From assembly GCF_015711645.1 (NCBI RefSeq), contig NZ_JABTEX010000004.1, forward strand, positions 248,001 through 312,000: a stretch of DNA of 64,000 bases. The letters are read 5' to 3'. The notes beneath the pieces were generated by a model. It worked only from the letters and a program-made list of their open reading frames with translations, had not been told where the DNA came from and made no database searches. This document shows positions 1 to 64,000 of the stretch, piece after piece (the first letter of the stretch is position 1; every line of letters starts with the position of its first letter). A program made the position numbers and the translations under genes. This stretch comes from Planomonospora sp. ID82291. GTDB taxonomy: Bacteria; Actinomycetota; Actinomycetes; Streptosporangiales; Streptosporangiaceae.

Positions 1-992
1 CCGAGGTCGATGACCTTGAGGTCGCGGCCGACCTGGATCACGTTGGCGGGTTTGAGGTCGCAGTAGAGCATCCCCCGCTCGTGCAGGTAGCCGAGGGCGC
101 GCAGGATCTCCAGCGCGTACGGGATCGCCTGGCGCAGCGGCAGGGCCTCGGCGGCGCCGGTCTCCCGCAGCCGGCGGCGGAGCAGGTCGTGCAGGGACTC
201 ACCGCCGATGTACTCCATGACGAGGTACCCGGCCATCCGCCCGGCGGCCGGGCCGGTGCCGGGCTCCCGGTGCCGGACGAAGTTGAAGATCTTGACGATG
301 TTCGGGTGGTCCACGCCCGTCAGGAAGCGGCGCTCGGCCTCCGCCACGGCCAGCGCCTCGGCGTCGTTGGTGTTCAGCAGCCCCTTGAGGACCACCCACC
401 GGCCGTCGAGGTTGCGGTCGGCGGCCAGGTAGACCCAGCCGAGCCCGCCGTGCGCCAGGCAGCCCTTCACCTCGTACTGCCCGGCGACCAGGTCGCCCTC
501 GCGCAGCTTGGGGGCGAAGGAGAACGGGGTGCCGTCGTGCGGGCAGACCCCCTCGGTACGGCCCGGCCGGCCGCCGCGGCTCCGGCCGACGGGCCTGCCG
601 CAGCCGGGCGCGCCGCAGAACCGGCGGTCCTCCGGGACCTCGGGGTCGTGCAGCACCACCGCCGCCGGGTCCCGGTAGAGCACGGGCGGCACCTCGGCCA
701 GCCCGGTCCCCAGCAGGCCCGGCCGCGACCCGCCGGTGCCCCGCGTCCCGCGGCTCGCGATGGCGCCGGTCCCGCGGCGCCCGGCCGAGGGGACGGTGAC
801 GGGCGCGGACCCGGCGGCGGGGGAGGAGGACGGCCGTCCGGGGGGCGAGGGTGCGGGCGAGAAGGCGGGGGACGGGGAGGCGGGGGACGGGGAGGGGACG
901 GAGGAGGGCCGGGGCCGCGCGAGGTGGCCGCACCGGCCGCAGCGGCCGTCCTGGGCGGTTCCCGAGCAGTCCGGCCGGGTGCAACCGGTCAT
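1..992 (-). CDS. pknG: Serine/threonine-protein kinase PknG (partial, C-terminus outside window)
   Basis: The reading frame runs off the left edge, so only about 330 N-terminal residues are present. The extreme N-terminus has a small Cys cluster (CTRPDC...CGRCG), then a Pro/Ser-rich linker. A rubredoxin-like pair follows (FCGAPGCGRPVG ... VCPHDGTPF), and then the kinase domain with Gly-rich loop LAHGGLGWVY, catalytic Lys in VVLKGL, and the CDLKPANVI catalytic loop. Rubredoxin plus kinase plus, in complete proteins, a TPR tail is the PknG architecture. In other actinobacteria PknG is cytosolic and controls glutamate/2-oxoglutarate metabolism through GarA. The ATG at 990-992 is the first start giving this full zinc/rubredoxin region. 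The C-terminal TPR cannot be checked here. Confidence 0.93.
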   Translation of the reverse strand, partial: MTGCTRPDCSGTAQDGRCGRCGHLARPRPSSVPSPSPASPSPAFSPAPSPPGRPSSSPAAGSAPVTVPSAGRRGTGAIASRGTRGTGGSRPGLLGTGLAEVPPVLYRDPAAVVLHDPEVPEDRRFCGAPGCGRPVGRSRGGRPGRTEGVCPHDGTPFSFAPKLREGDLVAGQYEVKGCLAHGGLGWVYLAADRNLDGRWVVLKGLLNTNDAEALAVAEAERRFLTGVDHPNIVKIFNFVRHREPGTGPAAGRMAGYLVMEYIGGESLHDLLRRRLRETGAAEALPLRQAIPYALEILRALGYLHERGMLYCDLKPANVIQVGRDLKVIDL

Positions 993-1607
993 CGGGCGCC
1001 CCCTTCGATCGCGCGCGGGTGTCCGGTCACGGCCACCGCCGCCCGCCGCAGGTCGCGGCGCTCGTCGGCGGTCCGGCCGCCGCTGGACTCTGCGTCACCG
1101 ATCCCCGTACCTTCCCGTGCGCGAGGCCCCCGTGGAAAGTGTGGTTCTTCATCCGCTCTTTACCCGTTGACGAAGGATCGCGGGGGAAAGTTTCCGAAAC
1201 GGGATGTTCGCACGGGCGGTGGCGCGGCACCCGGGACGGACCGCGCCCTTCCGGAGGGGGCTCTTCCGTGTAGGGAGGGGGCACCCGTCTCCGCAGGCAT
1301 ACCGCCCCGCTCACCTGCGCTGATATCCGTTCGGGTATCCGTCGGATGCGTTCACCGGTATTGGACATGATCCGGTGGTTCTGGTCTGCTGTCCTCTGCG
1401 ATCGGCGGGCGGTGCGGGAGCCGCCGGGGCGGGGGCCGTCACACGTCGGAGGACGGCCCCGTCCCCCAGGTCGGCGGGCATCGCGTGGACTCACCGCGAA
1501 CGCCCGTCCCGCGGGTCCGCCCATGACGTCCCAGACGCAGGAGGAACGATGCACATGGCCGTCGCGAGCCGGTTCACGGCCGCGCCGCCGTCCGGAGGGA
1601 CGCGGCG
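993..1607. other. Intergenic region between divergent pknG and the penicillin-binding protein
   Basis: About 615 bases without a convincing gene. Reading frames on both strands are open only because of the high G+C and lack recognisable protein features. The stretch must hold divergent promoters. It contains an imperfect inverted repeat GTTTCCGAAAC (1190-1200) and a direct repeat TATCCGT (1324-1330 and 1336-1342). No terminator-like hairpin was recognised. Confidence 0.5.
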
Positions 1608-3974
1608 GTGTCCCGGGAGCCGGAGGACGGCCGACGGGGGCACCGGCGCGGGTGCCGCCGGATGAACGGCATCTTCGGAGAGCCGGGAGAGGCCCTCCCG
1701 GAGGAGCGGACCGGGACGCCGGCGACGGGGCGGACCGCGACGGGATCCGGTGTCGTGCGCCTGGTCCAGGCGGCGGTGGGCGCGGGGGTGCTGGCCGCGA
1801 TCCTGGCGCTGCCCGCCGTGGGCGGTGCGGGGGCGCTGGTGGTCACCGCGTCGAACGAGCTGAACCTCCGGCCGGTGGACCTCCCGGAGCCGCCGCTGGC
1901 GGAGAAGACGACCGTCCTGGACGCCCGGGGCAACCAGATCGCGCAGTTCTACGAGGAGTACCGCGAGATCGTCCCGCTCGCCGAGGTGGCCCCGGTGATG
2001 CGGACGGCGATCATCGCGATCGAGGACGACCGCTTCTACGAGCACGGTCCGATCGACGTCGAGGGGACCGTCCGGGCCCTGGCGAAGAACCTCGTCTCGG
2101 GCGGGGTGAGCCAGGGCGGCTCCAGCATCACCCAGCAGTACGTCAAGCAGGTGCTGCTCAACACGGCCGTCACCGACGAGGAGAAGAACAAGGCGCTGGA
2201 GGCCAGCTACGCGCGCAAGCTCAACGAGCTGCGCCACGCGCTGGCCGTCGAGCGGAAGTACTCCAAGGACCAGATCCTGGAGAAGTACCTGAACATCGCC
2301 TACTTCGGCGCGGGGGCCAACGGCGTGGAGGCGGCGGCCAAGCGGTTCTTCGGGACCACGGCGGCCGAGCTCGACCTGGCGCAGGCGGCGACCCTCGCGG
2401 CGGCCGTGCAGCTGCCCAACGCCACCGACCCCGAGGGCGGCAGGAAGAACCGCGCGCGGCTGCTGGAGCGGCGCAACGTCGTGCTCGACCGGATGGCGGA
2501 GCTCGGCAGGATCACCCCGCAGGAGGCCGCGAAGGCCAAGGCCAGGAAGCTGGGCTACCGGGGCACGCCGCTGCCCGGCGGGTGCGAGGCCAGCCCGTAC
2601 CCCTACTTCTGCATGTACGTGCGCCACGAGATCCTGAGCAACCCGGCCTTCGGGAGGACGAAGAGCGCCCGGGCCCGGTTCCTCAACCGCGGCGGTCTGA
2701 CGATCAGGACCACGCTGGAGCCCCGGATGCAGGCCGCGGCGGAGAAGGCGATCAGGGCGCGGGTGCACGCCTCCGACGAGCCGGTCGCCGCCCAGGCCCT
2801 GGTCCAGCCGGGCACGGGGATGATCCGGGCGATGGCGGCCAGCCGCGAGTACGGCACCTCCCGGCGCAGGAACGAGATCTCCTACAACGTGGTGGCCGAC
2901 GCCGCGCACGGCGGCGGCATCGGCTTCCAGCCGGGCTCGACGTTCAAGACCTTCACGCTGATCGCGGCGCTGAAGGAGGGCATGAAGCTCGACGACGGCC
3001 TCACCGCCGGCGCGGGCTACCGCGCGCCCGCCTACGCGACCTTCAAGGACTGCAAGGGCGGCAACGTCGGCGACCCGACGCACACCATCACCAACGACGA
3101 GGGTTCGCCGGGCTTCAAGACGCTGCGGACGGGCACCTGGAGCTCGGTCAACACCTTCTTCCTGGTGCTGGAGGAGCGCGTGGGCCTGTGCGACACGGTG
3201 CAGACGGCCAGGTCGCTGGGGATCAAGCGCGCCGACGGCCGGCCGCTCCAGGAGGTGCAGACCTTCACCCTGGGCGTCAACGAGACCGACCCGGTCACCG
3301 TCGCCGGCGCGTACGCCGCGATCGCCGCGCGCGGCAGGTACTGCCGGCCGATGGCGATCACCCGGATCACCGACCGGGACGGCAGGGCGACCGATCACCG
3401 GCCCCAGTGCCGCCAGGCGCTGGACCCGGCGATCGCCGACGCCGCCGCCGACGTCCTGTCGGGGGTGTTCACCGAGGGCACGATGCAGAGCGTGGGCGGC
3501 ATCGGCCGGCCCGCCGCGGGCAAGACCGGCACCACCGACGACCACGCCACCGCCTGGTTCGCCGGGTTCACCCCCGACCTGGCCGGCGCGGTGAGCCTCG
3601 GGGACCCCCGGGGGTCGACGGCGCACAAGCTCCGCGGCGTGACCATCGGCGGACACTACTACGGCGCGGTCTTCGGGGCCTCCATCTCCGGCCCGATCTG
3701 GAAGGACACCATGATGGCCGCGCTGAAGGGCGTCAGGGCCACCCCCTTCCACCCGGTCGACTCCGCCCGCTTCGGCGGCTGCGGTGCCGGCTGTCCCCCC
3801 AGGCGGCCCGCCTCCGCCGACGGCGACGGACCCGGGAACGGCGAGGGACCCGGGAACGGCGAGGGCCCGCCCGGGAACGGCGAGCCCGGACCGGGCCGCG
3901 GGCACGGGCCGGGGCAGGGCCGGGGGCCGGGCGGGAACGGCGGGGCGAACGGACCGGGCGGAGGCGGCGGGTGA
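1608..3974 (+). CDS. Class A penicillin-binding protein (transglycosylase/transpeptidase)
   Basis: Bifunctional peptidoglycan synthase. A basic cytoplasmic N-terminus is followed by one transmembrane segment (about residues 48-80). The GT51 glycosyltransferase domain has the catalytic Glu in IAIEDDRFYEHGP (E139) and the GGSSITQQYVKQ motif. The transpeptidase domain has SxxK (S444-T-F-K447), SxN (S513-V-N515) and KTG (K639-T-G641). A Gly/Pro/Asn-rich tail (repeats of GPGNGE) follows the last domain. The GTG at 1608 has GGAGGG 8 nt upstream; an ATG at 1662 is possible and would shorten the cytoplasmic part by 18 residues. Length (788 aa) is usual for actinobacterial PonA-type enzymes. The cysteine-rich segment around residues 320-345 between the domains is also typical of actinobacterial members. 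Confidence 0.95.
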   Translation: MSREPEDGRRGHRRGCRRMNGIFGEPGEALPEERTGTPATGRTATGSGVVRLVQAAVGAGVLAAILALPAVGGAGALVVTASNELNLRPVDLPEPPLAEKTTVLDARGNQIAQFYEEYREIVPLAEVAPVMRTAIIAIEDDRFYEHGPIDVEGTVRALAKNLVSGGVSQGGSSITQQYVKQVLLNTAVTDEEKNKALEASYARKLNELRHALAVERKYSKDQILEKYLNIAYFGAGANGVEAAAKRFFGTTAAELDLAQAATLAAAVQLPNATDPEGGRKNRARLLERRNVVLDRMAELGRITPQEAAKAKARKLGYRGTPLPGGCEASPYPYFCMYVRHEILSNPAFGRTKSARARFLNRGGLTIRTTLEPRMQAAAEKAIRARVHASDEPVAAQALVQPGTGMIRAMAASREYGTSRRRNEISYNVVADAAHGGGIGFQPGSTFKTFTLIAALKEGMKLDDGLTAGAGYRAPAYATFKDCKGGNVGDPTHTITNDEGSPGFKTLRTGTWSSVNTFFLVLEERVGLCDTVQTARSLGIKRADGRPLQEVQTFTLGVNETDPVTVAGAYAAIAARGRYCRPMAITRITDRDGRATDHRPQCRQALDPAIADAAADVLSGVFTEGTMQSVGGIGRPAAGKTGTTDDHATAWFAGFTPDLAGAVSLGDPRGSTAHKLRGVTIGGHYYGAVFGASISGPIWKDTMMAALKGVRATPFHPVDSARFGGCGAGCPPRRPASADGDGPGNGEGPGNGEGPPGNGEPGPGRGHGPGQGRGPGGNGGANGPGGGGG

Positions 3975-4021
3975 CCTCGCCCGCCTCCCTTCCTTGATCG
4001 ATCTTCGGTAGGGTGCGCGTC

Positions 4022-4588
4022 ATGCAACGTCTGACCGGATTGTTGATCGGCGCGGTTTTCGGCGCGGTCTTCGTGTTCGTGAACTCGCACCCGCCCCTCG
4101 ATCCGACGATCGCCCTCGTCCTCCGGGTCGCCGCCTCCGCCACCCTGGGCGGCGTCCTCCTCCTGTGGTTCACCGCCGTGAGGCGGGCCAGGACGACCGG
4201 CGTCGAACCGGTCGTCGCCGGAGGCCGGGCCGGCGGGAAGATGTTCGGCCTCGGCTTCGCGGTCATCGCCGTGGCCGAGGTCGTCATGCTGTTCGGCGGC
4301 ATCGCGGTGCTGCGCGCCCTGGACCGCCCGGTGGAGACCAACGTCGCCTGGATCGCCCTCGTCGTCGGCCTGCACTTCGTCGCCCTCGGGCCGGTCTGGA
4401 AGAACCGCACCATCATGCTGCCCGGCCTCGTCCTCACCGTGCTCGGCGCCGCCGGGCTCGCCATGACCTTCACCCCGGCCCTGGAGTGGGTGCCCCTCGT
4501 CAGCGGGGTGCTGTCCGGCGTGACGCTGCTGGCCGGCTGCACGGCCTCCTCCTGGTCGGCCCTGTCCGCGCCGGCCGCCACCCGCTAG
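4022..4588 (+). CDS. Hypothetical multi-pass membrane protein
   Basis: 188 residues with about six hydrophobic segments: roughly 5-22, 31-52, 74-97, 108-122, 134-151 and 156-175. The N-terminus begins MQRLTGLLIGAVFGAVF. No family is recognised and no catalytic motif is seen, so it is an integral membrane protein of unknown role. The ATG at 4022 is preferred to a GTG at 4013. A TAGGGT hexamer 7 nt before the ATG could be a -10 element of a leaderless transcript, since a Shine-Dalgarno is weak. It lies 47 bp after the penicillin-binding protein gene but may be transcribed on its own. Confidence 0.75.
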   Translation: MQRLTGLLIGAVFGAVFVFVNSHPPLDPTIALVLRVAASATLGGVLLLWFTAVRRARTTGVEPVVAGGRAGGKMFGLGFAVIAVAEVVMLFGGIAVLRALDRPVETNVAWIALVVGLHFVALGPVWKNRTIMLPGLVLTVLGAAGLAMTFTPALEWVPLVSGVLSGVTLLAGCTASSWSALSAPAATR

Positions 4589-4688
4589 CCGGGCACCGCC
4601 CCGGCACGGGCCCGGTGCGGGTCCGGTATCCAGCGGGGATTCCCCGGTTCGGGGGACGCGGGCGGAAGGCCTGCCGTACCCTCCCGGC

Positions 4689-5426
4689 GTGGACGATCCG
4701 CGGGCAGGCCATTCCTCCGACCGGCGTGAAGAGGCCCGGCTGGAGTTCCGGGAGGCCGGGCGCGAGCTCCGCTGGGCCATGAGCCGGTACGGCGACGCCC
4801 GGCAGGCGATCGACTCCGGGGGCGTGTCCATCGGCGAGCTGTTCCGGGCGAGGCAGGCCTGGGCCTGGGCCCTGATGGAATGGGTGCGCACACTGACCTC
4901 CCGGGAGGAGATCCTGGACGGGGTGCGGAGCGGTCCCGGCGACGGGAGTGAGCGCCCGGACGCCGGTGCCGGGCGCTTTCCGCCGCCCGCCACCCTCGAG
5001 GCGGCGCGCCGCCAGGTCGAGGTGCTCTCCGGGCAGTACGAACGGGTCCGCCACAGGGCCTCTCCCGACGAGGTGGCCCTGGCCCGGAGCCTCTGGGCGC
5101 GGGCGCTGGCGTCCTGGGCCCGGATGCTGATCACGATGGAGGAGGCCGCGGACCGCGCCCGGCTCGACCGGTTCGACGAGGGAGGCCGGGTGGGCGCGGC
5201 CCTGTCCCGTCAGGACCCGCCCGAGCAGGAGGAGTGGGTGGTGCGGCAGCACGAGGTCGTCACCGCCAGCCGGGAGCGGGCCCGGGCCGCCAACCTCGCG
5301 GCGAGAGGCTATCTGCCCGGGGAGGACATCCCCCCGGCCGCGGGCGGCGCCGGCGGGCGCGACGTCCCCGCGGCGGCGGCGCCGGCCCGCCGGGCCGCGG
5401 ACCGGCCGTCACGGCGGGCCGGATGA
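4689..5426 (+). CDS. Hypothetical protein with an internal duplication
   Basis: 245 residues, GTG start, no signal peptide or membrane segment. The protein has two similar helical halves: residues about 14-80 (LFRARQAWAWALMEWVRTL) and about 98-160 (LARSLWARALASWARMLIT) share the spacing of Arg/Trp/Ala residues, so an ancient tandem duplication is likely. The tail is Ala/Arg-rich and probably disordered. No Shine-Dalgarno is visible, but TACCCT lies 6 nt before the GTG, compatible with a leaderless mRNA. No known family is recognised. It is followed by convergent pruA. Confidence 0.7.
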   Translation: MDDPRAGHSSDRREEARLEFREAGRELRWAMSRYGDARQAIDSGGVSIGELFRARQAWAWALMEWVRTLTSREEILDGVRSGPGDGSERPDAGAGRFPPPATLEAARRQVEVLSGQYERVRHRASPDEVALARSLWARALASWARMLITMEEAADRARLDRFDEGGRVGAALSRQDPPEQEEWVVRQHEVVTASRERARAANLAARGYLPGEDIPPAAGGAGGRDVPAAAAPARRAADRPSRRAG

Positions 5427-5459
5427 GACGGCGGGCGCGGATCATCAGCCGGAGGCTGC

Positions 5460-5654
5460 TCATCCCCGCGGGGTGTAGGTCGGGTACGCGGTCAGATCCA
5501 CGTCCGCGTCCGGCCACCGGCGGCGCAGCGCCCATGCCGCCCGCCGGGCCCAGCCGGCCAGGTGGGGCAGCGCCCGTCCGTCGGCGGCGTCGGCATTCCG
5601 GCAGGGTTCCAGACGGCGGCCGCATCGCCAAGGGGTTTCGCCGTCGGAGGGCGG
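5460..5654 (-). other. Open, codon-biased extension downstream of pruA (possible gene remnant)
   Basis: Directly after the pruA stop codon, in the same frame, 65 further codons stay open to a TGA at 5469-5471 or nearby. They end in WPDADVDLTAYPTYTPRG with strong G/C bias at third positions. There is no ATG or GTG start inside it, so it is not annotated as a gene. It could be the tail of a decayed gene or of a longer former frame. This stretch fills the gap between the convergent gene ending at 5426 and pruA. Confidence 0.25.
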
Positions 5655-7280
<1,626 letters not shown>

Positions 7281-7282
7281 GG

Positions 7283-8209
7283 CTACTTGCCTCCCAGGGC
7301 GCGGAGAAAGAAGGCGACGTTGGCCGGGCGCTCGGCGAGGCGGCGCATGAAGTAGCCGTACCAGTCGTCGCCGTAGGGGACGTAGACGCGGACGGTGTGC
7401 CCGGCGCCGGTGAGGGACTGCTGCTTGTCGGTGCGGATGCCGTAGAGCATCTGGTACTCGTAGTCGCCCCGGGAGCGGCCGAAGCGGTCGGCGAGGAGCT
7501 CGGTGATCGAGATCAGCCGGTCGTCGTGCGTGGCCACCATGGGATACCCGCCGCCCGCCATGAGGATGCGCAGGCACCGGACGTAGGCCTTGTCCACCTC
7601 GGCCCGGTCGCGGTGCGCGACCGAGGCGGGTTCGGCGTAGGCGCCCTTGACCAGGCGCACCCGGGAGCCCTCGTGCGCCAGGTCGCGGCAGTCGGCCTCG
7701 CTGCGGAACAGGTAGGCCTGGAGCGCCACGCCGGTGCGGGGGAAGTCGCCGCGCAGCGCGCGCAGGACGCCGAGCGTGGAGTCGACCGTGGTGTGGTCCT
7801 CCATGTCGAGGGTGACGTCCGCCCCCGCGGCCCGTGCCGCCTCGCAGATCCGGCGGGCGTTCTCCAGGGCGATCGCGTCGCCGTCGGCGCCGAGCGCCTG
7901 GCCGACGGCGGAGAGCTTCACCGACACCTCGGCGCGGTCGCCGAGGTCCAGCTCGCGCAGCGCGCCGAGCAGGGTGGTGTAGGCCCGCGCCGTGTCCGCG
8001 GCGGCTCCGGCGTCCCGGGTCTCCTCGCCCAGATGGTCGATGCTGACGGTGAGGCCCGCGCCGGTCAGGCGCCGGACGGCCTCCACCGCGTCCTGAGGGG
8101 TCTCGCCCGCGACGAAGCGGTCGACGACCGTGCGGGTCAGCGGGACGCCGGAGACGGCACGCCGTACGAGCGGCACCCGCGACCCGGCGAGAAGAAGTGA
8201 ACCGAGCAT
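7283..8209 (-). CDS. Proline dehydrogenase
   Basis: FAD-dependent oxidation of proline to 1-pyrroline-5-carboxylate, the first step of proline degradation. 308 residues, a monofunctional enzyme. Family landmarks include VSIDHLGEET, VSVKLSAVGQ, VTLDMEDHTTVDSTL, VRLVKGAYAEP, VATHDDRLI and YEYQMLYGIR, which form the beta/alpha-barrel FAD site. The ATG at 8207-8209 begins MLGSLLLAGSR. The gene is first in an operon with pruA (2-bp gap) and divergent from a PucR-type regulator 94 bp away, which is the expected local activator. Confidence 0.95.
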   Translation of the reverse strand: MLGSLLLAGSRVPLVRRAVSGVPLTRTVVDRFVAGETPQDAVEAVRRLTGAGLTVSIDHLGEETRDAGAAADTARAYTTLLGALRELDLGDRAEVSVKLSAVGQALGADGDAIALENARRICEAARAAGADVTLDMEDHTTVDSTLGVLRALRGDFPRTGVALQAYLFRSEADCRDLAHEGSRVRLVKGAYAEPASVAHRDRAEVDKAYVRCLRILMAGGGYPMVATHDDRLISITELLADRFGRSRGDYEYQMLYGIRTDKQQSLTGAGHTVRVYVPYGDDWYGYFMRRLAERPANVAFFLRALGGK

Positions 8210-8277
8210 GCCTTCCAGCTTAAAACTCCAGGTCAGCCCAGCCGAATGTGCATCTGCCACGACCGTGGGCGCAGGGT

Positions 8278-8296
8278 TTGTACAGATGTACGACAA
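8278..8296. promoter_or_regulatory. Inverted repeat in the proline operon / PucR-type regulator divergent promoter
   Basis: TTGT (8278-8281) and ACAA (8293-8296) flank two GTAC tetramers separated by 4 nt. The element sits in the 94-bp gap between divergent genes, immediately before the regulator start. A regulator-binding site is an inference from position and symmetry; no site is known to me for this exact regulator. Confidence 0.4.
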
Positions 8297-8303
8297 TGGC
8301 GGC

Positions 8304-9380
8304 ATGCTCCAGGAGACCGTCGACGAGATCGCCGCCCGCCTCGGGGCCGCCGCCACCCTGGAGGACCGCTCGCTGAAGCTGCTGGCGTACGCCGCGCAGA
8401 GCGGCGACATCGACACCGTGCGCCAGGAGTCCATCCTGCGCCGCCGCGCCTCCGACGAGGTCCGGGCCTACTTCGAGGGGTACGGCATCGCGACGGCGCC
8501 CGGCCGGGTCCGCATCCCCGCCGACGCCGCGCTGGGCGTGCTGGCCCGGGTCTGCGTCCCGCTCCGGCACGACGGGGTGACCTACGGCTATCTGTGGCTG
8601 CTGGACGACGGCACGCTCACCGACGGGCGGCTGGCCTCGGTGGCGGGCCTGGTCGGGCGGGCGGCGGCGACGCTCGCCCAGGAGGCTCGCCGCCGCCGGG
8701 ATGTGGGCGCGCGGCTGCGGGAGCTGTTCTCCGCCGACGCCGAGGAGCGCGCCCGGGCCCTGCCGCTGCCGGACACGCTGGACCTGCGCGGCCCGGTGGC
8801 GGCGATCGCCGTGCACGGCCCGGCCGACCGGGTCGCCGCGCTCTGGACGCTCCCGCGCGACGTGCTCGCCGAGCCCGGCGTCCCCGCCGCCGGCGGGCCG
8901 CTGGTCGCGCTGCTCACCCCGGCGGCCCACGCGCGGGAGGTCGCCGGGCGCGTCCAGGCCATGTACGGCACGGCGGCCGGGATCGGCGACGCGCGCGACG
9001 AGGCGGGGGAGGCCTGGCTGAGCTGGCGGGAGGCGGTCGGCGCGCTCCGGGCGGCCCTCCGGCTGCCCGGCCTGGGACCGGTCGCGGCCTGGTCCGGTCT
9101 GGGGGTCTACCGGACGCTGCTCCGGCTGGCCCCGGCCGACCTGCGCGAGCTGGCGGGGGAGACCGCCGCGCTGGCGGCCGACCCCGAGCTGTCCCGGACG
9201 GTGGAGGGCTACCTCGACCGCGCCGGGCACGTCCAGGAGGCCGCGGCGGCGCTCGGCGTGCACCGCCAGACGCTCTACTACCGGCTGGGCAAGGCCGAGC
9301 GGCTCACCGGGCGCGACCTGGGGGACGGGGAGAGCCGCCTGCTGGTCCACCTCTCGCTCAAGGCCGCACGGCTGCTGTAG
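8304..9380 (+). CDS. PucR-family transcriptional regulator of proline utilisation
   Basis: 358 residues. The C-terminus has the PucR-type helix-turn-helix: VEGYLDRAGHVQEAAAALGV followed by HRQTLYYRLGKAERLTG, ending in SRLLVHLSLKAARLL. The central region is a GGDEF-like/CdaR segment of the family, and the N-terminal third resembles a GAF-like sensor. PucR-type regulators next to and divergent from proline dehydrogenase operons in actinomycetes activate them in response to proline; that role is inferred from family and position. The start could be ATG 8286 or 8304. 8304 is used because it begins the conserved MLQETVDEIAARL and leaves the inverted repeat outside the coding region. Confidence 0.88.
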   Translation: MLQETVDEIAARLGAAATLEDRSLKLLAYAAQSGDIDTVRQESILRRRASDEVRAYFEGYGIATAPGRVRIPADAALGVLARVCVPLRHDGVTYGYLWLLDDGTLTDGRLASVAGLVGRAAATLAQEARRRRDVGARLRELFSADAEERARALPLPDTLDLRGPVAAIAVHGPADRVAALWTLPRDVLAEPGVPAAGGPLVALLTPAAHAREVAGRVQAMYGTAAGIGDARDEAGEAWLSWREAVGALRAALRLPGLGPVAAWSGLGVYRTLLRLAPADLRELAGETAALAADPELSRTVEGYLDRAGHVQEAAAALGVHRQTLYYRLGKAERLTGRDLGDGESRLLVHLSLKAARLL

Positions 9381-9521
9381 CTCCCGCGGGGCGGGCGGAG
9401 ACCGGAGACCGGGCCGGGCAGGACGGGCGGCCGGGGCCGGCCGCGACGCCGGCGAAGGTGCTCGCTCACCAGCGGCGGCCGGGCGCCGGGTCCGCCCGAT
9501 CGGCTGACCCGGTGGCTTCCA

Positions 9522-10139
9522 TCAGCCGCCGAGGCGGCGCAGCAGGTGTGCGCGGGCCGGCGCGTCGCCGGGGCCGCCGCGCTCGGCGAGCCGCTCGGCG
9601 ATGTGGCGCCGGTGCGCCTCGTCGGCGTTGCCCCCGTACTTGAACTTGCCCTCGACCTTCCGCACGGTCAGGCGCAGCCCCAGGATGCCGGGCAGCCGGC
9701 GCGCGTGCTCGGACGGGTCGGCCAGCGCGCCCTCCGGCTCCAGCCGGGCGAGCTGGGCCCGCAGGATGTCGAGCTTGCCCTCCGGATCGGTGACGACCTC
9801 GGCGTGGCAGACGAGCTGGACGGCGGCGTAGTAGGTGGTGGGCACCCCGAGGCGGGGGTCGCCCCCGCCGGGTGGGACCTTCCAGCCGCCGGGCACGTAG
9901 GCCCAGTCGCCGGCCACCGACAGCAGCACGGCCGGGTTCTCCGCGATCGCCGCCCAGACCGGGTTGGGCCGGGCCAGGTGGAGCAGGACCGTGCGGTCGT
10001 CGGCGAGCAGGAACTGGGTCGGCACCACGACCGGGACGTCGCGGTCGCGGCCGGAGGCGATGAGGTGGCCGAACTCGTTCGCCCTGACGAACTCCAGCGC
10101 CTCACCGGGAGCCGCGGCGTCCCACGGATGGATCATCAT
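9522..10139 (-). CDS. PaiB-like FMN-binding negative transcriptional regulator
   Basis: 205 residues matching the PaiB family (FMN-binding split barrel). It opens MMIHPWDAA and carries HLIASGRD, VPTQFLL, HLARPNPVW, YVPGGWK, VPTTYYAAVQLVCHAEVV, LPGILGLRLTVRKVEGKFKYGGN. In Bacillus PaiB affects sporulation and protease genes. In actinomycetes the role is not established, and flavin-dependent reductase chemistry is equally plausible. It is convergent with the PucR-type gene and has its own upstream region of 98 bp before the glycosyltransferase gene. Either of two adjacent ATG codons could start it. Confidence 0.88.
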   Translation of the reverse strand: MMIHPWDAAAPGEALEFVRANEFGHLIASGRDRDVPVVVPTQFLLADDRTVLLHLARPNPVWAAIAENPAVLLSVAGDWAYVPGGWKVPPGGGDPRLGVPTTYYAAVQLVCHAEVVTDPEGKLDILRAQLARLEPEGALADPSEHARRLPGILGLRLTVRKVEGKFKYGGNADEAHRRHIAERLAERGGPGDAPARAHLLRRLGG

Positions 10140-10237
10140 GCGGCCAAACGTATACCTATCCAGTCGGGTGCATCAAAAAGCCCGGCACCCGGAGCGGGCC
10201 GCGCCCCGGGGCCGGGCCGGAAGGCCGGGCGGAGCCG

Positions 10238-11410
10238 TCAGGCGGCCGACGGCTCCAGGGCGCGCGCCTCGGAGGGGACGACGTCCTCGTAGACCCGGAC
10301 GAGTTCCTGGCTGATCCGCTCCCACGAGTAGCGGGAGCGGACGCGGTCGGCGCCGGCGAAGCCCAGAGCCGTCCGCCGGGTGGGGTCGGCGAGCAGTTCG
10401 CGGACGAGGCGGGCGGTCTGCGCGGGGCGGTCCGGGGCGACCAGCAGGCCGGTCACGCCGTCCACGACGGAGTCGGTGTGCGCGCCCACCGCGGAGGCGA
10501 CGACCGGCACGCCGCAGGCCATGGCCTCCAGCGCGACCACGCCCGCAGCGGTCTCGCGGGGCAGCGAGACGACCACGTCGGCGCTGCGCATCAGCTTGGG
10601 CACGGAGGCGTGCGCGACCTGCCCGAGCAGGGTGACCCGGTCCTCCACGCCGAGCTCCTTGGCCAGCATCATGACCCGGTGCGCGTCGGCGTCGTGCTCC
10701 AGGTCCGCGGCGGCCGGGCCGCCGGCGACGAGCAGCTCCGCGTCCGGGACGCCCTCCAGGGCCCGGACCGCGGTCAGCACGCCCTTGCCCTCGGAGAGCG
10801 GCCCCACGTGCAGCAGCCGGGACCGGGTGCCGCGCGGCGCGGCCGGCCCCTGGCGGCGGAACCGCTCGACGTCGATGCCGCAGGGCACCACGGCGATGTC
10901 GCGGCGCGGCACGCCCAGCCGGATCAGCTCCGACTCCTCGCCCCCGCACCCGGCGACCACCGCGCCGGCGCGGCGGGTGATCGCCCGCTGCAGCCGCGCC
11001 TTCCTGGGGTCGGCGCTCTCGCAGATGAACCCCTGCACGACCGGGACCGCCAGGCCGTCGGCGCCCGCGATGGCGGCCAGCCCGGCGGTCCAGGAGCAGG
11101 CGTGGACCACGTCCGGGCGGTCCTGGCTCCAGCGGCGGGTCAGCTCGGTGCCGAAGCCGGACAGGTGGCGCAGCACGTCGTCCTCGGACAGGTCCTCGGC
11201 GGGCCCGACGGCCAGGTGCTCCATGGTGACGCCGTGGGCCACGCGCACGCGGGCCTTGCCCGAGTCGGAGGCCCTGCGCGTGTAGACGGTGACCTTGTGC
11301 TCCTTGCCGAGCTCCCGGGCGATGGCGAGCATCTGGGTGCGCTGGGCGGAGAGGTCGGACCGGTCCTGGCCGTCGGACAGGGCGTCGGAGAAGACAAATG
11401 CAATATTCAC
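10238..11410 (-). CDS. Glycosyltransferase family 4 (GT-B fold)
   Basis: 390 residues. The N-terminus VNIAFVFSDALSDGQDRSDLS is the acceptor-side Rossmann start. The C-terminal donor domain has LLHVGPLSEGKGVL, LLGQVAHASVPKLMRSADVVV and the nucleotide-sugar motif ETAAGVVALEAMACGVPVVA, where the E-x7-E spacing is that of family 4. The sugar donor and acceptor are unknown. The GTG at 11408-11410 is preferred because GAGGTG lies just upstream and translation there starts directly at the beta-strand; a longer start at 11437 is possible. It stands alone, so a capsule or mycothiol-type pathway cannot be assigned from context. Confidence 0.87.
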   Translation of the reverse strand: MNIAFVFSDALSDGQDRSDLSAQRTQMLAIARELGKEHKVTVYTRRASDSGKARVRVAHGVTMEHLAVGPAEDLSEDDVLRHLSGFGTELTRRWSQDRPDVVHACSWTAGLAAIAGADGLAVPVVQGFICESADPRKARLQRAITRRAGAVVAGCGGEESELIRLGVPRRDIAVVPCGIDVERFRRQGPAAPRGTRSRLLHVGPLSEGKGVLTAVRALEGVPDAELLVAGGPAAADLEHDADAHRVMMLAKELGVEDRVTLLGQVAHASVPKLMRSADVVVSLPRETAAGVVALEAMACGVPVVASAVGAHTDSVVDGVTGLLVAPDRPAQTARLVRELLADPTRRTALGFAGADRVRSRYSWERISQELVRVYEDVVPSEARALEPSAA

Positions 11411-11554
11411 GGCACACCTCTGGGAGGAGACAGGCATGGAAAGCCAGGGATTCCTTCAGGGGTGCCTGCGTCTTAGGCACTCATCTGTATGAGAGAAACC
11501 ATACCCGGATCACGGTTGATGGCAAACCTCCGTATTCCCGGCGCCGTGCGGGCC

Positions 11555-13414
11555 CTACACCACCCGCAGCGCGAGGACCACGATCTCGTCCCAGACCCGC
11601 CCGCCGGAGAACGCGTGCCGGTCCTCCTCGACGGTCTTGACCACGGTGGCCGGAGACTGCGAGACGCACCGGGCCAGCACGTCGGCCAGCCGCATCTCGC
11701 CGTAGGCCTCGCCCTCGTCGTTGCGCGAGGCCACCAGGCCGTCGGAGTAGAAGACCAGCATCTGGCCGGCGGCCAGCGTGAGCTCCTCGTCGAACGTCTC
11801 GGCGTCGGGGGAGATGCCCAGCGGCACGCCGCCCCCGGCGGTGAAGCGCACCGTGCCGTCGGGCCGCAGCAGCGCGGCGGGATGGTGCCCCGCGCTGGCC
11901 AGCCTGATCCGCCGTCCCTTGACGAACCCGGCCAGCGCCATCACGAACATGCCGCTGTGCTGCGCGGCCAGCGCCTGGTTGAGCCTGCGCAGGGCCTGTC
12001 CGGGGTCGGACTCCCAGACGCTCAGCACGCGCAGCCCGTTGCGGACCAGGGCGCTGACCGAGGCGGCCTCCTCGCCCTTGCCCGCGGCCCCGCCGAGCGC
12101 GAAGCCCCAGCCGTCCGCGGAGGGGAAGACGTCGTAGAACTCGGCGCCCACCGGGCTGGAGCCCGCGTGGTAGATCGCCGCGGCCTCGAACCCGGGGATG
12201 TCGGGGAGGCTGCGCGGCACGACGCTGGTGCGCAGCGCGTCGGCGGCCTGCGACCGGTTCTGGAAGCTGCGCCGGGCCCGCACCGCGAGGCCGAGGTGCA
12301 CGCCGATCTCCTGCAGCACGCCCAGGTCGGCCAGGGAGAACGGCTCGCGGTCGCGCAGCCGTACCAGGGTGAGGGAGCCCGCCGGGCCGTCCTCGCCGCC
12401 GATCGGCACGCACAGCACCGAGGCGGCGCCCATCACCCGCAGCAGCGGCGGCCCGTCGCCGGCGGCCCCCAGGAGGCCCTCGTCCTCCACCATCTCGTGC
12501 ACCACGCCGGAACCGCCGGTCAGCACGTGCGCGATGAGCGGCGCCCGCAGGGGGTTGAGCCCCTCGACCAGGCGGACCAGGTCGGTCACCGGCCGGTCGG
12601 AGGGACCGAACACGCACGCCCGGCGGGGGGTGCCGTCGCGGACCACGTCGGCGATCACCCAGTCGGCGGCCTCGGCGGCCAGCAGCCGCGAGGCCCGGGT
12701 GACGGTCACCGGCTGGCGCAGGCTCTCCTCGTCCAGCAGCAGGCGGGTCATCCGGGACAGCAGCTCCTGGCGGCGCGCGGAGGCCAGGATGAGGGCGGCG
12801 TCCGACCGGTCCGCCGTCCCCGGCGGCGCCTCGGCGACCTGCGCCTCCAGCGGCAGGATCACCACCGCGGTCATCGCGTGCGGCTCGCCCGGCATCGTCA
12901 GCCGCACCAGGGCGAGCTGCACGGTGTGCGCGCGGCCCTGGTGCGCCAGCCGGGTCTGGAACGTCGCCGTCTGGCCGCTCTGCTGCACCGCGGTCAGGTG
13001 CGAGCGGAACGCCGCCCGCCGGGAGACGTCGACGAACAGCGGGAACGACCGGCCGATCAGGTAGCCGGCCGGGCTGCCCAGCATCCGGGAGGTCTCCGCG
13101 CTGATCCGCCGGACGACCCCCGAGCCGTCGAGCACCGCCACCGGCACCGGGAACGTCTTGAACACCTGGCGCAGCAGCTTGAGCTCCCGCTGCGCGCCGT
13201 TCTCCCGCTCGCCGGACCGCCGCGGGGTCCTGCGCAGTTCGCGCAGGGCGGCGTCCAGCAGCTCACGGGCGGTGTCCAGCTCGGCGAGCGCGGCATCGAG
13301 TGTGGAACGGGGGTCCGCGGGGTAGCTGGACCTGGCCTCACGCAGGGACAGGACTCTGGCGGTCAACGCGTCGAGCGCCTGCTCCAGGGCGGGAAGGCCA
13401 ACGGGTTCGGTCAA
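11555..13414 (-). CDS. PAS-GAF-SpoIIE/PP2C protein with altered metal-binding residues
   Basis: About 619 residues: an N-terminal coiled-coil region, a PAS domain (LLRQVFKTFPVPVAVLDGSGV), a GAF domain (about 230-400), and a C-terminal SpoIIE/RsbU-type PPM domain. Such phosphatases dephosphorylate STAS anti-anti-sigma proteins to release sigma factors. Here two normally invariant Asp motifs are changed: GGDxYD reads GAEFYD, and GDVxGKG reads GGAAGKG, although YSDGLVASRN is intact. Phosphatase activity may therefore be lost or reduced. The TTG at 13412-13414 begins LTEPVGLPALEQALD; a longer GTG start is possible. A STAS protein and a sigma factor follow within 1.5 kb, which supports a partner-switching role. 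Confidence 0.88.
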   Translation of the reverse strand: MTEPVGLPALEQALDALTARVLSLREARSSYPADPRSTLDAALAELDTARELLDAALRELRRTPRRSGERENGAQRELKLLRQVFKTFPVPVAVLDGSGVVRRISAETSRMLGSPAGYLIGRSFPLFVDVSRRAAFRSHLTAVQQSGQTATFQTRLAHQGRAHTVQLALVRLTMPGEPHAMTAVVILPLEAQVAEAPPGTADRSDAALILASARRQELLSRMTRLLLDEESLRQPVTVTRASRLLAAEAADWVIADVVRDGTPRRACVFGPSDRPVTDLVRLVEGLNPLRAPLIAHVLTGGSGVVHEMVEDEGLLGAAGDGPPLLRVMGAASVLCVPIGGEDGPAGSLTLVRLRDREPFSLADLGVLQEIGVHLGLAVRARRSFQNRSQAADALRTSVVPRSLPDIPGFEAAAIYHAGSSPVGAEFYDVFPSADGWGFALGGAAGKGEEAASVSALVRNGLRVLSVWESDPGQALRRLNQALAAQHSGMFVMALAGFVKGRRIRLASAGHHPAALLRPDGTVRFTAGGGVPLGISPDAETFDEELTLAAGQMLVFYSDGLVASRNDEGEAYGEMRLADVLARCVSQSPATVVKTVEEDRHAFSGGRVWDEIVVLALRVV

Positions 13415-13539
13415 TGCTCGTCCTCGTCCAGGGCCGGTGCGGGGTGTCCTGCCGTAGACGGTACGCCACCCCGCGGGTCTCATCGATGCACGGTCAGGTA
13501 GTGGTTAAGGTATCGAAATTCCGGAAGGGGCCTCATCCC

Positions 13540-14274
13540 ATGGACATGATGACTCCCGTTCTCGCCCGGGATCTCGCGGCCCTCGGCAGGGTGAGCGAGG
13601 AGACCTCCAGCGAGAGCGTGCTGCGCGGGCTCACCGCCACCCTCGCCGGTGGCGTGCCCGGCTGTGCGGGCGGGTCCGCCGAGCTGTGGCGGGAGGAGCG
13701 GCTGGTGGTCTCCGCCTCGCACAGCGAGCTCGTCGTGCTCGTCGACAGCGAGAGCGGGCTGGGCCGGGGACCCTGCGCGCAGGCGCGCTCCACCGGCCGC
13801 CACGTGATCGTGCAGGACGTCCTGCGTGAGACCCGCTGGCCCGACTACACGGCGATGGCGGTCCGCAGCGGGGTCCGCTCGGTCCTGGCGATGCCGATCA
13901 CCGTCGAGCGCGCGATCCTGGTCCTCGGCCTGTACGGCGTGCGCCCCGGTGTCTTCGCCACCCGCAACGTGACCCCGCTGGCCGAGATGCTGGCCGAGCA
14001 GGTGACCGTGGCCCTGGCCAACATGTGGGACTACGACGAGGTCCGGACCGACGCGGCGCAGATGCAGGAGGCGCTGGCCGGACGCGCCGTCATCGACCAG
14101 GCCAAGGGCATCATCATGAAGTCCAGCGGCTGCTCGGCCGAGGAGGCCTTCGACGAGCTGCGCCGGGTCTCCCAGCACCACCAGGTGAAGGTCGCCGATC
14201 TGGCCAGGCTCCTGGTCGACGAGCACCAGCGCAACCGGGGCGGCCGGCCGGTCCGGCCGGACCAGGTGCTGTAG
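13540..14274 (+). CDS. GAF and ANTAR domain transcription antitermination regulator
   Basis: 244 residues. The N-terminal two thirds is a GAF sensor (LWREERLVVSASHSELVVLV ... VLAMPITVERAILVLGLYG). The C-terminus is an ANTAR RNA-binding three-helix domain (ALAGRAVIDQAKGIIMKSS GCSAEEAFDELRRVSQ read across the helices). ANTAR proteins bind paired hexaloop hairpins in mRNA leaders to prevent termination. A GAF-ANTAR fusion is common in actinobacteria and often lies near SpoIIE-type phosphatases, as here (divergent neighbour, 125 bp). The ATG at 13540 follows GGAAGGGG. The ligand and RNA target are unknown. Confidence 0.9.
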   Translation: MDMMTPVLARDLAALGRVSEETSSESVLRGLTATLAGGVPGCAGGSAELWREERLVVSASHSELVVLVDSESGLGRGPCAQARSTGRHVIVQDVLRETRWPDYTAMAVRSGVRSVLAMPITVERAILVLGLYGVRPGVFATRNVTPLAEMLAEQVTVALANMWDYDEVRTDAAQMQEALAGRAVIDQAKGIIMKSSGCSAEEAFDELRRVSQHHQVKVADLARLLVDEHQRNRGGRPVRPDQVL

Positions 14275-14377
14275 GGCCGTCCGTCCGGGGCGGGCGCCCC
14301 TGGCCGGGGCCCGGCGCCCGCGACCTCGGCGGGCGGGCCGACCGCCGGGCCGGCGGCCGGAGCGGGTGCGCCGGCGG

Positions 14378-14776
14378 TCAGGACCGGCCGAACGCCGCCA
14401 GCGCGTCGTCGAGCGTGTCGTAGAGCGGCAGCCGCTGGGCCAGGCCGGTGATCCACATCACCTTGGTCTTGGCGTACTCCACCCCGATGAGGGCGAACCG
14501 CCCGCCGGCCTGGGTGCTGACCTGCCACTGGTGCACGATGAGACCGAGCGCCCGCGAGTCCATGAAGGTGACGCCGCCGAGGTCCAGGACCATGTCGGTG
14601 CCGTGCTCGGCGGCCTCCGCGGCGAGGTAGTCGGCGAACTGGTCCCTGGTGGTGGCGTCGAGCAGGCCCGTCACCCGGATCACGTTCACTCCGTCCACGG
14701 TCGCCGACGCCAGGGCCAGGGCTGATCCACCACCGTTGTTCGACACCGTCACCCAGATCCTCCTCGCGATTCGCAT
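14378..14776 (-). CDS. STAS-domain anti-sigma factor antagonist
   Basis: 132 residues. A single STAS fold with the phosphorylatable Ser in LDLGGVTFMDSRALGLIV, like SpoIIAA/RsbV. When unphosphorylated, such proteins bind the anti-sigma kinase and free the sigma factor. It is divergent from the sigma factor gene (171-bp gap containing a perfect palindrome) and convergent with the GAF-ANTAR gene. The ATG at 14774-14776 (MRIARRIWVTVSNN) has AAGG 6 nt upstream. The likely kinase partner is the RsbW-like ATPase at 15844, and the likely phosphatase is the SpoIIE-type protein, if it is active. Confidence 0.88.
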   Translation of the reverse strand: MRIARRIWVTVSNNGGGSALALASATVDGVNVIRVTGLLDATTRDQFADYLAAEAAEHGTDMVLDLGGVTFMDSRALGLIVHQWQVSTQAGGRFALIGVEYAKTKVMWITGLAQRLPLYDTLDDALAAFGRS

Positions 14777-14799
14777 AGCAACCTTACTGTTACCTGGCG

Positions 14800-14814
14800 G
14801 GGAGTAATACTCCC
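14800..14814. promoter_or_regulatory. Perfect palindrome between the STAS and sigma factor genes
   Basis: GGGAGTA-A-TACTCCC, 7-bp arms around one base. It lies 23 bp upstream of the STAS start and 132 bp upstream of the sigma factor start, in a locally A/T-richer patch. Position and symmetry suggest an operator for a dimeric regulator controlling one or both divergent genes; the binding protein is unknown. Confidence 0.5.
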
Positions 14815-14946
14815 GGAATCTGGGGAATACTCGAGGCGAGGTCCAGCAGAGGGCCTCGCCTCGAAACGTGGTCGAGGCGATGCCGTCTGCCCGGATACTG
14901 CTCCGCTGGCTTCGGCGCCGCCCGACAGTCATATCAGGGAGCAGCA

Positions 14947-15723
14947 ATGTCTGTTCAGGCACTCGAACTCAACGACATGACCGCCGAGGACCTCCTGGCG
15001 GAGATGGTCTCGCCTGAAATCTCTGAATACCGCGCCGAGCGGCTGCGTGAGCGCATCGTCGAGATGCACCGCCCGCTGGCGATGGAGATCGCCCGCCGCT
15101 ACCGCTACCGGGGCGAGCCCCTGGAGGACCTCCTCCAGGCCGCCTACGTCGGCCTGATGAAGGCGATCAACGGCTTCGACCCGACCCTCGGCCACCCCTT
15201 CCGGGGATACGCCGTCGTCACCATGACCGGCGAGGTCAAGCGGCACTTCCGCGACCGCACCTGGGCCATCCGCGTGCCCCGCGTCTACCAGGAGCGGCGG
15301 GCGGAGCTGAACCGCCTGGTCGCCGACCTGAGCCAGGAGTTCGGCCGCGCCCCGACCGTCGCCGAGCTCGCCGAGAAGATGAAGATCAGCGAAGAGGACG
15401 TGCTGCTCACCCTCGACGCCTCCGCCGCCTACAGCGCGCTCTCCCTCGACGCGCCGCTCGGCGCCGACGACGACGCGGCCGCCCTGGGCGACGTCATCCC
15501 CGACGAGGACGACGCGCTGTCGGTGCTGGTGGACCGGGAGGCGGTCAAGCCTTTGATCGACAAGCTGCCGCCGCGGGAGAAGAACATCCTGCTCCTGCGC
15601 TTCTTCGGGAACCTGACCCAGGCGGAGATCGCGGCGGAGTTCGGCATCTCCCAGATGCACGTCTCCCGGATTCTGCGTAAGGTGCTGGACCAGTTGCGCG
15701 CAGAACTTCTCGCCGAGGCCTGA
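14947..15723 (+). CDS. SigB/SigF/SigG-family RNA polymerase sigma factor
   Basis: 258 residues, the normal length for SigB/SigF-class alternative factors. Region 2 is EPLEDLLQAAYVGLMKAING...HPFRGYAVVTMTGEVKRHFRDRTW; region 3 is VPRVYQERRAELNRLV...PTVAELAEKM; region 4 is LPPREKNILLLRFFGNLTQAEIA with the HTH EFGISQMHVSRILRKVL. There is no region 1. GGAG lies 7 nt before the ATG. This class recognises promoters of GNNT-N14-16-GGGTAY type and directs stress or developmental genes; katE at 59554 has such a site. The RsbW-like gene downstream, on the same strand, is the candidate anti-sigma factor. Confidence 0.95.
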   Translation: MSVQALELNDMTAEDLLAEMVSPEISEYRAERLRERIVEMHRPLAMEIARRYRYRGEPLEDLLQAAYVGLMKAINGFDPTLGHPFRGYAVVTMTGEVKRHFRDRTWAIRVPRVYQERRAELNRLVADLSQEFGRAPTVAELAEKMKISEEDVLLTLDASAAYSALSLDAPLGADDDAAALGDVIPDEDDALSVLVDREAVKPLIDKLPPREKNILLLRFFGNLTQAEIAAEFGISQMHVSRILRKVLDQLRAELLAEA

Positions 15724-15843
15724 ATACGACCCTGGTTGCGGGGCAGCTTCAGTCGGCGGGAGCCTAGGTGTCGTAGAGTGCGTTCCGATGAGCCCCGGGC
15801 GCTCAGGGTGCAGGTGCCACGGGGCGGGGGAGGCGGTTCACGA

Positions 15844-16365
15844 GTGAACGAGGACGGTGCTCGTCCGGCCCGCTTTCAGGCGGCCGACGGCCGGCTTCGG
15901 CCTTCCTTCGAGGGCGCGCCGTCCTCCGGTGAGACGACCTCCCCGGACGGGGCACCTCCCGCCGGGGGCGGCTCCGCGCGGATGGCCCAGGCCGAACTGG
16001 CCTTCTGCCTGCCGGACCTGCCGGAGGTGCGCGAGTTCGCCACCGTGCACGCCCTGCGCAGCGGGATGGCGCAGGAACGCCTGCCCGACTTCCTGGTCGC
16101 GGTGAACGAGGTCGCCACCAACGCCGTCACCCACGGGCACGCCAGCGCCAAGGCGCTGCTGCGGATGTGGGCCGAGGACGGGACCCTCGTCGTGGAGGTC
16201 CGCGACGAGGGCCGGTGGGTCCCCGAGACGACTCCCGGGACCGTCCCTCCCGGTCCCTACGCCACCAGCGGCATGGGGCTGTGGGTGGCCCGGATGGTCA
16301 GCTCCGCCATCGACTTCCGGACCGGACCGGGAGGAACGGCCGTCACGATGTCCTTCACGATCTGA
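15844..16365 (+). CDS. RsbW/SpoIIAB-like ATP-binding anti-sigma factor (serine kinase)
   Basis: 173 residues, GTG start after a GGGGGAGG. About 45 disordered residues are followed by a GHKL ATPase domain: N-box FLVAVNEVATNAVTHGHA, G1 box VEVRDEGRW, G2 box ATSGMGLWVARMV. RsbW-type proteins sequester SigB/SigF factors and phosphorylate STAS antagonists. Its position 120 bp downstream of the sigma factor makes it the natural candidate for binding it, although the class is numerous in actinomycetes and cognate pairing cannot be proved from sequence. It lies 27 bp before ndh. Confidence 0.88.
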   Translation: MNEDGARPARFQAADGRLRPSFEGAPSSGETTSPDGAPPAGGGSARMAQAELAFCLPDLPEVREFATVHALRSGMAQERLPDFLVAVNEVATNAVTHGHASAKALLRMWAEDGTLVVEVRDEGRWVPETTPGTVPPGPYATSGMGLWVARMVSSAIDFRTGPGGTAVTMSFTI

Positions 16366-16392
16366 GGCCGGATTCGCGGGTAGGGGCCGGGA

Positions 16393-17886
16393 ATGAGTCA
16401 CATTCCCCGCATCCTGATCGTCGGTGGCGGCTACGTCGGCATGTACACCGCCCTGCGTCTGCAGCGCAGGCTCCGCCGCGGCGAGGCCCGCGTCACCGTC
16501 GTCGACGCCGACTCCTACATGACCTACCAGCCCTTCCTCCCGGAGGCGGCGGCCGGCAACATCGAGCCCCGGCACGTCGTCGTCCCCCTCCGCCGGGTCC
16601 TGCACCGGTGCGAGATCGTCAACGGCTGGGCGGTCGGCGTCGACCTGGCGGCCCGGACCCTGGAGGTCCACCCCCACCAGGGGCCGCCGCGCACCCTCCC
16701 CTACGACCTCCTCGTCTTCGCGCCCGGCTCCGTCTCGCGCCTGCTGCCCATCCCGGGCGTGGCCGAGTGCGGCATCGGCTTCAAGACGGTCGAGGAGGCC
16801 ATCCACCTGCGCAACCACGTCCTGGCCCAGCTCGACCTGGCGGCCTCCACCGAGGACGAGGCGGTCCGCTCGCGGGCGCTGACCTTCGTGTTCGTCGGCG
16901 GCGGCTACGCCGGCGTCGAGGCGCTGGCCGAACTGGAGGACATGGCCCGGGACGCCTGCCGCTACTTCCCGTCCATCGACCCCGGCGACATGCGCTGGCT
17001 CCTGGTCGAGGCCACCGACCGCATCCTCCCCGAGGTCGGCCCCGACATGGGCCGGTGGACGCTGGAGCAGCTCCGCGCCCGCGGCATCGACGTCCGCCTG
17101 AACACCCGCGTCGAATCGGCCGAGGGCGGCCACGTCGTCCTCGACGACGGCGGGGCGTTCGCCTCCGCCACGCTCGTGTGGACCGCCGGGGTCAAACCCC
17201 ACCCGCTCGTGCGGGCCAGCGGCCTGCCCCTGGACGACCGGGGCAGGGTGAAGGCCACCGCCGAGCTGACGGTCGAGGGGCATCCCGCCGTCTTCACCGC
17301 CGGCGACTGCGCCGCCGTACCGGACCTGACCCGGCCCGGGCAGACGTGCGCGCCCAACGCCCAGCACGCCGTACGGCAGGCCCGCACGCTGGCGGACAAC
17401 GTGGTGGCCGCCCTGCGGGGTACGGAGCGCAAGGCCTACCGGCACGCCTACGCGGGCTCGGTCGCCAGCCTGGGCCTGCACCGCGGCGTGGCCCAGATCT
17501 ACGGCCGCAAGCTGCGCGGCTTCCCCGCCTGGTTCATGCACCGGACCTACCACCTGTCGCGGGTGCCGACCCTCAACCGGAAGGTACGGGTGCTGATCGA
17601 CTGGACGCTCGCCCTGTTCTTCCGCCGGGAGATCACCTCGCTCGGCGCGCTGACCGATCCCCGCCAGGAGTTCGAGTTCGCGGCCCGTCCGGAGTCCCGC
17701 ATCCCGGAGCGGGCGGGGAGCCCGGCCCGGGACGGGCGGCCGGGCTCCCCGGCCCCGGCTGAGCGGTCCGACGTCGGGGAGCGGCGGCCCGACGCCCCGG
17801 CTGAGCGGTCCGACGCGGAGGCTGAGCGGTCCGACGCGGAGGCTCGGCGGTCCTCCGACGCCCCGGCACCGGTCGAGCGCGGGTGA
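16393..17886 (+). CDS. ndh: Type II NADH dehydrogenase (NDH-2)
   Basis: 497 residues; a non-proton-pumping, membrane-associated flavoprotein that passes electrons from NADH to menaquinone. FAD motif LIVGGGYVGMYTALRL at the N-terminus, NADH motif FVFVGGGYAGVEALAEL at about residue 165, and the second FAD motif VFTAGDCAAVP at about residue 298. The quinone-proximal region AQHAVRQAR follows. The C-terminal amphipathic/membrane segment is VLIDWTLALFFRREI (about 395-412). After that comes an unusual disordered tail of about 70 residues rich in AERSDA repeats, not needed for the fold. The gene is followed by a strong hairpin and convergent small genes. Confidence 0.93.
   Translation: MSHIPRILIVGGGYVGMYTALRLQRRLRRGEARVTVVDADSYMTYQPFLPEAAAGNIEPRHVVVPLRRVLHRCEIVNGWAVGVDLAARTLEVHPHQGPPRTLPYDLLVFAPGSVSRLLPIPGVAECGIGFKTVEEAIHLRNHVLAQLDLAASTEDEAVRSRALTFVFVGGGYAGVEALAELEDMARDACRYFPSIDPGDMRWLLVEATDRILPEVGPDMGRWTLEQLRARGIDVRLNTRVESAEGGHVVLDDGGAFASATLVWTAGVKPHPLVRASGLPLDDRGRVKATAELTVEGHPAVFTAGDCAAVPDLTRPGQTCAPNAQHAVRQARTLADNVVAALRGTERKAYRHAYAGSVASLGLHRGVAQIYGRKLRGFPAWFMHRTYHLSRVPTLNRKVRVLIDWTLALFFRREITSLGALTDPRQEFEFAARPESRIPERAGSPARDGRPGSPAPAERSDVGERRPDAPAERSDAEAERSDAEARRSSDAPAPVERG
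17800..17841 (+). repeat. 21-bp perfect tandem duplication in the ndh tail
   Basis: Two identical 21-bp units lie head to tail (17800-17820 and 17821-17841), with a degenerate third copy around 17757-17780. They encode AERSDAE repeats in the hydrophilic C-terminal tail of NDH-2. The unit is a multiple of three, so copy-number change would keep the frame. Confidence 0.85.
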
Positions 17887-17938
17887 GACCCGTCCGTCCG
17901 GACGGGGGAGTCCGCCGGTGAGACCCGTCCGTCCGGAC

Positions 17939-17979
17939 GGGGAAGGGGCGCCGCCCCGTCAGGGCGGCGCCCCTTCCCC
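17939..17979. terminator. Long perfect hairpin between ndh and convergent genes
   Basis: An 18-bp perfect stem with GGGGAAGGGGCGCCGCCC (17939-17956) on the left, a 5-nt loop and the exact complement on the right (17962-17979). There is no T-run, as usual for high-G+C actinomycete terminators. Lying between convergent genes it can act in both directions. Just upstream, a CCGTCCGGACGG palindrome-containing segment occurs twice (17889-17906 and 17923-17940 approximately). Confidence 0.85.
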
Positions 17980-18025
17980 GTCCTGCCTCCCGGCCTGTCG
18001 TCGTCCCCGTTCCCGCGGGAACCGC

Positions 18026-18211
18026 TCACCTCCTGCGGCGCCAGCCTCCGCCGCGCAGGCCGGCGGTGCCGACCCCGGCCTGGTGCAGGGCCAGGAGCAG
18101 GAGTCCGAGCAGGATGAACGTCGTGCCGGTGATTCCGGCCCCGAGCCGGACGCCGATCAGATCGAGCAGCAGGCCGAGACCGAACACGATGGCGGCGGCG
18201 ATCGCGAGCAT
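18026..18211 (-). CDS. Small two-helix membrane protein
   Basis: 61 residues. Two hydrophobic helices (about 2-20 and 26-45) with a short Gly-containing turn, then a basic tail GGGWRRRR that would remain cytoplasmic. The Shine-Dalgarno GGAAGAGGTG is 5-8 nt before the ATG, which supports translation. The gene starts 3 bp after the stop of the gene at 18215, so the two are probably cotranscribed. No function is known. Confidence 0.72.
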   Translation of the reverse strand: MLAIAAAIVFGLGLLLDLIGVRLGAGITGTTFILLGLLLLALHQAGVGTAGLRGGGWRRRR

Positions 18212-18214
18212 GGG

Positions 18215-18928
18215 TCACCTCTTCCTGGACGACGTGGGGGAAACGGGCGACGGGACGGGCGCGTCGCCGGTGGAGGGGGCCGACAGTTCCAGCAGTTGCT
18301 CCAACACCGACCGGTAGTCGCGCAGGGTCGTACGGAGCGCTTCGGTGTCGGCCTGGCCGGCGTCCTTCCAGCGGCTCTGCAGATCGGAGGCCCGGGTCTC
18401 CAGTGCGGTGCGGATCGCGGTCGTGATCTCGCCCAGGAGCGAGTCGGCGCGCTCCACCGCCGTGCGCGGATCGTCCACGAACCCCACCTGGACCTCCTGC
18501 CAGCGCCGCCGTACGTCCTCGGGGTCCGCGTCGAGGAGCGAGAGGCGGCCGGCGGGCCGCGGCGCGGAGGGCCCGGGGAAGGGGGCGCTCCCGCGGGGCG
18601 GGCCGGCGGGGGCGGACGGCTCGTCGTCCGGCAGGTCACCGGGCCGGCCGACGGGTGCGTCGTCGTGGGCCGTGCCGGCGTGAGCGGTGCTGTCGTGAGC
18701 CGTGCCGGCCTGAGCGGCACCGCGGTGGGTCGTGTCGGCGGTGTCGTGGTGGGTCGTGTCGGGGCCGGGGGGCACCGCGTCGGCGCGCTGGGGGGGCACG
18801 AGCGGTCCGGTGTCGCTGAGCCCGTCGTCGTGGCGGTCCGCGCGGCCGGTGCCGCGCGGGTGGACCAGGCGGTCGGCGATGCGTTCGGAGGCGCGATCGC
18901 CCGCGCCTCGGTCGGGTCGGTCGTTCAT
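18215..18928 (-). CDS. Hypothetical protein with a low-complexity N-terminus and a conserved C-terminal helical domain
   Basis: About 237 residues. The first 125 are Asp/His/Thr/Pro-rich with repeated TAH and DTA motifs. The C-terminal part (RRRWQEVQVGFVDDPRTAVE ... LRTTLRDYRSVLEQLLE) is helical and aligns with the same region of the next gene upstream (18969): the shared pattern is W-x-E-V-Q-x-x-F-V-D-x-P and Y-R-x-x-x-E-x-L-L-E. The two are divergent paralogues in tandem. ATG 18928 gives good spacing from GAGG; GTG 18937 is an alternative. Function unknown. Confidence 0.7.
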   Translation of the reverse strand: MNDRPDRGAGDRASERIADRLVHPRGTGRADRHDDGLSDTGPLVPPQRADAVPPGPDTTHHDTADTTHRGAAQAGTAHDSTAHAGTAHDDAPVGRPGDLPDDEPSAPAGPPRGSAPFPGPSAPRPAGRLSLLDADPEDVRRRWQEVQVGFVDDPRTAVERADSLLGEITTAIRTALETRASDLQSRWKDAGQADTEALRTTLRDYRSVLEQLLELSAPSTGDAPVPSPVSPTSSRKR

Positions 18929-18968
18929 CGGGGTCACCGTCCTCAGGGGGGTCGGGGGTCTGTGATCC

Positions 18969-19658
18969 TCAGTCGGCCTGCGTGCCGTCGCCGGTCCGCC
19001 CGGAGCGCGCCTCCGCGGGCCGGGGGGTCCGGGGGGCGGGGTCGCCGGGGGAGCGGTCCGGGGAGGAACCGTCCCGGGGGGAGCGGTCCCGGGGGGAGTC
19101 GTTGTTCGCGCCGCGGGATCCGGGAGCCTCCAGCAGCTCCTCGAACAGGGCCCGGTAGTGCACCATGGCCTGCCGGAGCTCCTCGGTGGAGGCCGCCTGG
19201 CGGACGGCGCGTCCGCTGATCTCGTGGGCCTTGCGGTAGTGGTCGAGGGTGCGGCCGTGGGCCACCGACAGGTCGGCGATCCGCTGCTCGAAGTCGTCGG
19301 TCGGATAGCCCCGGTCGGCCATCACCGAGGTCACCAGATGGTCGGCCTCGGTCACCGAGAAGCCGGGAGCGTCCACGAAGCGCTCCTGGACCTCGGTCCA
19401 CTTCTTGGCGTAGGCCTGGCGCGCCTCGGAGGTGAGCGGGCGGATGTCCAGGGAGTCGAAACGCTGTTCGCGAGCGAGGAGCTCCTGCTCGGCCTCGCGC
19501 CGGTTCTCGCGCTCGCGCACGGTCCGGTCGTACTCGGGGCCGAACCGGTCGCGGAGCCGGTGCCGGCGTCGTTGCCGCAGTACGGCGTAGCCGACTGCGA
19601 TGATCGCCACCACCGCGACCACGACGGCGGCCACCCAGAGGAGGGTATCGGCGGGCAT
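18969..19658 (-). CDS. Hypothetical membrane-anchored protein, paralogue of the next gene
   Basis: 229 residues. N-terminal transmembrane anchor LLWVAAVVVAVVAIIAVGYA (about 6-25), then a basic cytosolic stretch, a coiled-coil-like segment with many Glu/Arg, and the domain KKWTEVQERFVDAPGFSVTE ... HYRALFEELLEA shared with the gene at 18215. The C-terminus has degenerate repeats of SPRDR/SPDRSP. GGAGG precedes the ATG by 5 nt. Together with the genes at 18215 and 18026 it forms a three-gene unit of unknown role. A stress-linked membrane function is only a guess from the nearby sigma cluster. Confidence 0.72.
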   Translation of the reverse strand: MPADTLLWVAAVVVAVVAIIAVGYAVLRQRRRHRLRDRFGPEYDRTVRERENRREAEQELLAREQRFDSLDIRPLTSEARQAYAKKWTEVQERFVDAPGFSVTEADHLVTSVMADRGYPTDDFEQRIADLSVAHGRTLDHYRKAHEISGRAVRQAASTEELRQAMVHYRALFEELLEAPGSRGANNDSPRDRSPRDGSSPDRSPGDPAPRTPRPAEARSGRTGDGTQAD

Positions 19659-19743
19659 GTGGGCCTCCGGTCGGTTGTGCCAGCGGTTGCCTTCGTGCGC
19701 TGCCCTGAGCGCACGCCTCGAAACCGCCGACGTCACCGGGGGA

Positions 19744-20190
19744 TCACGGCCCGCAGGAGCCGTCCGTGAGGGCGCTGCGGGCCTCGGCGAGGACCGTCCC
19801 GACGAGTGACCCCCCTGATCCCGCGGAGGCGGCCGGGACCTCCCGGAACCCGAGCTCCGGGTCGTAGGCGATGTCCAGCCCCGCGGCGACCAACCGGTCC
19901 GCCCAGCGCAGGGCGGTGTTGAGCTTCTCCGGAGGGATCACGCGGCCCTGGGCGACCGACGACAGGTTGCGCAGGTTGGTCGCGGGACCGGACTGCGTGT
20001 GCGCGCGGGCCAGCTTCCACGGGATCGCCCGGGAGTGGTCGAGCATCGGCTTCGACAGTCCCGCCGCCCGCTTGGCCTGCAGGATGCCGGACTCGCTCAC
20101 CCCGAACCGTGCGGCCAGCTCCGCGTTCGACAGCCCCTGCCCGGCCAGCCGCCGCAGCTCCTCCTGGTCGATCAGCGCCCTGCGCCCCAC
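19744..20190 (-). CDS. Small helix-turn-helix protein
   Basis: 148 residues, GTG start. The N-terminus LIDQEELRRLAGQGLSNAELAARFGVSESGI is a resolvase/homeodomain-like HTH with the usual recognition-helix pattern. The rest (LARAHTQSGPATNLRNLSSVAQGR) is hydrophilic and not recognised. No catalytic domain of a recombinase follows, so it is probably a DNA-binding protein of unknown target. It sits 126 bp from tRNA-Pro and the integrase remnant. It could be a leftover of the same mobile element, or an unrelated core gene. Confidence 0.65.
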   Translation of the reverse strand: MGRRALIDQEELRRLAGQGLSNAELAARFGVSESGILQAKRAAGLSKPMLDHSRAIPWKLARAHTQSGPATNLRNLSSVAQGRVIPPEKLNTALRWADRLVAAGLDIAYDPELGFREVPAASAGSGGSLVGTVLAEARSALTDGSCGP

Positions 20191-20316
20191 ACGCCCCGCC
20201 CTTCAGCCGATCACGTCGCCCGGCGAACGTCTCGGCGTGCACATGTCCACTCGATCTGCGCTAAGGTTATGACGTCCGCCCGAGAGGGGCGGCCCGCAAG
20301 GGCCGAACGGACAAAC

Positions 20317-20393
<77 letters not shown>

Positions 20394-20410
20394 TGCTTTA
20401 GCTGGTCGGC

Positions 20411-20440
20411 AAGGGTGTCACCCGAAAGGGAGACACCCTT
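20411..20440 (+). terminator. Hairpin terminator after tRNA-Pro
   Basis: AAGGGTGTC (20411-20419) pairs with GACACCCTT (20432-20440), and CCC/GGG inside pair over a GAAA tetraloop. It begins 18 nt after the tRNA 3' end and is followed by TCTG. It is a compact intrinsic terminator-like structure. Confidence 0.8.
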
Positions 20441-20468
20441 TCTGCATTCCGGGTGACTGCCGCTCCGT

Positions 20469-20690
20469 TCATGTGAAGATCTGGTCCGTCGCCTCGGTGC
20501 CACCGGGCGGCACCGGGCGGAGCTGTTCGCGGTGGACCGCCTCCGTGACGGTCGTCCCGCTGTGGCCGACGAGCCGCGCGATGTCCTCCAGGGGCGCACC
20601 GGGGCCGGAGAGCAACGAGGCGAAGCTGCCGCGCCCGGTGTTCCCGCAGGGCCCCCACGCACCGCTCGGGAAGGGCGGAGGAGCCTCGGG
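20469..20690 (-). pseudogene. Decayed tyrosine recombinase (integrase) C-terminal remnant
   Basis: The last about 60 codons on the minus strand read SFASLLSGPGAPLEDIARLV then GHSGTTVTEAVHREQLRPV, the C-terminal box of actinomycete integrases. Three defects are visible. The nucleophile Tyr expected in VTExVYRxQ is His. The HxxR box is corrupted to GRGSF. An upstream integrase-like piece (LPERCVGALREHRARQ, about 20625-20680) is in another frame and lacks the intervening catalytic core, so a deletion and frameshift occurred. No start codon belongs to it. It abuts tRNA-Pro(GGG), the usual geometry for an integrase beside its att site, so it is the scar of a lost element. Confidence 0.75.
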
Positions 20691-20773
20691 ACCTCCGCTT
20701 GCGCCGTCGTCGCGATGAACCGCACGGCATCCGTTCCGAAGGCGCGGAGGACCAGGTCGGAGCTGTGGCCGCG

Positions 20774-21751
20774 TCAGGTGGTGGGGCCGGTGACGCCGGC
20801 GCAGCGGCGGGCGAGGCGTGCGAAGGCGCGGGTGAGCTCGGGCGGGCTGATGACCGTGGTGGCGGTGTCGAAGCGGGCGATGGCGGCGGCGAGGCCGGTC
20901 CAGGACCAGGAGCCGAGGGTGAGCCGGCAGCGGCCCGGGCCGATTTCCTCGAGGACGCCGTCGCCGATGTAAGGCGCCAGGGTGGCGGCGTCCTGGTCGA
21001 GGATGACGGTGCCCGTGCAGGGCCAGCCGCCCGCGGGGTCGGTGGAGCCGCGGAATCGTCCGGTGACGAAGGCGGCGACGTCACCGCCGGGCAGCTGCCT
21101 GGGGGGGAAGCGGGGTCCGTTGGGGGTGCGCAGGGTGATCCGGTCGGCGCGGTAGGTACGCCACTCCTGCTTGTCGAGGTCGTAGGCGACGAGGTACCAG
21201 CGCCGGTCCCAGGTGACGACGTGGTGGGGTTCGACGCGGCGGGGAGGCCGGTCGAAGGGGTCGGTGCCGTAGCCGAAGCCGAGCACTTCGCGGTTCCGGG
21301 CGGCGGTGCTGAGCGCGAGCAGCACGTCACCGCCCACGGGGGCGGCCGGCTGTGCGGCGGGTCGTTCGACCGCGGTGACCTGCAGGGCGTTGACGCGGTT
21401 GCGCAACCGGGCGGGCATGACCTGCCGGATGGTGTTCAGGGCTTGGGCGGCGGGTACGGCGAGGCCGCCGTCGGCGTTGCCGGCGGCGATCTGCAGGGCG
21501 ACGGTGAGGGCGATGGCCTGGTCGTCGTCGAACAGCAGCGGGGGCGGTTCGGCGCCGGCGCCGAGCCGGTACCCGCCCTCGGGGCCCTTGACCGCGGTGA
21601 TGGGGTAGCCGAGTTCGCGGAGCCGGTCGACGTCGCGGCGCACGGTGCGCAGGCTGACGTCGAGCCGGGCGGCGAGGTGGGCGCCGGACCAGTCCCGGCG
21701 GGTCTGCAGCAGCGACAGCAGGGCCAGCAGGCGAGCAGAGGTCTTCGGCAC
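20774..21751 (-). CDS. HTH/WYL-domain transcriptional regulator
   Basis: 325 residues. The N-terminal DeoR-type winged HTH is LLALLSLLQTRRDWSGAHLA with SLRTVRRDVDRLRELGYPI. The middle WYL domain has RRVEPHHVV...RWYLVAYDLDKQEWRTYRADR, and a WCX-type C-terminal domain follows. WYL regulators sense nucleic acids or nucleotides in some cases and are often local repressors. It is divergent from the VOC protein gene (95-bp gap) and probably controls it. The GTG at 21749-21751 is chosen because the HTH begins about 10 residues later. It ends next to the integrase remnant. Confidence 0.9.
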   Translation of the reverse strand: MPKTSARLLALLSLLQTRRDWSGAHLAARLDVSLRTVRRDVDRLRELGYPITAVKGPEGGYRLGAGAEPPPLLFDDDQAIALTVALQIAAGNADGGLAVPAAQALNTIRQVMPARLRNRVNALQVTAVERPAAQPAAPVGGDVLLALSTAARNREVLGFGYGTDPFDRPPRRVEPHHVVTWDRRWYLVAYDLDKQEWRTYRADRITLRTPNGPRFPPRQLPGGDVAAFVTGRFRGSTDPAGGWPCTGTVILDQDAATLAPYIGDGVLEEIGPGRCRLTLGSWSWTGLAAAIARFDTATTVISPPELTRAFARLARRCAGVTGPTT

Positions 21752-21846
21752 GAATGTGAGTCTGCCGCACGTAGGTGACACTCCCTGGCACCTACCCCTG
21801 CGACCCTTTCTCCTATCAGAACGAACCACGTGAGCAGGGGGACACC

Positions 21847-22269
21847 ATGGGCATCGAGACGACCGTGCACCTGAACTTCGAGGACGAGGCCCGCGAGGCG
21901 CTGGAGTTCTACCGGTCGGTCTTCGGCGGGCAGGTCGTCGCGTTCACCTACGGCCAGGCCCAGGACGTCGAGCATCCGGCCGACACCGACCGGCTGGCGT
22001 GGGGCGAGGTCCGCACCGAGGCGGGCTTCCACGTCATGGCCTACGACGTCCGGGAGGACCAGACGTACGACGCGGGTGACCGGCCGTTCTTCGTCTCGGT
22101 CCGCGGCGACGACACCGAGGAGATCATCCGCTACTGGAAGGGCCTGTCCGACGGCGCCACGATCATGGCGGACCTCGGCCCGTCCGGATGGGCGCCGCTC
22201 TACGGCATGCTCAAGGACCGCTTCGGCGTCATCTGGACGCTCGACATCGCCGCGAACCACGGCGGCTGA
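21847..22269 (+). CDS. VOC-superfamily (PhnB-like glyoxalase/bleomycin resistance fold) protein
   Basis: 140 residues. Two beta-alpha-beta-beta-beta modules with the PhnB-like start VHLNFEDEAREALEFYRSVF and the ending WAPLYGMLKDRFGVIWTLDI. PhnB-like VOC proteins are small, soluble and often of unknown substrate; some bind metal. The ATG at 21847 follows AGGGGG. Pairing with a divergent WYL regulator is common in actinomycetes and suggests regulated detoxification or small-molecule binding. No substrate is assigned. Confidence 0.88.
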   Translation: MGIETTVHLNFEDEAREALEFYRSVFGGQVVAFTYGQAQDVEHPADTDRLAWGEVRTEAGFHVMAYDVREDQTYDAGDRPFFVSVRGDDTEEIIRYWKGLSDGATIMADLGPSGWAPLYGMLKDRFGVIWTLDIAANHGG

Positions 22270-22396
22270 CCTCGACCCGGGCGCGATCGACGTCGCACAC
22301 GTGCCGGCCGCCCCCGCACAGCCGGGGCTGCGCCGTCGCGGCACCGGCGACCGCGCCGCAGCCTGACACCCGGCCCCCTCCAGGAGGACACCGACC

Positions 22397-23446
22397 GTGA
22401 CAGCGCGACTCGACACGCGGGCACTCAACCGAGCCACCCTCGCCCGGCAGCACCTGCTCGACCGCACCCGGACACCGGCACTGGAGACGGTCGCCCACCT
22501 GGGCGGGCTGCAGGCCCAGGAACCGCAGGAGCCGTTCGTCGGCCTCTGGTCCCGCATGAGGGCCTTCGACCCGGCGGAGCTTTCCCGGCTGCTCGAACAG
22601 CGTCACCTCGTCCGGCTGCACCTGATGCGCCGCACCGTGCACCTCGTCACCGCCACCGACGCCCGCGCCTGGCGGCCACGACACCACACCCTGCTCCGGC
22701 AGAAGGTCCTGGGCACCTACCGGCGTGACCTTGCCGACGTCGACCTCGACGTGCTCACCGGCCGAGCCGAGACGCTGATGGCCGACGGACGACCCCGCTC
22801 CCTCGGCGAGATCGGCCGCGAACTGGCCCGGCACTGGCCGGCGACCGCCCCGCGCGTGCTGGGCGAAGCCGTCGTCGCCGCGCTCATCCCGACGGTCCAG
22901 ATCCCGCCGCGAGGCACCTGGCGCAGCACCGCCGGAGCCCGCTACCTGCCACTGAACACCTGGATCGGTGCGGCGCCACCGCCGGGCCGCCCCGACAGCG
23001 ACCTGATCCGGCGCTATCTGCGCGCCTTCGGACCCGCCTCCAGCGCCGACCTTCGCGCCTGGTGCGGACTGGCCGGACTGCCCGATGCCGTGACAGCCCT
23101 GCGCGACGAACTCGTCGACATGCGCGACGACCGCGGCCGGCGCCTGCTCGACCTGGCCGACGCCCCCAGACCCGACCCCGGCGCACCCGCCCCGGTCCGC
23201 TTCCTGCCCGCCTTCGACAACGCCGTCCTCGGCTACCACGACCGCAGCCGCATCATCGACGACGCACACCGCGGCCTGTCCGTCACCGGTGCACGGTTCG
23301 TCCTCGTCGACGGCCGGGTCGCCGCCACCTGGACCACCACCACCGGGCACGTCGCCGTCACACCGCTACGTCCTCTCACCCGTGCCGAACACACCGAGAT
23401 CACCCACGAAGCCGACCGGCTCACCGCCTTCCTGAGCTCCAAATAA
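22397..23446 (+). CDS. AlkZ/YcaQ-like winged-helix DNA-binding protein (HTH_42, candidate DNA glycosylase)
   Basis: 349 residues with a GTG start 8 nt after AGGAGG. The family signature is present: GGLQAQEPQEPFVGLWSRM near residue 35, which holds the QxQ motif of AlkZ glycosylases; LVRLHLMRRTVHLVTATDAR; FGPASSADLRAWCGL; and the C-terminal LPAFDNAVLGYHDRSRII and GRVAATW. AlkZ unhooks interstrand crosslinks, and the E. coli relative YcaQ acts on nitrogen-mustard adducts. In actinomycetes related genes protect producers from genotoxic metabolites, but most copies are uncharacterised. No biosynthetic cluster is seen nearby. Confidence 0.87.
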   Translation: MTARLDTRALNRATLARQHLLDRTRTPALETVAHLGGLQAQEPQEPFVGLWSRMRAFDPAELSRLLEQRHLVRLHLMRRTVHLVTATDARAWRPRHHTLLRQKVLGTYRRDLADVDLDVLTGRAETLMADGRPRSLGEIGRELARHWPATAPRVLGEAVVAALIPTVQIPPRGTWRSTAGARYLPLNTWIGAAPPPGRPDSDLIRRYLRAFGPASSADLRAWCGLAGLPDAVTALRDELVDMRDDRGRRLLDLADAPRPDPGAPAPVRFLPAFDNAVLGYHDRSRIIDDAHRGLSVTGARFVLVDGRVAATWTTTTGHVAVTPLRPLTRAEHTEITHEADRLTAFLSSK

Positions 23447-23512
23447 GTACACAGCGGACGACCGTGACCTGCGCCACCGCTGGAAGCGAGCAGCCGACGC
23501 AGATCTTCGTCG

Positions 23513-23552
23513 GCGGATGGGCGGATGGGCGGATGGGCGGATGGGCGGATGG
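23513..23552. repeat. Five copies of an 8-bp tandem repeat
   Basis: GCGGATGG repeated exactly five times, in the 286-bp gap between the AlkZ-like gene and the small Cys protein gene. The gap shows no other gene or clear hairpin. The unit is not a multiple of three and lies outside coding sequence. Slipped-strand variation is possible, but any effect on expression is unproven. Confidence 0.9.
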
Positions 23553-23732
23553 CGCGGCGGCCGTCGCGTACGGCGTTCCCCGGCCGAGGCGGTGCCGGAC
23601 GCGGATGGCGGACGGCACGGCGCCGCAGACGCCGCGGCGGTGAAGGTGACGCATCAGACACCGCTTTGAGCTAGCCGCCGCCGGATCCAGCCGATAGGAA
23701 GGAGTGGTCGCTGTTAACCGTGGGGAGGCGGC

Positions 23733-23894
23733 ATGAAACCCGACCTGAAGTGCGTGATGGACTCGTCCCGTCCTTGCGGCGGCTGCAGTGCGTCCGGCCC
23801 GAGCGAGTGCCCCTACGCCTATCTGCTGGGGGCGGGGGAGCCGGACCCGGTCGCCGAGGCCGATGAGCCCGGCAGGTCGTACGCCGCGCGCTGA
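23733..23894 (+). CDS. Small cysteine-rich protein
   Basis: 53 residues: MKPDLKCVMDSSRPCGGC, then C26 in SECPYAYLLG, and a hydrophilic tail. The cysteines are spaced C7-x7-C15-x2-C18-x7-C26, the pattern of a zinc ribbon or small Fe-S site. GGGGAGG lies 4 nt before the ATG. Codon third positions are strongly G/C-biased throughout, which supports a real gene despite its size. There is no signal peptide. Function unknown. Confidence 0.72.
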   Translation: MKPDLKCVMDSSRPCGGCSASGPSECPYAYLLGAGEPDPVAEADEPGRSYAAR

Positions 23895-23956
23895 CCGAGA
23901 CGCGCACCGCCTGGCCGTGTCCGTGCGGCCGGGGCGGGCAGGCCGCGCCGGGGCGG

Positions 23957-24763
23957 TCAGCGCACCGAGCCCCGCCGCGGCGGGGTCGATGCCCCGACGG
24001 AGACGATGACCGCGGCGATGGCGGCCATGAGGGTGGCGACCAGCGGCATGTCGAAGTGCGACCCGTTCACCGGGAACAGCTGCCATGCGACGTTGAGCGT
24101 CATGTGGAAGAGCGTCATGGCCAGGACGCTGCGGCCCATGTGATCGAACAGCCAGACCATGATCACCCGCGCGGCGACGGTGCCGAGCGACCACCAGGCG
24201 ATCCAGGACACGGAACGCTGCACCTGCAGCAGCGGCACCCAGTGCCACACGGCCCAGACCGCTCCCAGGACGAGGCCGGCTCCCGCCGTTCCCCACCGTT
24301 CCCGCAAGGGCCGGGTGGCGTACCCGGACCAGCCGAGTTCCTCGCACAGGGCGCCGAGGAAGAACCCGAGAGCGAGCAGCAGCGTCGGCGCCAGGGGGAT
24401 GCGCGGATCCGGTACGGCGGTCCCGGTCAGGCGGAGCAGGAAGAACGAGGCCGTCACCACGGCGGGATACAGCAGCAGGACGGGGAGGTACCAGACCTTC
24501 GCCGGGACCCGGTGGCCGTCGAACGAGCGGGCGAGAAGCGCTCGCACGCTCGCCGCCCCGCCCTCGCGGTGCCTCAGGATGACGGCGGCGACGGCCGGGC
24601 AGAGGAAGGCCAGCCCCGACAGGGGGACGCCGGGCAGGATGTGCGGCCCTCCCAGGGCGCCGAGCACCAGGAAGGGCGCGCTGAGGGCGAAGACCAGCGC
24701 GAAGAACGCGAACGGCGACTGCGGTGGGGGCATGCGGGGGTCCGCCGCCCCCACTGATGCCAT
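23957..24763 (-). CDS. CPBP-family intramembrane metalloprotease
   Basis: 268 residues with about eight transmembrane segments. The CPBP (Abi/CAAX protease-like) motifs are LGALCEELGWSGYATRPL (EE-x3-R-like motif 1), VLGAVWAVWHWVPL (motif with catalytic His), and LFHMTLNVAW (motif with His/Asn). Family members cleave within membranes; roles include CAAX-type processing and bacteriocin self-immunity, none assignable here. The ATG at 24763 is preceded by GGAGG with 5-nt spacing; an ATG at 24847 would add 28 hydrophilic residues. It is divergent from a TetR-family gene, with an inverted repeat between them. Confidence 0.88.
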   Translation of the reverse strand: MASVGAADPRMPPPQSPFAFFALVFALSAPFLVLGALGGPHILPGVPLSGLAFLCPAVAAVILRHREGGAASVRALLARSFDGHRVPAKVWYLPVLLLYPAVVTASFFLLRLTGTAVPDPRIPLAPTLLLALGFFLGALCEELGWSGYATRPLRERWGTAGAGLVLGAVWAVWHWVPLLQVQRSVSWIAWWSLGTVAARVIMVWLFDHMGRSVLAMTLFHMTLNVAWQLFPVNGSHFDMPLVATLMAAIAAVIVSVGASTPPRRGSVR

Positions 24764-24829
24764 GGGCGCCTCCGCCGGCGTCTCCGGCGCGAAGGGCGGT
24801 CCGGCACGGCGGAAAGCCGTGAGAAAACT

Positions 24830-24846
24830 TGAGATACCATGTCTCA
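24830..24846. promoter_or_regulatory. Inverted repeat between CPBP and TetR-family genes (candidate TetR operator)
   Basis: TGAGA-N7-TCTCA lies 35 bp upstream of the TetR-type start and 66 bp upstream of the preferred CPBP start. TTGAGA (24829-24834) could also be a -35 hexamer. TetR proteins usually bind such sites in their divergent promoter, so this is the likely autoregulatory operator. Confidence 0.55.
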
Positions 24847-24881
24847 TATTCGGAAAATACTCCTCGGGAGGCGGGACGTCC

Positions 24882-25760
24882 ATGGCGAGTGAGCCCCGTG
24901 CGGCCGGCGGTCCGAGCCGGCGGCGGCCCCGGTTGAGCGACCAGGAGACGCGCCGGCGCATGCTCGACGCCGCGCTGGCCACGGTGCACCGGGACGGACT
25001 GACCGTCGGGCTCGATCACATCGGCTTCGAGGAGGTCATCCGGCACGCCGGTGTGTCGCGCGCCGCGGTCTACCGCCGCTGGCCGTACAAGGACCTGTTC
25101 TTCGGCGACCTGCTGCGGGAACTGGCGCAGGGAGCCGCTCCGGCCGCCGCCGTCACGGAGGAGGCCGCCATGCGCCTGCTCGGTTCGGTGCTGGCCGGGC
25201 GGGAGGAGGCGCTCGCCTCGCCGCAGGGCCGGCACGACCTCGTCACCGAGATGCTGAGGGTGAGCGCGAGCAGCGACTTCGAGGCCGTCCACGGCTCCGC
25301 CGAGTGGCGCACCTACCTGGCGCTGCAGGCCACGTTCCTGAGCCTGCCCGACGGCGACCTGCGCGACGACGTCCAGGCCGCGCTGGCCCGTTCCGAAGCG
25401 CGGTTCGTCGACCGGGTGGCGCGCGGCTGGGAACGGATCGCCGGCGCCATGGGCTATCGGTTGCGGCCGGGCTCCGGGGGCAGCTTCCCCGTCATCGCGA
25501 CCTTGGCCGGTGCGCTGATGCGCGGACTGGTCCTGATGGCGCTGTCGGATCCCGGCCTGCCGGCGCGGCGGGTGCCCGCCAATCCCGTCGGGGCCTCCGC
25601 CGCCGCCGATTGGCCGTTGATCGGTCTGGCGGCGGCCGGTATCGCCGGCACCTTCCTCGAACCAGATCCGGACGTCGTCTGGGACGACGAACGGGTGGCG
25701 TCCCTGCGCGCCCTGCTCGGCCGGGACGTGACCGGTGATGCCGCCGGCCCGGGCCGGTGA
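24882..25760 (+). CDS. TetR-family transcriptional regulator
   Basis: 292 residues, longer than the usual about 200. N-terminal TetR HTH: RRRMLDAALATVHRDGLTVG with LDHIGFEEVIRHAGVSRAAVYRRWPYKDLF following, where the recognition helix is VSRAAVYRRWPYK. The C-terminal ligand domain (WRTYLALQATFLSLP ... FPVIATLAGALMRGLVLMAL) is hydrophobic and helical, with an extra C-terminal segment of about 60 residues. GGGAGG precedes the ATG. It is divergent from the CPBP protease gene, its probable target. Confidence 0.9.
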   Translation: MASEPRAAGGPSRRRPRLSDQETRRRMLDAALATVHRDGLTVGLDHIGFEEVIRHAGVSRAAVYRRWPYKDLFFGDLLRELAQGAAPAAAVTEEAAMRLLGSVLAGREEALASPQGRHDLVTEMLRVSASSDFEAVHGSAEWRTYLALQATFLSLPDGDLRDDVQAALARSEARFVDRVARGWERIAGAMGYRLRPGSGGSFPVIATLAGALMRGLVLMALSDPGLPARRVPANPVGASAAADWPLIGLAAAGIAGTFLEPDPDVVWDDERVASLRALLGRDVTGDAAGPGR

Positions 25761-25923
25761 TCTGCCGTGCCGGGGCCGGTGACCCTCCCCGTGAGGCGCC
25801 CGCTCACGCGCCGGGATGCGGCTTCGCGCCGTACCGGATCCCGGTCGGGTGGTTACACGCGCGTGATCGTTGGTAGGAGGGGACCACCATGTGCCCTGAC
25901 CCCGGCAGGCAGGAACCTCCGCG

Positions 25924-26313
25924 ATGACATTCCCACCCGGCTCCGTCCACGGTCCCAAGCTGACCGTTTCCGCCACCCGGCACGAGCAGCGGATCGTGCT
26001 GGTCCACCTGGCCGGAGAGCTCGACCTGTACACCGTGCCCGTCCTGCGCGATGCGCTGGAGTCGGAGTCCGTCTGGGGCCCGCCCGCCGCCCGCGCGGTG
26101 ATCCTGGACCTGGGCGAGCTCGCCTTCTGCGACTCGGCCGGGCTGGGCGAGCTGATCGCGGTGATGAAACACGCCCAGACCGTCGGCGGCCGGCTGCTGC
26201 TGAGCGCGGTGCCCGCCGCGGTGGCCCGGCTGCTGGCCATCACCGGCCTGGACAAGGCGTTCACGGTCTGCTCCAGTACCGCGGAGGCCCTCCGCCGGGC
26301 TGTGGAGGACTGA
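25924..26313 (+). CDS. STAS-domain anti-anti-sigma factor
   Basis: 129 residues. Single STAS domain: VLVHLAGELDLYTVPVLRDAL, then the phosphorylatable Ser in LDLGELAFCDSAGLGELIAV, and LLAITGLDKAFTV. It resembles BldG/RsbV-type antagonists. This is the second STAS protein of the window; it lies upstream of two multi-sensor histidine kinases on the same strand rather than next to a sigma factor. It may connect those sensors to partner switching. The cognate kinase is unknown. Confidence 0.88.
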   Translation: MTFPPGSVHGPKLTVSATRHEQRIVLVHLAGELDLYTVPVLRDALESESVWGPPAARAVILDLGELAFCDSAGLGELIAVMKHAQTVGGRLLLSAVPAAVARLLAITGLDKAFTVCSSTAEALRRAVED

Positions 26314-26470
26314 CCCCGTCGCGTGCCCGTGACGACCGGCGCCGGGCTGAGGAGCGCGGTGCCGGGCCGCCGGGCGGGTCGTGCGCGGCTGCGCGACGGC
26401 GAAGAGGCGTCCAGAACAAAGCGGACAAAACCGCTAAATGGGTAGGAGGCTTCTTCGGGGGGTGAGAGTG

Positions 26471-28993
26471 ATGAGCACAGTTGACCATTTCCATGACCGG
26501 AGCCGCCTGCAGGTCCTGCACGCCACCGGTCTGCTGCGGGTGACGAACGTCCCGCTGCTGGACCGGGTGACCCGGCTGGCGGTCCGCTGGCTGGACACGT
26601 CGGTGGCCATGGTGTCGCTGATCACCGCCGACCGGCAGGTGGTCATCAGCGCCTCCGGGCCGGCCGATCCGTGGACGGTCCAGCACAGCCCGTTGTCGCA
26701 GTCGCTGTGCCAGCACATCGTGGCCACCGGCACGCCGCTGATCGTGCCGGACGCCCGCGCCGACCAGCGCTGGCGCGAGGTCGAGGCCGTGGACGGCGGG
26801 CAGCTGCTGTCCTACGCGGGGATGCCGCTGCACGCCGAGGGCGACCAGGTGCTGGGCGCGGTGTGCGTGATCGACGACCGGCCCCGGCACTGGAGCGTCG
26901 AGCAACTGGGCACGCTGGAGGATCTGGCCGCGATGGTGGAGGCGGAGATCGCGGTGCGGCTGGCGCACGCACAGGCGGCGCTCGACCGGGTGCCGGAGGC
27001 GGCGATGTCCTTCGACGCCGCCGGGGCGGTGATGGCGTGGAACTCCGCGGCCGAGCGCCTGTTCGGCTGGTCGCCCATCGAGGCGCTCGGACGGCCCGCC
27101 GAAGAGCTGATCTGCCCGCCGAGGCTGCACGCCGGATGGGAGGAGGTCCTGCACCGGGTGTGGGAGGAGGGCGGAGCGTCCGGGCAGCGCCTGGAACTGA
27201 CCGCGGTCGACCGGACCGGGCGGGAGTTCCCCGCCGAGATGCTCGTGCGCACCGCCGCCGGCAACGACGGGTTGCTGTACGACGCGCTGCTGCACGACAT
27301 CACCGACCAGAAACGCCTCGGCATGCTCCGCCAGGTCCAGCAGACGGTGGTGCAGACGCTGGCCGAGGCCGCCTCCAGCCGGGAGGCCGCGGTCGGGGTG
27401 CTGGCCGCGGTCACCGGGGCGCTGGGCTGGACCTGCGGCGAGTACTGGCAGGTCCGGCCCGATCGGGGCGGCATGACCCGCATCGCCTCCTGGACGCGGC
27501 CCGGACGGGAGGTGGCGGTCTTCACCGGAGACGAACCCGTCACCTTCGCCCCCGGGCAGGGACTGCCCGGACTGGTGCGCGACGGCGGGCGCGCGGTGTG
27601 GGCGGCCGATCTGTCCGCCGACGACCGCGACTTCGCCCGCAAACCCGAGGCGATGCGGGCCGGTCTGCGCGCCGCCATCGGCCTGCCCGTCTGCAGCGGC
27701 GGGGAAGCGGGGGAGACGGGAGGCGTGCTGGCCTTCTTCACCGACACCGTCCAGGAGCCCGACGAGGACCTGGTCACCCTGCTGGACGGGATCTGCGCCC
27801 ACGTCGGACGGTACATGGAGCGCCGCCGCGCCGAGGAGCTCGCGCTGGAGCTGGCCGAGAGCCGTCGCCACTTCGAGCAGGTCGTCGCCCAGCTCGACGA
27901 CGACGTGTGGACCATCGAGCTCGGCCCGCACGGATGCGTCCGCTCCGTGGACGTCAGCTCGAATCTGGCCAAACTGCTCGGCGGGCCGCTGCCTGCGGGC
28001 GCCGACCCGTCCGAGGTCTTCATGCGCCAGATCCACCCGGGCGACCGCCGGGCCATCGCGGCCTTCCTGGACGTCGTCTCCGCGGGCAGGCGGGCCGAGA
28101 CCGAATACCGCCTCATCGGCCTGGACGGCGTCACCCGCTGGATCTGGATGCGCGGCATGCCGCGCCGCGAGGGCGACCGGGCGCTGGTCGACGGCATCTC
28201 CACCGACATCACCGAACGCCACCGGCTGGCCGAGGAGCGGGAGCGCCTGCTGGCCGCCGAGCAGGAGCAGGTGCGCCGCCTGCGGGAGCTGGACCGGATG
28301 AAGGACGAGCTGATGGCGCTGGTCACCCACGAACTGCGCAACCCCATCGGCGCCGTCCGCGGCTACACCGAACTGCTGCTGGACGATGAGGAGCTGACCG
28401 ACGGGCAGCGCGCCTTCGCCGACGTCATCGACCGCAAGAGCGCCCACATGCAGTCGCTGGTCGACGACCTGCTCGATCTGGCCCGTCTGGAGGCCGGGCA
28501 CGTCGGCATCGACCCCCGGCCCCTGGCGCTGACCGGCCTGCTGCGCGAGGTCCTCGACGACCACCGGCCCGCCGCCGAGGCCAAGGACCTGGCCGTCGGC
28601 GCCGAACTGGCCCAGGGAGCGCGCGTGCACGCCGATCCGGTCCGGTTGCGCCAGATGATCGACAACCTGCTGTCGAACGCGATCAAGTACACTCCGCCGG
28701 GCGGGACGGTCACCGTCACCGTCCGGCCCGCCGGCGGCGCGACCGCGTCGGTCATGATCGAGATCGCCGACACCGGCATCGGCATCCCCGCCGAAGAGTA
28801 CGGCCGGCTGTTCTCCCGCTTCTTCCGCGCCTCCACCGCCAAGGACGCCGGGATCCAGGGCACCGGACTGGGACTGGCCGTCACCAAGGCGATCGTGGAC
28901 GCGCACGGCGGCACCATCACGGCGGCCCCCCGTGACGGCGGCGGCACCGTCTTCACCGTGCGGCTGCCCGCCGATCCGCCGGAACCGGGGTGA
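26471..28993 (+). CDS. Multi-sensor histidine kinase (GAF-PAS-GAF-PAS-HisKA-HATPase)
   Basis: 840 residues, soluble, no transmembrane helix. Order: GAF (about 15-165), PAS (about 170-285, AAMSFDAAGAVMAWNSAAER), GAF (about 300-455), PAS (about 465-590), HisKA with phospho-accepting His in LMALVTHELRNPIGAVRGYT (about H620), and HATPase with N-box MIDNLLSNAIKY, DTGIGIP and GTGLGLAVTKAI. It autophosphorylates on His; no response regulator is adjacent, so the partner is elsewhere. The ATG at 26471 follows GGGGGGTGAG; an in-frame ATG at 26438 would add 11 residues. It precedes a second kinase of related design 148 bp on. Confidence 0.92.
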   Translation: MSTVDHFHDRSRLQVLHATGLLRVTNVPLLDRVTRLAVRWLDTSVAMVSLITADRQVVISASGPADPWTVQHSPLSQSLCQHIVATGTPLIVPDARADQRWREVEAVDGGQLLSYAGMPLHAEGDQVLGAVCVIDDRPRHWSVEQLGTLEDLAAMVEAEIAVRLAHAQAALDRVPEAAMSFDAAGAVMAWNSAAERLFGWSPIEALGRPAEELICPPRLHAGWEEVLHRVWEEGGASGQRLELTAVDRTGREFPAEMLVRTAAGNDGLLYDALLHDITDQKRLGMLRQVQQTVVQTLAEAASSREAAVGVLAAVTGALGWTCGEYWQVRPDRGGMTRIASWTRPGREVAVFTGDEPVTFAPGQGLPGLVRDGGRAVWAADLSADDRDFARKPEAMRAGLRAAIGLPVCSGGEAGETGGVLAFFTDTVQEPDEDLVTLLDGICAHVGRYMERRRAEELALELAESRRHFEQVVAQLDDDVWTIELGPHGCVRSVDVSSNLAKLLGGPLPAGADPSEVFMRQIHPGDRRAIAAFLDVVSAGRRAETEYRLIGLDGVTRWIWMRGMPRREGDRALVDGISTDITERHRLAEERERLLAAEQEQVRRLRELDRMKDELMALVTHELRNPIGAVRGYTELLLDDEELTDGQRAFADVIDRKSAHMQSLVDDLLDLARLEAGHVGIDPRPLALTGLLREVLDDHRPAAEAKDLAVGAELAQGARVHADPVRLRQMIDNLLSNAIKYTPPGGTVTVTVRPAGGATASVMIEIADTGIGIPAEEYGRLFSRFFRASTAKDAGIQGTGLGLAVTKAIVDAHGGTITAAPRDGGGTVFTVRLPADPPEPG

Positions 28994-29141
28994 CGCCCGT
29001 CCGCGGGCCGCTCCCGCCCGGCCGGCCGGCGGTCGCGGCGGCGTCCGCGCGACGTCCCGACGCGACCGGCCGGTCACGCGGGGCCGGACCGCGGAGGCGG
29101 GGGCTCCAGGAACCAGGCCGTGGTGAAGGGGGGTGGGTTCG

Positions 29142-30908
29142 GTGGCGGGCACGCGGCGGGAGGCGGCGCTGGTGAAGCTGCTGGACACCATCACGGCCGT
29201 GGCCAACACCGGTGACGACCTCGAAGAGGCGGCACGCACGGTGCTGAGTTCGGTGTGCGAGGTGACCGGCTGGCCGCTGGGGCACCTGTGCGTGCCGGCC
29301 GACGTCGGGGAGGACTACGTCTCCTCCGGGATCTGGGTCGGGCCGATCGGTGAGTTCCCGGCCCTGCGCGAGGTCAGCACCACGGTCCGTTTCGCGCCCG
29401 GCACCGGCACGATAGGCCGGGCCGTGGTCACCGGCCAGCCCGTCTGGTCGCGCGACCTCGCCGCCGACCCGCTGGTCTTCCGGGCTCAGCAGGGCCGTGA
29501 TCTGGGGGTGCGGGCGGTGTTCGCGTTCCCGATCGTGGCCGCCGACGGGGTCGCGGCGGTGCTGGAGTTCTTCTCCACCCGGCCGGCCGATCCCGACGAG
29601 CCGTTGCTGCGGGTGATGGCCAGCCTCGGTCACCAGCTCGGCCGCATCGTCGACCGCCGCACCGTCCAGGCCACCGTCCAGGCGGGCCGCGACCGGCTGC
29701 GGCAGATGATCGACACCTCGGTGGAGGGGTTCGTCTCCACCGACGCCGCCGGGCGCATCACCGAGTGGAACGCCGCGGCCGCGCGCATGTTCGGCCGCTC
29801 CCGCGAGCAGGTGCTGGGCCGGTTGGTGCACGAGACGATCGTGCCGGACCGCTACCGCAGGGCCGACGAGGCCGGTCGGGCCCGGTTCCTGGTCACGGGC
29901 GAGTCGAAGGTGCTGGGACGGCGCCTGGAGCTGGCCGGGGCGCGGTCCGACGGCGGCGAGTTCCCCATCGAACTCGTGGTCTGGGCGACCCGCGAGGGCG
30001 GCGAGTGGGCCTTCCACGCGTTCATCCACGACATCACCGACCGGCGCCGCGCCGAGCAGGCGCTGCGGGAGGCCTACGAGGCCGAGCAGGCCACGGTGGC
30101 ACGGCTGAAGGAGCTGGACGCGGCCAAGGACGCCTTCCTCGCCACCGTCTCCCACGAGCTGCGCACCCCGCTGACCTCCCTGATCGGCTACCTGGAGGTC
30201 GTGGCCGACGCCGAGACCGGAGTGGTGGAGGCATCGCCGCCGGGCCGCAGGATGCTGGACGCCATGATCCGCAATGCGGCCCGGCTGCAGAACCTGGTCG
30301 AGGACCTGCTGGCGATCACCACTCTCAGCTCCGACCGGCTGGAGATCGATGCGGCCCCCGTACCGGTGGGTGAGGTCGTCGAGGAGGCGGTGCGCGTCGT
30401 CGCCGCCGCGGCCCGCTCCGGAGGGCACGTCGTCCAGACGCTCCTGGACGACGGCGGTGACGGCGGCGGTGACGGCGTCGGTGACGGCGGCGGCCGCGTC
30501 GCCGGCGATCGGGACCTGCTGGTGCGGGCGGTGGGTGCGCTGCTGTCCAACGCGATCAAGTACTCGGCCACCGGCACGCCGATCACCGTGCGGGCCTCGG
30601 CCGCCGGCCGGCAGGTGGTGATCGCGGTCACCGACGCCGGGTCCGGCATCGACGCCGAGGAACTGCCGCACGTGTTCGAGCGCTTCTACCGCACCCGCTA
30701 CGCCGAGGAGAACGCCATCCAGGGCGTCGGGCTGGGACTGGCCATCACCAAGGCGATCGCCGAAGCGCACGGCGGCACCGTCACCGCGGTCAGCGCGCCG
30801 GGTGAGGGGTCGACCTTCGCCCTGACCCTGCCCCTCTGGACGCCCGGCCCGGACGGCGGTCCGTCGGGAGAGGCCGACGACCGGGGAACGGCCCCCCGCC
30901 GCGGCTGA
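29142..30908 (+). CDS. Multi-sensor histidine kinase (GAF-PAS-HisKA-HATPase)
   Basis: 588 residues, soluble. GAF (about 5-165: VCEVTGWPLGHLCVP ... VFAFPIVAADGVAAVLEFFS), PAS (about 185-310: MIDTSVEGFVSTDAAGRITE), HisKA with FLATVSHELRTPLTSLIGYL (about H340), HATPase with ALLSNAIKYSA, DAGSGIDAEELPHVFERFYR and GVGLGLAITKAIAEAHGG. A Gly/Asp run (GGDGGGDGVGDGGG, about 437-450) is inserted between the HisKA and HATPase domains. Its catalytic core is similar to that of the kinase upstream, so the two probably arose by duplication with loss or gain of sensor domains. GTG 29142 has AAGGGGGG at proper spacing; GTG 29133 is possible. No partner regulator is adjacent. Confidence 0.91.
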   Translation: MAGTRREAALVKLLDTITAVANTGDDLEEAARTVLSSVCEVTGWPLGHLCVPADVGEDYVSSGIWVGPIGEFPALREVSTTVRFAPGTGTIGRAVVTGQPVWSRDLAADPLVFRAQQGRDLGVRAVFAFPIVAADGVAAVLEFFSTRPADPDEPLLRVMASLGHQLGRIVDRRTVQATVQAGRDRLRQMIDTSVEGFVSTDAAGRITEWNAAAARMFGRSREQVLGRLVHETIVPDRYRRADEAGRARFLVTGESKVLGRRLELAGARSDGGEFPIELVVWATREGGEWAFHAFIHDITDRRRAEQALREAYEAEQATVARLKELDAAKDAFLATVSHELRTPLTSLIGYLEVVADAETGVVEASPPGRRMLDAMIRNAARLQNLVEDLLAITTLSSDRLEIDAAPVPVGEVVEEAVRVVAAAARSGGHVVQTLLDDGGDGGGDGVGDGGGRVAGDRDLLVRAVGALLSNAIKYSATGTPITVRASAAGRQVVIAVTDAGSGIDAEELPHVFERFYRTRYAEENAIQGVGLGLAITKAIAEAHGGTVTAVSAPGEGSTFALTLPLWTPGPDGGPSGEADDRGTAPRRG

Positions 30909-31172
30909 GGGAACGGCGCCGTCCCGCCGACCGCGGTCGTGCCCTGCCGTGCGCGGGGTGCGGCCGACCTCGACCGGAGGGGCCGCCGGGCCGGTGCGGG
31001 AAGCCGGTGCAGGCGGTCTCCGATTCGCCTGCACCCGGCCCCCGACATGTCGTATGCTCGCTGAGCGAGACGGAACCCCTGGCAGTCCAGCGGTGCTGGG
31101 TCGCCGTTCTGCCGGGAGTCCCGTCGTCCTCGTACGGCATCGCCCCCGGTGGGGTCCGTCCGGTGCGATCGA

Positions 31173-32429
31173 TCAGCCGGTCGGCCCCAGCAGGACGGGG
31201 ACCTCCCGGTAGTCGTTGCCGATGAACGACGGTTGCGGAGCCAGCGCCGCGCGTTCTCCGGCCAGGCGCAGGCCGGGGAAGCGGGTGAACAGCGCGGGCA
31301 GGGCGACGCGGGCCTCCAGCCGGGCCAGCGGAGCGCCCAGGCAGTAGTGGATGCCGTAGCCGAACGCCAGGTGCTGACGGTCGGCCCGGTCGATGTCGAA
31401 CCGGTCGGGGTCGGGGTTGGCCTCCGGGTCGCGGCCGTGCGCGCCGAACGCGATCAGGACCAGGTCGCCCGCGCGCAGGGTGACGCCTTCGCCGAGGTCG
31501 ATGTCGGCGGTGGCGTATCGCAGGGGCAGGTGCATGATCGGCGGGTGTTTGCGGAGCGTCTCCTCGATGACGTCGTCCCAGCGGGCCGGATCGCCGAGCG
31601 CGACGGCCAGCTGGTCGGGATGGGACAGCAGCTCGACGACCGCGTGGTCGATCAGCGCGACCGTGGTCTCCGATCCCGCTCCGATCATCAGGATCAGGGT
31701 GCTGACCAGTTCGGCCTCGCTGAGCCGGTCGCCGTCCTCCTCCTGCGCCGCCAGCAGGAGGCTGGTCATGTCGTCGCCGGGCGCGGCGCGTTTGGTCGCG
31801 ATGAGGGTGTTCATGGCGATGAACAGGTCCTCGTGGGTACGGGCGGCCTGCTCCGGGGAGGCACTGGTGTCCAGGATGGCGTCGATGACGCGCAGCATGC
31901 CGGGGCGCTGGTCGTCCGGGACGCCGAACAGGTCGCAGATCACCCGGGTGGGCAGCGGGTAGGAGAAGGCGGCGCGCAGGTCGACCGGCCGGTCCGGCGC
32001 GCCGGACCGCGGAGCCTGCAGGGTGTCGAGCAGGTCGGTGACGATCGCTTCGACGGCCGGGCGCATGGCGTCGATCCGGCGGGCCGTGAACGCCCGGGCG
32101 ACCAGGTCCTTGAGCCGCTTGTGGTCGGCGCCGTCCGAGGTGAACATGCTCACCACGTCGACCCAGGCGGTCAGCCAGGGGAAGGCCCCGGGCCGGTGGT
32201 CGGGCCAGCTCGCGCGGGCGTCCTTGGAGATGTTCGGGTGGACGAGGAGCCGCCTGGCGACATCGCCCCGGCTGACGGACCAGGCGACGAGGCCGCCGGG
32301 CATCCCGACGCGTACGGCGGGCCCGGCGGCGCGCAGGTGCTCGGCCTGCTCGTACAGGAGGCGGCCGGTGGTGTCGAGCACGGTGCCGGTGGTGCCGGTG
32401 GTGCGGGTGGTGGTGTCGGTGGTGGTCAT
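31173..32429 (-). CDS. Cytochrome P450, CYP154-like (conservon-associated)
   Basis: 418 residues with all P450 motifs: I-helix [19 protein letters not shown]-helix [16 protein letters not shown] (ExxR intact), and heme loop [20 protein letters not shown] with the Cys thiolate. The N-terminus is Thr-rich ([15 protein letters not shown]) and disordered. It is the last gene of the conservon operon and overlaps the preceding P450 gene by 4 bp (ATGA at 32426-32429). In streptomycetes the paired conservon P450s are CYP157 and CYP154; this one, with intact ExxR, fits CYP154. It needs external ferredoxin/reductase; no ferredoxin gene is adjacent. Substrate unknown. Confidence 0.9.
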
Positions 32430-33655
32430 GGGGAACCTCCGGGGGATGAGGTGCTGAGAGCGTCCGCCGGTTGCGGTCGGAACCGGACGCCCAGAGCGGC
32501 GGGGCACTGGTGGAAGGGGCCGTGCCGGTTGGGGACGCCGGCATCGGTGAGCTCCAGGTCCCAGAGCCGGTCGAGGATCGTCTCGATGGCGGTCTGGGCG
32601 ATGACGGCGGCGTGGCTGTCGGCCGGGCAGCGGTGCGGTCCGGCCGACCAGGCCAGGTGGGAGCGGTTGTCGTGGCCGAGGCCGGGTGGGAGCTGCGGAT
32701 CGGTGCCGGTGGCGGCGTGGCTGATGAGGATCGGCACGCCGGGCGGGATGGGGATGCCGTGCAGCGTCGTGGCGCGGCGGGCGAAGTGCACGGAGAAGTT
32801 GGCCATCGGCGAGCGGGTCCACAGCACCTGCTCCATGGCGCGGCGCACGGTGACCGCGCCGCCGGCGAGGTCACCGACGTAGGCGTCGTCCTCCAGCAGC
32901 AGCCGCAGCCCGGAGGCGATCCAGGCCGCGGTGGGGATGACGCCGGCGCCGATGAAGCAGAACAACTGGTAGAGGACCTCCTCGGGGGTGAGCCGGGCGG
33001 GGTGGGCGAGCATCCAGGAGGTGAAGTCCCGGCCCGGCGCGGCCTTCTTCATCTCGATGAGCTCGGCCAGGCACCGGGCGAAGTCGTCCGCGGCCCGGAT
33101 CGCCTCCGGGCCGGCGCTGATGAGGCCCTGGGAGCCGGCGACCATGCGGCCGACCATCGGGGCGGGGCAGCCGAGGATGTCGGTGAAGACGAGCAGCGGG
33201 ATCGTGTCGGCGAACTCGGTCATCAGGTCGGCGCGGCCGACCGGGGCGAAGCGGGCGATGAGCCCGAGCGAGTGGCGCTGGGTGCTCTCCCGGAGCTCGT
33301 GCAGGTCGATGCGGGCCGCGCAGTCCTCGATCGCCCCCCGGAGCCGCTCGTGCTCCCGCCCGTCGGCGTAGAGCAGGTTCGGCCGGTAGGCCATGATCGC
33401 CAGGACCGGGCTGTCGGCGGGGACCTGCCCGCTGTGCAGCGCGGCCCAGGCGCGGCTGTCCTTGCTGTAGGTGGCGGGGTCGTTGAGCAGGGTGACCGCG
33501 GCGCGGTGGCCGGTGACGACCAGTGCGTACACGGTCGGCGCGATCTCGGCCCAGGCGACGGGGCCGTGCGCGCGCAGGGCGGCGTAGGCGTCCTGCGGCC
33601 GAGCGGCGAAATCATCACCGAACAGCTGGGGGATGGGGGCCGGGTGCTGGGTCAT
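32426..33655 (-). CDS. Cytochrome P450, CYP157-like, lacking ExxR (conservon-associated, CvnE position)
   Basis: 409 residues. The heme-binding segment is [19 protein letters not shown], keeping the Cys. The K-helix motif reads [11 protein letters not shown], so the ExxR arginine is Leu. This matches the known peculiarity of CYP157 enzymes, which have EQxxW in place of ExxR. The I-helix [17 protein letters not shown] lacks the usual acid-Thr pair. Start ATG overlaps the cvnD stop by 4 bp, and its own stop overlaps the next P450 by 4 bp: strict translational coupling. Catalytic competence is uncertain; a structural or partner role with the CYP154-like protein is possible. Confidence 0.9.
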
Positions 33656-34248
33656 CGGGCGGGCTCCGGACGGGGGCGGCTGAGGATGTCGGTGACGAGG
33701 GAGATCAGGCCCTGCTTGGCCGAGGCGCGCGTCCGGGCGTCCAGCCAGACCAGCGGCCTGTCGTCGGCCATGGTCAGCGCGTCGCGCAGTGCGGCGTCGT
33801 CGTAGCGGGGCGCGCCGTCGAAGTGGTTGACGGCGACGGTGTACGGCAGGCCGGCGGACTCCAGCAGGTCGATCGCGTCGAAGCTCTCGGCGATCCGCCG
33901 CGTGTCGACCAGGACCAGTCCGCCCAGGGCGCCTTCCATCAGCGAGCGGACCATGCGGTGGAAGCGCGGCTGACCGGGGGCGCCGAAGAGGTACAGCACG
34001 ATGTCGTCGGCCAGGGTGACCCGGCCGAAGTCCATGGCGACGGTGGTGGTGACCTTGCCCCGCAGGCCGCCGAGGTCGTCGACGAGCTCCCCGGCGCGGG
34101 TCATCCGCTCCTCGGTGCGCATGGGCCGGATCTCCGAGACGGTGCCCACGAAGGTGGTCTTGCCGACCGCGAACGGGCCGAGGACGAGCACCTTCACCGA
34201 GCGGGCCCTGTCCGGCACGTAGCGGCGGTCAGAGCTGTTGGAGTCCAT
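33652..34248 (-). CDS. cvnD: Conservon protein CvnD (small GTPase)
   Basis: 198 residues. Ras-like GTP-binding protein of the conservon type: P-loop LVLGPFAVGKTTFVGTVSE, a switch region with RTEERMTRAGE, the G3-like LYLFGAPGQPRFHRMVRS, and AVNHFDG in place of NKxD. CvnA-D form a membrane-associated complex in which the sensor-like CvnA and the roadblock CvnB act with the GTPase. Start ATG is 20 bp inside the end of cvnC, and the stop overlaps the P450 by 4 bp. Confidence 0.94.
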   Translation of the reverse strand: MDSNSSDRRYVPDRARSVKVLVLGPFAVGKTTFVGTVSEIRPMRTEERMTRAGELVDDLGGLRGKVTTTVAMDFGRVTLADDIVLYLFGAPGQPRFHRMVRSLMEGALGGLVLVDTRRIAESFDAIDLLESAGLPYTVAVNHFDGAPRYDDAALRDALTMADDRPLVWLDARTRASAKQGLISLVTDILSRPRPEPAR

Positions 34249-34588
34249 GCAGAACCCTTCTCAGGAAGTCCTCGTCGTGCTGGTCGGCGGTGGGGGTGAA
34301 CGGCGCGCGGGCGACCAGGTGCCCGCTGTCCACCAGGCCGGAGACGACCACCTTGGTGACGGCGCCGGGGAGCCGGAGGTGGTGGGCCACCTCCGAGACC
34401 GACAGCACCCCGGGCAGGCACAGGTCCATCACCCGGTAGGCCTGCGCCTGCAGGCCCGCCAGCGGCAGCTTGGGGTCGGCGATGAGCAGGGTGGCCTCGT
34501 CCAGGCTGGTCCGCGACGGGGCGGCGCGACCGCCGGTGGCGGTGTAGGAGCGCACCACGCCGTTCCTGCGGTGCCCGCGCGGGCTCAT
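34229..34588 (-). CDS. cvnC: Conservon protein CvnC (DUF742)
   Basis: 119 residues. DUF742 winged-helix-like protein: VRSYTATGGRAAPSRTSLDEATLL, LPLAGLQAQAYRVMDLC, LSVSEVAHHLRLPGAVTKVVVSGLVDSG read in order. It is always the third gene of cvn operons. ATG overlaps the cvnB stop (34585-34588), and the end overlaps cvnD. The exact molecular role in the complex is not established. Confidence 0.94.
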   Translation of the reverse strand: MSPRGHRRNGVVRSYTATGGRAAPSRTSLDEATLLIADPKLPLAGLQAQAYRVMDLCLPGVLSVSEVAHHLRLPGAVTKVVVSGLVDSGHLVARAPFTPTADQHDEDFLRRVLHGLQQL

Positions 34589-35019
34589 GCGCCGCCGCTT
34601 CGCTCGCGGGCCGCCAGGACCGGGCGCAGCCCGGCGATCAGCTTCAGGGTGGCGGTGATGGCGAGCGCGACCTCCTGGCTCATGGAGTCGCCGCGTACCG
34701 CCACGCCGAGGCCGGTGCGCTCGCCGGCGGCGAACAGCAGCACGGTGAAGTCCTTCAGGTCGCTGACCACGTGCCGCATGGGCAGCGGGTCCCCGCGGTC
34801 GGGCAGGCCGCAGAACGCGCCGAAGTCCCCCTGCAGCGCCTTGACCCCGCACAGGGCGGCCGCCGCACGGTCGGCGTCGTCCCTGGCCAGGCCGGCGGAG
34901 GCGGCCAGTACCAGCCCGTCGGTGCTGAACAGCAGGGCGTTGACGACGCCCGGCTCCTCGGTCAGCCGGTCCAGGGCCCAGGCCATGTCGGTGGAGTCGG
35001 CGGTGTGCTGGTCGCTCAT
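34585..35019 (-). CDS. cvnB: Conservon protein CvnB (roadblock/LC7 domain)
   Basis: 144 residues. Roadblock/LC7 fold: DMAWALDRLTEEPGVVNALL, FSTDGLVLAASAGL, MRHVVSDLKDFTVLLFAAGE, GLGVAVRGD. Roadblock proteins (like MglB) interact with and stimulate small GTPases, here CvnD. Overlaps cvnA and cvnC by 4 bp each. Confidence 0.94.
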   Translation of the reverse strand: MSDQHTADSTDMAWALDRLTEEPGVVNALLFSTDGLVLAASAGLARDDADRAAAALCGVKALQGDFGAFCGLPDRGDPLPMRHVVSDLKDFTVLLFAAGERTGLGVAVRGDSMSQEVALAITATLKLIAGLRPVLAARERSGGA

Positions 35020-36566
35020 GACGGGAGACGTCCTCCGGGGTCGGTGTCGCTGTCGCCGTAGCCTGCGCTGAGCGCGCGGCGCATCTGCTCGAAGCCCTCG
35101 GCGAGTGCGGCGGGGTCGCCGCTGTCGGTGAGGGCCTCCTGGCTCGGGGACGAGGGCCGGGGTGCCGCCCGAGGGTCTTTGGGCTGCCGTTTGGGCAGGC
35201 CCAGGACGGTCGTGAGCGGCAGGTCCGCCTCGGCGGGGCCGGGGTGCCCGGTGTGCTCCGCGCTCGCGGACCCGGCGGTCGGGGCGGCCCCGGCGGCGGA
35301 GCCCGCGAGCGCGCCGGGGAGGCCGACGGTGTCGGGGAGGCCGGCGGTGTCGGGGAGGCCGGGGACGCCGGGGACGCCGGGGACGCCGAGGGGCCCGGCG
35401 GGTGGCGCGGAGGGGGCCTCCCGGGCGGCGGGCGGGGACGGGGCCTCCGCGGCGGATCGGCTCATGAGGTCGTCGGGCACCACGAGCACGGCCTTGACGC
35501 CGCCGCCGGCCGAGGGAGCGCTCACATCGACGCGGAACCCGTAGTCGTGGGTGAGCCGTCCGATGACGGCGAACCCGAGCCTGCGCTCGTCCTCCAGGGT
35601 GGTGACGTCGAAGACCGCGCGGTGCGCGAGCATCCGCTCGGCGGCGGTCCGCTGGAAGTGGTTCATGCCCAGGCCGGTGTCCTCCACCACGATGCGGTAG
35701 CCGGCCTGCACCCGCTGCACGTAGACGCCCACCGGATCGCTGGAGTAGTCGGTCGCGTTGGCCAGCAGCTCGGTCAGGGCGACGACGATCGGCTCCACCA
35801 CCCGGCCCTCGACGAACAGCTCGCCGACCTCCGGCAGGTAGGTGTGCTCGACGCGGTCGTAGGGGCCGATGCGGCCGCGGGCGCTCTCGACGATCTCGCG
35901 GAAGGTGCAGTCGGCCCGCTGCGTCCCCGGCCACGAACCGGTCAGGATGCGCAGGCGCTGGACCGCGTGCAGGCTCCGGGTCGCGACGTGGTCGATGTCG
36001 ATGAGGCTCTGGTGGTAGGCGCTCGCGGCCGGATGCCGGTCCAGCTCCTCGTCGATCTTGATCTGGAGCCGGGTCAGGAAGGCCTGCGCCTCGTCGGCCA
36101 TGCCGCGGACGCCGGCGCGGGCCGCCCGGCCGACCCCCGCCCGGGTGCTCTGCAGCGCCTCGCGCAGCAGGTCCTCGGCCGCCTGGTGGAGCTCCTCGAA
36201 CGGGGTGCCCTTCAGCAGGGGGTGCAGGAGGCCGGGCACGACCGCGTCCGAACCGGACCGCGCCTCGGCGTCCAGCGCCGCCGGCAGCCGCTGCCCCACC
36301 AGATGCCGGGTCTCCTCCAGCGCGGTCTGGTACCACTCGGCGTTCACGGTGATCTGCCGGCGCAGCTCCTCGGTGTCCTGGGCGAAGCGCAACTGCGCCT
36401 TCTCCAGGTCCCGCGCCGCCTCGATCCTGGCCTTGACCACCTCGTCCTCGGCGGTGCGCCGCGCCCGGACCGCGGCGTTCCTGCCGCGGGTCCGCACGAC
36501 CAGTGCTCCGCAGGCGGCGGCCAGTCCGCTGCTCAGCAGCACCTCGGCCACGACGTGTTCGATCAT
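35016..36566 (-). CDS. cvnA: Conservon protein CvnA (membrane-anchored histidine-kinase-like ATPase)
   Basis: 516 residues, first gene of the operon. N-terminal hydrophobic helix (about 6-25, VAEVLLSSGLAAACGALVV), a long coiled coil (about 30-190), then a GHKL ATPase domain with VALTELLANATDYSS, VVEDTGLGMN and LGFAVIGRLTHDYG. No phospho-accepting H-box is evident, as in other CvnA proteins. The C-terminal tail (about 385-516) is disordered and contains GVPGVPGVPGLPDTAG collagen-like repeats. It probably senses a membrane signal and works with CvnB-D. The six genes overlap without a gap, so one promoter upstream of 36566 likely serves all. Confidence 0.93.
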   Translation of the reverse strand: MIEHVVAEVLLSSGLAAACGALVVRTRGRNAAVRARRTAEDEVVKARIEAARDLEKAQLRFAQDTEELRRQITVNAEWYQTALEETRHLVGQRLPAALDAEARSGSDAVVPGLLHPLLKGTPFEELHQAAEDLLREALQSTRAGVGRAARAGVRGMADEAQAFLTRLQIKIDEELDRHPAASAYHQSLIDIDHVATRSLHAVQRLRILTGSWPGTQRADCTFREIVESARGRIGPYDRVEHTYLPEVGELFVEGRVVEPIVVALTELLANATDYSSDPVGVYVQRVQAGYRIVVEDTGLGMNHFQRTAAERMLAHRAVFDVTTLEDERRLGFAVIGRLTHDYGFRVDVSAPSAGGGVKAVLVVPDDLMSRSAAEAPSPPAAREAPSAPPAGPLGVPGVPGVPGLPDTAGLPDTVGLPGALAGSAAGAAPTAGSASAEHTGHPGPAEADLPLTTVLGLPKRQPKDPRAAPRPSSPSQEALTDSGDPAALAEGFEQMRRALSAGYGDSDTDPGGRLPS

Positions 36567-37498
36567 GAGAGTCCTTGGGCTGGGGGGCCGGAGGCGTGCC
36601 GGAGCGGGGGCCTGCCGGACGGCGGGGCCGGATCATCCGGCCGCAGGGCGACGCGCGACAGTGAATGCTCCCCGAACCGATTCGACCGGTGGTCCTGTTA
36701 ATTCCGAACGCGACTCATAATGGAATCGGCGGTAAACGCTAGCACGCTGTCATGTGATTCTCCACCGCTTGTCATATGTCCCGACCGGCAGTATGTGCTC
36801 TTGCTCCGGGTGTCATTTCGTGCGCGTTGACGGCCGATGACAGTGCATCATGCATCACCGCGGAGGGCAAGCGCCGGTTTTGTGTACGGTTCGGCCCCGT
36901 TGCTCACTGTGTGATTGTGCCGCCACTGTGTGAAGAAGAGGCTGACCGGGTGAACGGGGCGGGGATTTCCGCGTGCGCCAAGAGGTCTCGGAGAGATGTT
37001 CCGCCACCACCACGCGAGAAATGTTCACTTTCCAGGGGCGTATCGAGGTCCGTTTTGGTCGTCCGGCGCACTGAATGGCGACCGGTGAGTTCGGGTGCGC
37101 CCGCCGCCGCGTTTCGTCCGCTTCTCGCTGCATCGACATGGGGCGAACCGGAAACGGACGATCACCGTGTCCGCCGGCGCGGAGCCGAGGATCCTCCCGT
37201 ATGCGGTGGAGTTCTCCGACGGCACTGCGGACACGGAGAAAACGGTTCTCGTCCACCCGCCGTGGGCGGGGCCCGACGGAACGGCCCTCGGGCGGCGGCG
37301 GTCCCGGATATCCGGGCCCATGGCGGAGGCGGAGCGCGAGCCCCGACTGCGACCGTCTCGACAAACCCGGCCGTTTCCTATTGCTTCGAAGGTGGAAACG
37401 GGAAACGCCGGCCTTGGCCTTGTCCGTTCGGCGGTGTCTGCCGCAGGCTTGCAAACGGTGAATCACGGCTGCTCGGGCTGGCGGTGACGGAGGTTCAT
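36567..37498. other. Long A/T-richer intergenic region between the conservon and the XRE/TIR operon
   Basis: 932 bases with no convincing gene. G+C is visibly lower in the first half, around 36690-37060. It holds divergent promoters for cvnA and the XRE gene. Notable elements: TGTCAT-type motifs at 36748, 36769 and 36811 with the inverse ATGACA at 36837; a direct repeat CACTGTGTGA at 36905-36914 and 36924-36933 (19-bp period, first copy part of TCAC-TGT-GTGA); and a perfect 14-bp palindrome CCCGGATATCCGGG at 37303-37316. One frame is open across the whole region into the XRE gene, but its upstream part has unlike-protein composition. Confidence 0.6.
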
Positions 37499-38785
37499 GT
37501 GGTCCAGCAGTCCGTCCGGTTCGGAGGAGAACTACGGAGACGGCGTCTCGCCGCAGGTCTGACCCTGACCGATCTGGCACGGCTGGTCCATTACAGCAAG
37601 GCCCAGCTCAGCAAGGTCGAGCGAGGGGTCAAAACGCCGAGCCGCGAACTGGTCCGCCTGTGCGACGCCACGCTCGGCGCCGGAGGCCGGCTCGCCGCGC
37701 TGGCCCGCGGCCGGCCTCCGGGAGAAGGGCCCGCAGAGGCGGAGACCGGTGACGGGGAGGTGTGGCTGATGCAGTTGTCACCGGACGGGCAGAACCTGTT
37801 CCAGTCTGTCAGCCGACGGCAGGTCATGGCCGCGGGTGCGATCTCGCTCGCGGGGGCGGGCGGCGGGCCGGGGCTGTCATCGGACGCCGGTGACGGGAGA
37901 TTCCTGGAGATCTCCCGATCGCTTTTCGATCAGTACCGGCAACTCGGCCAAGCGGTGGGTCCCGCCCTTCTGCTCCCGGCACTGATCACCCAGACGCACA
38001 CACTCCGGGAGCTCTCCGCTCAGGCCGGTTCGCGTACCCGCCGGGCGGCGCTGAGACTCGGTTCCCGGTACGCCGAATACGTCGGCTGGCTGGTACAGGA
38101 GACAGGCGACGAGCGGGCGGCCCTGTGGTGGACGCGGCGCGCAGTCGAGCTGGCGGCGGCCGGTGATGATCATGACCTCGCCGCATACGGACTGGTCCGT
38201 CATGCCTTGGTCACGTTGTATCGGGAGGAGGCCGACCAGACCATTGAACTGGCCCGGCGGGCGCAGAGCGGAAAACTGCCTCCGCGGATCCGCGGCCTGG
38301 CCGCGCAGCGGCAGGCTCAGGGGCATGCACTCGCGGGTGACTACGGCGCCTGCATGCGCAGCCTGGACCGTGCCCGCACGCTGCTCGGGCTGCACGTCCA
38401 GGACCCGGACACGCCCGTCATCGGCACCATGAACCTGCCCGACCCGGTCGCGATGATCACGGGTTGGTGCCTGTACGACCTGGGACGGCCGAAGGAGGCG
38501 GCCGAGGCCATGGACCGGCAGCTGGCGCTGATCCCACCCCGTGCACTGCGCACCCGGGTCCGTTACGGAGTGCGCAGCGCTCTCGCCCATGCTGCGGCCG
38601 GAGAGATCGACCACGCCTGCCGCCTGACCGGCCGACTGCTCGACGCGGCCGTCACCGTCAGCTCCGCCACCATCGCCGCGGACCTGCGCGGTCTCGCCCG
38701 GATCCTGGCGCGCCACCCGCGGAGTCCGTCGGTGCGCGACCTGGCTCCCGAACTCGGCACGGCCCTGCAGATCGTCACCCCGTAG
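37499..38785 (+). CDS. XRE-family regulator with C-terminal TPR-like region (first gene of the TIR operon)
   Basis: 428 residues. N-terminal Cro/CI-type HTH: FGGELRRRRLAAGLTLTDLA then RLVHYSKAQLSKVERGVKTP. A short hydrophobic/Gly stretch (AAGAISLAGAGGG) and a helical TPR-like region follow to the end (AALRLGSRYAEYVGWLVQE ... WWTRRAVELAAAGDDHDLA ... AAQRQAQGHALAGDYGACM). HTH-TPR regulators of this build are common in actinomycetes. GTG 37499 has GGAGG 5 nt upstream; GTG 37484 is possible. The gene ends 12 bp before the TIR gene, so it is probably the operon's own regulator, and repeats at 36905-36933 are candidate sites. Confidence 0.85.
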   Translation: MVQQSVRFGGELRRRRLAAGLTLTDLARLVHYSKAQLSKVERGVKTPSRELVRLCDATLGAGGRLAALARGRPPGEGPAEAETGDGEVWLMQLSPDGQNLFQSVSRRQVMAAGAISLAGAGGGPGLSSDAGDGRFLEISRSLFDQYRQLGQAVGPALLLPALITQTHTLRELSAQAGSRTRRAALRLGSRYAEYVGWLVQETGDERAALWWTRRAVELAAAGDDHDLAAYGLVRHALVTLYREEADQTIELARRAQSGKLPPRIRGLAAQRQAQGHALAGDYGACMRSLDRARTLLGLHVQDPDTPVIGTMNLPDPVAMITGWCLYDLGRPKEAAEAMDRQLALIPPRALRTRVRYGVRSALAHAAAGEIDHACRLTGRLLDAAVTVSSATIAADLRGLARILARHPRSPSVRDLAPELGTALQIVTP

Positions 38786-38797
38786 GAGGGAACCGCC

Positions 38798-39568
38798 ATG
38801 CACGACGTCTTCATCAACTACCGCACCGGGGACGGAGAGAAGAGCGCCGCCCTGATCGCGATGAGCCTCTCGGACCGCTTCGGGAAGGACCGGATCTTCC
38901 GGGCCTCGCAGTCCATCGGACCGGGCGAGCACTTCCCCGCGAGACTCCTCGGCGCGGTGCGCCGCAGCGCCGTCCTGCTCGCCGTCATCGGCCCGGAGTG
39001 GATCCGCTCGTCCGCCGCGTTGCACGACCAGGACGACTGGGTCCGCAAGGAGATCGCCGAGGCGTTCGCCTGCGGAATACCGGTCATCCCGGTCCTGGAG
39101 GGCCGCACGACCGAGCGGCTGGACGGCGCGCTGCTCCCGGCGGAACTGGTCCGGCTCGCCGAGGTCCAGTACGTCCGCCTGGACTATCAGAACGTGCAGG
39201 CGGACCTCACGCGCATCGGTGACATGCTGGCCGCCCGGGTGCCGTCCCTCAAGGAGGCTGACCGCCTCGCCTCGCGGCCACCCGGTCCGGACGCCGCCGG
39301 CGACGCGGCGGGCAATGCGGCGGGCAATGCGGTGGGCAATGCGGCGGGCGACGTGTACGGCACGAGCGTGCAGAGCCGCGACATCACCGGAGACGTGGGC
39401 ACCGTCACCAAGCACAGTCACGGACCGGTGCACCTGGGGAAGGGCGATCTCTACAGCAATTCCCCGCGTTTCTCCGGCGACGGCGCGACGTACGTCGCAG
39501 GGGACAACCAGGGCGGCATCCGCCACCGGTTCGGCGGTTCCCGTGGAAACGAGGACGGCGACCGTTGA
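38798..39568 (+). CDS. TIR-domain protein with C-terminal Gly/Asn-rich interaction motif
   Basis: 256 residues. Residues 1-145 form a TIR domain: HDVFINYRTGD (box 1), DRIFRASQSIGPGEHFPARL (region of the BB loop), LLAVIGPEWI, and W81-x3-E85 in DWVRKEIAEAFACGIPVIPVL, where E85 is the expected NADase glutamate. Bacterial TIR effectors cleave NAD+ or make signalling cyclic ADP-ribose isomers. Residues 161-184 are a 4-residue repeat (AGNA). Residues 185-245 are Gly/Asp/Asn-rich (DVYGTSVQSRDITGDV, GDLYSNSPRFSGDGATY) and resemble the start of the next protein. GGAGGG precedes the ATG. The stop overlaps the next start (TTGA). Confidence 0.9.
   Translation: MHDVFINYRTGDGEKSAALIAMSLSDRFGKDRIFRASQSIGPGEHFPARLLGAVRRSAVLLAVIGPEWIRSSAALHDQDDWVRKEIAEAFACGIPVIPVLEGRTTERLDGALLPAELVRLAEVQYVRLDYQNVQADLTRIGDMLAARVPSLKEADRLASRPPGPDAAGDAAGNAAGNAVGNAAGDVYGTSVQSRDITGDVGTVTKHSHGPVHLGKGDLYSNSPRFSGDGATYVAGDNQGGIRHRFGGSRGNEDGDR
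39302..39349 (+). repeat. Four 12-bp tandem repeats in the TIR gene
   Basis: GACGCGGCGGGC followed by three copies of AATGCGG(C/T)GGGC encode GDAAGNAAGNAVGNAA-type linker. The units repeat the codon AAT, which is rare in such G+C-rich genes, so the array looks recently amplified. The frame is kept whatever the copy number. Confidence 0.88.
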
Positions 39569-41556
39569 GCGACCAGATCATCTCTTCCGTGCTCAGCGAC
39601 GGCGGAGAGGTGCACGCGGGCCGGGGAGACCAGTACAACAGCGACGGGCCCCAGTACAACAACTGCACCTTCGCCGCATCGGCCGGAGCCGGGGGGAAGC
39701 ACCCCCGAACCGTCGCCGACGACCAGTTGCTGTGGCTCTGGCGGCGCTTCGTGCACCCCGGAGGATTCGGCAGGGCCCGAAGGGTCCTGTCCTCCTGCGG
39801 CACCGTGCTCCTGGACGGGACACCGGGCAGCGGACGGACGGCCGCGGCGAAGATGCTCCTGTACGAATTGCGCTCCGGCCCGGAGACGTTCCGCGAACTG
39901 CTGCCGGACGAGGAGCGGGAGGGGCACCCGAACGTCGAGGGCGTCGGTGACGGTGACCTGGTGTGGCTGGACCTTGCGACCGCTTCCGAGCGGCTCTGGA
40001 GTGAGGTCCACGGAGGGCTTCCCTCGTTGCGGAAGACGGTGCAGGAGCGCGGCGCCCGGCTGGTGGTCGTGCTGCCGGGCGGCAGGGTCGAGCGGCTCCA
40101 CCCGGAACTCGGTCAGTATCGCGTCGAGATCACTCGTCCGCCGGGCGCGCAGGTGTTCCAGCGCTACCTGCGCCTGGCCGGCGTCCCCGCGTCCGACACC
40201 GTGGCGCCGGTGCCCGCGCTCTCGGGTTTCCTGCGCGCGAACCGGTCGATGCAGGAGATCGCCGAATTCGCCGAGCGGGTCGCCAGGGCGAGGAGCGCTC
40301 CGGGCGCGGGAGGATTCGCCACCTGGTGCGAGAACGCCCGCGCCGCGGTGACCGATCGGAGCGCGGAGGTCGCCCGGTTCGTCGCCCAGCTGCGCCGGGG
40401 ACCGCAGCGCGCCCTGCTGCTGACCGCGGCCATGCTGCACGGTGCCCACGCCGACGCCGTCCACGGAGCCGGGGCCGTGCTGCTGCGCATGGTCGAGAAC
40501 CCGCAGGAGGAGTGCCCGCTGCTGGAGCGCGCGGACCTTGTCGAGAGGCTCCACGAGATCCACGCGGAGCCCGACGCCCACGGCAAGGTGTCGTTCAGGA
40601 AGCCCGGGTACGACGCGGCGGTCCGTGCCCATTTCTGGAGGCACATGCCGGAACTCCGCGAGCACCTGCAGGCGTGGGTGGAGAAGACCGTCGGGTCTCC
40701 GGATCTCGATCGAGGCGACCGCGATGGTCTGGTCAGGCGGTTCGCCGAGCAGTGCCTGCACGACAGATACCGGACGGCGCTGGTGTCGCTCCTGTGGCGG
40801 TGGACGGCGGGGCCCTCCAGAAGCGAGCTCAGGCTGCGGGCGGCCGCCGGGCTTCTGGAGCAGGGTCTTCAGCATGACGAGCACGGTCGGTTCTTCCGCG
40901 AAAAGATCTTCGAGTGGTCGCTCAAGGAGGACCTGCCCGACGGACTGTCCCAGGTGCTCGTCGAGGCATGCTGGCAGACGATGGCCGTCCGCCATCCGGA
41001 CCAGGCGATGGTCCGCCTCCACCACCTGGCCCGGCGGGAGGGCCGGGCGACCCGGGCGCGCGAGGCGCTCGTCGGGCTGGTGCGGGCCGATCCCCGCCTC
41101 CACCGGAGCATGCTGGAACGGCTCTGCCGCCACTTCACCGGAGAGCTGGGGAGGAGGGAGTGGCCGCTCGACGTCGACCTGTTCCTGGAGCTCGCCGAAC
41201 CGCGGCTGATCACCGACGGCGGGACGCACGCCCACGCGTTCCTCGCCGACACCGCGGTACGGGAGCGGCTGGCGGCCGGCTGGAGTGCGGCTTTCCGGCT
41301 CCGCGCACCTGATGAGTGGACCCCGCAGGCGCACGCCTGGCTCTCCGCGGCCTCCCGGCAGGGGCGGTACCGCGCCCGGCTCGTCGACGTCCTCATGGAG
41401 GGCAGTGAGCGGCGGATGGACGTCCGGGCGCGTCTCTACGTCCTCGCGCGGGGCGTGGACCGTTCCACGGCGGTGGGGCGGCGGGACGTCGACTCCGTCG
41501 CCGAGCACGTCTATCGGAGGACCAACGCCGCTCGGGCGGCCCGGCCCGGTGAATGA
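39565..41556 (+). CDS. P-loop NTPase with arginine-variant Walker A, coupled to TIR
   Basis: 663 residues, TTG start overlapping the TIR stop (TTGA). Residues 1-44 are Gly/Asn-rich (GGEVHAGRGDQYNSDGPQYN) and match the TIR protein's C-terminal motif. The P-loop GTPGSGRT (85-92) has Arg91 where Lys is usual. Candidate Walker B strands are LVWLDLATA (about 132-140) or LVVVLPGG (about 163-170). The remainder is helical, with W/R-rich repeats (about 380-650) like a TPR/HEAT-type sensor array. The layout, ATPase core plus C-terminal repeats preceded by a homotypic-like motif, is reminiscent of STAND/NLR-type sensors, but the NTPase is not a clear NACHT or NB-ARC member. Probably the sensor or switch that triggers the TIR protein. 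Confidence 0.78.
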   Translation: MSDQIISSVLSDGGEVHAGRGDQYNSDGPQYNNCTFAASAGAGGKHPRTVADDQLLWLWRRFVHPGGFGRARRVLSSCGTVLLDGTPGSGRTAAAKMLLYELRSGPETFRELLPDEEREGHPNVEGVGDGDLVWLDLATASERLWSEVHGGLPSLRKTVQERGARLVVVLPGGRVERLHPELGQYRVEITRPPGAQVFQRYLRLAGVPASDTVAPVPALSGFLRANRSMQEIAEFAERVARARSAPGAGGFATWCENARAAVTDRSAEVARFVAQLRRGPQRALLLTAAMLHGAHADAVHGAGAVLLRMVENPQEECPLLERADLVERLHEIHAEPDAHGKVSFRKPGYDAAVRAHFWRHMPELREHLQAWVEKTVGSPDLDRGDRDGLVRRFAEQCLHDRYRTALVSLLWRWTAGPSRSELRLRAAAGLLEQGLQHDEHGRFFREKIFEWSLKEDLPDGLSQVLVEACWQTMAVRHPDQAMVRLHHLARREGRATRAREALVGLVRADPRLHRSMLERLCRHFTGELGRREWPLDVDLFLELAEPRLITDGGTHAHAFLADTAVRERLAAGWSAAFRLRAPDEWTPQAHAWLSAASRQGRYRARLVDVLMEGSERRMDVRARLYVLARGVDRSTAVGRRDVDSVAEHVYRRTNAARAARPGE

Positions 41557-41588
41557 ACGTCGGAACGACGGATCAGGGAGACACGCTC

Positions 41589-42674
41589 ATGAGTTCTGGC
41601 CGCAACACCGTGACGATCTACTTCACGGTCTTCGGCGGGTTGATCCTCGCAGGCCTCGTCCTGTTCGCCCCCCGGCAGATCTGGAGCTGGCTGCTGCCGG
41701 TTCTGCTGCTCGCGGGCCTGGCGGTGGCGGGGACGAAGGTCTTCGGACGCCGGCCGGTCCCACCGCCACGGCCGGAGCCGTACCGGCCCGTGATCCCGGT
41801 GGAGTCCGGAGAGCAACGCGTCGTCCAGGTGCCTCTCCCGAGCAACGAGGAGGACTACGACTTCCTGTTCTCCGCGGTGGTGCGATGGTCGCCGCTCGGT
41901 GCCGCGGTGAACGAGTCCGCGATCAGCCGGGAAGGTCTGGCGATCGACGCGATCCTGGAGCGTGCCCGGAGGATCACCGAGGATCGGCACCCCGCCAGGG
42001 CCGCGCTGGTCCAGCACGAACTGAACGGCGCACTGGGCAGGATGCAGCCGGATGACACGGGGTGCCTGCGGGCGATGGCCGAGTCCGTCACGCTCACACT
42101 CTCCGGCCACGACCAGGAGCGGCTGGACAAGATGGCCACGGTCCGCAAGAACAGGGCGCTCTGGGAGCACGAGAGGAAATACGAGCAGAGCAAGCGGGAG
42201 TACCTCGGTGAGGACGTGCTGAAGGACACCGGCAGTGCCGTGGTCTGGTGGCTGGCCAGGAACGACGACCAGGTGGACCGGACGGTGAAGGACATCGGGG
42301 CTCTCGCGCAGCTCTCCTCTGCGGCGAACAACACGGAGGTGCCCGAGCGGTTCCGGCATCTCGTGCCCGATCCGGGCGCCGCCCGGTCACCGGACGCGTC
42401 GGCGGCGTATCCGGATCGCACCGGGACGACCGGATCCCCCCGGGAGGGGACCTCCGCCGCCGATCACTTCGACGCCTTCCTCCGCGCGATGGACTTCCCG
42501 GAGGGCGACCCGCAGCGTGCCCTGCTCGCCCGGCAGGTGGCCGAGCGCGTCGCCGAGTACGGCAGGCAGGAGGTGGCGGACGGCCTCCTGCGACGGTTCG
42601 ACCCGTCCGACGCTCCCGCGCCGGGCGGGTTCGATCCTTCGGTGGAGAGCCCGGACGCACTACCGGGTGCCTGA
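41589..42674 (+). CDS. Two-TM protein with possible SPFH-like cytosolic domain (third effector-operon gene)
   Basis: 361 residues. Two transmembrane helices at about 9-26 and 31-48, then a cytosolic region: VVQVPLPSNEEDYDFLFSAV, AISREGLAIDAILERARRIT, LVQHELNGALGRM, ESVTLTLSGHDQERLDKM, then a charged coiled coil. Strand/helix order and phrases such as FLFSAVVRW and ILERARRIT suggest an SPFH/band-7-like fold, but I am not certain. The C-terminal 110 residues are Pro/Gly/Asp-rich. The ATG at 41589 follows GGGAG; an ATG at 41553 overlapping the NTPase stop is an alternative. In the operon it could be the membrane anchor for the TIR/NTPase pair. Confidence 0.68.
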   Translation: MSSGRNTVTIYFTVFGGLILAGLVLFAPRQIWSWLLPVLLLAGLAVAGTKVFGRRPVPPPRPEPYRPVIPVESGEQRVVQVPLPSNEEDYDFLFSAVVRWSPLGAAVNESAISREGLAIDAILERARRITEDRHPARAALVQHELNGALGRMQPDDTGCLRAMAESVTLTLSGHDQERLDKMATVRKNRALWEHERKYEQSKREYLGEDVLKDTGSAVVWWLARNDDQVDRTVKDIGALAQLSSAANNTEVPERFRHLVPDPGAARSPDASAAYPDRTGTTGSPREGTSAADHFDAFLRAMDFPEGDPQRALLARQVAERVAEYGRQEVADGLLRRFDPSDAPAPGGFDPSVESPDALPGA

Positions 42675-42704
42675 CCGCCCGGACGCCTCCGGGCGGTCAG
42701 GCAC
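42667..42704. terminator. Perfect hairpin between the two convergent conflict operons
   Basis: A 16-bp perfect stem, GTGCCTGACCGCCCGG (42667-42682) and its complement (42689-42704), with a 6-nt loop. It overlaps the stop codon of the membrane protein gene (42672-42674). It can terminate both operons. No T-run, as expected in this genome. Confidence 0.85.
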
Positions 42705-42790
42705 GCCGGACGGAGGCGGCCGTCGGCCCGCCGGGGGCGGCCCCCGCTCCGGAAGCCCGTGGTCACCGCCCCGCCCCGTCCGCGGAACGC

Positions 42791-43369
42791 TCAGCGGCGC
42801 TCCGGCTCCGGCGGGGTGGGGTCGATCACGCGCACCCGGGGATCGTCCGCCGGGTAGCCGAGCCGCCGGACGAGATCGGATGTCCCGCCGGGGCCGTCGC
42901 CGTCCTGCCCGTTCCAGACGAGGAGAACGCGAGGTCGGGCGTCCATCCGGCGTGCCAGCGCCACCATGCGGGCGTTGGTCAGGGCGAACACTCCGCCGCA
43001 GGCCTCCTCCCCACCGGCGCGGCCCGTGCCGTCGGGGGGCGGGAGCACCTCGGCGACCCGGAGCAGGCGGCGGAAGCGCTCGCCCCAGCCGGTGCCCGGA
43101 AGGTCCACCGACCGCCGCCGGAACTCCTCGACGGGCAGTGCCAGGCAGAGCAGGACGCGGGCGCCGCGGGCGTGCCCCTCTTCGGCGGCGATCACGTCTG
43201 CTCCGCGGGCGCCTCCGCAGATCACGGTCGTGTCCGGCCCGACCGCCCAGGCGTCGAAGGCGGCGCGGATCTCCTCCGTCACCCAGGGGATGCGCGAAGG
43301 GGGGAACCGGGCGGCCGGACGGCCGGGGGCGTCGATCATGTGACCGGCCGCGATGATCACACGAGTCAT
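42791..43369 (-). CDS. SLOG-like (Rossmannoid nucleotide-binding) protein
   Basis: 192 residues. The diagnostic piece is TTVICGGARGADVIAAEEGH (about 47-66), the GG-x-RG-AD motif of YspA/SLOG-type proteins, after VIIAAGHMIDAPG and with a later LTNARMVALARRM and VLLVWNGQDGDGPGGTSD. SLOG domains bind or process nucleotides and occur as sensors or effectors in TIR, cGAS-like and related conflict systems. The start codon shares one base with the preceding gene's stop (TGATG), so the two are coupled. It is the last gene of the reverse operon. A standalone lysine-decarboxylase-like activity is less likely. Confidence 0.72.
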   Translation of the reverse strand: MTRVIIAAGHMIDAPGRPAARFPPSRIPWVTEEIRAAFDAWAVGPDTTVICGGARGADVIAAEEGHARGARVLLCLALPVEEFRRRSVDLPGTGWGERFRRLLRVAEVLPPPDGTGRAGGEEACGGVFALTNARMVALARRMDARPRVLLVWNGQDGDGPGGTSDLVRRLGYPADDPRVRVIDPTPPEPERR

Positions 43370-44721
43370 CACCCCAGCATGCCGTACAGCTCCGCGAGCA
43401 GTTCCCGCAGCCCCTCCGCCGCGCCCTGCGGCGTCCCCGGCCGCCGCGGCAGGAGGCGCACGCCGAGTTCCAGGTCTTCGAGCGTGCTCCGGAGCTTCCA
43501 CCCCGTGACGCCCTCCTGCCGGAATCGTCCGACGAGGCCGCGGGCCCGGTCCAGGTCGCCGTCGTCGAAGGCTGAGCCGAGCAGCGTCAGCCGGATCCAC
43601 TCGTCGTGCGGGTCCCGTGCCAGGGAGATCTCGCGCGCCGCCCGGGCGACGACCGCGACCTCGTCCGCCAGGCGCCCGTCGCCCTCCGCGTCCCGCAGCC
43701 GGTAGAGGCGGGGCAGGTTGGAGGACGGGTAGTAGTCGTTGAGGTCGAGACGCATCCCCTGCTCGTAGGCGGCGATGGTCTTGCCGAGGAAGCCGCTCGA
43801 CCGGGGGGACCCCGCGTTGCTCCACATGAGTTCCTTGTACCGGCCGCCCAGCAGGCCGTACCGCTCGGACGTCGGGCCCGAGTGCTTGATCAGCTGCTCC
43901 AGCGCCGCTGCGGACTCCTCCACCCTGCCGGTCCTGGCCAGCGCGAGCTGCCGTTGCTCCACCACCGACGGATGCCGCCGGAGCACGGGGGGCAGTCCTT
44001 CGACGTAGGCGAGGACCTCGGCCCACGTCAGGTTGTCGCGGATCAGCTCGATCAGTTCGAGGACCACCGACTCGCGCACGACGGGCCTCGTGCCGTACCG
44101 GGTCACCAGGTCGCGGGTCCTGCTCCGCCGATCCTCGGCGTCCGCGGTCAGCCGGATCGCGCCGGCGCCGGCCTCGAATCCCGACAGCTCACCCACGAGG
44201 TCGCTGAAGGCGGCCTGCCGGAAGCCGTCCTCGGGGTCGGGGTATCCCGGTATCGCGTCGAAGACGGGGGAACGTCCGGGGAGCACTCGTTCGATCCCCG
44301 CACGCAGGACGGCCCGCGCCTCGGCGGCCGCCTCGGCGCCGCAGGCGCCGTCGGAGAGCGGGTACTCCAACCGCCGGATCTGCTCCAGGTCGAACACCGG
44401 CTCCGCCCACTCCGCCGCGACCAGGATGCAGTGCCGCCGTGCGGCGTGACGGACGCCGACCTCGTAGTAGACGTTGGAGTTGGCGAGCGAGACGTCCGCG
44501 ACCACGAGGTCGGCGAGCGCCAGCCGCCGGATCATCTCCACGATCACCAGCGGCCCGAGGTCGCTGTCGGCGCGGACGGCCCGGTAGCCGAGATCTTCGA
44601 GGACGGGCCGGTGCACCTCATGCCAGAGCACGTTGAAGTCCACTTCGCGCGGGACGCCGTCCTCCCGCCTCATCGTGGACTTCCTGCCGTACGGCATGAC
44701 CATGAAGGCGATCTCCGGCAT
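43369..44721 (-). CDS. Deoxyribosyltransferase-fold (DRHyd-like) plus TPR/DUF4071 protein, ASK1 N-terminus type
   Basis: 450 residues. N-terminal about 110 residues: IAFMVMPYGRK, VLEDLGYRAVRAD, and the signature LADLVVADVSLANSNVYYEV with D76, N83, E87 and H92 in the positions of nucleoside deoxyribosyltransferase-like hydrolases. The rest (about 160-450) is helical, TPR-like, as in the MAP3K TRAFs-binding region (DUF4071): VEGLPPVLRRHPSVVEQRQLALARTG (read across 2 helices), LGGRYKEL, GKTIAAYEQGMRLDLNDYYP. The same domain pairing forms the regulatory N-terminus of animal ASK kinases. Probably a nucleotide/NAD-directed effector or sensor. It lies 105 bp after the RyR gene and overlaps the SLOG gene by 1 bp. 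Confidence 0.8.
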   Translation of the reverse strand: MPEIAFMVMPYGRKSTMRREDGVPREVDFNVLWHEVHRPVLEDLGYRAVRADSDLGPLVIVEMIRRLALADLVVADVSLANSNVYYEVGVRHAARRHCILVAAEWAEPVFDLEQIRRLEYPLSDGACGAEAAAEARAVLRAGIERVLPGRSPVFDAIPGYPDPEDGFRQAAFSDLVGELSGFEAGAGAIRLTADAEDRRSRTRDLVTRYGTRPVVRESVVLELIELIRDNLTWAEVLAYVEGLPPVLRRHPSVVEQRQLALARTGRVEESAAALEQLIKHSGPTSERYGLLGGRYKELMWSNAGSPRSSGFLGKTIAAYEQGMRLDLNDYYPSSNLPRLYRLRDAEGDGRLADEVAVVARAAREISLARDPHDEWIRLTLLGSAFDDGDLDRARGLVGRFRQEGVTGWKLRSTLEDLELGVRLLPRRPGTPQGAAEGLRELLAELYGMLG

Positions 44722-44826
44722 CGGGCCTCCGCGGTGGGGACGGCCGTCCGTCCCGGCGGCCGCTCCGGAACACCGGCTGCGGTCGGGGAGGGTGGGCCGT
44801 CGACGTTTCCTGTGAGGTGCTTCCGG

Positions 44827-46581
44827 TCACCCCGAGTGTCCCCCGCACCGCCTCTCCCGTCCAGGCGGAGCGGTCCCCCTTGCGTGGTCACCGCTCACGC
44901 GAACGATCTGGAAGCCCGCTGTGGCGAGGACGGCGGGCAGGTTGCGGACGGTGGCGCGGTCCTTCTCCCGGGAGGACTCCGGCAGCCGGCTCCAGTCCTG
45001 CAGATCGGGGTGGCGCCTGCCGGCGTCGTCACGGGCGGGACCGTGTGTCCAGCCGTCCTCACGGCGCTCGCGCATCCAGCGCTCGTGCTCCATCACGGCG
45101 AGCCGGTCGATCTCCTCCTCCCGGAACGAGAAGGCGGAGTCCGGGCCGATCCGCGGGGCGAGGAGGCAGCCGATGCTCCGGAGTTTGCGGCCGATGTCCG
45201 CGGCCTGGGTGAGGTTGGCGTTCCTGAGCGACGCCGGCAGTTCTTCCCAGGGGGCCAGCGAGGCGTTGATGTCCGGGGTGTCGCCTTTCTTCAGGCGCTC
45301 GTAGGCGTAGTCCTCGTGCACCGCCCTGGCCAGTTGCTCGACGAGGTCCTCGGCGATCAGCTGGGGATCGACCGCCTCGTCCGTGACGGCGAACACGTGC
45401 AGGGCGCCTCCGAGGTCGTCCAGCAGGCCGGGACCGCGGAAGGCGTCGTCGAACACGCCCTGCTCCACCCGGACCACCAGCGACCCCGGCTCCCGGGTCC
45501 ACAGCCGCACGCTGGTCAGCGCCGTCCGCAGGGCCAGGTTCTCGTCGTGGTGGCAGACGTACACCCGCTGGGGCGGCTCGGCGGGGATCCGCTCCAGTTC
45601 CTCGAGACCCGCCCCGCGCAGCTCCAGATGCGCGCCGACGAACGCGTACCGGCGGAGCAGCGCGGGCAGCACGCTGTCGGCGCGGGGGTCGACGACGGTT
45701 ACGGGCAGGGGCCGCTGCTCGTGCGGGACGCGCAGCCGCCAGTGCCGCGCCAGTTCGATGACGAGCGCGCGGCCGAAGTCGTCGAGGCCGACCAGCACGA
45801 CCGGCGAGGACGTGCGGAGCGGATGGCGGTCGAGGAGCACACGCGCGGCGAGCTGGTCGAGGTTGAAGAAGTCGAGCCGGAGCCCGGGAGGGTCCGGCAT
45901 GCCGAGCCGGCGGGCGCGCAGCGCGGTGCACAGGTCCAGGTCGGGGATGAGGGCGTAGGCCCGGAGCGGTTCGGACGCGGATCTCTCGAGGCCTTGGGCG
46001 GCCAGGACGATCCCCGTGTTGGCGGAGCCGTCCGTCTCGCAGGCGTACACGACGTCCGCGCGATGGGCGCCCGCCGCCCGGAGCACCTCGGGATCGCGGG
46101 CGTCGCCCGTCACGGTGAGGATCCGGCCGCGGCCCGGCGCGGGGGGAGGCGCGCCGGTGACGGCGACGACGCGATGCCCGGCTCCGTGGAGCCGTGCGGT
46201 CAGCGCGTGCGCCGCGGGACCGTCCCCGCAGACGACGGCGTGCCGTCTGGACCGGCGGGCCCTGATCCGCTGGATCTCGGCGGAGAGCAGCAGGCGGGTG
46301 GTCTCGACGAGCGCGTAGATCGTCACCACGGGCGCCGCGAAGCGGGCGAACTGCAGCATCGGGGGGATCGCGCTCGTCCCGTCGATCGGCGTCGGATCAA
46401 GGACGAAGAGCTGGAGGGTGTAGTAGAGGAGGTCCCACGGGGACCGGGTGAACTCGGTGTGCGACGACAGGTGGGCCCGCATGCCGAGATAGCCCAGGAC
46501 AAGGACGCCGCCCGTGAGGAGCGCGAACAGCAGGCGGATGACGGCGGAGGGGGTGCGCAGCGCGGACAGGGGATTCTTCAC
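44827..46581 (-). CDS. Membrane TrkA-N/RyR-domain protein (channel-like)
   Basis: 584 residues. TM helix at about 13-33, a pore-like amphipathic segment LLYYTLQLFVLDPTPIDGTS (about 51-70), TM at about 78-98, without the K+-filter GYG. Two Rossmann NAD-binding units follow: HAVVCGDGPAAHALTARLHG (about 114) and VVLVGLDDFGRALVIELARH (about 262), as in TrkA/RCK. The C-terminal RyR domain is clear: HERWMRERREDGWTHGPARD then HPDLQDWSRLPESSREKDRA. In bacteria, RyR domains attached to TM/TrkA modules occur in nucleotide-sensing conflict operons. First gene of the reverse operon; an A/T-rich 185-bp upstream region (CATATAACC on the minus strand near 46705) is a likely promoter. Confidence 0.86.
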   Translation of the reverse strand: MKNPLSALRTPSAVIRLLFALLTGGVLVLGYLGMRAHLSSHTEFTRSPWDLLYYTLQLFVLDPTPIDGTSAIPPMLQFARFAAPVVTIYALVETTRLLLSAEIQRIRARRSRRHAVVCGDGPAAHALTARLHGAGHRVVAVTGAPPPAPGRGRILTVTGDARDPEVLRAAGAHRADVVYACETDGSANTGIVLAAQGLERSASEPLRAYALIPDLDLCTALRARRLGMPDPPGLRLDFFNLDQLAARVLLDRHPLRTSSPVVLVGLDDFGRALVIELARHWRLRVPHEQRPLPVTVVDPRADSVLPALLRRYAFVGAHLELRGAGLEELERIPAEPPQRVYVCHHDENLALRTALTSVRLWTREPGSLVVRVEQGVFDDAFRGPGLLDDLGGALHVFAVTDEAVDPQLIAEDLVEQLARAVHEDYAYERLKKGDTPDINASLAPWEELPASLRNANLTQAADIGRKLRSIGCLLAPRIGPDSAFSFREEEIDRLAVMEHERWMRERREDGWTHGPARDDAGRRHPDLQDWSRLPESSREKDRATVRNLPAVLATAGFQIVRVSGDHARGTAPPGRERRCGGHSG

Positions 46582-46766
46582 GAGGCCTCCCGAGGGGGAC
46601 GTCCGGGAGGCCGCGGGTGGTTCCCGCCGGGGAGGGGGGACCGGATGCGGGAGGCTCTCTTCATCACCAACAGTTTGGATCTTCCGGCCCTGTCGGTGTG
46701 GTTATATGTGACATTCCCTGGTTTCGCCGTCCCGCCGGAGCGCCGTCCTTCCCGCGTTCCGCGGGG

Positions 46767-47402
46767 TCAGACCGCGTACTGCGGGTAGCCGTAGCCGACG
46801 ACCTCGGCCTTGGGTCGGACGCGCCGCTCGACCTTGCCGTTGCCGGTGTTGCCCTCGATCGTGGTGACGGTGCCGTCGCCGTTGTCCTTCTCGACCAGGC
46901 CGACGTGGTCGATGCCGGACAGGCTGTCGCCCCTCTTCCAGTCGAAGAAGACGACCGCGCCCGGGGCGGCCTTCCCGCCCCACCTGCCGTTGGCCTTGAA
47001 CCACTGGGCGTAGGTGACGGTGTAGGCGTCCCAGCCGACGGTGGGCCGGAGGCCGGCCCGCTCGCCGACCCAGGAGACGAACATCGCGCACCAGGGGGCG
47101 TCGGCGTAGGCCCGGACGCTGCCGCCGTCGCGCTCGACGGTCTCCCGCGCGCGCCGGGACTCCATGTACCAGCTGTGGAACTTGGTCCCGCCGCCCTCGG
47201 CGTTCTCCTCCACGCCGATCTGGCTCTCGGCGATCCTCAGCAGCTCCTGCGCGGTCACGCCGGACGGCTTCGTGCCTGTGGCGGAGGGGGCCGGGCCGGT
47301 CGCCAGGGCGCCCACGGCCAAGGCCACTCCGCCGGTCAGGCTCGCGCCCAGGGCGGCGGCCACGACACGGGTACGGGTGCTGAACCGGGCGAGGGAGATC
47401 AT
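46767..47402 (-). CDS. Secreted CHAP-domain peptidoglycan hydrolase
   Basis: 211 residues. Signal peptide MISLARFSTRTRVVAAALGA...LAVGALATGPAPSA at the N-terminus. Residues about 50-211 form a CHAP (NlpC/P60-type) amidase/endopeptidase: LLRIAESQIGVEENAEGG, catalytic Cys in APWCAMFVSWVGERAG, catalytic His in SGIDHVGLVEK, and the polar residue in TTIEGNTGNGK. It is exported and likely acts on cell wall peptides. It lies alone between the TrkA-RyR gene and a convergent-strand oxidoreductase; its 3' end is 185 bp from the RyR gene. Confidence 0.9.
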   Translation of the reverse strand: MISLARFSTRTRVVAAALGASLTGGVALAVGALATGPAPSATGTKPSGVTAQELLRIAESQIGVEENAEGGGTKFHSWYMESRRARETVERDGGSVRAYADAPWCAMFVSWVGERAGLRPTVGWDAYTVTYAQWFKANGRWGGKAAPGAVVFFDWKRGDSLSGIDHVGLVEKDNGDGTVTTIEGNTGNGKVERRVRPKAEVVGYGYPQYAV

Positions 47403-47675
47403 GGAGGAAGGGAGTCCGTTCGTCGCGGGCGGGACGGTCCGGGCCCGGTTGCGGCGCTCGGCCGCCGGGCCGGCGCGGCCGGAAACCGGCCGCCTTCCTC
47501 CATTGGGCCCGCACGACGTAGCAGGAGGAGAGCGGGAAAGGTGCGGTGCGGTTGCCCGCGGCCGGGAAGGCTCGGCCGTCCCGCCCCGCGACGCCCCGTC
47601 CTTCCCGCGCCCGTCCTTCCCGCGCCCGTCCTGAGGGCCGTCCTCTCCGCTGGGCCGTCCTCTCCGCGGCGGCCG

Positions 47676-48635
47676 TCAGCCGACGCGCAGCACCAGCTTG
47701 CCCCGGGTCCGGCCCTCGGCGAGGCGCTTGTGCGCCTCGCCCGCCCGTTCCAGGGGGAAGACCTCCTCGACCCCGATCCGGACCCGGCCGTCGTCGACCA
47801 GCTCCGCGATCCGGGCCAGCGCGCGGCCGTCCGGCTCGACGAGGAACGCGCTCACCCGCAGGCCGCGCTCCTGCGCGCGCCGGGCCAGGTCGGGGGAGAC
47901 GCCGGAGGGCACCGCGACGAGCAGGCCGCCCGGGGCGAGCACGTCCAGGGAGCGCGTGCCGGTGGCCTCGTGCTCGTCGCCGACCAGGTCGACGACCACG
48001 TCGACGTCCTCGACGGCCTCCTCGAACCGGACCGAGGTGTAGTCGACGAGCTCGTCGGCGCCGAGCCCGCGCAGCCACTCGTGCTTGCCGGCGCGGGCGG
48101 TGCCGATGACGTGCGCGCCGAGGTGCTTGGCGAACTGGACCGCGAAGTGCCCGACGCCGCCCGCCGCCGCGTGCACGAGCACGCGCTGGCCGGGCCGGAT
48201 CCCGGCCGCGTCCACCAGGGCCTGCCACGCCGTCAGCGCGGCCAGCGGCACGGCGGCGGCCTCGTCGTGGCTCACCGAGCGGGGCTTGAGGGCGAACTGC
48301 CGGGAGGGGGCGGTCACGTACTCGGCGTAGGCGCCGGCCCGGCGGGGGAACCACGGCATGCCGTACACCTCGTCCCCGGGCCGCAGGGTGTGCACCCCGA
48401 ACCCCACCTCCTCCACGACCCCGGAGACGTCCCAGCCGAGGACGAAGGGGGGCCCGCCCAGGACTCCGGCCATGCCCCCGCCCTCGCGGGTCTTGACGTC
48501 GACGGGGTTGATCCCCGCCGACACGACGCGGACCAGGACCTCGGTGGGCAGCGGTTCGGGCCGCGGCAGGTCCGCGGTGCGCAGGACCTCGGGTCCGCCG
48601 AAGGCGTCCTGGGTGACAGCGCGCATGAGCGCCAT
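47676..48635 (-). CDS. NADP-dependent quinone oxidoreductase (zinc-free MDR family)
   Basis: 319 residues. Medium-chain dehydrogenase/reductase of the quinone oxidoreductase (QOR) class: MRAVTQDAFGGPEVLRTADL, SAGINPVDVKTREGG, GWDVSGVVEEVG, the nucleotide-binding VLVHAAAGGVGHFAVQFAKH (GGVGHFA), and GKLVLRVG at the end. The structural and catalytic zinc cysteines of alcohol dehydrogenases are absent. It reduces quinones or enones with NADPH. AAGGAG lies 6-11 nt before ATG 48635. Divergent from an HxlR-family gene, its likely regulator, suggesting an electrophile response. Confidence 0.9.
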   Translation of the reverse strand: MALMRAVTQDAFGGPEVLRTADLPRPEPLPTEVLVRVVSAGINPVDVKTREGGGMAGVLGGPPFVLGWDVSGVVEEVGFGVHTLRPGDEVYGMPWFPRRAGAYAEYVTAPSRQFALKPRSVSHDEAAAVPLAALTAWQALVDAAGIRPGQRVLVHAAAGGVGHFAVQFAKHLGAHVIGTARAGKHEWLRGLGADELVDYTSVRFEEAVEDVDVVVDLVGDEHEATGTRSLDVLAPGGLLVAVPSGVSPDLARRAQERGLRVSAFLVEPDGRALARIAELVDDGRVRIGVEEVFPLERAGEAHKRLAEGRTRGKLVLRVG

Positions 48636-48715
48636 GGTCTTTTCTCCTTGCCGATGGGGACTGGCGACGTCGGTGAAGCTATCCTGATGACCCCAGTAAC
48701 CATCAAGGGCTATTA

Positions 48716-48730
48716 CTTCCCTTTGGGAAG
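48716..48730. promoter_or_regulatory. Inverted repeat between quinone reductase and HxlR genes
   Basis: CTTCCC-TTT-GGGAAG, a perfect 6-bp-arm repeat 25 bp upstream of the HxlR start. AGTAA (48696-48700) and TTACT (48713-48717) form a second, longer-spaced inverted pair next to it. HxlR proteins bind such divergent regions as dimers; the site is a prediction. Confidence 0.5.
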
Positions 48731-48755
48731 CATCTAGGCGGGAAGGGAGCCGGTC

Positions 48756-49118
48756 ATGTCCATGAGGTGCACGACGGGCCGTCACGACAAGCACGACGTC
48801 TACGCCGCCCAGTGCCCCTGCCGCGGCGTGCTCGACCTGCTGGCCAGCAAGTGGACCGCGCTGGTGATCGGCGCGCTGGAGGATGGGCCGCAGCGTTTCG
48901 GCGAGCTGCAGCGCCGCCTGGAGGGGGTCAGCCCCAAGGTCCTCACCCAGACCCTGCGCCGCCTGGAGGAGTCCGGGTTCGTGGACCGCACGGTCTACCC
49001 GGCCGTCCCGCTGCACGTGGAGTACGCGCTGACCGGCCTGGGCTCCGGCGTCGCCGAACCGCTGGCCGCGCTGCGCGGCTGGGTCGAGCGGAACCTGGAC
49101 GACATCCGCCGGGTCTGA
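48756..49118 (+). CDS. HxlR-family winged-helix regulator
   Basis: 120 residues, typical HxlR length. CPCRGVLDLLASKWTALVIG, GPQRFGELQRRLEGVSPKVL, TQTLRRLEESGFVDRTVYPA and VPLHVEYALTGLG are the family landmarks. Cys20 and Cys22 in AQCPCRGVL lie at the position where redox- or electrophile-sensing HxlR proteins (YodB, HypR-like) carry their reactive Cys. Together with the divergent quinone reductase gene this suggests a thiol-based quinone/electrophile sensor. Starts at ATG 48756, preceded by GGGAAGGGAG. Confidence 0.92.
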   Translation: MSMRCTTGRHDKHDVYAAQCPCRGVLDLLASKWTALVIGALEDGPQRFGELQRRLEGVSPKVLTQTLRRLEESGFVDRTVYPAVPLHVEYALTGLGSGVAEPLAALRGWVERNLDDIRRV

Positions 49119-49156
49119 CCCGCCGGAGGGCGCGGGACGGGTGGGATCCTGGGCGG

Positions 49157-49816
49157 ATGGAAGAGCTGAGAAGCCGCTGGACGGAGATCGCGGGCGAGGA
49201 CGCGGGGGAGCGGTACGCGGCGCGGTTCGCCGAGCTCGCGGCCTCCGGGGCGGACGTGCACGGGGAGGCGCGGTTCTGCGCGGCGCTCGCGCCGCCCGGA
49301 TCGCGGGTGCTGGACGCCGGGTGCGGCACCGGACGGGTGGCGATCCGGCTGGCGGAGCTGGGCTACGAGTGCACGGGCGTCGACCTGGACGAGTCCATGC
49401 TCGCGGTGGCGCGGAGCCGGGCGCCCGAGCTGACCTGGGTGACGGGGGACCTGAGCGCGCTCGGTCCGGAGGCGCCCGGCCTGGACGCCTCCGGCGCGGG
49501 GCGGCCCTTCGACCTGGTGGTCGCCGCCGGGAACGTGATCCCGCTGCTGGCGCCGGGGAGCGAGGCGCGGGCCGTACGGGGGCTCGCCGCCCTGCTGCGG
49601 CCGGACGGCCTGCTGGTGGCCGGGTTCGGGCTGGACGCCGCGCACCTCCCGCCGGCCTCGGCCACCGTCGGGCTGGCGGAGTACGACGCCTGGTGCGGGG
49701 TGGCGGGTCTGGCTCTGGAGCGGCGTGCGGCGACGTGGGACGGCGACCCCTACGACGGCGGAGGGTACGCGGTGAGCGTGCACCGCCGGATCCCGGACGG
49801 GACGAGTCCCAAATAG
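49157..49816 (+). CDS. SAM-dependent class I methyltransferase
   Basis: 219 residues. Motif I VLDAGCGTGRVAIRLAELGY, acidic loop CTGVDLDESMLAVAR, motif II-like FDLVVAAGNVIPLL, and LLRPDGLLVAGFGLD. No substrate-specific features are recognisable. It has no clear Shine-Dalgarno; TCCTGG just upstream hints at a leaderless start. It begins 38 bp after the HxlR gene and ends 15 bp before the Ppx/GppA gene. Confidence 0.88.
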   Translation: MEELRSRWTEIAGEDAGERYAARFAELAASGADVHGEARFCAALAPPGSRVLDAGCGTGRVAIRLAELGYECTGVDLDESMLAVARSRAPELTWVTGDLSALGPEAPGLDASGAGRPFDLVVAAGNVIPLLAPGSEARAVRGLAALLRPDGLLVAGFGLDAAHLPPASATVGLAEYDAWCGVAGLALERRAATWDGDPYDGGGYAVSVHRRIPDGTSPK

Positions 49817-49831
49817 TAGTAATTTCAACGC

Positions 49832-50770
49832 ATGCGATTGGGCGTTCTCGATGTCGGTTCCAACACGGTCCACCTGCTGGTGATGGACGCCCACCGGGGG
49901 GCCCGGCCGCTGCCCGCCTACTCCCACAAGGTGGAGCTGAGGCTCTCCGAGCACGTCGAGCGCACCGAGGACGGCGACCGGCTCTCCGAGACCGGGGCGG
50001 CGCGGCTGCACGCGTTCGTCGAGGAGGCCCTGCGGATCGCCGAGGACAAGGGCGTCGAGGACCTCATGGCGTTCGCCACCTCGGCGGTCAGGGAGGCGGT
50101 CAACGGCGACGGCGTGCTGGAGCGGATCAAGGCCGCCACCCAGGTCGACATCCAGGTGCTCTCGGGGCAGGAGGAGGCCCGGCTGACGTTCCTGGCCGTG
50201 CGCCGGTGGTTCGGCTGGTCCTCCGGGCGGCTGCTGGTGCTGGACATCGGCGGGGGATCGCTGGAGATCGCCTCGGGGATCGACGAGCAGCCGGACGTGG
50301 CGGTCTCACTGCCGCTGGGCGCGGGCCGGCTGACCCGCGACTGGTTCACCGCCGACCCGCCGCCCGCCGAGGAGGTGCGGGCGCTGCGCCGGTACGTGCG
50401 GACGGAGATCGCCCGCTCGGTGGGCGACGTCGCCCGGTACGGCCAGGCCGACCACGCCGTGGCGACGTCCAAGACGTTCAAGCAGCTGGCGCGGATCGCC
50501 GGGGCCGCGCCCTCGGCCGACGGGGACAACCTCCGCAGGTCGCTCCGGCACGCGGACCTGACCGGGTGGACCGGCCGGCTCGCCGCGATGGACGCGCGGG
50601 AGCGGATGGGGCTGCCCGGGGTGTCGGCCGGGCGGGTGCGGCAGCTCCCGGCGGGGGCGATCGTCGCGGACGCCACGATGGACCTGTTCGGCGTGGCGGA
50701 GCTGGAGGTGTGCCCCTGGGCGCTGCGCGAGGGGGTCATCCTGCGGCGCCTGGACGCGCTGCCGGGCTGA
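49832..50770 (+). CDS. Ppx/GppA-family phosphatase (exopolyphosphatase)
   Basis: 312 residues, the short two-domain version found in actinobacteria (mycobacterial Ppx1/Ppx2 length). Phosphate-1 motif [20 protein letters not shown] at the N-terminus, phosphate-2 motif [14 protein letters not shown] (about residue 136), and [12 protein letters not shown]-like segment [14 protein letters not shown]. It hydrolyses polyphosphate and/or pppGpp; specificity cannot be decided from sequence. It may link to the stringent/stress response. The C-terminal HD domain of GppA/E. coli Ppx is absent. Confidence 0.92.
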
Positions 50771-50980
50771 GGCCCCGCCGCAACCGTCCCGCCGGAGTCC
50801 GTTCCCCCGCCGGAGTCCGTTCCCCGTGGCGGGGACCGACCCGCTCGAAACCGCCCTCCGCCGCGGGGGCATCCCGTCGCGGCCCTCCGCCCCGGACGCG
50901 GGGGCTGCCCCCGGGCGATTCCCTCCACACCTGGTCGTGGGAAGGTTTGCTCCCTCTTTGTGAGGTAAGAGCGCAGTGTT

Positions 50981-51793
50981 ATGAACAGCGCACAGGTGGA
51001 AGGCGCCGCGCGCAGAGCGGCGAACAGTCGGACACTGGACAGGCTGGCCAGGCTCGGCATGGCCTGCCGCGGTGTCCTCTACGGTTTGATCGGGTTCCTG
51101 GCGCTGCAGATCGCCTTCGGCGGCGGCAGCGGCGGAAAGGAGGCCGACAAGACCGGGGCGATCGAGATGGTCCAGGAGCAGCCCTTCGGGAACGTGCTGC
51201 TCTGGCTGATGGTGGTGGGCTTCACCGCACTGACGCTCTGGCAGCTCTCGGAGGCGGTGATCGGCCGGGGCCGGACCAAGGACCGGGCCGAGTCGGCCGG
51301 GCGCACGGCGGTCTACGCGCTGATCGTGGCCACCCTGCTGAGCCTGCTGCTGCGCGGCGACTCGGGCGGCTCCACCGACCAGCACTCCCAGGACCTCACC
51401 GCGACGGTGATGGAGTGGCCCGGCGGGCGGTTCCTCGTCGGCCTGGTCGGGCTGGGCCTGATCGCGCTGGGCGCCTACTGGGTCCACAAGGGCTGGAAGA
51501 AGAGGTTCCTGCAGGACCTGCGGACCGGCGAGATGCCGGCCAGGGCCAGGGACCTGGCCGAGAAGCTCGGCACGGCCGGCTACCTCGCCCGGGGCGTGAT
51601 CGCCGCGGTGGCCGGGGTCTTCGTCGTCCAGGCGGCGGTGACCTACGACCCCGACAGGGCGAAGGGGATCGACTCGACGCTCCGCTCGCTGGCCGAGACC
51701 CCCGCGGGCCCGTGGCTGCTGGGACTCGTCGCGGTCGGTCTGCTCCTGTTCGCGGTCTACTGCTTCTTCGAGGCGCGCTGGCACCGGGTGTGA
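50981..51793 (+). CDS. DUF1206 membrane protein
   Basis: 270 residues. Three repeats of a two-helix unit make about six transmembrane helices: LARLGMACRGVLYGLIGFLA, LLWLMVVGFTALTLWQLSEA, GRTAVYALIVATLLSLLL, FLVGLVGLGLIALGAYWVHK, AGYLARGVIAAVAGVFVVQA, PWLLGLVAVGLLLFAVYCFF. This is the pattern of DUF1206. The function is unknown. The 210-bp gap before it contains an 18-bp tandem repeat (50791-50825). Confidence 0.9.
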   Translation: MNSAQVEGAARRAANSRTLDRLARLGMACRGVLYGLIGFLALQIAFGGGSGGKEADKTGAIEMVQEQPFGNVLLWLMVVGFTALTLWQLSEAVIGRGRTKDRAESAGRTAVYALIVATLLSLLLRGDSGGSTDQHSQDLTATVMEWPGGRFLVGLVGLGLIALGAYWVHKGWKKRFLQDLRTGEMPARARDLAEKLGTAGYLARGVIAAVAGVFVVQAAVTYDPDRAKGIDSTLRSLAETPAGPWLLGLVAVGLLLFAVYCFFEARWHRV

Positions 51794-51958
51794 CGGAGGC
51801 GGGCGCCTGGGGCGGCGGATGCGGGCACGCAGGAGAAGCCCCGCGGAGCAAGTCCGGGCTGACTATCCGGTAAGCCATCCCATTCGTACTTTTCCGGGAC
51901 ATCGCACCTTCCGAATCCCGCGTCTTCCCAGAGTCGCGGACAGCATCGGGAGGGCTGC

Positions 51959-52456
51959 ATGGACCTGTCGGAGTACGAAGAGGAGCACGACGAGGAGCTC
52001 GGCGGCGGGTTCGGCGGGGCGCCGGGCGGAGGGACCGGCGGCGAATGGGTCCTCCGCCTGGCGGGCTCCCCCGAGCAGGTGATGCGGGCCCGCCGCCTGG
52101 TCTCCGCGACGCTGGGCCGGGACCACCCGCTGCACGACGACTGCGTGCTGCTGACCAGCGAGATCGTCACCAACGCGGTGGTGCACTCCCGATCGGGCCG
52201 GGGCGGGGCGTTCGTCCTCGGGATCTCCTGCTCGGCCCGCGGGGTGCGGGTGAGCGTCCAGGACGAGGGCTCCTCCTCGGCGCCCTGCGTCTGCCACGCC
52301 TCCGCCGAGGCGACCGGCGGCCGGGGCCTGCCGCTGCTGGAGGCGCTGGCCCACCGGTGGGGCCTGGTCCGCCGGGCCGGCTCCACCCGGGTCTGGTTCG
52401 AGCTCCAGCCGGAGCCGGCCGCGCTGCCCCGGCCGCACCTGGCCGGCGTCAGGTGA
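51959..52456 (+). CDS. RsbW-like ATP-binding protein
   Basis: 165 residues. After a Gly/Glu-rich start the GHKL fold is seen: ARRLVSATLGRDHPLHDDCV, N-box LLTSEIVTNAVVHSRSG, G1 VSVQDEGSSSAPC, G2 GGRGLPLLEALAHRWG. Such small solitary ATPases are anti-sigma or regulatory kinases of unknown partner in actinomycetes. It is convergent with the NACHT gene 108 bp away. It is the second of its type in the window and has no sigma factor next to it. Confidence 0.85.
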   Translation: MDLSEYEEEHDEELGGGFGGAPGGGTGGEWVLRLAGSPEQVMRARRLVSATLGRDHPLHDDCVLLTSEIVTNAVVHSRSGRGGAFVLGISCSARGVRVSVQDEGSSSAPCVCHASAEATGGRGLPLLEALAHRWGLVRRAGSTRVWFELQPEPAALPRPHLAGVR

Positions 52457-52564
52457 GCGCCGACCTCCGTGGGACGGTCCCGGCCACAGATGAAGACCCC
52501 GACGGGTTCTCGGCTGCGGCGCTCCGTCTCCTGCGGGGCGGACGGTTCCCTGCTTTATCGGAGA

Positions 52565-55500
52565 TCAGCTCTCCACCGCGTGTCGGCTCCCGAAACGACG
52601 CAGGACGTAGTTCGCCCAGACCGGTTCGTATGGAGCGCCCTGCAGGTCGACGGCGGCGGCCACGAGGCGGGTCAGCTCGTCCGGGTGCACTCCGGAGGCG
52701 GCGAGGAGGGAGAGGGCGCACGCGCGTACTCTCCAGTCCGGGTCCTCGGTCGCGAGCCGTACCGTCTCCTCGTCCGGTCGCGGCAAGCGGATTCTTTCGG
52801 ATATCAGTCGGACGACCCCCTCTTGCGGAAAATGAATTGATACCGCATCGGATTTGATCTGATCCTCCGGGAAATAGCGGAACGCCTGGACGTACAGCCA
52901 GGCGATTCGATATCCGGGATGGCCGGACTCAAGGAAAGGAACCAGCTCGTCAGGAGTGGTCCCGGTCTTCAGCAGTGCTCTGGCGATCACCGCAGGGTCC
53001 GGTCCGCCCAAATCGTCATTGATTCTTCGGAGAATCACCTGTTTCACCTCGTGGGCATGCCAGGGAGGGAAGTCGGCCAGGACGTCACAGCACGCCGTGT
53101 AGGTCTCCAGATCCTGGGTCCGGGTCGCCAGGCTCATCAACCATCCGTATGGATTGTCGTGCGGGGAACTATGCGGGCCGTCGTCCAGGGAGTTTACGAT
53201 CAGGGAGTTCATGGTGAGGCGGAGCGAGGCCTGAGCGGGCAGCAACCGGACTGCTTCTTCGAACAGCCGGTCCGCCGCCGCTGTGGGGGACTGCCATATC
53301 CCCCTCACCCCGGCCATTATCGCGTGTGCCAGCAGGCGGCCCGATGGATCGAGGGCGCCGTCGATCCTTTCGGCCGCGAGACCCAATTGGACCGGGTCGT
53401 TCCATGATCTGGTTATCAGGAAGACAGCGATGCGGAAATAATCCAGGTCCAGATTGCGTGATCCCGGGAACACCTTCGACGCGGCGAACCGGATCGCCAG
53501 GCAGAGGGCGTGCCGGTCACCGGCCCAGCGGTCGCAGAGGTAGGGGACGGCGATCTCCGCGATGTTCTGGCGCTCCCGGCCCACCCGTGCCGTCAGGGCG
53601 TGCAGCAGCGCGTCATCCAGCGACCAGCTCCGGACCAGTGCCCGGAGGGCGTCCGCGCGGATCCGGGTGTGCCGCTCGGAGTCGAAGAGCGCGAGCAGGG
53701 TGAATCCGACGTGTTCGTTGCCCGGCCACTCGCGCTCCAGCACGGCTATCGCCCCCCGGCTCGCCGCCTCGTCGCCGCGCAGCGACGCGAGCGCGAACGC
53801 CAGCCGGTCGCCCCGTCCGCGCAGCGCGACCTCTAGTTGGAAGGCGATCAGCCGGACGCGGAACTCGCGGTGGTGGGAGAGTTCCGCGGCGAGGCCCAGG
53901 ACCCGGGAGGAGGGCGGGACCGCGTCCCCGATCAGGAAGAGCGCGGACAGGAACCCGGTGATCGACGCGTCCCGTGTCGGGGTGCGTCCCTGCGGTGCGA
54001 GCACATGGACGAACCCGACCACTTTGTCGACCAGGCCCTGCGCCCACGGCTCGGCCCCCGCCTCGCCCAGGAGCCGGGCGGCGAAGGCGACGGCGTCCTG
54101 GTGGAATCCCGGGGTCACGGACGACGGACGCGGCGTCAGATGCTCGACGTGCTCGATCACCTTGCGGATCGGGGAGCCCTGGCCCTTGAGCATCGCGGCG
54201 AGCAGCAGCAGGACCTCGCGCCAGTCGTCCGAGGACCAGTGGGCGCCGAAGACCTCCTCGGTGAGCCAGCCGAAGTCGGACTCGCGCGCGTTGAATTCGG
54301 CGAGTACGTGGCCCGCGGCGAAGAACTCCATGAAGGTGCGGTGGACGAAGCCGAAGACGTTCTCCCCGATCTCGGCCAGCACGTAGGTGCGCTCCCGCAG
54401 GTGGTCGATGATCTCCTCGGCGATGCCGCGGGCCTCGCCGGGGGAGCGGCGGTAGGCCTCCTGTAGGTAGCCGGAGACGATCTCGATGAGGGACCCGCGG
54501 GCGATCGCGTTGAGCTCGCGGCCCGGCCGGGCCCCGTGGAGCATGGCGATGGCGACGCGCTGCAGGAGGTGCGCCTTCTGCTCGGCGGTCATGACGAAGC
54601 TCAGTAGTTCCTCGCGGCCGATCTTCTTCCGTTTGACGTCCCAGTCCTCCAGCAGCACCTCGGTGCACTTGCCGTACAACTGCCAGCGGCGCTCGGGCAG
54701 GTCGGAGTGCTTGTAGATGACGGCCATCATGGTCAGCAGGAGCGGGTTGCCGGCGAGCTCGCGCAGCCGGGCGCTCTCGGAGATGCGGTGGACCAGGCTG
54801 TGGGCGTCCCGCTCGTCGCCCTGCAGGGTGTAGAACTCGTACCACTTCGGCACGAAGGACTTGATCTCCGGCATGCCGAAGTCGAGCAGCGTGTAGTGGG
54901 TGAAACCCGCCTGGTCCAGTTCGGTGCCGTCGTAGCCCGCCAGTCGTGACGTCACGACCACGGCCGCCTGCGGGAAGGCCTCGGCGAACGCCCTCACCTC
55001 ACCGGTGATCCGCGCGCGATCGTTCGGGCCGAGCACTTCGTCCAGGCCGTCGAAGAGGACGGCGGACTCCCCATGGGCGAGCAGGTCCTTCAGCCCGGCC
55101 GCGTCGAGGTCCATCAGGTGGTCGCGCTTCAGGGTGTCGGCCATGTAGTCGAGGAGGTTCCGCGAGGGATCCAGCGCGTACTGCCGCAGCTCCACCAGGA
55201 TCGGGACCGGCGCCTCCGGATCCTCGCAGAGCCGCAGCATCCTGCTCAGCAGCAGGGTGCTCTTCCCGCTGCCGGGACCTCCGAGGACGACCTGGCGGTC
55301 CTCCCGGCCGAGCACGGCCGCGGCGGACCCGTCCGCCGCTGGCGCCAGCGGCGGTCCGCCCGCGAGGTCTCCGGAGTCGGGGTCGGTGCCGTCATCCTGG
55401 AAGAGGTCGTAGTCGGGCCGCCCGCTGCGGCAGGGCTGCGAGACGAACACGTCGTTCAACGGGATCTCGATCGCCCGGTCCTGCCGGGCGCCCATGATGA

Positions 55501-56044
55501 CCTGGAGGCGTACCAGCCGGTGCCGGTCCGTGACCGCGACGCGGTAGGCGCCCCAGTTGGCCAGATGGCCGGGGCGTGCCTCCTCCTGCTCCCGCCCCCA
55601 GCGGTGCACCGCGGCGGCCAGCTCGGCACTGAGATCGTTGGCGTCGGTGAACTCGGCCGTGAGGAAGTCCGCGCGCAGCCTCTCCCGCAGACTCTGGACC
55701 CGGGAGTGGGCGGAGAACTCGATCTGGCCCGTGTCCCAGGTGGCCCCCTCCTTCAGGACGAAGGCCAGGATCGGCTTGCCGAGCTCCTGCGCCCTGAGGA
55801 ACTCCAGCTCCGTGATGGAGCGGTCACGGCCCTCCGGGACGAAGCCGTACCGGAGGGCCACGATGCAGATGTAAAGGTCGCAGGCGGCCACGTCGGCCAG
55901 GCAGCGGTCCAGTGGCCGCACGTTCTCGGCGACGTAGTACTCCATGGCGACGTCGGTGTGGCCCATCTGCCGAAGCGTCACGCGGACGCGTTCACGGCAT
56001 TCAGCCAGGTCCTGAAACGTGGACGAGACGTATACCTTCGCCAT
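52565..56044 (-). CDS. DUF4062-NACHT-HEAT STAND protein (NLR-like, candidate antiphage bNACHT)
   Basis: 1159 residues. Residues 1-100: DUF4062, a TIR-like Rossmannoid (MAKVYVSSTFQDLAECRERV, YICIVALRYGFVP). Residues about 240-520: NACHT NTPase with Walker A GGPGSGKST (255-263), Walker B AVLFDGLDEV (328-337), sensor VVVTSR (362-367) and the GNPLLLTMMAVIYK helical segment. Residues about 540-620: winged-helix-like region (FGFVHRTFMEFFAAGHVLAE). Residues about 650-1159: HEAT-like helical repeats, the presumed ligand-sensing part. This is the effector-NTPase-sensor layout of NLRs. No partner gene is adjacent. The 3' third has lower G+C and more A/T-ending codons than its neighbours, which suggests acquisition. 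Confidence 0.9.
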   Translation of the reverse strand: MAKVYVSSTFQDLAECRERVRVTLRQMGHTDVAMEYYVAENVRPLDRCLADVAACDLYICIVALRYGFVPEGRDRSITELEFLRAQELGKPILAFVLKEGATWDTGQIEFSAHSRVQSLRERLRADFLTAEFTDANDLSAELAAAVHRWGREQEEARPGHLANWGAYRVAVTDRHRLVRLQVIMGARQDRAIEIPLNDVFVSQPCRSGRPDYDLFQDDGTDPDSGDLAGGPPLAPAADGSAAAVLGREDRQVVLGGPGSGKSTLLLSRMLRLCEDPEAPVPILVELRQYALDPSRNLLDYMADTLKRDHLMDLDAAGLKDLLAHGESAVLFDGLDEVLGPNDRARITGEVRAFAEAFPQAAVVVTSRLAGYDGTELDQAGFTHYTLLDFGMPEIKSFVPKWYEFYTLQGDERDAHSLVHRISESARLRELAGNPLLLTMMAVIYKHSDLPERRWQLYGKCTEVLLEDWDVKRKKIGREELLSFVMTAEQKAHLLQRVAIAMLHGARPGRELNAIARGSLIEIVSGYLQEAYRRSPGEARGIAEEIIDHLRERTYVLAEIGENVFGFVHRTFMEFFAAGHVLAEFNARESDFGWLTEEVFGAHWSSDDWREVLLLLAAMLKGQGSPIRKVIEHVEHLTPRPSSVTPGFHQDAVAFAARLLGEAGAEPWAQGLVDKVVGFVHVLAPQGRTPTRDASITGFLSALFLIGDAVPPSSRVLGLAAELSHHREFRVRLIAFQLEVALRGRGDRLAFALASLRGDEAASRGAIAVLEREWPGNEHVGFTLLALFDSERHTRIRADALRALVRSWSLDDALLHALTARVGRERQNIAEIAVPYLCDRWAGDRHALCLAIRFAASKVFPGSRNLDLDYFRIAVFLITRSWNDPVQLGLAAERIDGALDPSGRLLAHAIMAGVRGIWQSPTAAADRLFEEAVRLLPAQASLRLTMNSLIVNSLDDGPHSSPHDNPYGWLMSLATRTQDLETYTACCDVLADFPPWHAHEVKQVILRRINDDLGGPDPAVIARALLKTGTTPDELVPFLESGHPGYRIAWLYVQAFRYFPEDQIKSDAVSIHFPQEGVVRLISERIRLPRPDEETVRLATEDPDWRVRACALSLLAASGVHPDELTRLVAAAVDLQGAPYEPVWANYVLRRFGSRHAVES

Positions 56045-56291
56045 GAAGCCCCTCGCACCATGAAGAACACCCGTGATACGGGACGGAATCCTGATCCCCG
56101 TGCCGACCCTAGCCGCGTACCCCGCCGGAGTCTTCCGAACGTACGGCGGAAGCGCGCCCCGGAGGATGCCGGGTGATCTCGCGGCGCGACCTCGCTCGAC
56201 CTTGACACGGCGACACGGTCTTCACCGCTGCCGAAGAGGCGGTGCCCGCGCCCATGCCGGAACGGGATGCGGCGGCGGCGCCCGCGACATC

Positions 56292-57407
56292 TCAGAGGTA
56301 GAGGCCGGTGCCGGCGGCCGGGGCGGCGGCGGTCCGCTGCGCGAAGCCGTCCCGCAGGGCGAACAGCTCGGCGAGGGTGGCTCCCTCGAGGGAGACGTCC
56401 TCGGCGGTGCCGAGCCAGGCCGCCGCCTCGTCGTGCGGCAGCGCGCCCACCTCCAGCTGGGCCAGGCAGCGGCCCGGACGGACCACGGCCGGATGGAGCC
56501 GGGCCAGGTCCTCGTTGGTGGTGATGGCCACCAGCACGTCGCGGCCCTGGCCGAGGAGACCGTCGGTGAGGTTGAGCAGCCGGGACAGGCCCTGCCCGGT
56601 GGCCTCCTTGGCGCCGTTCCTGATCAGCTCGTCGCAGTCCTCCAGGACCAGCAGGCGCCACTTCTCGCCGTCCTGCGCGGAGTCGGAGCCGACCGCGACC
56701 TCCATCAGGTAGCCGGGCGAGCCGAACAGCCGCTCCGGGTCGAGCACGCAGTCCACCTGGCACCAGGAGCGCCACTCGTGGGCGAGCGTGCGCAGCAGGG
56801 TGGTCTTGCCGGTGCCCGGCGGGCCGTGCAGCAGGAGCAGACGGCCGTGCACGTCACCGGGGGTGAGGGACATCAGGCGGGAGATCGGCTCGTGCAGCGA
56901 CCGCGCGTAGTTGCCGCTCACCTCCGCCCACGGCGAGGTGGTGATCGGCTTGCCGGAGCGGCGGCTGCCGTGCTCGCCCTGCCACCAGAAGCCCATCTGG
57001 ACGTGGTCGTCCTCGGGGGCGGGCTCGGTGGCGCCCCTGACGGTCTCCTCGATCACCGAACGGGCGAGCTCCTCGCTGACCGCGGTCACGCTGACCGTCG
57101 CCGAACGGCTCTTGTAGCGGATCACCCGCAGCGTCCAGCCCTCGCCGGTCACCAGCCGCGAGTCCCGGCCGTCCTCCTCCCCGGCGGCGCGGACGAGGGT
57201 CCCGCCGGCGGGCATGAGCGGCGCGTCGGAACGCACGCGCTCCAGGGTCGCGGTGCGGGCCCACGGCTGCGTCCCGGTGGCGAACGGGGAGAGCGCGAGC
57301 GCGTCGATGACGTCCACCGCGGTGTCGCCGTCGTCGAGCCAGATGTTCATGGGCAGCTCCGCCTGCGGCTGCTCCGGGGCGAAACGGACCTCCTTCAACA
57401 CGGACAT
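56292..57407 (-). CDS. AAA-family ATPase (DUF5925 N-terminal type)
   Basis: 371 residues. The N-terminal about 150 residues are a DUF5925-like domain (ELPMNIWLDDGDTAVDVIDA ... WWQGEHGSRRSGKPI). The AAA core has Walker A LLHGPPGTGKTTLLRTL, Walker B WRLLVLEDCDELI, sensor 1 VLVAITTNEDL and Arg finger HPAVVRPGRCLAQLEV. It is probably a hexameric remodelling or regulatory ATPase; no substrate is known. The ATG at 57405-57407 begins MSVLKEVRFAPE; no strong Shine-Dalgarno is seen. It is upstream of nothing coupled, with 247 bp to the NACHT gene start on the same strand. Confidence 0.85.
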   Translation of the reverse strand: MSVLKEVRFAPEQPQAELPMNIWLDDGDTAVDVIDALALSPFATGTQPWARTATLERVRSDAPLMPAGGTLVRAAGEEDGRDSRLVTGEGWTLRVIRYKSRSATVSVTAVSEELARSVIEETVRGATEPAPEDDHVQMGFWWQGEHGSRRSGKPITTSPWAEVSGNYARSLHEPISRLMSLTPGDVHGRLLLLHGPPGTGKTTLLRTLAHEWRSWCQVDCVLDPERLFGSPGYLMEVAVGSDSAQDGEKWRLLVLEDCDELIRNGAKEATGQGLSRLLNLTDGLLGQGRDVLVAITTNEDLARLHPAVVRPGRCLAQLEVGALPHDEAAAWLGTAEDVSLEGATLAELFALRDGFAQRTAAAPAAGTGLYL

Positions 57408-57511
57408 GCCGGTAATGATCCCGTCTGCGGCCGCGCAGGTCGACGGGTTTTCCGGTTTCCGCCGGCCGCGTACGGGGCCCCCTACCGTCCCCGGGTACGG
57501 CCGTGTGCCGC

Positions 57512-57595
57512 CGCGTACGGCCCGCCCCGCGCACCGGCCCGCCTCGCGCACCGGCTCGCCTCGCGCACCGGCTCGCCTCGCGTACGGCCCGCCCC
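57512..57595. repeat. Five 16-17-bp tandem repeats between the AAA ATPase and kinase genes
   Basis: Units of the form CGCG(C/T)AC(C)GGC(C/T)CGCC(T/C) at 57512-57527, 57528-57544, 57545-57561, 57562-57578 and 57579-57594; the third and fourth are identical. The array lies in a 251-bp gap of extreme G+C. No spacers are present, so it is not a CRISPR. Translated in either direction it would give low-complexity peptides. Confidence 0.85.
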
Positions 57596-57658
57596 GCGCC
57601 GGGCCGTACGGCTTCGCGTGCGGGCCCCGCGCGGACCGCCGCCCGCGCGGACCTCCGT

Positions 57659-59182
57659 TCAGGAGACTTTGGTGAGGTCGCCGGTCTGGGTGACGATGCC
57701 GAGACCGGGGACGTCCTTCCAGGTGTAGGTGAGCGACCGGCCCTTCCGGGTGAGCCAGACGGTCCCGGCGACGCAGCCGGTGCCCTGGCCCAGTTCGAAC
57801 GTGAGCGTGTCCTCCTCGGCGGTCTTCAGCGTGATCCGGCCCTTGCAGTCGTGCTCCGGCTCGGCCCATGCCGCGTCGTCGTCGCCGGCCGTCAGCTCGA
57901 CCTCGATCCTCGTCCCGCCCGGGGAGAGCGGGTTGGTCGAGGTGATGCCGTCACCGGCCCACCTCCCGGCGAAGGAGGCAGGGATCACGGGGCCGGAGGG
58001 CCGCGGGTCGTCCGTGCGCCCGGTCCCGGCCGGACCCGGGCTCTTCCCCGGCGGTCCGGAGGCGGCGGACCCGGACGGGGAGGAGCCGGTGGAGACCGGC
58101 GTGGGCGGGGCGCTCCGGCCGGCGTCGCCGGGACGGCCGCCGAGGACGAGCCAGGCGGCGACCCCGGTGGCGACCAGTACGGAGGCGGCGACCAGGGCCG
58201 AGCCGGCCGTGCGCCCCCGGGAGGCCCGCTTCGCCAGAGCGGTGCGGGCGGACCGGCCGGGATCGGTCCGCCCGGGGGAGCCGAGAGGGCCGGGAGGGCC
58301 GGGAGGGCCGGAGGCGTCCGGAGCGCCGGCGGGGGAGGCCAGCTCGCTGCCGAGCCGGGCCAGGTCGCCGGTGGAGGCCCCGGATGCCGCGCCCGGGTCC
58401 ACCAGGCTGACCATGAGGGCGCGGGCGGTCGGCCGACCGGCGGGATCCTTGTCCAGGCAGGAGGCGATCAGCGCGCCGTACCGGGCGGGCAGGGCCGACA
58501 GGTCGGGATGGAGGCTCAGGATCCGGTGCAGTACGGCGGGCACCGTGTCGGCCCCGAACGGGGACGTCCCGGTCGCCGCGTAGACCATGGTCGCGGCCCA
58601 GGCGAACACGTCGGAGGCGGGCGAGGCGGGGGACCCGGCGATCTGCTCGGGGGACAGGTAGGCGGGGGTGCCGATCAGGCCGGAGGTGTGCGTGGCGGCC
58701 CCGTCCTCGCGGGCGATGCCGAAGTCGACCACCCGGGGGCCGTCCGGGCCGAGCAGCACGTTGGCGGGCTTGAAGTCGCGGTGCACCACCCCCGCGGCGT
58801 GGACCGCGGCCAGGGCCGTGGCGGTACCGACCACCAGGCGCTCCAGCTCGCCGCCGCGCAGCGGCCCGCTCCGCCGCACCCGCTGCTCCAGGGAGGGGCC
58901 GTCCACGAACTCGCTCACCACGTACGGCCGGGGCCCGTCCACGGAGGCGTCCAGCACCCGCGCGGTGCAGAAGGGGGCGACGCTCTCCAGCGCCGACAGC
59001 TCCCGCGTCAGCCGGGCCCGCGACGCGGCGTCCCCGCGGAACAGCAGCTTGACCGCGACGGGCCCGCCGCCGGGCGTGTGCGCCAGGTAGACGACGCCCT
59101 GCCCGCCCTCGCCGAGCCGCCCGGCCAGCCGGTACGGGCCGAGGCGGACCGGGTCGTCGGGGGTGAGGGGGGTTGCGGCCAT
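57659..59182 (-). CDS. Transmembrane Ser/Thr protein kinase (PASTA-less)
   Basis: 507 residues. Kinase domain about 10-265: LGPYRLAGRLGEGGQGVVYL, Lys in VAVKLLFRGD, catalytic loop VVHRDFKPANVLL, DFG in RVVDFGIARE, and GTPAYLSPEQI. A Gly/Pro/Ser juxtamembrane linker precedes a transmembrane segment (SALVAASVLVATGVAAWLVL, about 330-350) and an extracellular part: a Pro/Ser spacer and a small beta domain (FAGRWAGDGITSTNPLSPGG ... LTFELGQGTGCVAGTVWL) with two Cys that may form a disulfide. The extracellular domain is the presumed sensor. Divergent from katE. Confidence 0.93.
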   Translation of the reverse strand: MAATPLTPDDPVRLGPYRLAGRLGEGGQGVVYLAHTPGGGPVAVKLLFRGDAASRARLTRELSALESVAPFCTARVLDASVDGPRPYVVSEFVDGPSLEQRVRRSGPLRGGELERLVVGTATALAAVHAAGVVHRDFKPANVLLGPDGPRVVDFGIAREDGAATHTSGLIGTPAYLSPEQIAGSPASPASDVFAWAATMVYAATGTSPFGADTVPAVLHRILSLHPDLSALPARYGALIASCLDKDPAGRPTARALMVSLVDPGAASGASTGDLARLGSELASPAGAPDASGPPGPPGPLGSPGRTDPGRSARTALAKRASRGRTAGSALVAASVLVATGVAAWLVLGGRPGDAGRSAPPTPVSTGSSPSGSAASGPPGKSPGPAGTGRTDDPRPSGPVIPASFAGRWAGDGITSTNPLSPGGTRIEVELTAGDDDAAWAEPEHDCKGRITLKTAEEDTLTFELGQGTGCVAGTVWLTRKGRSLTYTWKDVPGLGIVTQTGDLTKVS

Positions 59183-59553
59183 GCGGGCAAGGTAGCCCAT
59201 ACCGGTCCGGTACGGGAGTGGTCCGCAGGCGGAGGCGGCCGGGAGGACCGACCGCCTCCGCCCCTCTCCCGGCGGAGCGGTCGCAGCCGGGTGGGCGGCC
59301 GTCCGCCCGGCGTCCCCCGGCGTCCTCCGGAGCCGTGCCGCCGTGCCGCTGTGCCGCCTCCGCGATCAACCGGGGCCCACCGGTGGCGTCACGCGGTGCC
59401 CGGTCACCATGGGCGTACGTCTGACCTGGGTGTCTGTCGGCGTCCGGTACGGGCGCAGGGCCGCCGCCCGTCGGGACCGGCGGAGGTTTCACCTCCCTAC
59501 CCACGGGTACGGCGCGCGGGTCCGCTCGTACGCTCGATGGAGGAATCCGCCGA
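59183..59553. other. Divergent promoter region between the kinase gene and katE
   Basis: 371 bases with no convincing gene; open frames are extensions of the neighbours. It contains a SigB-type promoter for katE (59486-59510). The rest is G+C-rich with no clear operator. Confidence 0.6.
59486..59510 (+). promoter_or_regulatory. SigB-class promoter of katE
   Basis: GTTT (59486-59489), 15-nt spacer, GGGTAC (59505-59510). This matches the GNNT-N14-16-GGGTAY consensus known for streptomycete SigB and resembles mycobacterial SigF sites (GTTT...GGGTA). The ATG is 44 bp downstream, so a 5' leader of about 35-38 nt is expected. The sigma factor at 14947 belongs to the right class. Confidence 0.7.
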
Positions 59554-61827
<2,274 letters not shown>

Positions 61828-61871
61828 CCCCCCACCTCCACCCTCCGCCCGTCGCCTCCGGTTCTCCGCCC

Positions 61872-61894
61872 GCCGCCCCCGGGGGCCGGGCGGC
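61872..61894. terminator. G+C-rich hairpin after katE
   Basis: GCCGCCC (61872-61878) pairs with GGGCGGC (61888-61894) around a 9-nt loop that can itself pair CC/GG. It is 45 bp after the katE stop. No T-run; short stem, so only a tentative terminator. Confidence 0.4.
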
Positions 61895-62069
61895 GGCCGG
61901 GCCGAGAGGGCGTTTAGGCGTGCTCCTCGCGGAAAGGGAGTCGGGGCCCCATCCGGAGGCGTGCCGGGTCGGTGTCCGATCAGGGCCGATTCGTGAACCG
62001 CCCCATATCGCGCCGCACGACCCGTTACGCTCCGGTCATTCCCCCGACAACCGATCCCCTGGAGATTCC

Positions 62070-62837
62070 GTGGCCATCGACCTCGTCACCCGGCGCGAAT
62101 GGGGTGCTCGTCAGCCGCGCGGTTCGTACACGCAGATCAGCTCCACCAGGGGCGTCAAGGTCCACTACACGGGCGGCCGGGTCGATCCCGGGATCGTCAA
62201 CGACCACACCCGGTGCGTGGCCCTGGTGAAATCCATCCAGAACAGCCACATGGATGGAAACGGCTGGATGGACATCGGCTATTCGCTGGTGGTCTGTCCG
62301 CATCGGAAGGTGTTCGAAGGGCGGGGGCCCAAGCGCCTGCCCGCGGCGAACGGCTCCGGGCTGAACAACGCCCACTACGCCGTGCTCGGCCTGGTCGGCT
62401 CCTCCGGCCTGGTCCAGCCCACCGACAACATCCTGCACGGCATCCTCGACGCCGTCGAGTACCTCCGGGAGCGCGGCGGCGCGGGCCGGGAGATCAAGGG
62501 CCACCGTGACGGCTACGCGACCTCCTGCCCCGGCGAGCCGCTCTACGCCTGGGTGCGGCGCGGCGCCCCCCGGCCCGGCGGCGCCCCCGACCCGCCCGAG
62601 CCGCACCCCTCGTTCCCCGGCCGGACGCTCAGGTACCCGCCGGTCATGGCCGGCGAGGACGTCCGCGCCTGGCAGCAGCAGATGCGCAAGCGCGGCTGGG
62701 CCGTCGAGGTCGACGGCCTGTACGGCGCGCGGTCCCGGGACGCGTGCCGGGCCTTCCAGGAGGAGAAGGGCCTGGCCGTCACCGGCGCGGTCGACCGCCT
62801 CACCTGGAACGCGACCTGGCAGGAACCGATCACCTGA
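62070..62837 (+). CDS. N-acetylmuramoyl-L-alanine amidase / PGRP with peptidoglycan-binding domain
   Basis: 255 residues, GTG start with GGAG 5-8 nt upstream. PGRP/amidase_2 domain (about 1-165): LVTRREWGARQPRGSY, zinc ligands H32 (VKVHYTGG), H145 and C153 (GHRDGYATSCPGEPLYAWV), catalytic Tyr71 (DIGYSLVV). A PG_binding_1 domain follows (about 193-250: VRAWQQQMRKRGWAVEVDGL, YGARSRDACRAFQEEKGLAV). It cleaves the amide between MurNAc and the stem peptide. No signal peptide is present in this or in longer starts, unlike most wall amidases, so export or lysis-linked release is unexplained; close relatives in streptomycetes share this start. Confidence 0.9.
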   Translation: MAIDLVTRREWGARQPRGSYTQISSTRGVKVHYTGGRVDPGIVNDHTRCVALVKSIQNSHMDGNGWMDIGYSLVVCPHRKVFEGRGPKRLPAANGSGLNNAHYAVLGLVGSSGLVQPTDNILHGILDAVEYLRERGGAGREIKGHRDGYATSCPGEPLYAWVRRGAPRPGGAPDPPEPHPSFPGRTLRYPPVMAGEDVRAWQQQMRKRGWAVEVDGLYGARSRDACRAFQEEKGLAVTGAVDRLTWNATWQEPIT

Positions 62838-63078
62838 TCGCCTGATCACTTGATCGCCGCCCGGACCGCCCGGACCGCCCGGTCGCGGGTCGCTCCGCCG
62901 CCCGGGCCGGGGCGGCGGGTGGTCCCGCATCGGCCGGCGCGCCCGGCACGACCGGGCCTCCCCACTGCGGGAGCACGCCCCGGCGACTGCTCCGGCGGCT
63001 GCCTGCGGCCGCCGCGCGGACGCGCCCGGTGGGACCCTGAGAGGGCATGGAGGCAAGCGACGGCTTACTATCCCCTGC

Positions 63079-64000
63079 ATGACCGTCCCACCTGAGGAGC
63101 TCCGGCCGGCCCTGCGGTCGGCAGCGGACCTCCCGCCGCCCACGCGTGACGAGTGGCGGGAGCTGGCGCTCGGGGTCCTGCGCAAGTCCGGGGTCGAGGC
63201 GTCCTCCCCGGAGGAGGCGCTGGCCTCGACGACCTACGACGGCGTGACCGTCGCGCCCCTGTACGACGCCGCCGACCTGCCCGGCGACCCCGGCCTGCCG
63301 GGAGCCGCCCCCTACCTGCGGGGCCCGCGCCCGGTGCGCGGCGGCTGGGACGTCCGGCAGCGGCACGAGGCCGCCGATCCCGAGGCGGTCCTCGCCGACC
63401 TGGAGAACGGCGTCACCTCCCTCTGGCTCGCCCTGCCCCCCGAGGACCTGCCGCGGGTGCTGGAGCGGGTCCACCTGGAGCTGATCTCGGTCGTCCTGGA
63501 GGCGGGCGAGCGGACCGGCGCGGCGGCCGAGGCGCTGCTGGCGATCGCGGCGCGGCGGGCGGCGGCGGGCTCGGCGGCGCCGGGCCTCACCGGCAACCTC
63601 GGCGCCGACCCCCTGGGGCTGCGCGCCCGCACCGGAAGCACGGCGCGCCCGCGAACCACCCCCGCGGATGGCGGTGCGGAGGGCGGCGCGGAGGGCCCGG
63701 CGGACGCCCGGACGGGTCCCCGGACGGACGCGGCGACGGGCCCCGCGACGGAGGAGGCCGTCGCGCTGGCCCGCCGGTGCGCCGCGGACTTCCCCGGGCT
63801 GCGGGCGCTGGTGGTGGACGCGACGCCGTACCACGACGCGGGCGGGAGCGACGCCGAGGAGCTGGGCTGCTCGCTGGCGACCGGGGTGGCCTACCTGCGG
63901 GCGCTGACCGGCGGCGGGCTGGGCCTGGAGCAGGCGTTCGGGCAGCTGGAGTTCCGCTACGCGGCCACGGCCGACCAGTTCCTCACGGTCGCCAAGTTCC
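63079..64000 (+). CDS. mutA: Methylmalonyl-CoA mutase small (beta) subunit, partial
   Basis: About 307 N-terminal residues before the window ends. LPPPTRDEWRELALGVLRKSG, LASTTYDGVTVAPLYDAADL, WDVRQRHE and GVTSLWLALPPEDL are the MutA/MutB family N-terminal barrel entry. The Gly/Ala/Thr-rich insert (about 190-230) and the divergence from the catalytic MutB sequence suggest the small subunit, which lacks B12. The large subunit gene would be expected just downstream. TACTAT 8 nt before the ATG could be a -10 box for a leaderless transcript. The enzyme interconverts methylmalonyl-CoA and succinyl-CoA, a polyketide precursor route in actinomycetes. Confidence 0.87.
   Translation, partial: MTVPPEELRPALRSAADLPPPTRDEWRELALGVLRKSGVEASSPEEALASTTYDGVTVAPLYDAADLPGDPGLPGAAPYLRGPRPVRGGWDVRQRHEAADPEAVLADLENGVTSLWLALPPEDLPRVLERVHLELISVVLEAGERTGAAAEALLAIAARRAAAGSAAPGLTGNLGADPLGLRARTGSTARPRTTPADGGAEGGAEGPADARTGPRTDAATGPATEEAVALARRCAADFPGLRALVVDATPYHDAGGSDAEELGCSLATGVAYLRALTGGGLGLEQAFGQLEFRYAATADQFLTVAKF

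Follow-up and report, generated by a model that had tools for sequence, protein, structure and literature searches.

The window analysed here, a stretch of 64,000 nucleotides from Planomonospora sp. ID82291 (genome of 7.58 Mb in 15 contigs), encompasses a minus-strand gene for a protein with PAS and GAF sensor domains and a C-terminal SpoIIE/PP2C domain in which two metal-binding aspartates are replaced, close to genes for a STAS protein, a sigma factor and a HATPase. The relevant features are listed below; residue numbers, here and throughout, are counted from the upstream ATG of the 11555-13483 open reading frame.

10238..11437, minus strand: GT4-type glycosyltransferase (Pfam), a conserved neighbour on the same strand, 117 bp downstream of the PAS-GAF-SpoIIE gene
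11555..13414, minus strand: gene for the PAS-GAF-SpoIIE (degenerate) protein, 619 codons from a TTG (domains from Pfam)
11558..12268, minus strand: degenerate SpoIIE/PP2C domain with linker helix, residues 406-642 (Pfam, AlphaFold2, VIA-align)
11588..11590, minus strand: Asp632 of WDE, kept; Asp in 124/124 readable clade loci
11741..11743, minus strand: Asp581 of YSDG, kept in the window protein; among 125 clade loci, Asp in 86, Glu in 38, one unreadable
12089..12091, minus strand: Gly465 (GGG), replacing the Asp of GDV; among 125 clade loci, Gly in 93, Ser in 31, one unreadable
12140..12142, minus strand: Glu448 (GAG), replacing the Asp of GGD; Glu in 125/125 clade loci, Asp in 20/20 other relatives
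12281..12535, minus strand: GAF domain, residues 317-401 (Pfam GAF)
12869..13174, minus strand: PAS domain, residues 104-205 (Pfam PAS 104-200, PAS_4 109-205)
13393..14274, plus strand: divergent GAF-ANTAR regulator (Pfam ANTAR 71 bits, GAF_2 44 bits), true start probably further in
14378..14776, minus strand (reading frame to 14962; start uncertain): STAS anti-anti-sigma protein with the motif MDSRALGL (Pfam STAS)
14947..15723, plus strand: SigB/SigF-type sigma factor (Pfam sigma70 regions 2, 3 and 4; type inferred from the locus)
15736..16365, plus strand: RsbW-like HATPase_c_2 anti-sigma factor/kinase (Pfam; ATP-binding boxes in the alignment)

The reading frame that begins with the first ATG spans 11555-13483 on the minus strand (642 codons). 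Its codon 24 is the TTG at 13414, which is the better 5' end because a GAGGA-like stretch precedes it and stop codons occur just upstream of this point in several relatives; the 5' end originally assigned to the gene is thereby borne out. The closest named match to the protein comes from Planomonospora parontospora (96% identity over the protein).

The C-terminal domain belongs to the SpoIIE family (PF07228), with a Pfam match over residues 457-641 that scores 121.5 bits against a gathering score of 25, and has the PP2C fold. Both sensors, which the original prediction had listed as kept, were found by Pfam. That prediction also read the GGDxYD motif as GAEFYD (residues 446-451) and the GDVxGKG motif as GGAAGKG (residues 464-470), and both readings were verified at the codon level, as were Asp581 and Asp632. 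The further claim that YSDG and WDE remain stands for these two aspartates, of which Asp632 is presumed to be a metal ligand, but not for the Glu of WDE, which itself stands where the usual DD has its second Asp. Thus, among the residues that mark an active RsbU/SpoIIE-type enzyme, the Asp of GGD and the Asp of GDV are missing, and the Asp of (Y/T)SDG and the first Asp of DD are present. Beyond the positions noted originally, residues 447, 482, 512, 515, 534, 574 and 633 are also altered relative to a residue shared by 18 or more of the 19 canonical relatives, and the clade of orthologs as a whole departs from residues present in at least 90% of the canonical relatives at positions 447, 448, 465, 466, 475, 482, 512, 515, 534, 558, 574 and 633, and also at 421. 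These changes affect the active site collectively, and the replaced residues are themselves fixed.

We take Glu448, Gly465, Asp581 and Asp632 to be the motif-level equivalents of, respectively, Asp610, Asp628, Asp746 and Asp795 of Bacillus subtilis SpoIIE. This mapping is by motif, as the structural aligner returned ranges only; the residue alignment to Rv1364c is consistent with it, placing Glu448 opposite the Asp of GGD and Gly465 opposite the Asp of GDV. In the portion of the SpoIIE structural report used here (PMC3517971), the crystal showed one Mn only; Asp628, Asp746 and Asp795 coordinate Mn1, and Asp628, Gly629 and Asp610 a putative Mn2. The Asp-to-Glu change at 448 is conservative and mild. 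The Asp-to-Gly change at 465 is severe and is the disabling one, because the matching Asp628 is a ligand of both Mn1 and the putative Mn2, so that Gly or Ser at this position removes the sole side chain common to the two metal sites.

Orthologs of the protein (at least about 59% identity) were detected in 120 of the 297 Streptosporangiaceae genomes sampled, a count made by hand from the match table. All 120 have Glu448, and Gly or Ser occupies position 465 in 119/119 readable cases. In the final set of 125 clade loci, comprising these 120 and the named records, Glu448 is universal, and Gly or Ser is found at 465 in all 124 readable loci, the remaining one (in genome G217) being cut by a contig end; such consistency exceeds chance. 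The set leaves out three named loci already represented among the sampled contigs (L064-L066) and a repeat copy in genome G268, and at least two of its members (L061 and L063) probably represent the same genomes as sampled ones; the divergent L093 locus and the domain-less forms described below stand outside the count. In 38 of the 124 readable loci another ligand is affected as well, Asp581 being replaced with Glu, and Asp581 is lost in many Nonomuraea-type proteins.

The 20 nearest relatives outside the clade all have Asp at 448, and 19 of the 20 have Asp at 465. The exception, L093:9037-10953 (genome G084; about 47% identical), retains an intact GGD and has Asn465, His581 and Glu632; this sister ortholog has degenerated by another route, with three of the four ligand positions changed. 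The 13 other SpoIIE-family matches in the window genome have Asp at both positions in every case, with three (L135, L137 and L142) read by eye. One of these, L135 (G000:C10:342500-345000), has YTNG in place of YTDG and is possibly a second, partly degenerate member of the family. The homolog alignment that had been proposed as a check, and that would have refuted the original prediction by revealing normal Asp in the homologs, therefore favours it: the substitutions are conserved in orthologs, and remoter canonical relatives align cleanly with Asp. An alignment artefact was ruled out, given that the motifs line up beside those of canonical relatives and were unchanged at 149 rows, and the 120 sampled genomes rule out a sequencing error or a single-strain oddity.

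The isolated domain was modelled by AlphaFold2 with a mean pLDDT of 84.9; the full-length model (mean pLDDT 61) is of low quality beyond the C-terminal domain, and the argument uses the domain model only. In VIA-align comparisons, the best match of this model was Rv1364c (3ke6; Z 26.0, 2.3 A, 212 residues), along with 3pu9 (26.0), SiaA (25.3), SpoIIE 5ucg (24.2) and Pseudomonas aeruginosa RssB (3f79 and 3eq2; 21.6 and 21.2, respectively). The PP2C fold is thus predicted to be intact.

The domain is under purifying selection. Among 275 pairs drawn from 24 close loci, the median dN/dS was 0.197 for the SpoIIE-like domain, 0.17 for PAS, 0.174 for the coil and 0.385 for GAF. Dividing domain distance by sensor distance gives 0.79 for the clade (2897 pairs) and 0.74 for 19 canonical relatives (171 pairs), which indicates that the domain is not decaying. 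Many of its residues are invariant in the clade, and its frame is open in all 120 sampled genomes with one exception, which a contig end truncates. Constraint was not detectably shifted to a new surface: no domain segment reached p < 0.05, and the lowest value, 0.07, belonged to a segment less conserved than expected. Segment means had suggested a new binding surface at the C-terminal helices, residues 595-626, a candidate that the significance test did not support.

The genes around the degenerate protein form a partner-switching module, with a STAS protein that contains a phosphorylatable serine, a HATPase anti-sigma factor and a sigma factor at the same locus. The GAF-ANTAR, STAS, SigB/SigF-type sigma, HATPase and GT4 genes occur together in 10/10 sampled relatives and in 8/8 named records, a tally in which the locus of the window itself is not counted and some entries are one genome under two names; PucR is present in 10/10 and NDH-2 in 7/10 of the sampled-relative neighbourhoods. 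The serine of the STAS motif MDSRALGL is intact in the window and invariant in 11/11 aligned proteins, and the ATP-binding boxes of the HATPase look intact by eye. In one genome (G021), a second HATPase-like gene, L044:12183-12509, lies between the degenerate SpoIIE gene and the GT4 gene. The ANTAR gene also adjoins most canonical relatives, where it is the commonest neighbour, which implies that the locus as a whole is old. Indeed, this GAF-ANTAR protein, of the RNA-binding type, is the most constant neighbour of the canonical, degenerate and domain-less forms.

The domain-less forms are PAS-GAF proteins that end after the GAF domain and are encoded beside GAF-ANTAR and STAS genes, with MEDS-HATPase where seen (L052-L056, L197-L226). 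A query with such a protein yielded matches of 62-100% in 69 of 295 genomes (hand count). Among these 69, 30 loci were opened, and in every one the protein stops no more than about a dozen residues past GAF, with no SpoIIE domain in the 1.5 kb flank. The ANTAR gene is adjacent in all 30 and the STAS gene in 27 of them, and the STAS serine is kept in 6/6 proteins read from such loci. Joint loss of the STAS gene and the SpoIIE domain was considered and proved wrong, as the STAS protein of the canonical locus L049, used as a query, finds STAS in domain-less loci. Neither the match list for the window protein nor that for the domain-less query contains a genome with both a clade protein and a domain-less protein of the L049 group.

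In a tree built on the PAS-GAF part, that is, outside the SpoIIE domain (55 rows, including 28 of the then 78 clade loci), all 28 clade rows fall on one branch (100/100). L093 forms a sister pair (98/86) with L057, a protein without a SpoIIE domain, and six other domain-less proteins group with canonical L049 (99/95). Given this placement of the clade, of L093 and L057, and of the domain-less proteins of the L049 group, and provided that the canonical state is the ancestral one, catalysis appears to have been lost on two or more occasions. The sequences likewise suggest that the SpoIIE domain is dispensable in a related lineage.

Taken together, fixation of the substitutions across orthologs makes it very likely that the SpoIIE domain of the window protein has lost catalysis, in good agreement with the non-catalytic role originally proposed. 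As in other PP2C pseudophosphatases, the predicted fold is kept, a metal ligand is lost, and the loss is conserved. A role as a switch that binds the STAS protein or the sigma factor, as also proposed originally, is plausible by analogy, in light of the 18/18 conserved neighbourhoods and the RssB precedent. We consider it somewhat probable that the protein is a pseudophosphatase serving as a signal-gated binding module within the STAS/HATPase/sigma partner switch.

Under this model, the PAS and GAF domains would act as sensors, and the linker helix would relay their signal to the PP2C-fold domain; in RsbU, according to the part of PMC12143880 consulted, linkers of this type transmit the signal to the PP2C switch helices. 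Lacking the catalytic metal pair, the domain would not hydrolyse phosphoserine, and may be kept as a signal-gated binding surface in the adjoining partner switch, which fits the proposal of Bradshaw et al. that, in RssB, the switch can control binding rather than catalysis (the relevant portion of PMC5468089). Most likely, it would hold or release the STAS protein, phosphorylated or not, and so set the amount of free STAS that titrates the HATPase off the sigma factor; alternatively, its partner might be the sigma factor, as for RssB. The model is weakest on what becomes of phosphorylated STAS: the STAS serine and the kinase boxes persist, so the system presumably continues to require some phosphatase, and none was traced to this locus. 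A different SpoIIE-family protein encoded in the genome could remove the phosphate, if it is removed at all, or else the phosphate might leave STAS slowly or never.

The main rival to this reading, because a related lineage does without the domain, is a structural-only role, in which the PP2C-fold domain would be a dimerising or otherwise structural remnant and the PAS-GAF half would perform the conserved job, perhaps with the adjacent GAF-ANTAR protein. The wide occurrence of PAS-GAF-only forms, all 30 of them devoid of the domain and next to an ANTAR gene where opened, and the prevalence of that neighbour among canonical relatives fit such a role. The constraint on the clade's domain, as strong as in canonical relatives, its low dN/dS and its many invariant residues argue against it, and we regard it as unlikely. 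An even less probable alternative, that the domain is a decaying, functionless relic, could draw on its absence from the related lineage and from L057, but is so poorly compatible with the dN/dS of 0.197, the open frames and the fixation of the replaced residues that we give it almost no credence.

Other points also count against our model: the test for a constraint shift to a new surface was negative, the domain seems dispensable in a related lineage, PP2C enzymes differ in metal number, and a single metal might yet be bound by Glu448, Asp581 and Asp632. The protein might then still be a phosphatase with an altered metal site, formed by these residues and perhaps occupied by a single metal. 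Such activity would accord with the conservative nature of Glu448, the retention of two of the four ligands in the window protein, the intact STAS serine and kinase boxes, and the one Mn seen in the SpoIIE crystal, in the part of PMC3517971 cited above. However, that single Mn is bound by three ligands and the missing one is among them, nearly a third of the clade loci (38/124) have another ligand altered, and three of the four are changed in the sister ortholog L093, making this explanation improbable.

Extending the binding-module reading across the relatives, we suggest, as a rather doubtful conjecture, that a family of partner switches has parted with its own phosphatase at least twice, in one case by freezing the enzyme as a non-catalytic, signal-gated adaptor that captures STAS (or sigma) stoichiometrically and in the other by loss of the domain, with PAS-GAF left beside the same STAS and ANTAR partners. 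Partner switching is usually pictured as a kinase working in a cycle with a single dedicated phosphatase, and a sensor of this kind would be expected to activate a stress regulator by dephosphorylation. In this large group of genomes, the locus, a phosphorylatable STAS and a kinase-like HATPase are retained, but the dedicated phosphatase looks dead, and in a related lineage the dedicated phosphatase domain is gone. If our reading is true, either the sensor has to work through binding or different pathways have phosphate removal in common. The canonical form (L049), the degenerate window clade, the differently altered L093 and the L052 group, in which the domain is deleted, all persist in related genomes and make up a natural series. 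This series offers a way to test in bacteria whether a regulatory switch can persist after catalysis has gone, as has been proposed, and the pseudoenzyme-intermediate idea of Bradshaw et al. would become directly testable there.

We found no published SpoIIE-type pseudophosphatase of Actinomycetota in the open-licence PMC literature; the actinobacterial variant is new, and a PP2C pseudophosphatase in sigma control is already known. The RsbU, RsbP and SpoIIE phosphatases share with the window protein the PF07228 domain, the sensor-linker-PP2C layout and a locus with STAS, HATPase and sigma genes, but in the window protein two ligand aspartates are replaced and fixed, and it is presumed inactive. 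Rv1364c of Mycobacterium tuberculosis, the best structural match, presumably has a comparable sensor-phosphatase-kinase chain; unlike the window protein, it keeps the canonical GGD, GDV and YTDG motifs in the alignment. The animal PP2C pseudophosphatases PHLPP2 and TAB1, in the portions of the accounts used here, resemble the window protein in having lost metal ligands long ago while retaining the fold, but are eukaryotic and have other partners. RssB resembles it in having a PP2C-fold output under a sensory domain and in controlling sigma availability by binding; in Escherichia coli, its PP2C fold is devoid of the active-site residues and it functions as an adaptor for sigma-S (PMC7226468 and PMC5468089, in the parts drawn upon). 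Nevertheless, RssB has a receiver domain, of which the Pfam scan of the window protein found none, placing the latter outside RssB, and delivers sigma-S to ClpXP, whereas the window protein combines PAS and GAF with a STAS/HATPase/sigma locus in Actinomycetota and shows no sign of a protease link. The losses of the active site in RssB and in the window clade are taken to be separate.

Follow-up and report, generated by a model that had tools for sequence, protein, structure and literature searches.

A dual-RCK, RyR-domain channel-like protein from Planomonospora sp. ID82291 as a candidate nucleotide-gated membrane effector of actinobacterial TIR/SLOG signalling

The best reading of a 584-residue protein encoded in the genome of Planomonospora sp. 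ID82291 is that of a channel effector, opened by a nucleotide and not selective for K+, that serves a signalling or immunity module; about even chances can be given to this reading. The window analysed here is a stretch of 64,000 nucleotides (contig NZ_JABTEX010000004.1, positions 248,001 to 312,000), and all coordinates below refer to it. The anatomy of the protein, the residues of its ligand pocket, the absence of a K+ filter and its recurrent gene pairing were obtained by computation. To judge from gene context, the protein is probably a channel opened by a nucleotide alarm signal, because in many actinobacteria its relatives adjoin enzymes of the kind that makes such signals, and recurrent co-encoding with TIR or SLOG genes is what a nucleotide-gated effector predicts.

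The open reading frame occupies positions 44827–46581 on the minus strand, with a GTG start at 46581, a ribosome-site-like GGGAGG 5' of the start, and a stop at 44827. Full-length homologues are 29–65% identical, and the overlapping plus-strand reading frames at the locus, which are without homologue support, were therefore rejected as artefacts of GC-rich sequence. The assignment of the product as a RyR-domain dual-RCK channel-like protein draws on the reading frame, Pfam, the family alignment, AlphaFold2 and a fold match to GsuK; according to Pfam and AlphaFold2, the order of domains is TM1, pore helix, TM2, two tandem RCK domains of the TrkA type and a C-terminal RyR domain. Pfam detects RyR (PF02026) at 1e-17 over aa 491–560, with 64.6 bits against a cut-off of 27.4, and TrkA_N at 1.2e-8 over aa 116–199, while neither a SIR2 nor a Macro domain was matched by Pfam in the protein. 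The AlphaFold2 monomer (51 sequences) has a pLDDT of 89.0 and a pTM of 0.84, with an alpha-helical RyR domain and two Rossmann-type RCK domains. When this model was compared with the PDB by Foldseek, GsuK came first (2e-9, many chains, ADP- and NAD-bound forms among them), followed by TrkA and then human RyR3 Repeat12; similarly, a profile search with the family found GsuK at 8e-16 and also TrkA.

In the AlphaFold2 model, TM1 (aa 11–39; 46465–46551, minus strand, as are all parts of the protein) coincides with a hydropathy peak at aa 19–27 and is followed by a pore-like re-entrant helix (aa 48–60; 46402–46440) and by TM2 with its cytoplasmic extension (aa 74–110; 46252–46362), which has an ARF.AP.VT core and an arginine-rich end. 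From this arginine-rich end, both termini of the protein should be cytoplasmic. Alignment of the family shows that Y53, L56, Q57, L58, F59 and P84 are near-invariant and mark a conserved pore-helix segment, after which no TVGYG-type filter follows in the window protein. A pattern search for the K+ filter motif (TxGYG/TxGFG) found none in the window protein or in 50 of 51 homologues, with one pattern match in the remaining homologue. The first-pass annotation, made from the sequence alone, had described two transmembrane segments around a pore-like helix without a K+ filter, and this is borne out by the structure model and the pattern search.

The same annotation had read the middle of the protein as two NAD-binding Rossmann motifs, of which the two folds stand and the NAD signatures prove degenerate. 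RCK1 (TrkA_N; aa 115–252; 45826–46239), recognised by Pfam, by its Rossmann topology in the AlphaFold2 model and by profile matches to GsuK and TrkA, has an invariant G119, but its second strand ends without an acidic residue. RCK2 (aa 261–403; 45373–45801) is a diverged Rossmann domain, recognised in the AlphaFold2 model and by Foldseek matches to GsuK and TrkA, with the residues GLDDFG...D298; the counts in its alignment columns are 51/51 for G265, 45/51 for F269, 32/51 for G270 and 29/51 for D298. In GsuK, ADP and NAD+ have been reported to open the channel by binding at RCK2 (PMC3510474). Since G265 is kept throughout and the other three residues often, a comparable nucleotide site in RCK2 is possible but not assured, and of the two RCK folds at most RCK2 looks capable of classical nucleotide binding.

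The C-terminal RyR domain (Repeat12 type; aa 413–563; 44893–45345), also named by the first-pass annotation, is confirmed by the Pfam match and by the fold match to RyR3 Repeat12; in the AlphaFold2 model it spans about aa 413–561. For this domain, a phmmer search of the PDB reached 3.9e-24 against the RyR1 chimera 6uhi, and the nearest folds found by Foldseek include human RyR3 Repeat12 structures with ATP, ADP and AMP-PCP. RyDEP, a mycobacteriophage RyR-domain protein, has been reported in a 2026 preprint to bind and cleave 2'/3'cADPR through H75, W78, H100 and D117, with the Asp of D117 as the proton donor, whereas the majority of phage RyDEP homologues assayed bound the ligand without hydrolysis (PMC13232231). 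In the window protein, the pocket core (aa 499–541; 44959–45087) consists of H499, W502, H524 and D541, whose spacing of +3/+25/+42 is identical to that of RyDEP; the equivalence is drawn from published numbering, this spacing, a match to PDB 35tm and the RyR1 chimera alignment. The four residues also line up with RyR1 in the 6uhi alignment. The match to 35tm chain A, which is possibly RyDEP, covers 46 residues at equal length, and searches of phage records with the window RyR domain gave weak matches only. The pocket residues thus match those of ADPR or adenine binders in RyDEP and human RyR3, and the nucleotide-type ligand proposed for this domain is supported at the level of residues.

Conservation of the pocket differs between its positions. 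Of 51 homologues, 45 have the HWH triad, with D at the fourth position in 32 (HWHD) and N in 13 (HWHN); all 31 channel copies paired with a SLOG gene keep the triad, and none of the copies with a broken pocket (QWSx) is so paired. Among relatives, the position of D541 is often N, A, S or L, with the Asp absent from about one homologue in three, and a mycobacterial-type branch of the family has L there (HWHL). The catalytic His/Asp dyad of RyDEP is present in the window protein, but its Asp is not conserved across the channel family. Because the proton donor of RyDEP is so often replaced, the alignment suggests that the RyR domain of this family more likely senses its ligand than hydrolyses it.

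Downstream of the channel gene, after 105 bases, lies a gene for a 450-aa protein (43369–44721, minus strand) with a TIR/deoxyribosyltransferase-like N-terminus and a sensor TPR region (TPR-S, Pfam 1.1e-15); the N-terminus was matched by Pfam Nuc_deoxyrib_tr at 0.2 and by a PADLOC TIR effector profile at 4.6e-4. Eight bases further downstream follows a gene for a 189-aa SLOG protein of YAcAr-like type (42791–43360, minus strand), which matched Pfam YAcAr at 0.0045, below the cut-off, and the profile of channel-associated SLOG proteins at 6.8e-6, a weak match in a small search set. No terminator-like or promoter-like sites were found in this run of three genes, the promoter scan covering the sigma-70 consensus only, and the intergenic RNA showed no more structure than shuffled sequences. 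The TIR gene of the window (38798–39568, plus strand) sits about 5 kb away in a separate convergent operon, beyond an inverted repeat (42668–42703, read by eye) between the two converging operon ends. The repeat has perfect 16-bp arms and a loop of 4 bases, and it likely terminates transcription from both sides, although it has no T tract. Because of this separation, the product of the window TIR protein is not supported as the channel ligand, contrary to the initial proposal of an effector answering a TIR product or another nucleotide; the wider form of that proposal gains from TIR and SLOG co-encoding in the family, while the partners in the window itself are TPR-S and SLOG rather than TIR. 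The plus-strand run at 38798–42674, which encodes the TIR protein, a possible nSTAND3 ATPase (3.8e-6, just below the cut-off) and a membrane protein, is a conflict-type operon of its own, and its TIR and possible nSTAND3 proteins share a Gly/Asn-rich region with a GD.Y..N motif. A further NTPase of the conflict-system kind, a DUF4062-NACHT protein of 1159 aa (52565–56044, minus strand), is encoded close to the channel operon and suggests that the neighbourhood is defence-like.

Relatives of the channel occur in 36 of 347 genomes of the order. The 69 named-record loci with relatives belong mostly to Streptosporangiaceae, Micromonosporaceae, Amycolatopsis, Catenulispora and Actinomycetospora, together with one Desulfomonile MAG, and no plasmid-borne relatives were found. 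PADLOC gave no family match for the channel at E up to 1 and NCBIfam gave no defence equivalog match, so that no library names the system. Two loci, L061 and L063, were first aligned as orthologues and then removed, as L061 is a DUF1003-RyR fusion with which L063 aligns; by Pfam, this fusion of RyR to a DUF1003 membrane protein is a second membrane scaffold bearing the domain. Neighbouring genes in relatives were called by a simple GC-frame script, and their boundaries are approximate. The channel tree of 85 rows is a quick one with long branches, for which reason the number of independent partner pairings is only approximate.

In 31 of the 85 tree rows, the window copy included, a SLOG-fold gene of about 150–175 aa is no more than two genes away from the channel, usually directly downstream and often overlapping by 4 to 11 bases. 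Sequence searches with the partner found nothing in the PDB and only weak SLOG matches in Pfam, so its fold was predicted; the model has a pLDDT of 93.6, and its best match is YpsA (3e-8), with DprA, ShosA and LOG also found. By this predicted fold, the channel-adjacent family is a SLOG protein. It occurs in one to four copies in 201 of 347 genomes of the order, mostly without this channel, and with about 8000 genes per genome the number of chance adjacencies among 85 loci should lie well below one, as an order-of-magnitude estimate. In an Actinoplanes-like clade (L120, L121, L122, L125 and L130), the pocket is broken (QWSx/QWTx) and the SLOG gene is missing, while the sister Micromonospora clade has both an intact pocket and the gene; such joint absence agrees with co-dependence, but it amounts to little more than a single evolutionary event. 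Away from the channel, SLOG family genes lie directly after XRE-TPR or TPR regulator-like genes (L191, L193, L196 and L202) or after a TIR-like gene (L207), often with overlapping ends; because of this recurrence, the family is a general actinobacterial signalling module. At another locus (L064:5430-7904), a single protein joins RelA/SpoT, LSDAT (TRPM-type SLOG) and RyR, a fusion that ties together nucleotide synthesis, SLOG and RyR.

Meanwhile, other relatives are accompanied by TIR genes. Same-strand TIR genes (TIR_2, some of them ThsB_TIR) adjoin the channel in four rows, namely L050 (G244), L152 from Dactylosporangium, L158 from Micromonospora avicenniae and L167 from Actinomycetospora, which are four separate label changes on the tree; in L167 the channel is flanked by two TIR genes. 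In eight genomes searched, there were just 2–7 TIR_2 genes per genome. A TIR-nSTAND1 gene lies next to the channel on the opposite strand in row L188. TIR genes also accompany the channel on a divergent branch of mycobacterial type. Six loci of class family f6 carry this diverged channel, which is matched by the family profile at 2e-28 to 3e-36 and has HWHL in its pocket; TIR-PknH_C genes adjoin it in L210, L216, L217 and L218, and TIR-nSTAND1 genes are adjacent to it or near it in L211 and L212. The channels of the first four have an extra C-terminal region, and their neighbour genes join TIR with an extracellular sensor domain like that of PknH; a host signal of this TIR-PknH type may be what mycobacteriophage RyDEP targets. 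In several Amycolatopsis loci, genes upstream of the channel combine a weak match to deoxyribosyltransferase with a methyltransferase-like region, and some of these loci also carry an NB-ARC/TPR gene. TIR, DRHyd and SLOG have been described as one superfamily, for which the making of messengers by base release is proposed (PMC7159879).

Taken as a channel effector, the protein would assemble as a tetramer into a gated pore that resembles GsuK but has no K+ filter, with the TM1-P-TM2 unit as the pore, two RCK domains per subunit building a gating ring and the C-terminal RyR domain as an added ligand sensor. Under stress or infection, a co-encoded enzyme of the TIR/deoxyribosyltransferase/SLOG superfamily would make an adenine-nucleotide or ADP-ribose-class messenger; in the window, this signal module is likely the TPR-S and SLOG pair directly downstream of the channel. 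The messenger would bind the HxxW...H...D pocket of the RyR domain and strain the gating ring, whereupon a poorly selective pore would open, the membrane would be depolarised and the cell would be arrested or die. Pore formation, the identity of the ligand, the direction of gating and the immune role are what we infer from the computed features. Against the effector reading stand the many copies with neither partner, the frequent occurrence of the SLOG family apart from this channel, and the lack of a PADLOC match or an NCBIfam defence equivalog. The more specific proposal, that TIR/SLOG nucleotide immunity here has a true ligand-gated channel effector opened through RyR by a cADPR-class signal, which would be a new class, is tentative and on balance rather unlikely.

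The same features can be explained otherwise. A somewhat unlikely though serious explanation is a housekeeping nucleotide-status channel or leak valve without an immune role, in which RyR senses ATP, ADP or AMP and RCK2 senses ADP or NAD+, so that membrane potential is tuned to the energy state. This explanation keeps its place because most channel copies (50 of 85) are without a SLOG gene or an adjacent same-strand TIR gene; all 18 rows of family f19 are without such a partner and have neighbours that look housekeeping, such as peptide deformylase. The adenine nucleotides in the nearest RyR3 Repeat12 folds and the gating of GsuK by ADP and NAD+ also agree with it. However, SLOG or TIR coupling recurs in separate lineages, in some cases with overlapping start and stop codons, and the distribution over the genomes of the order is patchy, both of which speak against the housekeeping explanation.

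It is improbable that the protein is no channel at all but a nucleotide receptor or scaffold fixed in the membrane, whose RCK-RyR part oligomerises and whose two-helix unit anchors it or clusters to disrupt the membrane. The family is without a selectivity filter, and ThsA TM-macro effectors have been proposed to act through a two-helix TM unit that clusters when ligand binds (PMC11204291), but a mere anchor would need neither the near-invariant pore-helix residues and P84 nor a full-length fold that best matches GsuK. A signal-clearing enzyme or sponge, whose RyR domain would hydrolyse or sequester the nucleotide signal of the partner at the membrane in the manner of phage RyDEP and its homologues, is very improbable. 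The window protein does have all four pocket residues of RyDEP, the catalytic dyad included; however, the catalytic Asp gives way to other residues in roughly one homologue out of three, and likewise on the mycobacterial-type branch, most of the phage homologues assayed bound without hydrolysing, and the dual-RCK channel body would be left unexplained.

Direct action of cADPR-type molecules on ryanodine-receptor domains has long been debated in animal Ca2+ signalling. If the more specific proposal is true, a RyR channel gated by a cADPR-class signal would be a bacterial counterpart of the animal link between cADPR and the ryanodine receptor, and phage RyR proteins of the RyDEP type would trace back to captured or mimicked effector sensors. 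With its small size, single RyR domain and intact ligand residues, the protein is a compact, purifiable test case for RyR gating by ADPR or cADPR isomers, and RyR channels become a candidate effector class for actinobacterial TIR/SLOG signalling, including that of mycobacterial-type genomes.

Among known systems, GsuK of Geobacter sulfurreducens, a dual-RCK, multi-ligand-gated K+ channel (PDB 4gx0/4gx1/4gx2), has the same TM-P-TM unit and two tandem RCK domains in one chain; unlike GsuK, the window protein has no K+ filter, has degenerate nucleotide motifs in its RCK domains and bears an extra C-terminal RyR domain. RyDEP and the phage RyR proteins (PF02026) belong to the same domain family with four equally spaced ligand residues, but RyDEP is soluble and serves the phage as a glycosidase or sponge, whereas the window protein belongs to the host, sits in the membrane, has RCK domains and comes from a family in which the Asp is not conserved. 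Animal RyR1-3 carry a homologous cytosolic Repeat12 domain with an adenine-ligand pocket on a channel, but their size and architecture are unrelated, and their RyR repeats stand in tandem pairs instead of singly. The Thoeris ThsA TM-macro protein (PMC11204291) resembles the proposed effector, being a membrane protein that has a sensor domain of the ADPR class and is co-encoded with TIR proteins; it differs in its Macro domain in place of RyR, its two-helix TM unit and its lack of RCK domains. In the window, the channel operon contains no ThsB-type TIR gene and the channel is neither SIR2-SLOG nor TM-macro, as distinct from Thoeris, while the relatives L050, L152, L158 and L167, unlike the window, do have the adjacent same-strand TIR gene. 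A literature search that did not extend to the 2015 SLOG/TIR paper of Burroughs et al. found no description of a dual-RCK channel that joins a RyR sensor to TIR/SLOG partners. The parts of the window system are each of known kinds, and it is their combination that appears to be new.
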